Positions 1-35,427 of a stretch of 35,427 nt of DNA are shown piece by piece (positions within the stretch are counted from its first letter, which is position 1; each line of letters begins with the position of its first letter). This DNA comes from an uncultured Granulosicoccaceae bacterium. Its GTDB lineage: Bacteria > Pseudomonadota > Gammaproteobacteria > CALCKW01. Below the pieces are notes generated by a model. The model worked only from the letters and a program-made list of their open reading frames with translations, did no database searches and was not told the DNA's origin. Both the position numbers and the translations under genes were made by a program. Location: assembly GCA_937925815.1 (NCBI GenBank), contig CALAMQ010000009.1, positions 1 to 35,427 on the forward strand. Direction: 5' to 3'.

Positions 1-182
1 GAGCTCAGCTGTTGAGACACCAGACCGCAATGGTCAACGTCTATACCGCCGGGGTGATCAATGTAGACGCGCAGCGTAAGCCCGCCACTCGACTGTCCGA
101 GAAGGGCGCCAACGAATTCGAACCCCATCCCATCGACGACGGGCCCGACGATCGCTTTGATCTCTTGACTGACCGGCTGCAC
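1..182 (-). CDS. rimP: Ribosome maturation factor RimP (N-terminal part, runs off the window)
   Basis: RimP binds the 30S subunit and is needed for late maturation of the small ribosomal subunit. Only the first 60 codons are inside the window. They translate as a protein beginning (M)QPVSQEIKAIVGPVV, with the family pattern GMGFEFVG and then LRVYID, followed by GIDVDHC and a VSQQLS end, matching the RimP N-terminal domain. I place the start at a GTG at 182-180, preceded by GGAG with four bases between. An overlapping longer frame through the tRNA is not used. It sits just downstream of tRNA-fMet and its terminator. This is the metY-rimP-nusA-infB order known from E. coli, so nusA and infB would be expected beyond position 1. 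Identification is firm although partial. Confidence 0.9.
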   Translation of the reverse strand, partial: MQPVSQEIKAIVGPVVDGMGFEFVGALLGQSSGGLTLRVYIDHPGGIDVDHCGLVSQQLS

Positions 183-228
183 TGGTCTCCGCTTTGACCC
201 ATTGCGCTGAGTCTGTTGCGCCAACAAA

Positions 229-249
229 AAAGGCCCTGAAGGGGCCTTT
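229..249 (-). terminator. Rho-independent terminator between tRNA-fMet and rimP
   Basis: A perfect 8-bp stem (AAAGGCCC / GGGCCTTT) with a 5-base loop is followed on the minus strand by a run of six T (226-231). It lies 16 bases after the 3' end of the tRNA and 47 bases before rimP, so rimP transcription from the tRNA promoter must read through it, or rimP must use another promoter. Confidence 0.85.
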
Positions 250-264
250 CAAAAAAAAACCGGT

Positions 265-341
265 TGGTAGCGGGGGCAGGATTCGAACCTGCGACCTTCG
301 GGTTATGAGCCCGACGAGCTGCCAGACTGCTCCACCCCGCA
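265..341 (-). tRNA. metY: Initiator tRNA-fMet (anticodon CAT)
   Basis: This 77-nt tRNA has an encoded CCA. The anticodon loop CTCATAA is flanked by three consecutive G:C pairs (GGG/CCC), and base 1 (T) and base 72 (T) do not pair. Both are the hallmarks that distinguish bacterial initiator tRNAs from elongator tRNA-Met. The T-arm carries GGTTCGAATCC. It is followed by a terminator and then rimP, the position of metY in E. coli. Confidence 0.97.
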
Positions 342-354
342 CCTGACCTCGTCG

Positions 355-383
355 AGTATACGGTGTGTATTGGGCGTTATCAA
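355..383 (-). promoter_or_regulatory. Promoter of tRNA-fMet
   Basis: On the minus strand TTGATA (383-378) and TATACT (360-355) are separated by exactly 17 bases. Each hexamer matches the sigma-70 consensus at five of six positions. The -10 is followed by the GC-rich stretch CGACGAGG, typical of stable-RNA discriminators, and the tRNA 5' end is 14 bases downstream of the -10. This makes the tRNA transcriptionally independent of the gene upstream. Confidence 0.75.
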
Positions 384-406
384 GCGAAGAACGCAGTCTT
401 CAACTT

Positions 407-706
407 TTAAACCGGATTTCGACCGCTCCACAAGAAACGCCAGACGAAGCCCGGCACTGCAAAGACCGTGAACAGAAAAAACAAAATCACGTAAAACTCC
501 CAGTCCTGCTCATGCACCGTGCCCTGCAAGCGCTGCTCAATCCCAAGCGAAACCAGCAAATACACAAAAAACAACACAAACCACTCGGCCAAACAGACCC
601 AGGCTGACTTCACACCCTGCAGCGACCATGCAGCAAACACTCGATCACTGACAAAGGGCAGGCTCGCCAATCCGAAACCAAGTAACAACACCAGAAACTG
701 CGCCAT
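407..706 (-). CDS. DUF2818 family membrane protein (nuo-operon companion, here orphan)
   Basis: A 99-residue integral membrane protein with three hydrophobic segments, roughly residues 2-20, 40-60 and 70-92. Family features are the SLPFVSDRVF stretch after the first segment, KSAWVCLAEW, the EQ...DWEFY motif and the end VPGFVWRFLW. It matches DUF2818, whose function is unknown and which in many Beta- and some Gammaproteobacteria is encoded directly after nuoN of respiratory complex I. Here no nuo gene is present on either side. The start is placed at the ATG at 706. The frame continues to a TTG at 730, but that codon lies inside the T-run of the upstream terminator. The gene is enclosed by a terminator 22 bases upstream and the tRNA-fMet promoter downstream. 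Confidence 0.8.
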   Translation of the reverse strand: MAQFLVLLLGFGLASLPFVSDRVFAAWSLQGVKSAWVCLAEWFVLFFVYLLVSLGIEQRLQGTVHEQDWEFYVILFFLFTVFAVPGFVWRFLWSGRNPV

Positions 707-734
707 AGTGGCCACCCAAATTGCGTGCAAAAAA

Positions 735-756
735 AACCCGGGAAAGATCCCGGGTT
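735..756 (-). terminator. Rho-independent terminator after tRNA-Leu
   Basis: A perfect 9-bp stem (AACCCGGGA / TCCCGGGTT) with a 4-base loop is followed on the minus strand by eight T (736-729). It ends the folP-glmM-tpiA-secG-leuU transcript 32 bases after the tRNA and only 22 bases before the DUF2818 start codon. Confidence 0.9.
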
Positions 757-788
757 GCGATCACCTGTTAGACCAGGGAATCGAGTGT

Positions 789-875
789 TGGTGCCGACGG
801 CGAGACTCGAACTCGCACGACCATTAGGTCACTACCCCCTCAAGATAGCGTGTCTACCAATTCCACCACGTCGGC
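789..875 (-). tRNA. leuU: tRNA-Leu (anticodon GAG)
   Basis: An 87-nt class II tRNA with encoded CCA. It begins GCCGACGTGGTGGAATTGG, has anticodon stem CTATC/GGTAG around loop TTGAGGG (anticodon GAG, reading CUC and CUU), a long variable arm, and T-arm GAGTTCGAGTCTC. The acceptor stem GCCGACG pairs with CGTCGGC. It follows secG by 12 bases, as leuU does in E. coli, so it is probably processed from the secG transcript. Confidence 0.96.
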
Positions 876-887
876 TAATTTTTCAAA

Positions 888-1265
888 TTACTGGTTGATG
901 CTGGGCATCTCCGCATCCGCATCAGTATCGCTCTCCGCGCCCGCCGGCACAAGAGCTGGAACCTCTTCATCAGTTGGTGCTGCAGGCTCGACGACCGAGC
1001 CACCGAGTTCATCGAGCACGCTGCTTCCGCTGTCGCGGTTAGCTGCGAGGTAAAACAGGGTCACGCTGGTGACAAAAAACGCGGCTGCGAGCGCCGTGGT
1101 CATACGCGCGAGAAAATTTCCAGCGCCAGCAGCACCGAACACCGTTCCCGACGCGCCGCTGCCAAAGGCGGCACCGGCGTCTGCGCCTTTGCCGTGCTGG
1201 ATCAGGACAAAGCCGATCACCGCCACCGCAAGCAACACATGCACAACCAAAATCAGCGATTCCAC
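888..1265 (-). CDS. secG: SecG, preprotein translocase subunit
   Basis: SecG is the small inner-membrane subunit of the SecYEG channel. The 125-residue product begins (M)ESLILVVHVLLAVAVIG and has two membrane segments, about residues 2-22 and 52-71. Between them lies the conserved loop LIQHGKGADAGAAFG...SGTVFG. The C-terminal tail of about 50 residues is acidic and Pro/Ala-rich, as is common in the family. The frame is open further upstream but the start is set at GTG 1265, six bases after AGGAG. It lies 10 bases after tpiA and 12 bases before tRNA-Leu, within the glmM-tpiA-secG-leuU operon. Confidence 0.95.
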   Translation of the reverse strand: MESLILVVHVLLAVAVIGFVLIQHGKGADAGAAFGSGASGTVFGAAGAGNFLARMTTALAAAFFVTSVTLFYLAANRDSGSSVLDELGGSVVEPAAPTDEEVPALVPAGAESDTDADAEMPSINQ

Positions 1266-1275
1266 TTCCCGCTCC

Positions 1276-2028
1276 TCAAGAGGCCGCCGCACGCGCGATG
1301 GCCAGAAAATCCGATGCATTGAGCGACGCCCCACCAACCAGAGCGCCATCAATATCAGTTTGCTCAAACAACGCACTTGCGCTGTCTGGCTTAACGCTGC
1401 CGCCGTACAACAGCCGAACCGACGGCGCGAGCGACTCAGACAAGCCGCCTAGCCAAGCGCGAATTGATGCATGAACTGCCTGCGCATCCTGCGGGCTTGC
1501 ACTGCGCCCTGTGCCGATGGCCCAGACGGGTTCATAGGCAATCACGCACTTCGCAATTGCCGTTGTCTCCAACTCACCGAGCGCCGCGTCGAGCTGCTGC
1601 TGAACAACCGCCTCTTGACGCTCTTGCTCGCGTTCGGCGAGCGACTCGCCAACACACAAAATTGGTGTTAACGACGCCGATAATGCCTGCAACACTTTAG
1701 CTGCCAGCTCGCGATCTTGCTCCGCGTACAGCGTGCGTCGCTCCGAGTGACCAATTATCGCGTAAGCGCACCCGGCCTCTGCAAGCATCGCCGCGCTGAC
1801 TTCGCCAGTGAACGCACCACTCGATTCAGCACTGACGTTTTGCGCACCGAGTGCAACCGGACTACCAGCGAGCGCCTCGCGCACCGGATTGAGCAGCGTA
1901 AAGCTCGGGCACACCAGGAGGTCAGCTGACAGATCTGCAGACCCCGAGATAAGATCAGCCGCCAGTTCCAACGCGCTCTCGCGCGAACCGTTCAGCTTCC
2001 AATTGCCCGCTATTAGGGGTCGGCGCAT
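1276..2028 (-). CDS. tpiA: Triosephosphate isomerase
   Basis: This enzyme interconverts dihydroxyacetone phosphate and glyceraldehyde 3-phosphate in glycolysis and gluconeogenesis; it is cytoplasmic. At 250 residues it has normal family length. Visible active-site parts are N9 and K11 in AGNWKLNG, catalytic H94 in IIGHSERR, the base E166 in AYEPVWAIGTG (which also contains the flexible loop 6), and the phosphate-binding LLYGGSVKP and GALVGGASL stretches. It is encoded between glmM and secG, an arrangement common outside the enterics. A candidate promoter lies in the 112-base gap after glmM, so it may be transcribed both from folP and separately. Confidence 0.97.
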   Translation of the reverse strand: MRRPLIAGNWKLNGSRESALELAADLISGSADLSADLLVCPSFTLLNPVREALAGSPVALGAQNVSAESSGAFTGEVSAAMLAEAGCAYAIIGHSERRTLYAEQDRELAAKVLQALSASLTPILCVGESLAEREQERQEAVVQQQLDAALGELETTAIAKCVIAYEPVWAIGTGRSASPQDAQAVHASIRAWLGGLSESLAPSVRLLYGGSVKPDSASALFEQTDIDGALVGGASLNASDFLAIARAAAS

Positions 2029-2058
2029 GGTGTTACAAAGACGTCAGACAAGCGGTCA

Positions 2059-2087
2059 ATAATAAACACTATCGCCACGGGCCACAA
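2059..2087 (-). promoter_or_regulatory. Candidate promoter of tpiA-secG-leuU
   Basis: On the minus strand TTGTGG (2087-2082), 17 bases, then TATTAT (2064-2059), giving 3/6 and 5/6 consensus matches. It lies 30 bases upstream of the tpiA start, in an AT-rich patch inside the otherwise GC-rich 112-base glmM-tpiA gap. Proposed by eye only. Confidence 0.4.
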
Positions 2088-2140
2088 GCCTTGCCGCTAC
2101 ATGTCAGCTGGAGAACGCGAAACCAGCGCCAAGTCCGCCC

Positions 2141-3478
2141 TTAGGCGACTTCCCGGCGTACGGCGTCGGCGACTTGCTCACACAAGGTGTCGACCTGGTT
2201 GGCCACCTGCCCCTCGACCATCACGCGAACCAGAGGCTCCGTGCCCGAGGGTCGCAACAACACTCGGCCGGTGTCACCGAGATCGGTCTCCGCTTGTTTG
2301 ACGGCGTCCTGCACCGCTTGCAACTCGTCCAAGTTGACACGCTCGCGCATTGGCACATTAACGAGCTTCTGCGGATAGCGGGTCATACCCAGTTTGAGAT
2401 CACACAAACGCTGGCCCGATTGCACCACATAAGCGAGCACCTGCAACGCGGCGATGATGCCATCACCTGTGGTGCTGCAGTCCATATCGATCAGGTGACC
2501 GGACGATTCTCCACCCAGTTTCCAGCCGTTGGCGCGCATGAGTTCCAGCACGTGGCGGTCGCCGACTTTTGCGCGCAAGAATGGAATGTCCATTTGCCCA
2601 AGCGCGTGTTCGAGCCCGAGATTGGTCATGAGTGTGCCGACCACACCACCGTTCAAGGTGCCGGCCTCATGGTGCGCGCGCGCGAGCACATAGAGAATTT
2701 CATCGCCGTCGACAATACCGCCGAGCTCATCGACCATGATCAGGCGGTCACCGTCACCGTCGAGTGCGATGCCCATGTTGGCGCGCTCGAGCAATACGTG
2801 CGCACGCAAATTGTCAGGCGCGGTCGCGCCGCAGTTATCGTTGATGTTCAGGCCGTTTGGCTGCGCACCCTGGCTGATGACGGTGGCGCCAAGCTCATCA
2901 AAAACCCGGCGAGCAATGTCGTAACCGGCTCCGTGGGCCGCGTCGACCACAAGTTTTAGGCCGTCCAGGCGCATGCCGCTTGGAATCGTGCTCTTGCAGT
3001 ACTCAATGTATCGGCCGGCTGCATCGTGGATGCGCTCTGCACGCCCGAGTTCTTCTGAAGGCACAGTCTCCACACGCGAGCGCATCATCGCTTCGATGGC
3101 GTCTTCGGTGTTGTCGTCGAGTTTGAAGCCATCGGTGCCAAAAAATTTCACACCGTTGTCATAGTGCGGGTTGTGCGAGGCGCTGATCACAATACCGGCC
3201 GCGGCGCGAAATGTTCGCGTGAGGTAGGCCACTGCGGGCGTCGGCATTGGCCCGAGCATGTGCGCGGTGACGCCAGCTGAACTCAGTCCAGCCTCGAGTG
3301 CCGACTCAAAAAGGTACCCACTGATTCGCGTGTCCTTGCCAATCAAGACATCACGGTTGCCCTGCGAGGCCAAGACCTTCCCGGCAGCCCAACCCAGATG
3401 CAGCACAGTCGGCGCAGTCATTGGCTCATCGCCAACCCGGCCGCGAATTCCATCGGTACCAAAAAATTTCTTGCCCAT
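2141..3478 (-). CDS. glmM: Phosphoglucosamine mutase
   Basis: GlmM converts glucosamine-6-phosphate to glucosamine-1-phosphate, the step feeding UDP-GlcNAc for peptidoglycan and lipid A. The 445-residue product has all four signature loops of the alpha-D-phosphohexomutase family. They are the phosphoserine loop ISASHNP with S101, the metal loop DGDGDR at 240-245, the sugar loop GGESSGH at about 322-328, and the phosphate loop RPSGTEP from residue 409. The N-terminal [10 protein letters not shown] is typical of GlmM rather than of phosphomannomutase. The ATG at 3478 is preceded by GAGGG four bases away. It lies 33 bases after folP in the usual ftsH-folP-glmM order. Confidence 0.97.
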
Positions 3479-3511
3479 ACAGCCCTCAACTACTCCACCG
3501 GTTAAGCCCGG

Positions 3512-4366
3512 TCATTGCTCTGTGCGCTGACTCGCCTCACGCACTGCGTTTGCTACCGTGATTGCCTGCCAAGTCGGTTTCACATCGTGAACCCGCACGA
3601 TGTGCGCACCGCGTTCGACCGCAAGCAGAGCCATGGCGACACTGCCATGCAGTCGGTCATCGACTGGCGCGTCCAACAACACACCGATGCTGCTTTTTCT
3701 GGACGCTCCAAAGACTATCGGCAGCTTGCCGGGAGAAATTTCGTCCAATTTCGCCACAAGTTGCAAATTGTGCTCCAGTGTTTTGCCAAATCCGTATCCA
3801 GGATCCACGCACAGCCGGTTCTGCGTGACGCCAGAGGCCTTACAAGCGGCCACGCGATCATCCAGAAATGTGCGCACCTCCGCGATGACATCGCCGTAAT
3901 GCGGCGACGCCTGCATCGTTCTCGGCTCGCCCTGCATGTGCATCAGGCACACCGCCGCATCACTAGCCGCGGCGGCTTCGAGCGCACCCGGCTCGCGCAG
4001 CGCGCGCACGTCGTTGATCAATGTCGCGCCCGCGTCCACAGCCCGTGTGATCACTTCGGCCTTGCTGGTGTCCACTGACACCACCACATCAAAACGCTCA
4101 ACCAGACGCTCGATCACAGGGATCACTCGGGCGAGCTCGTCGTCAACTGACACCGCAGCCGCGCCGGGCCGGGTCGATTCACCACCGACATCGAGCACCG
4201 CCGCGCCATCTCGACACATCTGCGCTGCCGCATCCACCGCGAGATCGGGCACTGACAAGCGCCCACCATCTGAAAAAGAGTCTGGAGTGACGTTCAAAAT
4301 GCCCATGACCACAGGCGAGCTCAAATCGAGCCGCCGAGCGCCACACTGGAGCGACATTTCTGGCAT
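3512..4366 (-). CDS. folP: Dihydropteroate synthase
   Basis: FolP condenses p-aminobenzoate with dihydropterin pyrophosphate in folate synthesis and is the sulfonamide target. The 284-residue product shows the two family signatures: MGILNVTPDSFSDGG near residue 21 and GGESTRPGA. The pterin-site residues follow in INDV, CLMHMQGEPRTMQ, DPGYGFGKT, GASRKSS and RVHDV. DPGYGFGK has Tyr where E. coli has Phe. I chose the ATG at 4366, six bases after AAGGA, rather than an in-frame GTG six codons upstream. Unlike the common ftsH-folP co-transcription, a strong terminator separates it from ftsH, and a candidate promoter lies in the gap. Confidence 0.96.
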   Translation of the reverse strand: MPEMSLQCGARRLDLSSPVVMGILNVTPDSFSDGGRLSVPDLAVDAAAQMCRDGAAVLDVGGESTRPGAAAVSVDDELARVIPVIERLVERFDVVVSVDTSKAEVITRAVDAGATLINDVRALREPGALEAAAASDAAVCLMHMQGEPRTMQASPHYGDVIAEVRTFLDDRVAACKASGVTQNRLCVDPGYGFGKTLEHNLQLVAKLDEISPGKLPIVFGASRKSSIGVLLDAPVDDRLHGSVAMALLAVERGAHIVRVHDVKPTWQAITVANAVREASQRTEQ

Positions 4367-4413
4367 GCAGAATCCTTGGAACACACTGTCAACGCGACCG
4401 CGCGCAGTCTCTA

Positions 4414-4441
4414 AGCATGGTGCCTAGATTGGCAATGTCAA
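4414..4441 (-). promoter_or_regulatory. Candidate promoter of folP-glmM
   Basis: A perfect TTGACA (4441-4436) is followed after 16 bases by CATGCT (4419-4414; 3/6 match). It lies between the ftsH terminator and the folP start, where a promoter is needed. The -10 is poor, so confidence is limited. Confidence 0.35.
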
Positions 4442-4463
4442 AGTGATATCGCCGCCAAAAAAA

Positions 4464-4485
4464 AACCGCGCCGTTAGGCGCGGTT
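4464..4485 (-). terminator. Rho-independent terminator after ftsH
   Basis: A perfect 9-bp GC-rich stem (AACCGCGCC / GGCGCGGTT) with a 4-base loop is followed on the minus strand by nine T. It starts 18 bases after the ftsH stop codon and separates ftsH from folP. Confidence 0.92.
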
Positions 4486-4503
4486 AATTGTTAGTACACG
4501 TAA

Positions 4504-6444
4504 TTAGACTGGCTCGTGTCCATCGATGGGCGGCTCGCCCTTGGTGTCATCGTCCAACTCACCAAGGTCTGCCTTGCCACCGCCATCGCCGTCGTTGGCG
4601 GGTGGGTCCATGTTGGCCCAATCAGATGGTGGACCGGGCTCCCGGCCCTCCATGATGTCGTCGATTTGGCCGGCGTCGATGGTTTCATACTTCATCAACG
4701 CATCAGACATGCTGTGCAATTTGTCCAATTGTTCTTCGAGGATTCTTTCCGCACGCTTATAGTTGCGGTCGATCAGCTCACGCACTTCCTCGTCGATCAC
4801 CTTTGCCGTGTCACCGGAGACGCCTTTGGATTGCGTCATAGTGCGCCCCAGGAAGACTTCACCCTCTTCTTCTGAATAGCTCAACGGGCCAAGCTTGTCC
4901 GACAGGCCCCACTTAGTGACCATGTTGCGCGCGAGTTCGGTCGCGCGCTCGATGTCGCTCGAGGCACCTGTTGTCACTTTTTCTTTGCCGAAAATCATCT
5001 CTTCGGCAATTCGACCACCGTACAGCGACGAGATTCGGCTCTCGAGGCTCTCACGGCTGTTGCTGTATCGGTCACCTTCCGGCAGGTACATGGTCACACC
5101 CAACGCGCGGCCGCGCGGGATGATCGTGACTTTGTAGACCGGGTCGTGATCAGGCACCAGACGGCCAACAATCGCGTGGCCGGCCTCGTGGTATGCGGTG
5201 AGCTTTTTCTCGTCGTCGCTCATGACCATCGATTTGCGCTCAGCGCCCATCATGATCTTGTCTTTGGCCTTCTCAAACTCGTTCATGTCGACGGTGCGGT
5301 TGTTTCCGCGTGCCGCAAAGAGCGCAGCTTCGTTAACCAAGTTGGCGAGGTCAGCACCAGAGAATCCCGGTGTACCACGCGCAATAAGGTCAGCCCGCAC
5401 GTTGTCGCCGATCGGCACCTTGCTCATGTGCACGCGAAGAATTTGCTCGCGGCCACGCACATCCGGCAGAGGCACCACCACCTGGCGGTCAAAACGGCCG
5501 GGACGCAGCAAGGCTGGGTCGAGCACGTCAGGGCGGTTGGTGGCGGCGATGACGATCACGCCCTCGTTGCCTTCAAAACCGTCCATCTCGACCAAAAGCT
5601 GGTTCAGGGTTTGTTCACGCTCGTCGTGACCGCCGCCAAGGCCTGCGCCACGGTGGCGACCGACGGCGTCGATCTCGTCAATGAATATGATGCACGGCGC
5701 GTGCTTCTTGGCCTGCTCGAACATATCGCGCACGCGGGACGCGCCCACACCGACGAACATCTCAACGAAATCGGAGCCAGAGATGGTGAAGAAAGGCACC
5801 TTGGCCTCGCCTGCGATGGCCTTGGCCAACAGGGTCTTGCCGGTACCCGGCGAGCCCACCATCAACACGCCACGCGGGATTTTGCCACCAAATTTCTGGA
5901 ACTTGCCCGGGTCGCGCAGGAATTCGACCAGCTCAGACACTTCCTCTTTGGCCTCATCGACGCCAGCGACGTCGCTGAAATTCACCTTAACTTGATCTTC
6001 GCCAAGCATGCGCGCCTTGCTCTTGCCAAAGGACATAGCCCCCCGGCCGCCGCCGCCGCCCTGCATCTGGCGCATGAAGAAGATCCACACACCGATCAAC
6101 AGCAGGAACGGGAACCAGTTGATGAGGATCTGCGTTAGCAGGCCCGTGCGCTGTGGCGGCTGCGCGTGGATTTCCACGCCAGAGTCGATCAGCTCGCCAA
6201 TCAATGCGGTGTTATCGGTCTCAGGGCTGTAAGTTGTGAAACTGGCCCCGGTATCAAATTTTCCGGTGATCTCGCGGCCATCGATGCTCACCGCTTGGAT
6301 CTGGCCGGTTTTGACGCTCGACATAAAGGCCGAATACGACATCTCGGACTCGTTGTAACGCTGCCCCCCGAGGTTATTGAACACCGACATCAAAATGACG
6401 GCAATAACCACCCAGAGCAGGACATTCTTCATTAAATCGTTCAA
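4504..6444 (-). CDS. ftsH: ATP-dependent zinc metalloprotease FtsH
   Basis: FtsH is the membrane-anchored AAA+ protease that degrades misfolded membrane proteins and regulators such as LpxC and sigma-32. The 646-residue product has a first membrane segment (about 7-22), a periplasmic domain, a second membrane segment (about 105-124), and the AAA module with Walker A GSPGTGKT at 197-204. Walker B IIFIDEID and the second-region-of-homology stretch [20 protein letters not shown] (301-320) follow. The protease domain has HEAGH (H419, H423) with probable third zinc ligand D497. Walker A has Ser where E. coli has Pro. The tail is Asp/Gly/Pro-rich. Translation starts at TTG 6444, six bases after GAGGA; the next ATG, four codons on, has no such site. 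It follows rlmE. Confidence 0.97.
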
Positions 6445-6552
6445 CGTAAATCCTCGTTGGCCATCCCGATTAGCGGGGGCATCAAAGGTGGACGGTGGGG
6501 ACGCGCACCGGTCAATTCAAGCCGGCCGTTCTCGATTTTCTCTCACACAGTA

Positions 6553-7173
6553 CTATAGGACCAAAGTCCTCGCCAAAACATAGACTTCCCGGCTGCGGTC
6601 ACGCGAGGCGCCGGGCTTTCGGACCTGCACCTTGCGAAACAGTTTGCGGGTCTCGGCGAGGAAGGCGTCATATCCTTCCCCCTGGAACACCTTGGCAAGA
6701 AAAAACCCCTCCGCATCCAAGGTTCCGACCGCCATATCGCGCGCCAGTTCCGCCAGATACATGGCTCGAGGTTGATCCACGCTGGGCACGCCGCTGAGGT
6801 TAGGCGCCATGTCTGAGACAACACCATTGCATTTGTCGGACCCAAGTGCAGCCAGAATCTCGTCGTACACCGATTGCTCGGTAAAATCGCCTTGTACAAA
6901 CGTCACATCGGCAAGGCTGTCCATGGGCAAGATATCGCTCGCCACCACCCGTCCGCTGTCGCCGACCGCGTGCGCGAGGTACTCAGTCCATCCACCCGGC
7001 GCAGCGCCGAGTTCCAGCAAGCGCTGACCACGCCGGATTAGCCGGTCTTTTTGATCGATCTCGATCAATTTGTAGACAGCTCTGGAGCGGTAGCCCTCCG
7101 CTTGCGCACGCGCCACGTAGGGATCGGAAAAATGCTCTTTGAGCCAACCTTTACTGCTTTTGCTGCGCGCCAT
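6553..7173 (-). CDS. rlmE: 23S rRNA 2'-O-methyltransferase RlmE (FtsJ/RrmJ)
   Basis: RlmE methylates the ribose of U2552 in the A loop of 23S rRNA at a late stage of 50S assembly. The product has 206 residues. The catalytic tetrad K35 ([10 protein letters not shown]), D121 (VVSDMAPN), K161 ([11 protein letters not shown]) and E196 (SREVYVLA) is intact and equals E. coli K38/D124/K164/E199 with a constant offset of three. The SAM motif [10 protein letters not shown] is at about 54-63. I start at ATG 7173 rather than at an in-frame TTG three codons upstream. It is the first gene of an rlmE-ftsH pair and diverges from yhbY with a 71-base gap. Confidence 0.97.
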
Positions 7174-7244
7174 TGCTGTCAAACCCTGTCAGTGTGCACC
7201 GCTTGCGTGTAGGATGCGCCGCTCACTTCTGCCCAAACCATGCC

Positions 7245-7544
7245 GTGAACCTCAACTCTTCGCAAAAACGCCACCTGCGCGCACTTGCCCACGCCCTCAA
7301 ACCCGTTGTGCGGTTGGGACAAAAAGGTGTGACTGACGCGGTCATCGCCGAACTCGACCTGGCGCTCGAGCGTCACGAATTACTCAAAGTGAAGATTGGC
7401 GCCACCGAACGCGAGGAGACCATCACCGCACTGTGCGAGGGCGCCCGCGCCGAGTGGGTTCAAACCATCGGCAATACCGTCACGCTCTACCGCCGTCGCA
7501 ACGACTCGCCGCGGGTCACACTGCCAGGGTCGAACGCAGGCTAA
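7245..7544 (+). CDS. yhbY: YhbY family ribosome-associated RNA-binding protein (CRM domain)
   Basis: A 99-residue product consisting of a single CRS1/YhbY (CRM) RNA-binding domain, associated with the pre-50S ribosome in E. coli. Visible landmarks are [20 protein letters not shown], the LGQKG loop (GxxG-type), [12 protein letters not shown], and the end [10 protein letters not shown]. The start is set at GTG 7245, whose following residues NLN match E. coli YhbY MNLS; no good ribosome-binding site is visible. The frame is open 24 codons further upstream but those residues are not family-like. It diverges from rlmE and converges on greA, with the two stop codons overlapping by 4 bases (7541-7544). 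Confidence 0.92.
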
Positions 7545-8020
7545 GGAATGTATCGCACGCCCGCGATCTCGTAGGACACCACACCGCTCGGGGTGTTGAC
7601 ATCGACTTCGTCCCCTTCGGTGCGGCCAATCAAAGCGCGCGCCACTGGCGAAGACACTGAGATCATGCCCTGCTTGATATCGGCTTCATCGTCGCCGACG
7701 ATTTTGTAGACAGTTTCTTTCTCGGTGTTGAGATCGATGAGGTCCACGGTCGCACCAAACACCACTTTGCCACCGGCATCAAGTTCAGTCACGTCGATGA
7801 TCTGGGCATTGGAGAGCTTGCCCTCGATCTTCTTGATGCGTCCCTCGGCGAAACTCTGCTGCTCGCGCGCGGCGTGATACTCGGCATTTTCTTTGAGATC
7901 GCCGTGCGCACGGGCCTCGGATATCGCCGCAATGATGCGCGGGCGATCCACAGACTTGAGCTGTTGCAATTCATCGCGCAGCAAATCGGCACCGCGCTTG
8001 GTCAACGGGAATTTGGTCAC
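7541..8020 (-). CDS. greA: Transcription elongation factor GreA
   Basis: GreA stimulates RNA polymerase to cleave backtracked transcripts. At 159 residues it has normal length. The N-terminal coiled coil (about 8-75) carries the tip acidic residues D41 and E44 in [12 protein letters not shown], and the C-terminal FKBP-like domain ends with [14 protein letters not shown]. Translation starts at a GTG that overlaps the carB stop (GTGA, 4 bases), so it is translationally coupled to carB. carAB-greA is a known order in pseudomonads and relatives. Confidence 0.97.
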
Positions 8021-11000
8021 GTAGCGTCTCCAAACACCGATTGCAGGCGGAACACTGACTCAAACGCCGAATGCCCAAGTGACAAACCGATCGCCTCACC
8101 GCCCGTAATGGTGGTGGTGTACGCAATCTTTTGCGCCACGGCTTCGCGGCGGATGTAAGTCGAGTCGGCTATCGCAGCCGCGCCCTCGGTGGTGTTGATC
8201 ACGAGATTGATCTCGCCGTTTTTCATTAGATCAAGGATATTAGGACGCCCCTGCCCCAATTTAAAGGCTCGCTCAACCGGCACACCCGCGTTCTCCAAGA
8301 CGTCAGCCGTGCCCGATGTGGCAATGATTGCAAAGCCCGCGTCAACCAACTTGCGCGAAACATCAACCGCGCGCGGCTTGTCCTCGTCGCGCACACTGAT
8401 CAATGCCTTGCCACCTTGTGGCAAGCGGCTACCAGCGGCCAGTGCCCCTTTGACAAAGGCTTCGGCAAAACTGTGACCGATACCCATGACTTCCCCGGTC
8501 GACTTCATCTCCGGTCCAAGCAATGGGTCAACGCCTGGAAACTTCACAAACGGGAACACTGATTCTTTTACGCTGAAGAGCGTTGGCTGCGGGTCTTCCA
8601 ACACACCCTGCTCAGCCAAGGTCTGACCGGCCATGCAACGTGCGGCGACCCGCGCGAGCGGCACGCCCGTGGCCTTAGAGACAAAGGGGGCCGTGCGAGA
8701 GGCACGCGGGTTGACTTCGAGCACGTAAATGTCATCGCCCTGAATCGCGAACTGGGTGTTCATCAACCCAACCACGTCCAACGCCAATGCCAATTCACGC
8801 GTTTGATCGCGCAGACGGTCCTGCATCGATTGCGACAAGGTATACGGCGGCAGGCAGCATGCGGAGTCGCCAGAGTGAACCCCGGCCTGCTCAATGTGCT
8901 CCATGATGCCCCCGATGACCACAGACTCACCATCTGAGATGCAGTCGATATCCACTTCCACCGCGTCATTGAGGAAACGGTCGAGCAACACTGGCGAGTC
9001 ATTAGACACGCTGACAGCCTCGGTCATGTACCGGCGCAAGGAGGCCTCGTCATGCACGATTTCCATGGCCCGGCCACCGAGCACATAGGACGGTCGCACA
9101 ACCAGCGGGTAACCGATCTCATCCGCCAACGTGACGGCCGTCTCGGGGTCGCGAGCAGTGCGGTTGGGCGGCTGCATCAAACCGAGATTCTCAATCAACT
9201 TCTGAAAGCGCTCGCGGTCTTCAGCGAGGTCGATGGAATCAGGCGAGGTGCCAATGATGGGCACGCCGGCATTATCAAGATCAGCTGCGAGCTTGAGCGG
9301 CGTCTGGCCACCGTAGTGCACGATCACGCCGTGCGGGTTCTCGACGTGCATTACCTCGAGCACGTCTTCGAGTGTCAACGGTTCGAAATACAACCGGTCC
9401 GAGGTGTCGTAGTCGGTCGACACCGTCTCGGGGTTGCAGTTGACCATGATGGTTTCATAGCCGTCTTCGCGCAGCGCGAGCGCCGCGTGCACACAGCAGT
9501 AATCAAACTCAATTCCCTGCCCTATGCGGTTTGGACCGCCGCCGAGCACAACGATCTTCTTGTTGTCGGTGGGCGCCGCTTCACACTCTTGCTCGTAGGT
9601 TGAGTAGAGGTAGGCGGTGTCGGTTGCGAACTCGGCCGCACAGGTATCGACGCGCTTGTAGACCGGGCGAAGACCGTGCGCATGACGCAGGGCGCGCACT
9701 GCGCTCTCATCGCTGTCGAGCACCGTTGCAAGGCGGCTGTCGCTGAAGCCTTTGCGCTTGAGCCGGCGCAATGTCTCGCGGTCCAAGCTTGCAATATCGC
9801 GACCTTTAAGGGCCTGCTCTTCAGCGACCAAGTCTTCAATTTGCACCAGAAACCAGCGGTCAATCGCGCACAGATTAAACACGTCATCAATGGACATGCC
9901 GTGCCTGAAAGCCTCGGCGACAAACCACAACCTGTGATCCTCTGGCCTGGACAGCTCGCGCGCGATCCGTGAGCGGCGCTGCTCGGGTGAGAGGCCCGGC
10001 TCAAGCACTTCCACCAAACCGTCAACACCAATCTCAAGGCCCCTGAGCGCTTTTTGCATGGACTCTTGAAACGTGCGTCCAATGGCCATCACCTCGCCAA
10101 CTGACTTCATCTGCGTGGTCAAACCCGCATTGGCAGTTGGAAATTTTTCAAAGGTGAAACGCGGCACCTTGGTCACGACGTAGTCGATCGAGGGTTCAAA
10201 CGATGCAGGCGTGGCACCGCCCGTGATGTCGTTGCTGAGCTCATCGAGGGTGTAACCCACGGCGAGCTTCGCCGCCACTTTGGCAATTGGGAAACCGGTT
10301 GCTTTGGAGGCGAGCGCAGAGGAGCGTGAGACGCGCGGGTTCATTTCAATCACGATCATGCGACCGTCATCGGGGTTGATCGCGAACTGCACGTTCGACC
10401 CACCCGTCTCAACACCAATTTTGCGCAACACCGCCAGCGAGGCGTTGCGCATGATTTGGTATTCCTTGTCGGTCAGCGTTTGCGCCGGGGCGACAGTAAT
10501 GGAGTCACCGGTGTGCACACCCATTGGATCGAGGTTTTCGATCGCACAGATGATGATGCAGTTGTCCGCGCGGTCGCGCACCACTTCCATCTCGTATTCT
10601 TTCCAACCGAGCACCGACTCTTCAAGCAGCACTTCTGTGGTTGGCGAGAGGTCGAGTCCGCGGGTGATGATCTCCTCAAACTCTTCCCTGTTGTAGGCGA
10701 TTCCACCACCGCTGCCACCCATGGTGAACGACGGTCGAATGATGCAGGGGAATCCAATCGACGCCTGGCCCTCTAGCGCTTCTTCCATGCTGTGCGCGAT
10801 GTGCGCGCGCGGCGTGGCGAGACCGATGTCGGTCATCGCGTGGCGAAACCGCTCGCGGTCTTCGGCCATGTCGATGGCGTCTTGGGTCGCGCCGATCATC
10901 TCGACACCGTACTTCTCGAGCACGCCCTCGCGTTCGAGGTCGAGTGCGCAGTTGAGCGCTGTTTGTCCGCCCATGGTCGGCAGCAAAGCGTCTGGGCGCT

Positions 11001-11241
11001 CGGTCTCGATAATGCGTTCTAGCACCTGCCAATCAATCGGCTCGATGTAAGTCGCGTCGGCGAGTTCGGGATCGGTCATGATCGTCGCGGGATTGGAATT
11101 GACCAACACCACGCGAAAGCCCTCTTCGCGCAGCGCCTTACACGCTTGCGCGCCGGAGTAGTCAAATTCGCAGGCTTGACCGATCACGATCGGTCCTGCG
11201 CCAATGATCAGAATGCTCTTGATGTCACTGCGTTTAGGCAT
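8017..11241 (-). CDS. carB: Carbamoyl-phosphate synthase large subunit
   Basis: CarB makes carbamoyl phosphate from bicarbonate, ATP and ammonia channelled from CarA, feeding arginine and pyrimidine synthesis. The 1074-residue product (E. coli 1073) has the internal duplication: two ATP-grasp halves, beginning [20 protein letters not shown] and [15 protein letters not shown]. Each half carries [16 protein letters not shown] or [16 protein letters not shown]. The C-terminal allosteric MGS-like domain includes VRDEDK and the ATSGTADVL loop. The ATG at 11241 lies inside the end of carA (8-base overlap ATGCCTAA). An open frame running 69 codons further upstream is only the carA region read in another frame. 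Confidence 0.97.
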
Positions 11242-12379
11242 GGGAAGGCTTCTGGCTGTGGGCGTCGATATTGGCGACGAACTGATCGAAAAGTGGGCCG
11301 ATGTCGTGCGGTCCAGGGCTCGCTTCAGGGTGACCCTGAAAACCGAATGCCGGGCGGTCGACGCAGCGGATGCCCTGCAAAGAACCGTCAAACAGCGACC
11401 GATGCGAAGCCTCCACGTGATTCGGCAGGGTCGCTTCATCAACGGCAAAACCGTGGTTTTGGCTGGTGATGCTCACGGTGCTGTCGGCCAGCGATTTCAC
11501 CGGGTGGTTGGCGCCGTGGTGGCCAAATTTCATCTTTGCGGTTTCAGCGCCGCACGCGAGCGCAAGCAGCTGATGGCCAAGGCAAATGCCAAACAGCGGC
11601 AGGCCTTTCTCGAGCAGTTCGCGAATCGCCGTGATGGCGTAATCGCAGGGCGCAGGATCACCAGGGCCGTTCGACAGGAACACACCGTCGGGTGCGAGGC
11701 TGAGAATCTCGGCGGCGGGCGTTGTCGGCGGCACCACAGTCACACGGCATCCACGCTCGCTGAGCATGCGCAGGATGTTGCGTTTGACGCCAAAATCCAT
11801 CGCGACCACGTGGCGCGCAGAGACGTCGGGTTCACTGTGGCCCTCCCCGAGCGACCACACGCCCTCGCGCCACTCGTAGGGCACTTCGGTGCCCACCACG
11901 CGAGCGAGGTCCATGCCGGCCAGTCCAGGAAACGCCTTGGCCGCGTCGAGCGCTGCCGATTCGTCAAGGTCATCACCGGTGACAATGCAGCCGTTTTGGG
12001 CTCCTTTGTCTCGCAAGATGCGGGTGAGCTGGCGGGTGTCGATGTCGGCGATAGCAACCACATTGCGCTCGCGAAGGTAGTCTTCTAGTGATTGCTCTGA
12101 GCGGAAGTTGCTGTGAAGCAGCGGCAAATCGCGAATCACGAGGCCGGCACAAGCGACGCCTGCAGATTCTTCATCCTCCGCATTGACGCCGGTGTTGCCG
12201 ATGTGGGGGTAAGTCAGTGTGACGATCTGACGGCTGTAGCTTGGGTCGGTGAGGATTTCCTGGTAGCCGGTCATGGCGGTGTTGAACACCACCTCACCGA
12301 CCGATTGGCCCACCGCCCCGATACCACGGCCGTGAAAGACCGTGCCATCTTCAAGGACGAGAATGGCAGGTGTGTGCAC
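11234..12379 (-). CDS. carA: Carbamoyl-phosphate synthase small (glutaminase) subunit
   Basis: CarA hydrolyses glutamine and passes ammonia to CarB. The 381-residue product begins with the typical [19 protein letters not shown]. The class I amidotransferase domain carries the triad C266 (FGICLGHQ), H350 and E352 (GHPEAS), with FLSNGPGDP just before it. The start is taken as GTG 12379, seven bases after GGAG; in-frame GTGs at 12430 and 12445 have worse sites and add residues the family lacks. It is first in the overlapping carA-carB-greA operon. The 186-base leader holds two inverted repeats, listed separately. Confidence 0.96.
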
Positions 12380-12441
12380 AGGCGAGCTCCGATGGCGAAT
12401 TGGCGTGCGACCTCCGGGAGTGGGTGGCACGCGGGTGGCCG

Positions 12442-12460
12442 GCACGGTAGCTCACCGTGC
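12442..12460 (-). promoter_or_regulatory. Hairpin in the carA leader
   Basis: A perfect 7-bp inverted repeat, GCACGGT / ACCGTGC, with a 5-base loop lies 62 bases upstream of the carA start. There is no T-run after it, so it is not a simple terminator. It could be an operator or a leader-RNA structure. Confidence 0.4.
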
Positions 12461-12474
12461 TCAAGCTAACAGCG

Positions 12475-12488
12475 AAGTCTACAGACTT
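12475..12488. promoter_or_regulatory. Palindromic site upstream of carA
   Basis: AAGTCT-AC-AGACTT, two perfect 6-bp arms with a 2-base spacer, in the parE-carA gap. Its compact symmetry is that of a dimeric repressor site. The regulator cannot be named from sequence alone. Confidence 0.35.
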
Positions 12489-12565
12489 AACCTCACCACT
12501 GTCCATGCCTCGCAGTTGCCAATGACACACCCTGGACACGCACTATATTACAAGCGCGGGGAGCC

Positions 12566-14539
<1,974 letters not shown>

Positions 14540-14600
14540 TCAGACTTGGCGGACAATGGCGGAACACAAGCCGAGCTCACCTTGAGCCCGACACAACCGC

Positions 14601-14616
14601 CCCCACCTTTGTGGGG
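14601..14616 (+). promoter_or_regulatory. Small hairpin in the cnoX leader
   Basis: A perfect 6-bp stem CCCCAC / GTGGGG with loop CTTT, 24 bases before the cnoX start codon and just outside the ribosome-binding site. It could influence translation; nothing more can be said. Confidence 0.3.
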
Positions 14617-14640
14617 ACACCACCGATTTCGAGAGTACCC

Positions 14641-15510
14641 ATGGCTGAATCGCCCCATATCGTAGAAGTTAACGAACAGAATTTCATGCAGGTCGTCGTC
14701 GAGGGCTCCCTCCAGCAACCTGTGCTAGTGGACTTCTGGGCCGATTGGTGTGAGCCCTGTAAACAAGTGATGCCGGTTCTCGAAAAGCTCGCAGAAGAAG
14801 GACAAGGTGCCTTCATCCTCGCCAAATGCAACGCCGACGAAAACCAAAACATCTGCTCGCAGATCGGTATTCGCAGCTTGCCCACTGGCCTGTTGTTCTC
14901 ACAGGGCCAGCCAGTGGACCAGTTCGCGGGCGCCGTGCCTGAAGGCGAGCTTCGCGCCCTACTCGAAAAGCACATCAGCTTCCCGCCCGCGGCCGAAAAG
15001 CCGCTGACCGAACAAGCCGACGAGCTGATCGCCGCCGGTGATATCGACGGCGCTATCGTGCTGCTGCGCGCGGCGCAGGCAGAGGATCCAGAAAACGGCG
15101 ACATCCTGATCGCATTGGCCCAGGCCTCGATGGTCGCCGGCGACAGCGACACCGTCGAGACCATCATCAAGCACTTGCCCGAGTCGCACCAGAACACGCC
15201 AGAGGCCGCGCGCCTGACCGGCCTGTTGAAATTCGCGAGCGCCGACAACGCCGAGATCGATTTCGACGAGGTCGCCGCGTCGGTCGCGAGCGACAGCGCC
15301 AGCAGCGAACAGCGCTACCAATACGCGGTCAAACTCATGACCCGTGAGCGCTTCGAAGACGCCATGGAACAGTTTCTCGCGCTCATGATCCGCGACCGTG
15401 AATACGGCGATGACGCCGCAAAGAGCAGCCTGATCGCAGCCTTCGATGTGCTCGGGCAGGATCCTCTGGTCAGCAAATACCGTCGCAAACTCGCGAGCTA
15501 CATCCTCTGA
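14641..15510 (+). CDS. cnoX: CnoX/YbbN-type thioredoxin-TPR co-chaperone
   Basis: CnoX (YbbN) proteins join a thioredoxin domain to a tetratricopeptide-like C-terminal half. In E. coli they hold oxidised or unfolded substrates for GroEL and DnaK. The 289-residue product has a thioredoxin domain at about 8-112 with DFWADWCEPCK. Both cysteines (C37, C40) are present, whereas the E. coli protein lacks the first. The cis-proline stretch IRSLPTGLLF follows, and residues from about 118 form TPR-like helices with repeated DELIAAGDIDGAI and RERFEDAMEQFLAL patterns. No signal peptide is seen, so it is cytoplasmic. The start is ATG 14641 with GAGAG five bases upstream. Confidence 0.88.
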   Translation: MAESPHIVEVNEQNFMQVVVEGSLQQPVLVDFWADWCEPCKQVMPVLEKLAEEGQGAFILAKCNADENQNICSQIGIRSLPTGLLFSQGQPVDQFAGAVPEGELRALLEKHISFPPAAEKPLTEQADELIAAGDIDGAIVLLRAAQAEDPENGDILIALAQASMVAGDSDTVETIIKHLPESHQNTPEAARLTGLLKFASADNAEIDFDEVAASVASDSASSEQRYQYAVKLMTRERFEDAMEQFLALMIRDREYGDDAAKSSLIAAFDVLGQDPLVSKYRRKLASYIL

Positions 15511-16651
15511 CGCACACCGCGCCTCCCCCACCGGAGATGACGCAATCGACGACGTAGCCGTTGTCGGCGCGGGTCTGAGCGGCCTTCACACCGCGCGCTT
15601 GCTCCATCAAAGCGGGGTACGCGTTCGCCTGCTCGAAGCCCGACCGCGCTCAGGCGGCCGTATTCTGTCGGCCACCACAAGCCCCGCCGAATCGACAGAC
15701 GAGCGCCAAGGCTCTGCGGTGGATCTTGGCCCGTCTTGGTTCTGGCCCGGCCAACATCGCCTTGCGCAGCTGCTGACATCGCTCGGGCTGGCCGACGACG
15801 TCTACCCGCAGTGGAGTCTCGGCGACTCGGTCATCGAGTACGCCGACGGCCGATTGCAAATCGGTGTCGCCAGCGCTTCGATGGCAGGCTCGCTCAGACT
15901 CGATGGCGGCCTGCAACGCCTGACAGACCGGCTCGAGGCCGAGCTGCCACCAAGCGTCATCAACACATCGTGCCGCGTGACCGCCATCACCGAAGCACCC
16001 GATGCCGTGCACCTCGACACCCTTCACGCTAACAACCTGAGTCGACTCTCGGCCCGACGGGTTGTTTTAGCGCTGCCGCCACGGGTAGTTGAGGCCACGA
16101 TTGCAAAAGAGCCGCCCTGGTCCAAAGCCGAGCGTGAAACCCAGCGGGCGACGCCAACTTGGATGGCCGGTCAGGCCAAATGTATCGCCGTGTTCGAGAG
16201 CCCCTTTTGGCGCGAGGCAGGTCTTTCAGGAGACGCATTCAGCCAGCGTGGCCCCTTGGTCGAAATCCACGATGCCTCACCGAAGTCGGGCGGGCCCTAC
16301 GCCCTATTCGGCTTTGTTGGCCTTCCACCCGAGCAACGTCGCGGCCGACAGGATGACATCGAACGCGCAGTGATAGAGCAGATAGCACGCCTCTTCGGCG
16401 TCGCGGGCAAGCGGCCGGTGGCATTGCACTACTGCGATTGGGCAAATGACGACATGACAGCAGCTGCACTCGATCAGAGCGGCCGCAACGCCCACGCCCC
16501 GACGACATGCCGCTATCCGCCACTCGCTGAAGACCGCATCTGGTGGGCAGGTACCGAAACCGCCGCGCCCGGTGGCCACGAACAAGGCTACCTCGAGGGA
16601 GCGCTGGCGAGTGCTGAACGCGTTGCGAACGCGATTATCGCGCTCGGCTGA
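15446..16651 (+). CDS. FAD-dependent amine oxidase family protein
   Basis: A flavin amine oxidase (NAD(P)-binding Rossmann-like FAD fold). The dinucleotide-binding motif VVGAGLSGLHTARLL is at about 39-53, E64 (RLLEARPRSGGRI) would bind the FAD ribose, and the C-terminal FAD stretch is WWAGTETAAPGGHEQGYLEGAL. Substrate is unknown; relatives oxidise mono- or polyamines. The start is a problem. The only ATG in frame before the FAD motif is at 15446, overlapping cnoX by 65 bases and giving an unusual 35-residue N-terminus. After the cnoX stop there is no in-frame ATG, GTG or TTG before the FAD motif. A GGAG at 15533-15536 is followed eight bases later by an in-frame ATC (residue 34). It converges on dsbC. 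Confidence 0.82.
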   Translation: MCSGRILWSANTVANSRATSSDAHRASPTGDDAIDDVAVVGAGLSGLHTARLLHQSGVRVRLLEARPRSGGRILSATTSPAESTDERQGSAVDLGPSWFWPGQHRLAQLLTSLGLADDVYPQWSLGDSVIEYADGRLQIGVASASMAGSLRLDGGLQRLTDRLEAELPPSVINTSCRVTAITEAPDAVHLDTLHANNLSRLSARRVVLALPPRVVEATIAKEPPWSKAERETQRATPTWMAGQAKCIAVFESPFWREAGLSGDAFSQRGPLVEIHDASPKSGGPYALFGFVGLPPEQRRGRQDDIERAVIEQIARLFGVAGKRPVALHYCDWANDDMTAAALDQSGRNAHAPTTCRYPPLAEDRIWWAGTETAAPGGHEQGYLEGALASAERVANAIIALG

Positions 16652-16675
16652 CTACGCAACTAAAAACCGCTTACC

Positions 16676-17446
16676 TCAAGGCAACTCGGGTTCAACGGGC
16701 TCGCGTGACTCGAGCATCGAGATCAAATCGACCGCAGAGCGAAAGCCGTCCACACGCTCGCCTGTGTCGAGGATCAGCGTCGGTGTGCCAGACACGCCAA
16801 CTGCTTGCACCAGCGCCATGTGTTCATCGACCGGATTCTCGCAAGATGTTGGCGCAACAGATCCGCCATTTTTGGCGTGCGTGAGCATGTCTTGCGGGTT
16901 GTCACTGCACCAGATACTGATGTGCTGGCGGTGAGTCGGCGACGCCATGCCGGCACGCGCAAAAAGTATGTAGTTGACAGAGACGCCAGCGCGGGTTAAT
17001 TCACCTATCTGTTTGTGCAAACGACCACACCAGGGGCAGCTGATGTCGGTGAAGGCCGTGATGGTGCGACCAGCCAGCGGGGCCGTGCTGTCGCCGTCGT
17101 AGGTCAAGAAATTCTCTTGACCGATTTGTTGAAACAACCCGAGCCAGCGCGGCCCGAGCAACTCACGCATCTCGCGCTGAGTCGCTTCAGTTAAATTGGC
17201 CTGCGACTCAAGATCAATCAATGCGCCGTTGAGCAAATAGCGTCCGTCTCGGCTGACATAGGCCACTTGATCACCGCCGTACACCACTTCCATCACACCA
17301 TCGAGCGCGGTCTCGCGAACCTGCTCAATGGCAAGATCGGGGAAACGGGATTTGAGCAACGCGGTCGCGCTTTCTTCGTCGGCTCGCACGCCAAACGACA
17401 CAGCCATGACGGCAAACAGTAAAAAGATCGGAGCTAATTTCTTCAT
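16676..17446 (-). CDS. dsbC: DsbC-type periplasmic disulfide isomerase
   Basis: DsbC reshuffles wrong disulfides in the periplasm as a V-shaped dimer kept reduced by DsbD. The 256-residue precursor has a signal peptide (KK, then a hydrophobic run, cleavage after about A22 before DEES), an N-terminal dimerisation domain (about 23-84), and a thioredoxin domain. The active site is C137-P-W-C140 in FTDISCPWCGRLHKQI; E. coli DsbC has CGYC. A second structural cysteine pair is likely C180 and C202, and cis-Pro P222 lies in SGTPTLIL. It follows xerD by 54 bases, the xerD-dsbC order known from E. coli, where recJ is next. Here the strand changes instead and dsbC converges on the amine oxidase. Confidence 0.93.
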   Translation of the reverse strand: MKKLAPIFLLFAVMAVSFGVRADEESATALLKSRFPDLAIEQVRETALDGVMEVVYGGDQVAYVSRDGRYLLNGALIDLESQANLTEATQREMRELLGPRWLGLFQQIGQENFLTYDGDSTAPLAGRTITAFTDISCPWCGRLHKQIGELTRAGVSVNYILFARAGMASPTHRQHISIWCSDNPQDMLTHAKNGGSVAPTSCENPVDEHMALVQAVGVSGTPTLILDTGERVDGFRSAVDLISMLESREPVEPELP

Positions 17447-17500
17447 ACAGACATACCAGTTAAGGTCTCTTCGAGCGACAAGCCAGCGGATGGTTCCGTG

Positions 17501-18406
17501 TCAGCCACGCGGGTGGTGCTCCCGGTGCAACTGCAGCAGCCTTGTACGCGCCACATGGGTGTAAATCTGCGTTGTTGACAAGTCACTGTGTCCGAGCAAC
17601 ATTTGCACCGCCCTGAGATCTGCGTCGTGGTTGACCAAGTGGGTTGCGAACGCATGCCGCAGCGTGTGCGGTGAAATATCCGCTGCCAGCCCAGCCACCT
17701 GTGCGTATTTCTTGATCAGGTGCCAGACATTGTGTCGTGTCATACCGCGTCCGCGCACGGACAAAAAAACCACTTCATCGGCCGCGGCAGTTGCAGTGGC
17801 GAGCGCCGGTCGCGCATTGCGCAGGTAACGTTCGAGCCAAACCAGAGCGTGATCGCCAATCGGCACGATCCGCTCTTTACCGCCCTTGCCCCAGACCCGC
17901 AAAACGGCTTGCGCAGCACTGAGATTCAATGTCGACAAGCTCACAAGCTCCGACACCCGCAAGCCACAGCCGTACATCATTTCAAGCATGGCTCGGTCGC
18001 GCAGCCCTATTGGGGTGTCGGTATCGGGCGCGGCGAGCAACGACTCAACGTCGTGCTCACTCAAACTAAGAGGCAACCGCCGGCCCACTTTTGGTGACTC
18101 TATTAACGCTGAAGGGTCGTCCGCGCGCTGCCCACTGTGCACCAAATTGCGAAAATACCGCCGGAGCGCAGAGAGTTTGCGCGCCGTGCTGCGCGCACCG
18201 AGAGAGCGTGCAAATAAGCTCGCAAGGTAGTCTTGCAAGTCACCGGCTGTGGCTTCCTGCAAGCTGCGCTCACTCGCAGCAAACCAGCGCGCCGCGGCGT
18301 TGAGGTCACTGCGGTAAGCCAGCAAAGTGTTGTCGCTCAGACCACGCTCCATCCAGAGTTGATCCAAAAAGGCTTCAATCGCTGTCGCGTCGCTGCCTAT
18401 ATTCAT
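17501..18406 (-). CDS. xerD: Site-specific tyrosine recombinase XerD
   Basis: With XerC this resolves chromosome dimers at dif under FtsK control. The 301-residue product has an N-terminal SAM-like core-binding domain (about 7-95) and a C-terminal catalytic domain. The full active set is present: R150 (GCGLRVSELV), K174 (WGKGGKER), H247 and R250 (HTLRHAFATHL), H273 (LLGHSDLSTTQ) and the nucleophile Y282 (IYTHV). Spacing agrees with E. coli XerD, and the linkage to dsbC favours XerD over XerC. The start is ATG 18406 with GAGAG five bases before; the frame stays open 86 codons upstream through the moeA region but that is non-coding here. Confidence 0.95.
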   Translation of the reverse strand: MNIGSDATAIEAFLDQLWMERGLSDNTLLAYRSDLNAAARWFAASERSLQEATAGDLQDYLASLFARSLGARSTARKLSALRRYFRNLVHSGQRADDPSALIESPKVGRRLPLSLSEHDVESLLAAPDTDTPIGLRDRAMLEMMYGCGLRVSELVSLSTLNLSAAQAVLRVWGKGGKERIVPIGDHALVWLERYLRNARPALATATAAADEVVFLSVRGRGMTRHNVWHLIKKYAQVAGLAADISPHTLRHAFATHLVNHDADLRAVQMLLGHSDLSTTQIYTHVARTRLLQLHREHHPRG

Positions 18407-18433
18407 GTCGGCTCTCGCACCAAGGGCCTCTCT

Positions 18434-18463
18434 ATTGTAGCGCTCAGGTCCGCCACCTATGAT
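18434..18463. promoter_or_regulatory. Overlapping divergent promoters of moeA (+) and xerD (-)
   Basis: Plus strand: TTGTAG (18435-18440), 17 bases, TATGAT (18458-18463), giving 3/6 and 5/6 matches, 27 bases before moeA. Minus strand: TACAAT (18439-18434, 5/6) is 27 bases before xerD, with only a poor -35 (TCATAG) 17 bases away. The two -10 elements sit on each other's -35 positions, so the promoters would exclude each other. Confidence 0.45.
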
Positions 18464-18490
18464 GGCGCAACGACCGCACCCACTAGGCCA

Positions 18491-19753
18491 ATGACCGACA
18501 CCTGCTCGACCCCGCAAGACAGTAGCTTGCCACTCGAACACGCGTTGCGCGCAATTCACGAGACGATCGCGCCGAGTAGCGCAACGGTGGATCGCCCGAT
18601 TGCCGACGCGCTTAATTGCGTGCTCGCCGTTGACGTCGAGGCGCCCATATCGGTGCCCGCGCACCGCAACTCAGCAATGGACGGTTACGCATTTCGCCGC
18701 GACAGCGTCAGCAGTTCGGGTGAGGTCAGCTTGCACGTCGCCGGGCAATCACTCGCAGGCCACCCACACTTGGAATCACTCTCAAGCGCCGATGCTGTGC
18801 AAGTGATGACCGGCGCTGTGGTGCCGGACTCACTCGACACCGTGGTTGTCCAAGAACAGGTGAGCCGCGCCGAGGACACCATCCGCTTCGACGCAACAGA
18901 CATCGCAGCCGGGGCGTTCGTGCGGCAAGTTGGCGACGACATCCAGTTCGGTCAAACCGTATTACAGGCCGGCTCCCGGCTCGGCGCCGCTGAACTTGGT
19001 GTGTTGGCGTCGCTCGGCATTGGCACTGTGTCGACGCGACCCACACCGCGCGTTGCCGTGCTCTCCACCGGGGACGAACTGCGCGCCGCCGGAGACACGT
19101 TGGCGGCTGGCCAGATTTACGACAGCAACCGCACCACACTGACAGCACTGCTGCGTAATCACCATTGCGAAGCCGTTGATATCGGGCAAATTCAGGATTC
19201 ACCTGACGCGATTCGGCGTGCACTGGATCGCGCGAGCACGCAGGCTGATGTCATTCTCTCAAGCGGCGGCGTGTCAGTTGGCGTGGCCGACCACATGCGT
19301 GCCGTGCTCGAAAGTGAAGGGACATTACAGTTCTGGAAAATAGCCGTGAAGCCAGGCAGACCGCTGGTATTTGGGCGCTGGAAAGGTGCGTGGTATTTCG
19401 GATTACCGGGCAATCCGGTCTCGGCAATGGTGACTTTCGAACAGATTGTGCGCCCCTCGCTGGCACGGCTTGAGGGTGAGCGGTCTCAACACAGCGTGCA
19501 CCTCACCGCGCTGTGTGACACACCATTGCGCAAAATGCCGGGGCGCATGGAATTCCAACGCGGCACACTTGGCAACCGCGCTGACGGCCAGTTGTGCGTG
19601 CGCTCCACAGGCAACCAAGATTCGCATGTGCTGACATCGCTGACGCGGGCTGACTGCTTGATAGCACTGCCACTAGAGAGTAGCGGTGCCGACGTCGATG
19701 ACGCGGTCACTGTGATTCCAATGACAACTCATTGGGGCCTTGCGCCCACTTGA
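18491..19753 (+). CDS. moeA: Molybdopterin molybdenumtransferase MoeA
   Basis: MoeA inserts molybdate into adenylylated molybdopterin, completing molybdenum cofactor. The 420-residue product shows the domain order of the family: ISVPAHRNSAMDGYA with conserved D64, the beta-rich domain with VMTGAVVPDSLDTVV, and the MoCF-fold domain with VAVLSTGDEL, the IYDSN stretch and SSGGVSVGVADH. KPGRPLVFG, FGLPGNPVSAMVTF and the small C-terminal domain follow. The ATG at 18491 gives the expected N-terminus; the frame extends further up but runs through xerD. It diverges from xerD with an 84-base gap and is closed by a terminator shared with the H1-like gene. mobA, another Mo-cofactor gene, lies 12.5 kb away. 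Confidence 0.95.
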   Translation: MTDTCSTPQDSSLPLEHALRAIHETIAPSSATVDRPIADALNCVLAVDVEAPISVPAHRNSAMDGYAFRRDSVSSSGEVSLHVAGQSLAGHPHLESLSSADAVQVMTGAVVPDSLDTVVVQEQVSRAEDTIRFDATDIAAGAFVRQVGDDIQFGQTVLQAGSRLGAAELGVLASLGIGTVSTRPTPRVAVLSTGDELRAAGDTLAAGQIYDSNRTTLTALLRNHHCEAVDIGQIQDSPDAIRRALDRASTQADVILSSGGVSVGVADHMRAVLESEGTLQFWKIAVKPGRPLVFGRWKGAWYFGLPGNPVSAMVTFEQIVRPSLARLEGERSQHSVHLTALCDTPLRKMPGRMEFQRGTLGNRADGQLCVRSTGNQDSHVLTSLTRADCLIALPLESSGADVDDAVTVIPMTTHWGLAPT

Positions 19754-19774
19754 TGGCGCGCAGACAGGCAAAAA

Positions 19775-19800
19775 AAAGGGTGGCCTAAGGGCCACCCTTT
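19775..19800. terminator. Bidirectional Rho-independent terminator
   Basis: An 11-bp stem (AAAGGGTGGCC / GGCCACCCTTT) with loop TAAG. The minus-strand side has seven T, the plus-strand side four. It sits between moeA and the convergent H1-like gene, 20 bases after the latter's stop codon. Confidence 0.9.
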
Positions 19801-19820
19801 TAACCTAAAAAAGCAACTAC

Positions 19821-20177
19821 TCAGGCTTTTTTGGCAACGCGCTTGCGGCGAGTTGTAGCGCCTTTGGCAAGCTTCGAGGCAATTGCCGCGATGTCTTTCA
19901 TGCCAGCAGCCACTTTTGACGCTTGGGTTGCAGCCTTGTTGGCAGCAGCAACTTCAGCCTTCAGCGCTTTGATTTCAGCTTTCATGGCGCGCATCGCAGC
20001 CTTGTCACCTGACGCCGCAGCCTTCTTAGCAACCTTCTTCTTAGAAGCTGCTTTCTTGGCTGGTGCTTTCTTGGCAGTTGCTTTCTTCTTAGCAGCCACT
20101 TTACGAGGGCGACCGCGTGTCGCGCCTGCTTTCTTAGCAGCTGTCTTCTTTGCAGCAGTTTTTTTCATTCGAGCCAT
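19821..20177 (-). CDS. Histone H1-like Lys/Ala-rich protein with AT-hook
   Basis: A 118-residue, extremely basic protein. Residues 1-65 are almost only Lys and Ala with repeated KKTAAKK, KKAPAKKAASKKK-type units like the tail of eukaryotic H1. They are interrupted at about 20-28 by TRGRPRKVA, a good match to the AT-hook core (GRP flanked by basic residues), which binds the minor groove of AT-rich DNA. Residues about 67-100 form an amphipathic helix (MKAEIKALKAEVAAANKA), possibly a coiled coil, followed by a basic TTRRKRVAKK end. Comparable bacterial proteins are AlgP/AlgR3 of Pseudomonas and Hc1-like proteins; its role here is inferred as nucleoid binding. The start is ATG 20177, seven bases after AAGGAG. 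It is monocistronic. Confidence 0.88.
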   Translation of the reverse strand: MARMKKTAAKKTAAKKAGATRGRPRKVAAKKKATAKKAPAKKAASKKKVAKKAAASGDKAAMRAMKAEIKALKAEVAAANKAATQASKVAAGMKDIAAIASKLAKGATTRRKRVAKKA

Positions 20178-20227
20178 GTCCTCACTCCTTGCCGCCATCG
20201 CGGCCTGACAGTTTTATTTGTTGATGT

Positions 20228-20257
20228 AAGATAAAATGCAATCAAGTCCCTTGCCAA
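20228..20257 (-). promoter_or_regulatory. Candidate promoter of the H1-like gene
   Basis: Minus strand TTGGCA (20257-20252, 5/6), 18 bases, TATCTT (20233-20228, 4/6), about 50 bases before the start codon. It lies in the AT-rich 162-base gap (20178-20339) shared with the divergent RDD gene; no convincing plus-strand promoter is seen there. Confidence 0.4.
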
Positions 20258-20339
20258 ATTGCATCCGCTCTAATTCTGACATGAAAAAAATAAACTGCCG
20301 AATTTTTTACACATTTTTCTTGACAGGTAACTAACACTG

Positions 20340-20789
20340 ATGTCAGAACACGCGTCCTCAACACGCTCGGCGTACCAATCCGCTTCACTGCAACGGCGAC
20401 TCGGCGCGCTGCTCTACGACGCCGCGTTGCTCTTCTCAATGTTGATGATTGCAACTGCAGTCGCCACAGCTGTTGCAGCGGGAGAGCCACCTTCAACAAT
20501 CGCATTGCGAATATGGCTATGCGCCGTATCTGTTGCATTTTTCGGCGGTTTTTGGCGTTATGGCGGACAAACGCTCGGCATGCGCGCGTGGCGTTTAACA
20601 CTGTTTACCGTGTCTGGCACCCCGATCACATGGTGGCAAGTTTGTATTCGTTTGTGCGTTGCAGTGGCATCGTTGATGTGTTTTGGCGCTGGGTATTTTT
20701 GGGCGCTCATCGATGCTGAAAAACGCACATGGCACGACATCGCAAGCGGCACTGTATTGCGTCACCTTCCGCCAAAAAAAGCGAACTGA
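20340..20789 (+). CDS. RDD family membrane protein
   Basis: A 149-residue inner-membrane protein of the RDD family, named for conserved Arg and Asp residues; function mostly unknown, some members act in ion transport. Conserved R19/R20 and D27 lie in RRLGALLYDAALL. Hydrophobic segments are at about 22-47, 55-74 and 105-122. YGGQTLGMRAWRL and WHDIASGTVLR are typical family stretches, and the WHD Asp is the second conserved one. The ATG at 20340 has only a weak, distant AGGTAA. It diverges from the H1-like gene and converges on lptG with 31 bases between and no visible terminator. Confidence 0.87.
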   Translation: MSEHASSTRSAYQSASLQRRLGALLYDAALLFSMLMIATAVATAVAAGEPPSTIALRIWLCAVSVAFFGGFWRYGGQTLGMRAWRLTLFTVSGTPITWWQVCIRLCVAVASLMCFGAGYFWALIDAEKRTWHDIASGTVLRHLPPKKAN

Positions 20790-20820
20790 TACCGCTGAGC
20801 GGCACACTACAAAGCCGCCT

Positions 20821-21879
20821 TCACGCAATATTGTTGTCGCAGCGACGCAGCAACACCGCCGCAAACAGCGCAAACACGCACAGCGTTGCCAGCGTATTGA
20901 AGCTCGCGGGCGTGCCGTTTATCTGCCCAACGTTGACCAACACATTATTGAGCAACATGTAGCCAAGCCCCGCGAGGCTTGCCACGAAAATGCGCTGGCC
21001 GATACTCGCGTCACGCGCGCTGCCAAAGACCATCGGCACCGCGAGCAATAGCATCACCAACACCGACAAAGGGGTTGCGATTTTTCGCCAAAATGCGTGC
21101 GCAAGGGTCGAATCCTGCAGACCATTGTCCGCCAAATAGCGCAGGTTATCGCGCAAGTCCCCTATCGCTAACCACCGCGCATCAACCGACAAGGTCGACA
21201 ACACCGCGACATCAAACAGCGCGCCCACCTGCTCGCTGTCGACCTGCGCGCGATCAATAGATTGCGTCGAAAGCTGGATTTGTTCCACGTCGTACAGCGT
21301 CCAGCGCGCGCCGTCGAATTCAGCACGCGAGGCGAATCGGATGCCACCAAAACCACCGTTTTCCACTTCATACACCGCCACATCACGCAGTGTTTTGTCG
21401 TCAACCACACCGCCGACGCGAATGAATCGATCACCGTCACGCACCCACAAACCCGCACCAATTTGCCGCGCAACCGCCGAGTCCAGATTGCCGTGTTTAA
21501 CGCGCTGCAATTCAACAGCCGATGGCGGAACCGCAAATTCACCAACCAACGCCAGGCCAATCGCAAGCGGAATACCGGCGTGCAACACCGACAAATAAAT
21601 GCGCCAAATTGACGCGCCGGCGGCGCGCGCGACGACCAGTTCGTTGTGCATTGCGAGCGTGCCAAGACCCACAACACCGCCGAGCAAGACTGCAATAGGC
21701 AGGTAGCGATAGGCTGAAATCGGCACGCGCCAAGCGATCAAAGTCAACGCGCGCAAGCTGTCGCCACGCTGCAATTCGCGAATTGCCGTGAAGAGCCCGT
21801 CGAGCGAGAGCAGTACAAGTAAAATCACCAGCGAGCTGAGCAACACATGGCGCGCGACATACCGGTCAAAAACAGTCAT
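20821..21879 (-). CDS. lptG: LPS export ABC transporter permease LptG
   Basis: With LptF and the LptB ATPase, LptG extracts lipopolysaccharide from the inner membrane and pushes it along the LptC-A-D bridge. The 352-residue product has N-terminal membrane segments (DRYVARHVLLSSLVILLVLL from residue 5, then PISAYRYLPIAVLLGGVVGLG), a central periplasmic jellyroll domain (about 130-255), and three C-terminal segments. The start ATG overlaps the lptF stop (ATGA), indicating coupled translation. The open frame continues 33 codons upstream only by running through lptF. Confidence 0.93.
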   Translation of the reverse strand: MTVFDRYVARHVLLSSLVILLVLLSLDGLFTAIRELQRGDSLRALTLIAWRVPISAYRYLPIAVLLGGVVGLGTLAMHNELVVARAAGASIWRIYLSVLHAGIPLAIGLALVGEFAVPPSAVELQRVKHGNLDSAVARQIGAGLWVRDGDRFIRVGGVVDDKTLRDVAVYEVENGGFGGIRFASRAEFDGARWTLYDVEQIQLSTQSIDRAQVDSEQVGALFDVAVLSTLSVDARWLAIGDLRDNLRYLADNGLQDSTLAHAFWRKIATPLSVLVMLLLAVPMVFGSARDASIGQRIFVASLAGLGYMLLNNVLVNVGQINGTPASFNTLATLCVFALFAAVLLRRCDNNIA

Positions 21880-22970
21880 GTCGCAACACGCCGGCGCGCC
21901 CAAGGCCGCAAACTGATTTGCTTCCGCTGTAAAAATAACGCGAGCGCAAGACCGAGTGGCAAGAGGTGCACCCACCACATTGCGAAGGCCTCTGGCAGCG
22001 CCCCCTCTGCCATTTGCCGCCTACACACCACCAACAAGTTGGCGTAGAGGATGTACGCGAGCAGACCGTAGAGCACATTGCCAAAACGCCCCTGCCTGGG
22101 TTTGGCGTGACTCAATGCCACCGCCAGCACGGTCAACGCGAGCACCGACACCGGCATCGCCAACCGCCAGTGCAGTTCACTGCGCAAAGCGGGATCCGTG
22201 GCCTGCCATAGCGCAGAAGTTGGCATGCCAGCGGCGTCAACAGACGAGCCCTGAGACGCCGAGCTCGGCAATCGCACGCCGTGCTTTTCAAATCTCGTGA
22301 GCGCTAAACTCTCACCGTCAAACTCAAGGCGCTCACCGTCGACCAGCACCAAGAACTCAGCGCCAGTGTCATCGTCGCGTTGGTATTCGGCAAAGCGTGA
22401 GACTTCGACCGCCCACCCAATTTCACGCCAAGGTGTGCGCAGAAAAACATTGCTGATGCGCCTGCCGTCCTCGGCCACATGCTCAGAATAAAATGTGGCA
22501 CCGCCATCGCCAATATCGGCAAAGGTGCCCGGTTGCAAAAATGCGAGTGGCGACTTGGTTGCAACCGTCTGACTGAGTGTCTGCTGCTGGCGCACACTCC
22601 AGGGCGTGAGCCACACCGACAACAACGCAGAACACAACGCAAACACCAACGACACCACGAGCGCCGGCTTACACAACTGCGCAAGACCCAGACCGCAGGC
22701 GTTCATTGCCGTGATTTCACCGTCGCGCGTGAGCCGCCCGAGCCCAACCATCACACCCAAGAAGACGCCCAGCGACATCACAATACCGAGCAAGCCAATG
22801 ATGTTAATACCGACCAGCGACAGCACCGTCGACATCGGCAGACCGTCTTCCACGACGTCGTCGAGCACCTGACTCAGGGCCTGCACAGCCATGATCAACA
22901 CCAGCACCACGGTCACCGCAAAGGCACTGGCCGCGAGCTCGCGCGCGACATATCGGTCTATAAGTTTCAT
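21876..22970 (-). CDS. lptF: LPS export ABC transporter permease LptF
   Basis: The partner permease of LptG in LPS export. The 364-residue product begins MKLIDRYVARELAASAF and has membrane segments at about 15-33, 55-82 and 103-122. A periplasmic jellyroll domain (about 130-265) follows, then three C-terminal segments in the stretch MPVSVLALTVLAVALSHAKP and onward. GRLTRDGEITAMNACG is the conserved cytoplasmic loop that contacts LptB. It is first in the lptF-lptG pair and diverges from pepA with a 130-base gap, the arrangement usual in gammaproteobacteria. Confidence 0.95.
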   Translation of the reverse strand: MKLIDRYVARELAASAFAVTVVLVLIMAVQALSQVLDDVVEDGLPMSTVLSLVGINIIGLLGIVMSLGVFLGVMVGLGRLTRDGEITAMNACGLGLAQLCKPALVVSLVFALCSALLSVWLTPWSVRQQQTLSQTVATKSPLAFLQPGTFADIGDGGATFYSEHVAEDGRRISNVFLRTPWREIGWAVEVSRFAEYQRDDDTGAEFLVLVDGERLEFDGESLALTRFEKHGVRLPSSASQGSSVDAAGMPTSALWQATDPALRSELHWRLAMPVSVLALTVLAVALSHAKPRQGRFGNVLYGLLAYILYANLLVVCRRQMAEGALPEAFAMWWVHLLPLGLALALFLQRKQISLRPWARRRVAT

Positions 22971-23017
22971 GGCGAGGCAATAATCAACGTCAGGGCACGC
23001 TGGGCAGGACTTTGGAT

Positions 23018-23046
23018 ATCATAGGTTCTCGCGCCCGCGCTGACAC
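23018..23046 (-). promoter_or_regulatory. Candidate promoter of lptF-lptG
   Basis: Minus strand GTGTCA (23046-23041, 4/6), 17 bases, TATGAT (23023-23018, 5/6), 48 bases before the lptF start. The same AT-rich GATATCAT patch also offers TATCAT on the plus strand toward pepA, but with no -35, so the pepA promoter is not assigned. Confidence 0.5.
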
Positions 23047-23100
23047 CTCAATCAACGCAGCCACCACCCACACAGATTGTTCACCACCTGGAGACACACC

Positions 23101-24594
23101 ATGCGCCTTACCGCCCGCTCAACATCTGCCGTCACCGCCAAAGCAGGTGCTGTGTTGCTGCCTGTGTCGACAGACAACTCACTGCCCGCCCCGACAAAGG
23201 CTGTTGACACTGCGTGCGGCAAAGCGCTCTCAGCGCTGATAGACGCAGGCGATCTCGGCAAATCTGCGGGCTCCACGGCGAGCCTGCACCGGGTGAAAGG
23301 CGCTGCGGCCGAGCGAATTGTTCTGGTGCGCGCGCACGCAGCGGATGCCTCACTTGGCGAGGTTGAGAACGGTTACTACGCCGCTATCACCTCACTGACA
23401 AAAAGCGGTGCCAGTGACGCGGTCAGTTTTCTCAACGCAGCCGGCCACGACCGCTTTGAGCCCAACGAACTTGCCCACCTCGAAATTTGCGCGCTGCGCG
23501 ACGCGACCTACCGCCACGACACGTTCAAAAGCGGCGACGCACCCAAATCCACGCTCAACCGCTACGCCGCCGCAACTGAAGACAAAACCTCGTTGGCGAT
23601 GATCAAGCGCGCGGTGGCCAAGGCCGACGCGATTTACTCAGGTGTCGCCCTGAGCCGCGACCTCGCCAACACCCCACCTAACGTCTGCACGCCGGTATTC
23701 CTCGCTGATCGCGCGCGCGCACTTGGCAAAGAACACGACGCATTGAAAGTCAGCGTGCTCGACGAAAAGCGCATGGCGAAGCTCGGCATGGGTGCCCTGC
23801 TTGCGGTGGCGCGCGGCTCGCGTAACCCGCCGCGCTTGATCGCAATGGAATACCAAGGCGCAGCCAAGCGCCACAAACCTATTGTGCTGGTTGGCAAAGG
23901 GGTCACGTTTGACACCGGCGGCATCAGCATCAAACCGTCTGCCGCCATGGATGAGATGAAGTTTGATATGTGCGGTGCGGCGGCGGTGTTTGGCGCAGTG
24001 CAAGCGGCGGCCGCCATGAAATTGAAGTGCAACCTCGTCGGCGTTGTCGGCGCGGTTGAAAACATGCCAGACGGCGATGCCTACCGCCCAGGTGATGTGC
24101 TCACAAGCATGTCAGGCAAAACCATTGAAGTGCTCAACACCGACGCCGAGGGCCGCCTGGTATTGGCTGACGCGCTGACCTGGTCTGCGCGCTTTAAACC
24201 TGCTGCGATGATCGACCTCGCAACCCTCACCGGCGCCTGCGTGGTCGCACTCGGTCGCCACGCGAGCGCGGTCATGGGCGATGACGCCCTGTGCGCCGAC
24301 CTTGTCATGGCCGGTCAAGACAGCGGCGACCGCGCCTGGCAACTGCCGCTCTGGGACGACTACAAAAAACAACTTGAGAGTGTCGTCGCCGATTTCTCGA
24401 ACCTCGGCGGCAGCCCCGGCGGCGCGATCACTGCAGGCGCGTTTTTGTCACACTTCACCGAGGGCCAATGCTGGGCCCACATGGACATCGCCGGCACCGC
24501 GTGGCCACACCGTGGTCGCAAGTGGTCCAGCGGCAGGCCAGTTCGCCTGCTCAGCCGCTACCTCGAAACCGTCGCCGAGACGCAGTCAGCGTGA
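23101..24594 (+). CDS. pepA: Leucyl aminopeptidase PepA (M17 family)
   Basis: A di-metal cytosolic aminopeptidase; in E. coli PepA also binds DNA in Xer recombination at cer and in carAB regulation. The 497-residue product has the N-terminal macro-like domain and the catalytic domain with all ligands: K266 and D271 in VGKGVTFDTGG, K278 in SIKPS, D289 in KFDMCGAAAV, and D348, E350 and R352 in NTDAEGRLVLADAL. The start is ATG 23101, eight bases after GGAG. It overlaps holC by 4 bases. Both of its known E. coli regulatory partners, carAB and a Xer recombinase (xerD), are encoded in this window, but this is only proximity. Confidence 0.96.
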   Translation: MRLTARSTSAVTAKAGAVLLPVSTDNSLPAPTKAVDTACGKALSALIDAGDLGKSAGSTASLHRVKGAAAERIVLVRAHAADASLGEVENGYYAAITSLTKSGASDAVSFLNAAGHDRFEPNELAHLEICALRDATYRHDTFKSGDAPKSTLNRYAAATEDKTSLAMIKRAVAKADAIYSGVALSRDLANTPPNVCTPVFLADRARALGKEHDALKVSVLDEKRMAKLGMGALLAVARGSRNPPRLIAMEYQGAAKRHKPIVLVGKGVTFDTGGISIKPSAAMDEMKFDMCGAAAVFGAVQAAAAMKLKCNLVGVVGAVENMPDGDAYRPGDVLTSMSGKTIEVLNTDAEGRLVLADALTWSARFKPAAMIDLATLTGACVVALGRHASAVMGDDALCADLVMAGQDSGDRAWQLPLWDDYKKQLESVVADFSNLGGSPGGAITAGAFLSHFTEGQCWAHMDIAGTAWPHRGRKWSSGRPVRLLSRYLETVAETQSA

Positions 24595-24986
24595 CCCGGG
24601 TCGAATTTCACGTTGTCGAGAGCGGCGCGTCTCACGCACGCGTGCATTACGCCAACGACTGGTTGAGTGCGTTGGGCAAACATGTGCAAGCGCACGTGCT
24701 GCTCGACGACGCATCCGGTCGCGACGCCTTTGACCGATTGCTCGCAAACCAACCTCACATACAGGTGTTGCAGGCCGGCGATCCCCCGCCTCGACCGGAC
24801 AAACAAACCGTGCTGATCAACCTTGCGCACGAGGTGCCCGCATTCTTCAGCCGATACCGCTGCGCGCTCGACATCGCAGATAAATGTGGCAAAGACGTTG
24901 AAGCGGATCGCGCGCGCTACCGCTTTTACCGCGACCGCGGTTACCCAATCACCTTGCACACTGTCGACGCCCAGGAGATTGCATGA
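24591..24986 (+). CDS. holC: DNA polymerase III chi subunit
   Basis: Chi links the clamp loader to SSB during replication. The 131-residue product starts at a GTG overlapping the pepA stop (GTGA) and begins (M)TRVEFHVVESG. Family marks are the conserved WLSALGKHVQAHVLLDD region, VLINLAHEVPAFFSRYRCALDIA, and the C-terminal ARYRFYRDRGYPITLHTV. The pepA-holC-valS order is the one found in pseudomonads and E. coli. The longer upstream frame runs through pepA and is not used. Confidence 0.93.
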   Translation: MTRVEFHVVESGASHARVHYANDWLSALGKHVQAHVLLDDASGRDAFDRLLANQPHIQVLQAGDPPPRPDKQTVLINLAHEVPAFFSRYRCALDIADKCGKDVEADRARYRFYRDRGYPITLHTVDAQEIA

Positions 24987-25264
24987 CAACCGAAGACAAG
25001 ATTACGGTCCTCAATGACATCGTCCAACGCGGTGACGAAGACGTGATCAAAGCCGCTCGACTCGAACGCGAGATCATGGCCGAACTCAACCGCATGTCAC
25101 CGCGCAAACCCGCGCCCTCCACCACCGGCGCTCGGTCAGATACGGCATCCCACACGACGACCGACGGCGACACCCTGGAAGAGGCCATCGACCGCATCAT
25201 GCAGCGGCACAGCGAGGCCATGCGGCGCGAGGTGCAACAACTCCTTAAAGAACGCCTGGGCTGA
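24983..25264 (+). CDS. Small charged hypothetical protein between holC and FliL-like gene
   Basis: 93 residues, no membrane segment or signal peptide. ATG 24983 overlaps the holC stop (ATGA), which supports real, coupled translation. The N-terminus KITVLNDIVQRG resembles a short motif of the form I-P-V-L-x-D/E-I/V-V seen in small proteins next to holC in other proteobacteria (weak recollection, possibly DUF2486-like). The middle (40-65) is a Ser/Thr/Pro-rich linker, and the C-terminal 30 residues (LEEAIDRIMQRHSEAMRREV and onward) form a strongly charged helix. Position suggests a role with the chi subunit, but this is inference. Confidence 0.72.
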   Translation: MTTEDKITVLNDIVQRGDEDVIKAARLEREIMAELNRMSPRKPAPSTTGARSDTASHTTTDGDTLEEAIDRIMQRHSEAMRREVQQLLKERLG

Positions 25265-25355
25265 TCAGATCACCCACTGATCACAGCGCGCGCGACTCAA
25301 GCTCGCGCCGCCACCGGCCGATACCGAGCGAAGACCCTGCATTCGGTTGAACGCC

Positions 25356-25766
25356 ATGCCCCGTACCCCGCTATTCCTGTTGCTCACCGCGCTGCTCTTG
25401 GTTCTCGCGCGTCCCGCAGTGGCCGAAGAGGAAGCCGCTCCAGCCGAGCCAACAGGCAAGCCGATATTCGTGAGCATGGTGCCGCACTTCACGGTCAACC
25501 TCGGCATCGCCCGCTTTCTCAACATGACCGCCGAGACCCACGTTGGCGATGAAGAGACCAAAGAATCCCTGACCGAGCACATGCCGGCTATCCGCCACAC
25601 CATTTTGATGATGCTCGCCGACCTCAAACCCGAGGACCTCGCCACCGCACGCCAAAAAGAAATTGTGCGACGCGATGTCAGCCGGGCAATCCGCAAGACG
25701 CTGCGCGACATGGGCGGCGAGAACAACATCAAGGGCTTTTACATCACCAGCATGGTCATCCAGTAA
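25356..25766 (+). CDS. Secreted FliL-like protein
   Basis: A 136-residue precursor with a clear signal peptide (PRT, then a 14-residue hydrophobic run, cleavage likely after AVA at 23), an acidic Ala/Pro linker EEEAAPAEPTG, and a C-terminal FliL domain from about residue 36. The FliL pattern is visible in ISFV-like IFVSMVPHFTVNL, FLNMTAETHV, the helix HMPAIRHTILMMLADLKPEDL, and the end GGENNIKGFYITSMVIQ. True flagellar FliL is held by an uncleaved N-terminal membrane anchor and sits in fli operons; this one seems released into the periplasm. No flagellar gene is near. The start is ATG 25356 (an in-frame TTG lies three codons upstream). Confidence 0.82.
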   Translation: MPRTPLFLLLTALLLVLARPAVAEEEAAPAEPTGKPIFVSMVPHFTVNLGIARFLNMTAETHVGDEETKESLTEHMPAIRHTILMMLADLKPEDLATARQKEIVRRDVSRAIRKTLRDMGGENNIKGFYITSMVIQ

Positions 25767-25771
25767 GGGCG

Positions 25772-25788
25772 GCGGGCGAAGCGCCCGC
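25772..25788 (+). other. GC-rich hairpin after the FliL-like gene
   Basis: A perfect 7-bp stem GCGGGCG / CGCCCGC with loop AAG, 5 bases after the stop codon. There is no T-run, so it is not a standard intrinsic terminator; it might stabilise the mRNA 3' end or weakly terminate. Confidence 0.4.
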
Positions 25789-25849
25789 GAAGCAGGCCTG
25801 ATCAGGTAAACTGGCGCATTGAACTCACCAGCGCCGCGCCTGATCACCC

Positions 25850-28711
<2,862 letters not shown>

Positions 28712-28798
28712 ACCGGGCCCCTGCGTCAAGCCATGTTCAAATTGATGTACCGAAATGTGGCGCCAACGCTCAGGCCGCCGCGCGAGAAGTCGCGTGGT

Positions 28799-29035
28799 TC
28801 AATCAGGCAACACCGCCTGCACAACCGCGACCACTGCCAGCACAAACAGCACAGTGCCAATGATGCCGCCAACAATGAAATGGATCAGCTTGCCGCGTTG
28901 AAAATCGCGCGCGCGCGCGGCGTCAGACTGAACACCAAAGCCCGCCGCCAGCACACTGCCGATCACGGAAAAAATCCCCGTGCCGCGCGGTTTTGTCGAC
29001 GGGGAATCGGAATCAGGATCGGGCGTTGTGGACAT
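28799..29035 (-). CDS. DUF2970 family small membrane protein
   Basis: A 78-residue protein with a short acidic, Ser/Pro-rich N-terminus, then the DUF2970 core: FSVIGSVLAAGFGVQSDAAR, RDFQRGKLIHFIVGG, and one C-terminal membrane segment (about 52-74, VGGIIGTVLFVLAVVAVVQ). Function is unknown; family members occur widely in Beta- and Gammaproteobacteria. The start is ATG 29035; an in-frame start 18 codons upstream adds residues that are not family-like. It converges on valS and diverges from the phosphodiesterase gene 65 bases away. Confidence 0.85.
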   Translation of the reverse strand: MSTTPDPDSDSPSTKPRGTGIFSVIGSVLAAGFGVQSDAARARDFQRGKLIHFIVGGIIGTVLFVLAVVAVVQAVLPD

Positions 29036-29100
29036 GGTGGCTACCGTTGGAGAGTTGAACAACTCGCGGGCCATTTTAACAGAGCACAAGGCGCGCTCCT

Positions 29101-30270
29101 ATGAACGCCGTTCAAGACCAAATTGATCCGCTCGCCCAGAGTTACCACGGCCACAACCTGCTGAACCTGATCGCAAGTTTTGAGCGCGCGAGCGGAGGGA
29201 TGAGCGATTTTGCCGGCGCGCACGGCCTCGATGAAGACGCCCTCGGCGCACAACAACACATTGTGCTGTTGTTGCTCGACGGCCTCGGCGACCGCCTGCT
29301 CGCGCGCACCGGACAGGCAACGGGTTTATTCAACACCCACCGCGTCGGCGCGCTGAGCAGTGTGTTCCCAACCACCACCTCGGCTGCGATATCGGCGCTG
29401 ATGACCGGCCACCCGCCCGGGCAACACGGCGTGCTCGCGTGGCACATGCACCTGCAAGACAGCATCTTCACCACGCTGTTGTGGCGCCACCGCCAACAGA
29501 ACGGCGCACGCGCGCCACGCGAGAGCGAAGTCTTTCGCGCCGAGCCCGTGTTCGCGCGAATTAAGCGTGAGGGCTTTCAGGTGCACCCGCACTTTTTGGT
29601 TGATTCCCCGTTCTCGCGGCGTCATCGCGGCAAAGCCCGTGGTTTTTCCGCGCGCAATCTCAATGAATTACTCGGCCAAATCAACCACATCAGCCAGCGA
29701 CCAGGACGGACATTCAGCTACGTCTACTGGCCAGAACTCGACAGCTTGGGCCACAAACACGGCGTCGGCAGCGCACAGTGGCGCGACGCGTTTCAGCGCA
29801 TCGAAAGTGGCGTTGAACAATTGGTCAGCAAACTCCGCGGCCGGCCGGTCACGCTGGTGGTGACAGCGGACCACGGCATGGTCGATGCGCACGGCGGCGC
29901 CTGCCAACCCATCTCGAAGCACCCTGAGTTGCTCGACTGCCTCGCGGCGCCGGTCGCCGGTGAACCGCGCGCGGCGTTTTGCCGCGTCAAGGCAGAGCGC
30001 CTCGATGAATTTGATGCACTGTGTCGCGAGCGCCACAGCGACACCCTCTACTCATTGCCCGTGGCGGAGGCCTTTTCACGCGGCTTGTTTGGACCTGACC
30101 CAGACCTCAGCCTGCAAACCCGCGCTGGCGACCGCATCTTATTGATGCAAGACAAACACACTTTGGTTGAAGTCCTGCCGGGCGAAGAATTGCCAAGCAT
30201 GGTTGGCGTACACGGCGGCCTGCACCAAGATGAAATCGACATACCACTAGTGGTCATCAACACCGATTGA
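29101..30270 (+). CDS. Alkaline-phosphatase-superfamily phosphodiesterase/nucleotide pyrophosphatase
   Basis: 389 residues without a signal peptide, so probably cytoplasmic. It belongs to the type I phosphodiesterase/nucleotide pyrophosphatase branch of the alkaline phosphatase superfamily. The two-zinc site is complete: D60 (LLLDGLGD), nucleophile Thr among T91-T93 (FPTTTSAAISALMTGHPPGQ), D214 and H218 (YWPELDSLGHKHG), D257 and H258 (VTADHGM), and H371 (GVHGGL). The substrate cannot be told. The next gene, a lytic transglycosylase, starts 30 bases later, so the two and mobA are probably co-transcribed. Confidence 0.85.
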   Translation: MNAVQDQIDPLAQSYHGHNLLNLIASFERASGGMSDFAGAHGLDEDALGAQQHIVLLLLDGLGDRLLARTGQATGLFNTHRVGALSSVFPTTTSAAISALMTGHPPGQHGVLAWHMHLQDSIFTTLLWRHRQQNGARAPRESEVFRAEPVFARIKREGFQVHPHFLVDSPFSRRHRGKARGFSARNLNELLGQINHISQRPGRTFSYVYWPELDSLGHKHGVGSAQWRDAFQRIESGVEQLVSKLRGRPVTLVVTADHGMVDAHGGACQPISKHPELLDCLAAPVAGEPRAAFCRVKAERLDEFDALCRERHSDTLYSLPVAEAFSRGLFGPDPDLSLQTRAGDRILLMQDKHTLVEVLPGEELPSMVGVHGGLHQDEIDIPLVVINTD

Positions 30271-30300
30271 CCCGCGCAACACAGAGACAACCCAAGGCCG

Positions 30301-32280
30301 ATGATCCCCACCGCGCGCAGCCAAGCACCGCAGCGCAGACGCCACGTCACCGTGGCCCTGCTGGTGTTGCTGTGCGCCTTGCTATCGCCGATGCCAGCGG
30401 CAGCAACCGTGCCGACACTGCCACGGCCTGCAAGCCTCGAGCCCTGGGTCGCGTTCTGGACTGAGATCTACGGCTCTAGGCACGACGGCGTGCTGACCCT
30501 GCACGACAGCCGCGACGTCGGCATCGTCTACGGCGTGCTCGAGACGCCACCGGGCCAGAGCTTGGAGTCACGTCGCCAACGGGCTGAGCCTGAGATCGAA
30601 GCGTTCCGCAAGGCACTGCGCGACGTTGCAAGCGGTGCACCCGCCGCGACCTCCGCCTACCACCAACGTGTGATCTCGCTGTGGGGTCCAGACCTCGACC
30701 CCATTGCGCTGATCGACGCGAGCGAGAACATCCGTTTCCAAGTGGGCCATGCCACGGCCTTCAGAGATGCGCTGGTGCAATCACGCCGCTGGCGCCCGTG
30801 GATCAACCGCGTGCTCGACACCCACCAACTGCCGCGCGCTCTCGGTGCCATTCCGTTTGTTGAATCGTTTTTCAGGCCGGAGGTGGCACCGGACTCAGGT
30901 GCTCGCGGTATCTGGCAGTTCACGATGCCTGCGGCAAGACGCGACATGCACGTCGGCGACGGGATCGACGAGCGCATGAGTTATTACAAATCAACACTCG
31001 CCGCTGCTCGACTGCTCGCCCACAACCTCAACATCACGCGTCGCTGGCCGCTTGCGGTCACAGCGTACAACCACGGCACAGCCGGCGTCCTGCGCGCGGT
31101 GCGACAACACAAGACACGTGACCTCGGCCACATCGCGCGGCATTTCATTGACCCAGATTTTGGTTTTGCCTCGCGCAACTTCTACGCCCAAGTACTGGCA
31201 GCAGCCCATGTGGAGAGTCAGCAATCGCGTTATTTCAGCGACCTGCCGTCTCCGGAAGACAGACCAACCCGCTATGCCCTCACGCTCGACTTGCCAAGCT
31301 CCTTGCGCGAGATTTCCATCGCCGAAAACATCAGCCTAAAAGCGCTGACGGCGGCCAACCCGGACATCATTGATACGCGCTATCAAAGCCGAAGCCGCCT
31401 GCCCGCAGGCTTTACGGTATTCGTCAACTGCATCAACGACTGCCCGGACCCCAACGCGACAAAAGCAAACCCCGACACCGACACACCCGCGCCCACCGTA
31501 CCGCAGGTGACCGTCGCGGCGGGCGACACGCTTGGCCATATCGCACTGCGGGTCGGCAGCAGCGTCGCTGAACTCGCGCGCGCCAACCAACTCGACATCA
31601 GCAAGCCGCTTCGCATCGGGCGCACCTTGCGGGTGCCCGGCGCAACAGCCGTTTCAACGTACATCCAATTTCCACCCGAACTGCAACTCGACAGCGACTA
31701 CGACAACGCCCCGGCAAACCCGCAGCACATGCCAGTGCTGCGACCAACGCTTGTTGAAAACAGCGAGGCGCTCACGCGTGCCCTGCGCGAGACACGCCCT
31801 CAGTTGCCGGACAATCCCGGCACCGTCAAACTACCCAACGCGGTGCAGTACGCCCTTGAGGGTGACACCCTCACGCTGTTGAACGGAGAGTCAACGGGTC
31901 TGATTGCCTTGTGGCTTGAGATCGACACCGCGTCACTGCACCGGCTCAACAACCTTGGCAAACAAGCTGTACTCGATATCGGCCACCGGCTCACCCTCGC
32001 CTTTGACCACGTCACACCGGTTGAATTTGAACGCCGACGGCTGCGGCATCACCGCGACAAACAATACGCCTGGTACCAGGATTGGCGTATTGACGGCACG
32101 CTTGAGTACATCATCAAGCCGGGCGACCGACTCTGGCGCATCGCCGACAAACAGTTCAACGTGCCGCAGTGGTTGCTGCTTGAATACAACCCCGATCTCG
32201 ACTTCACCCGCGTCAGAGCCGGTTCAGCACTGATTTTGCCGCGTGCTATCCCCCGCGAGAGCACAAACCGTGAATCCTGA
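30301..32280 (+). CDS. MltD-like lytic transglycosylase with LysM domains
   Basis: A 659-residue secreted murein hydrolase. A signal peptide (RRR, hydrophobic 16-28, cleavage near AAA at 35) has no lipobox, unlike E. coli MltD, which is a lipoprotein. The SLT family 1 domain (about 165-300) carries the catalytic Glu E188 in LGAIPFVESFFRPEV and the following SGARGIWQFTMPAAR and TAYNHGTAGV motifs. Peptidoglycan-binding LysM domains follow: one at about 402-446 (VTVAAGDTLGHIALRVG), a degenerate one at about 515-555 (YALEGDTLTLLNGEST), and one at about 608-651 (YIIKPGDRLWRIADKQF). Its last 11 bases overlap mobA. Confidence 0.9.
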   Translation: MIPTARSQAPQRRRHVTVALLVLLCALLSPMPAAATVPTLPRPASLEPWVAFWTEIYGSRHDGVLTLHDSRDVGIVYGVLETPPGQSLESRRQRAEPEIEAFRKALRDVASGAPAATSAYHQRVISLWGPDLDPIALIDASENIRFQVGHATAFRDALVQSRRWRPWINRVLDTHQLPRALGAIPFVESFFRPEVAPDSGARGIWQFTMPAARRDMHVGDGIDERMSYYKSTLAAARLLAHNLNITRRWPLAVTAYNHGTAGVLRAVRQHKTRDLGHIARHFIDPDFGFASRNFYAQVLAAAHVESQQSRYFSDLPSPEDRPTRYALTLDLPSSLREISIAENISLKALTAANPDIIDTRYQSRSRLPAGFTVFVNCINDCPDPNATKANPDTDTPAPTVPQVTVAAGDTLGHIALRVGSSVAELARANQLDISKPLRIGRTLRVPGATAVSTYIQFPPELQLDSDYDNAPANPQHMPVLRPTLVENSEALTRALRETRPQLPDNPGTVKLPNAVQYALEGDTLTLLNGESTGLIALWLEIDTASLHRLNNLGKQAVLDIGHRLTLAFDHVTPVEFERRRLRHHRDKQYAWYQDWRIDGTLEYIIKPGDRLWRIADKQFNVPQWLLLEYNPDLDFTRVRAGSALILPRAIPRESTNRES

Positions 32281-32860
32281 AAACGCAGATATCACCGCTC
32301 TCGTGCTCGCAGGCGGACGCGGCAGCCGCATGGGAGGCGTCGACAAAGGCCTGACCGAGCTCGGCGGCAAAGCCCTGGTGTCGCACAGCCTCGAACGCCT
32401 AGCACCGCAAGTTGGCACAATTTTGATCAACGCCAACCGCAGCGCCGAGCAGTACGCAGCCTTTGGCTGGCCAGTGATTCCAGACAACAACCCGGACGAA
32501 TTCGCAGGCCCGCTCGCGGGCATGCTGGCCGGCCTTGAGCACTGCACCACACAATGGTTGTTGACCGCGCCGTGTGACTCGCCGTGGATACCGCCCGACT
32601 ACGCAAGCCGCATGCTGACGGCCGCAACCGACGCCAAGGCACGGATCGCGATGGCGAGCGACGGCCAGCGCCACCAGCCGGTCTTTTGCCTCATAAACCG
32701 TGAATGCGTCGACAGTTTGCGGCAGTTTCTGGACGCAGGCGACCGAAAAATCGACCTTTGGACACGCCGTGAAGGCGCAGCAGAAGCGGTGTTCAGCGAT
32801 CCATCCGCATTCATCAACATCAATACCCCCAACGACTTACGCCGAAACGACACCCGATAG
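32270..32860 (+). CDS. mobA: Molybdenum cofactor guanylyltransferase MobA
   Basis: MobA attaches GMP to Mo-molybdopterin to make the bis-MGD cofactor used by nitrate, DMSO and formate enzymes. The 196-residue product begins with the nucleotidyltransferase loop LVLAGGRGSRMGGVDKGL (K26), followed by PDNNPDEFAGPLAGMLAGL, the metal motif LLTAPCDSPWIPPD, and FININTPNDL near the end. The start is GTG 32270, about eight bases after GAGAG, overlapping the upstream lytic transglycosylase gene by 11 bases, which suggests coupled translation. Presence of bis-MGD synthesis implies a DMSO-reductase-type enzyme elsewhere in the genome. Confidence 0.94.
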   Translation: MNPENADITALVLAGGRGSRMGGVDKGLTELGGKALVSHSLERLAPQVGTILINANRSAEQYAAFGWPVIPDNNPDEFAGPLAGMLAGLEHCTTQWLLTAPCDSPWIPPDYASRMLTAATDAKARIAMASDGQRHQPVFCLINRECVDSLRQFLDAGDRKIDLWTRREGAAEAVFSDPSAFININTPNDLRRNDTR

Positions 32861-32930
32861 CATTTTTGCCGATCTGGCATAGCGATTTGTCGGCAGGTGG
32901 CGCTAACCTAAGAGATAGCTGTGCCGTAGC

Positions 32931-32951
32931 GTGTGACCATCGCGGTCACAC
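32931..32951. promoter_or_regulatory. Perfect inverted repeat upstream of the aminotransferase gene (candidate operator)
   Basis: GTGTGACC-ATCGC-GGTCACAC: two perfect 8-bp arms with a 5-base spacer, 36 bases before the start codon and 24 before the ribosome-binding site. There is no T-run. Size and symmetry fit a site for a dimeric regulator; GntR-type sites have comparable size, but the regulator is unknown. Confidence 0.55.
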
Positions 32952-32987
32952 CAGTCGGCCGCCCGCCAATTTTGTGAGGACCTGGAT

Positions 32988-34358
32988 ATGACACTTGATC
33001 TCAACGATGTGATCGCCAAAAACAAAGCCAACGTCTGGCACCACCTGAGCTCTCACAAGCCCTACGAGGCGGGCAAAAACCCGATGGTGATCGTCAAAGG
33101 CGACGGCATGCAGGTCTGGGACGCAACCGGCCACGAATTCACCGACGCAGTCTCAGGCGGCGTCTGGACAGTCAACGTCGGCTACGGCCGCGAGCGTATC
33201 GCCAACGCCGTGCGCGACCAGCTGGTGCAGATGAATTACTTCGCCGGTGCCATGGGCAGCATTCCGGGCGCACTCTTCGCCGAGCGGCTGATTGAAAAGA
33301 TGCCTGGCATGTCACGCGTCTACTACGCCAACTCAGGCTCCGAAGCCAACGAGAAGGGATTTAAGATCGCGCGGCAAATTGCGCACATGCGCAGCGGCGG
33401 CAAAAAACACAAAATCATTTACCGCGACCGCGATTACCACGGCACCACCATCAGCACGCTCAGCGCCTGCGGCCAAGAAGAGCGCAAAATGCAATACGGC
33501 CCCTTTACACCGGGCTTCGTTGAGATGCCACACTGCCTTGAGTACCGCTCACAGTGGGGCGACGTGCCAGACTACGGCGTGCGTGCTGCAAGAGAACTCG
33601 AACGGATCATTCTCGAAGAAGGCCCGGACACCGTTGGATCGTTGTGCCTCGAGCCGATCACCGCCGGCGGCGGCGCTATCGTCCCACCCGAAGGTTACTG
33701 GGAGACGATCCAAGAGATCTGCAAAAAGTACGACGTGCTGCTGCACATTGATGAAGTGGTTTGCGGCGTTGGCCGAACCGGCACGTGGTTTGGATACCAA
33801 CACTACGGTGTCAAACCTGACATTGTGACCATGGCCAAAGGCGTCGCCAGCGGCTACGCGGCCATCGCCTGCACCGTCACAACCGAAGACGTGTTCCAAG
33901 CGTTCAACAACGACGACGACCGCATGGGCTACTTCCGCGACATCAGCACCTTCGGCGGCTGCACCGCGGGCCCCGCGGCGGCGCTTGAGAACATGAACAT
34001 CATCGAAGAAGAAGGCCTGCTCGAGAACACCGTCACGCAAGGTGACTACCTCATGCAGAGCCTGCAGGAGTTGCAAAACAAGCACCCGATCATCGGTGAA
34101 GTGCGTGGCAAAGGCCTCTTCGCCGGCATCGAACTGGTGCAAGACCGCAAAACCAAAGAACCGGTCCACGAGTCCATCCCAATGGCCATCGCCGCAGACA
34201 CCCTGCAAAACGGCGTCATGATCGGTCGCACCAACCGCAGCTTCGAGAAGCACAACAACTGCCTGTGCCTGAGCCCCGCGCTGATCGCGACCAAAGACGA
34301 CATCGACCGCATCGTCACATCAATCGACAACGCGCTGGATAAGCACGGCAAAGTCTAA
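32988..34358 (+). CDS. tpa: Taurine-pyruvate aminotransferase-like class III aminotransferase
   Basis: A PLP enzyme of 456 residues. Tpa moves the amino group of taurine to pyruvate, giving sulfoacetaldehyde and alanine. The Schiff-base Lys is K284 (VTMAKGVASGYAA); LHIDEVVCGVGRTG holds the Asp that contacts the pyridine nitrogen; YYANSGSEANEK binds the phosphate. Long stretches agree with what I recall of Tpa proteins from marine bacteria: VWHHLSSHKPYE, DAVSGGVWTVNVGYGRERIA, CLEPITAGGGAI, YFRDISTFGGCTAGPAAALE. The ATG at 32988 has GAGGA seven bases upstream, the best ribosome-binding site in the neighbourhood. No xsc, ald or tauR gene is adjacent. A hypotaurine or related omega-amino substrate is possible. 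Confidence 0.82.
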   Translation: MTLDLNDVIAKNKANVWHHLSSHKPYEAGKNPMVIVKGDGMQVWDATGHEFTDAVSGGVWTVNVGYGRERIANAVRDQLVQMNYFAGAMGSIPGALFAERLIEKMPGMSRVYYANSGSEANEKGFKIARQIAHMRSGGKKHKIIYRDRDYHGTTISTLSACGQEERKMQYGPFTPGFVEMPHCLEYRSQWGDVPDYGVRAARELERIILEEGPDTVGSLCLEPITAGGGAIVPPEGYWETIQEICKKYDVLLHIDEVVCGVGRTGTWFGYQHYGVKPDIVTMAKGVASGYAAIACTVTTEDVFQAFNNDDDRMGYFRDISTFGGCTAGPAAALENMNIIEEEGLLENTVTQGDYLMQSLQELQNKHPIIGEVRGKGLFAGIELVQDRKTKEPVHESIPMAIAADTLQNGVMIGRTNRSFEKHNNCLCLSPALIATKDDIDRIVTSIDNALDKHGKV

Positions 34359-34393
34359 GACTCGCCCGCGCCACCTCGGCGCAACGCACTGCC

Positions 34394-34418
34394 AAGGGGC
34401 CGCACACTGCGGCCCTTT
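34394..34418 (+). terminator. Rho-independent terminator after tpa
   Basis: GGGCCGCA / TGCGGCCC form a perfect 8-bp stem with loop CAC, followed by five T, 35 bases after the aminotransferase stop codon. It makes tpa a single-gene transcript. Confidence 0.88.
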
Positions 34419-34524
34419 TTCGTTTGTATCCAGCAGCGCGATTTTGCGAGAGACGAAATCCGAACCCGTACACACCACGTCCATCCAGGCACTGATGCCA
34501 TTGCCGCTCACACAGCCAATTCCG

Positions 34525-34546
34525 CATCACCATCCCTGTGGTAATG
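34525..34546. promoter_or_regulatory. Imperfect inverted repeat upstream of nnrU
   Basis: CATCACCA-TCCCTG-TGGTAATG: 8-bp arms with one mismatch, about 70 bases upstream of nnrU. Downstream, TTCGCT (34558-34563), 17 bases, TATTAA (34581-34586) is a weak possible promoter. No FNR/NNR-type TTGAT-N4-ATCAA site is seen. The rest of the 34359-34616 gap holds only the tpa terminator. Confidence 0.3.
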
Positions 34547-34616
34547 TATCGACGCGATTCGCTCGCTTGACGCGGGCGCATATTAACTTGGCAACCACAA
34601 TTCAGGGAGCACTTGC

Positions 34617-35183
34617 ATGGCGGCGATGATTTTGGGTTTATGGCTCTGGGCGTTCGTGCACTTTGTGCCCTCGATGGCACCCGGCATCAAAGCTGACTGG
34701 AAAGCCAAGCTCGGTGTGGGGGGTTACGTTGCCAGCTTCTCGCTGTTGATTGTGTTGTCGATTGTGCTCATCGTCCTTGGTTGGCGTTCAATGGAGCCGA
34801 TCACGCTCTACACCCTGCCGCCTTTCGTGCGTCACATCAGCATGGCGATGATCCTGCTTGCCTTTGTATTGATCGTGACCGGCCGCTACCCCTCTCGCAT
34901 TGCGCAGCGCGTGCGTCATCCGATGTTGATCGGATTCAAAATCTGGGCAGTGGCACACCTGCTGGTTAACGGTGACACACGCTCGGTATTGCTGTTTGGC
35001 AGCTTGCTGATTTGGTCCATCGTCAACGTAATTTCCATCAACCGCCGTGACGGCAAATCTCCCCCGGACGCACAACCACTCAGCCTGCCGCTCGACATTG
35101 GCCTGATGATCATGAGCGTAATTGTTTACGCCTGCGTCGCGGTTTATGCGCACCCATGGTTGAGTGGCGTTGCACTGATGTGA
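34617..35183 (+). CDS. nnrU: NnrU family membrane protein
   Basis: A 188-residue integral membrane protein of the NnrU family, first described in denitrification gene clusters; biochemical role unsettled. Hydrophobic segments are at about 2-20, 36-56, 70-87, 105-135 and 158-182. Family residues include the early FVHFVPSMAP, the GGYVASFSLLIVLSIVLIVLG stretch with the conserved Gly-Tyr, the PPFVRH...RYPSRI region, and RHPMLIGFKIWAVAHLLVNGD with the conserved His residues. The ATG at 34617 has GGAG seven bases upstream. No denitrification gene is visible around it. Confidence 0.88.
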   Translation: MAAMILGLWLWAFVHFVPSMAPGIKADWKAKLGVGGYVASFSLLIVLSIVLIVLGWRSMEPITLYTLPPFVRHISMAMILLAFVLIVTGRYPSRIAQRVRHPMLIGFKIWAVAHLLVNGDTRSVLLFGSLLIWSIVNVISINRRDGKSPPDAQPLSLPLDIGLMIMSVIVYACVAVYAHPWLSGVALM

Positions 35184-35292
35184 TGGCTTTCTCCACGCTG
35201 ATGCAGCTGCTGCGTGAGAATGCGGTTTCGCTGTCTTTTTAGGACTGTGAGTCCGTCATGGCAAGCTCGAACCATTAAACGCACGGCCACCC

Positions 35293-35427
35293 ATGAGTGA
35301 ATCCGTTTTCTTCGCTGTTGTCTTTGCCGCCCTGCTTCACGCCGCGTGGAATGCGCTGGTAAAGGGCGGCGCTGATAAGGTCATGAGCATGGGGGCGGTG
35401 GTGCTTGGTCAGGCGCTGTTTGCGCTG
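35293..35427 (+). CDS. EamA/DMT-family transporter (N-terminal part, runs off the window)
   Basis: The first 45 codons from ATG 35293 read MSESVFFAVVFAALLHAAWN and then ALVKGGADKV, with a second hydrophobic stretch starting at MSMGAVVLG. The pattern LLHAAWNALVK is typical of the first membrane helix of the drug/metabolite transporter (EamA) superfamily. The rest lies beyond the window, so substrate and length cannot be judged. No good ribosome-binding site is seen. The 109-base gap before it holds only a short inverted repeat (GGACT-GTG-AGTCC, 35242-35254). Confidence 0.65.
   Translation, partial: MSESVFFAVVFAALLHAAWNALVKGGADKVMSMGAVVLGQALFAL

Follow-up and report, generated by a model that had tools for sequence, protein, structure and literature searches.

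The closest described relatives of the gene studied here are the DUF2818 (PF10993) proteins encoded after nuoN of the complex I operon (nuoA-N), a genomic place that could lead annotators to call them complex I accessory proteins; our literature search under 'DUF2818' or 'PF10993' found no paper. Na+-NQR (nqrABCDEF-apbE) and complex I catalyse one and the same redox step but are not homologous. We analysed a window of 35,427 nucleotides, the whole of contig C9 in the assembly of an uncultured Granulosicoccaceae bacterium (G000; 3,555,601 bases in 183 contigs, estimated to be 99.13% complete), where a first-pass annotation had noticed an intact DUF2818 gene between two tRNA genes. This identification was borne out by the PF10993 profile (95.7 bits, E 2.6e-27, cut-off 25; profile positions 2-92 of 93) and by the ARAGORN tRNA calls (Table 1). 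The window protein shares family, length and conserved residues with the PF10993 proteins encoded after nuoN, and also the flanking genes once nuo is taken out. It differs from them in having tRNA-Leu upstream instead, with no nuo gene between tRNA-Leu(gag) and tRNA-Met(cat) of the window, and in belonging to a genome that gave no NuoD match. The window gene is therefore not right after nuoN, a place that is usual for PF10993 but not defining.

Table 1. Features at the DUF2818 locus of the window (positions are those of the whole stretch).
Feature	Position	Strand	Basis or remark
rimP, N-terminal part	1..197	-	cut by the contig end; compared with RimP of G001
tRNA-Met(cat)	265..341	-	ARAGORN; downstream border of the putative former nuo interval
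Promoter-like site TTGATA-17-TATACT, putative	355..383	-	ahead of tRNA-Met, in the gap after DUF2818
DUF2818 CDS	407..706	-	99 aa, intact; PF10993 profile match
Terminator-like hairpin and T run	735..756	-	in the gap from tRNA-Leu to DUF2818; alignable across G000, G001 and G002
tRNA-Leu(gag)	789..875	-	ARAGORN; upstream border of the putative former nuo interval
secG (presumed)	888..1265	-	upstream neighbour; reading frame, with tblastn relatives at the equivalent place
tpiA (triosephosphate isomerase, TIM)	1276..2028	-	Pfam PF00121

A class-wide sample of 370 genomes with completeness of at least 90% gave a PF10993 match at E 0.001 in 109 genomes, of which 77 were over the cut-off and 71 reached at least 59 bits. 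These 71 were counted as DUF2818 and the rest were dropped (20-28 bits, mostly frames of ~570-740 aa); when eight of the dropped places were fetched, the long frame was recovered in four, of which two presumably resemble sodium symporters and the others a potassium transporter and a glycosyltransferase, respectively. We read the neighbourhoods of the window, of the other 70 strong matches and of G002. In the 71 strong-match neighbourhoods, nuoN lay upstream of DUF2818 in 63 and no more than 400 nt away in 62, across many families, and a scan of named genomes found nuoN upstream in 29 of 30 confirmed loci, the exception being G002; the premise that DUF2818 normally follows nuoN is therefore correct. 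Among the 63 nuoN-linked loci, tRNA-Leu(gag) was seen upstream in 47 and tRNA-Met downstream in 29, counts that are partly limited by the length of the stretch fetched. Both were present in 20, which show the complete order tRNA-Leu-nuo-DUF2818-tRNA-Met, confirming that nuo elsewhere occupies the interval between secG-tRNA-Leu and tRNA-Met-rimP. In G087 and G347, nuo follows tRNA-Leu, and DUF2818 lies with tRNA-Met on a separate contig.

A NuoD (PF00346) profile search found no match in the window's 3.56-Mb assembly or in the three other genomes of its genus, G001, G002 and G003 (completeness of the four: 99, 96, 79 and 93%); these four made up all that the analysis covered of the order. The nuo-less junction tRNA-Leu-DUF2818-tRNA-Met is common to the window, G001 and G002; the spacer before the DUF2818 start codon measures 82, 81 and 79 nt, respectively, and contains an alignable terminator-like hairpin. 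Since the three genomes share the junction, the spacer sizes and the hairpin, one deletion is suggested. Genus-mate G001 is the clean stranded case, with a junction contiguous as far as nusA and with neither NuoD nor extra PF00361 genes: its PF00361 matches, like those of G003, are three in one place, in number and sizes as in the antiporter cluster of G000. In G003, 390 nt separate the two tRNAs, and this interval contains no DUF2818-like frame; DUF2818 has been lost there and NQR is present. Reading this interval as a DUF2818 pseudogene was rejected, as its similarity to three relatives was not above that of shuffles (global z 0.26, -0.06 and 0.85). Across the 71 strong-match genomes, NuoD was missing in five (G000, G001, G188, G220 and G299). 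The DUF2818 copy of G220 is frameshifted, that of G188 has fatty-acid oxidation genes on one side and a LuxR-domain ORF on the other, and no PF00361 genes were found in G188, G220 or G299. The NuoD-negative G081 was set aside as a false negative, with nuoA at its contig end.

The best overall explanation, to which we assign a probability of about 0.6, is that nuo was deleted and DUF2818 was kept for a function of its own, which may be an accessory role in NADH:quinone chemistry. In the lineage of the window, G001 and G002, a deletion would have taken out the nuoA-N operon that usually separates tRNA-Leu from DUF2818, and DUF2818 would have been retained owing to that function. The polarity of nuo loss is read from the distribution. 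As a separate observation, the NuoD-negative genome G011 (L166, ~500-3150 in gene orientation) has tpiA-secG-tRNA-Leu twice with a nuoA fragment between, which looks like the trace of a nuo deletion by rearrangement.

The first-pass annotation had proposed such an excision, with the last gene spared. The junction and the lack of NuoD in the window's assembly and its two genus-mates agree with this proposal, but the loss of DUF2818 in G003 goes against so simple a picture, and complex I loss in the window's own organism is no more than likely; the overall interpretation is only partly supported, since a NuoN fragment is present on C7, another contig of the assembly. The genome search for nuo thus returned no NuoD but did return part of NuoN. 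Eight PF00361 matches were found in G000: three on C89, in an Mrp-like (antiporter) cluster, two on C165, two on C62, a contig of 3.5 kb, and one on C7. C165 (L275) encodes a SulP-type transporter, a NuoM-like antiporter, DabA and a NuoL-like start; it is an inorganic-carbon uptake cluster and was ruled out as a relocated nuo. C7 (L272/L277) opens with a 3'/C-terminal fragment whose identity as NuoN is clear (230.5 bits); 77 nt further on come tRNA-Met, rimP and nusA, with no DUF2818. The window's organism might accordingly still have complex I, if C7 and the window come from one genome, with most of nuo left unassembled and a second tRNA-Met-rimP locus in the window. The tetranucleotide profile of C7 resembles that of the window (r 0.987) about as closely as that of the nqr contig does (0.982; G001 contigs, 0.88-0.92), so its composition is equally compatible with one organism and with a co-binned relative. 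The tRNA-Met-rimP copies of the window and C7, however, are 82% identical, close to the distance between the window and G001 (81%; C7-G001, 84%), which suits two species better. In addition, NuoD and the rest of nuo were not found in this nearly complete assembly, and G001 has the same junction without either NuoD or a surplus of PF00361 genes. We therefore regard retention of complex I as unlikely: C7 probably derives from a close relative that was co-binned and in which nuo persisted while DUF2818 was lost, and there is a reasonable likelihood, about two in three, that the window's own organism is without complex I.

Another NADH dehydrogenase, which had been predicted for such a cell, is present: contig C33 of the window's assembly carries a full nqrA-F operon with apbE. 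Na+-NQR genes do not adjoin DUF2818 in any locus read. NqrA was over the cut-off in all seven of G000-G003, G188, G220 and G299, and nqrA-F was complete in the six of these whose region was fetched (all except G002). Among NuoD-negative genomes, NqrA occurred in 5 of 5 with DUF2818 (the G220 copy being broken) vs 10 of 17 without it (p 0.13), a weak link in which G299 alone stands for f159 and G220 alone for f151.

DUF2818 was also found apart from nuo in a second order, that of G299 (families f159, f171 and f151). Of the 151 genomes searched there, 24 reached at least 80 bits with an intact DUF2818, and the gene is broken in G220 and G491. A full-length NuoD match (E <1e-100) is present in three of the 24 (G414, G494 and G495) and absent in 21, of which 15 are at least 90% complete. 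One of the 21, G430, has a partial NuoD match (2.7e-33) of a kind seen in many genomes of this order, which we take to be a hydrogenase; the other 20 have none. DUF2818 is hence not confined to complex I genomes, being intact without full-length NuoD in G000 (with the caveat of C7), G001, G002, G188 and these 21. In f159 and f171, mdh lies directly downstream of DUF2818 in all 12 loci read and tRNA-Leu directly upstream in 10 of them. In eight f159 genomes, 9-28 nt separate the tRNA from the start of the frame, and transcription through the tRNA therefore seems likely in that family, as judged from the spacing. In seven f151 loci (L283, L287, L290, L291, L293, L294 and L101), DUF2818 is preceded by a 498-499-aa ORF, which in G220, where it was tested, is a class II aminoacyl-tRNA synthetase; the gene has thus left the nuo site in these genomes.

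The complex-I-less copies are under purifying selection overall, with dN/dS of 0.05-0.38. The ratio was 0.205, 0.138 and 0.377 in the genus pairs, 0.148 as the f159 median (0.048-0.248; 31 unsaturated of 105 pairs), 0.082 in f171 (1 pair) and 0.098 as the f151 median (4 of 6 pairs), all of these being rough because dS is near saturation. Four nuo-linked pairs gave 0.080-0.127, and constraint in the genus may be relaxed since its values (0.14-0.38) are above these; other genes of the same genus gave 0.13-0.19 (tpiA) and 0.06-0.09 (secG). In 20000 runs of a neutral simulation, the open frame was kept in 262 and 431 runs for the two genus pairs simulated, and the best amino-acid identity was 0.25 and 0.45 vs the observed 0.72 and 0.65 (the latter comparison at dS 0.72). 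As the simulated identities fall below the observed ones, neutral drift is excluded for the genus pairs. At 20 family-conserved columns, defined at 85% or more in the 63 nuo-linked copies, 25 complex-I-less copies keep 464 of 495 cells, vs 1190 of 1259 in the nuo-linked copies and 265 of 1033 in variable columns. R22 is the commonest change (14 cells), and the window protein retains 19 of the 20 residues.

These data bear on two disfavoured alternatives. DUF2818 could be a decaying relic of a complex I subunit, as the broken copies in G220 and G491, the loss in G003 and the somewhat higher genus dN/dS might suggest; the fact that several complex-I-less groups have intact and conserved copies under selection, together with the simulation, makes this quite improbable. 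The other alternative, that this DNA persists because it spaces the tRNA genes or carries a signal, and not for its protein, could appeal to the short gap with its hairpin and promoter-like site, but is scarcely credible given the codon pattern, in which substitutions fall mostly at third codon positions (45 of 84, 54 of 103 and 43 of 83). In addition, other genomes lacking DUF2818 keep the two tRNAs 90-216 nt apart (G147, G317, G130 and G011), or 390 nt in G003, with no such frame. Because the complex-I-less copies are under purifying selection and retain the conserved residues, a function separable from complex I, as the first-pass annotation had conjectured, is very probable on these sequence comparisons.

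The window protein has three predicted membrane helices (residues 2-19, 35-61 and 69-96), and AlphaFold2 gave a confident three-helix fold (mean pLDDT 92.5, pTM 0.82). By the positive-inside rule, its basic C-terminus would be cytoplasmic and the conserved QDWEFY stretch periplasmic. A PDB sequence search at E up to 1 returned no match, including to complex I, and DUF2818-bearing complexes may be unsolved; PADLOC and PHROGs gave nothing useful.

As to what the function may be, we tentatively favour a role at the NADH-to-quinone step, because of the place after nuoN, the mdh neighbour in f159 and f171, and the presence of NQR where tested. DUF2818 would be a small three-helix accessory factor of the inner membrane, affecting stability, assembly or quinone-side conditions. 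If it could work with either complex I or Na+-NQR, it would stay useful when one enzyme replaces the other; such a portable accessory, serving two unrelated enzymes and kept through lineage swaps, is a rather speculative extension. The main rival is a general, non-respiratory role at the membrane, in protein insertion or in the homeostasis of lipids or ions, with the place after nuoN being a historical accident. The f151 copies behind a synthetase-like ORF and the G188 copy beside fatty-acid oxidation genes would fit this role, as would the non-significant association of DUF2818 with NuoD in the 370 genomes (66 of 329 with NuoD vs 5 of 41 without, p 0.29, kinship ignored). The best structural match found by VIA also points that way: at Z 5.5, it is 6wb9_6, a chain from the yeast ER membrane complex and presumably EMC6. 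This Z value, however, is in the tool's noise range, common for helical bundles, Foldseek found nothing at E 0.001 or better, and the nuoN neighbourhood is kept in the large majority of loci from many families, so that we consider a general role doubtful. Lineages without nuo but with DUF2818 under selection constitute a natural test of whether complex I is its sole client, pointing to other clients as well, and they offer a simpler background for finding its function, since a phenotype there cannot come via complex I.

Some weaker signals accompany these results. The EMC3_TMCO1 profile matched the window protein only (E 0.096). With E up to 1 allowed, PF19865 (DUF6338) gave weak, recurrent matches to 34 of the 71 DUF2818 members, the best having E 1.2e-4, but none to the window's own protein; the two families are possibly distant relatives by these profile scores.

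The terminator-like hairpin lies ~30 nt before the DUF2818 start in the three genus-mates, leaving no clear room for a promoter, and this counts against the best explanation. The hairpin scan found 4 sites vs 2.5 in shuffles, and the fold in G001 is unexceptional (z -1.1). The promoter-like site scan found 1 vs 0.2 in shuffles, with related bases aligned in three relatives. Finally, in three genomes without NuoD and without a strong DUF2818 match, G098 (L169), G134 (L178) and G232 (L175), nqrA-F directly follows tpiA-secG-tRNA-Leu, the usual place of nuo.
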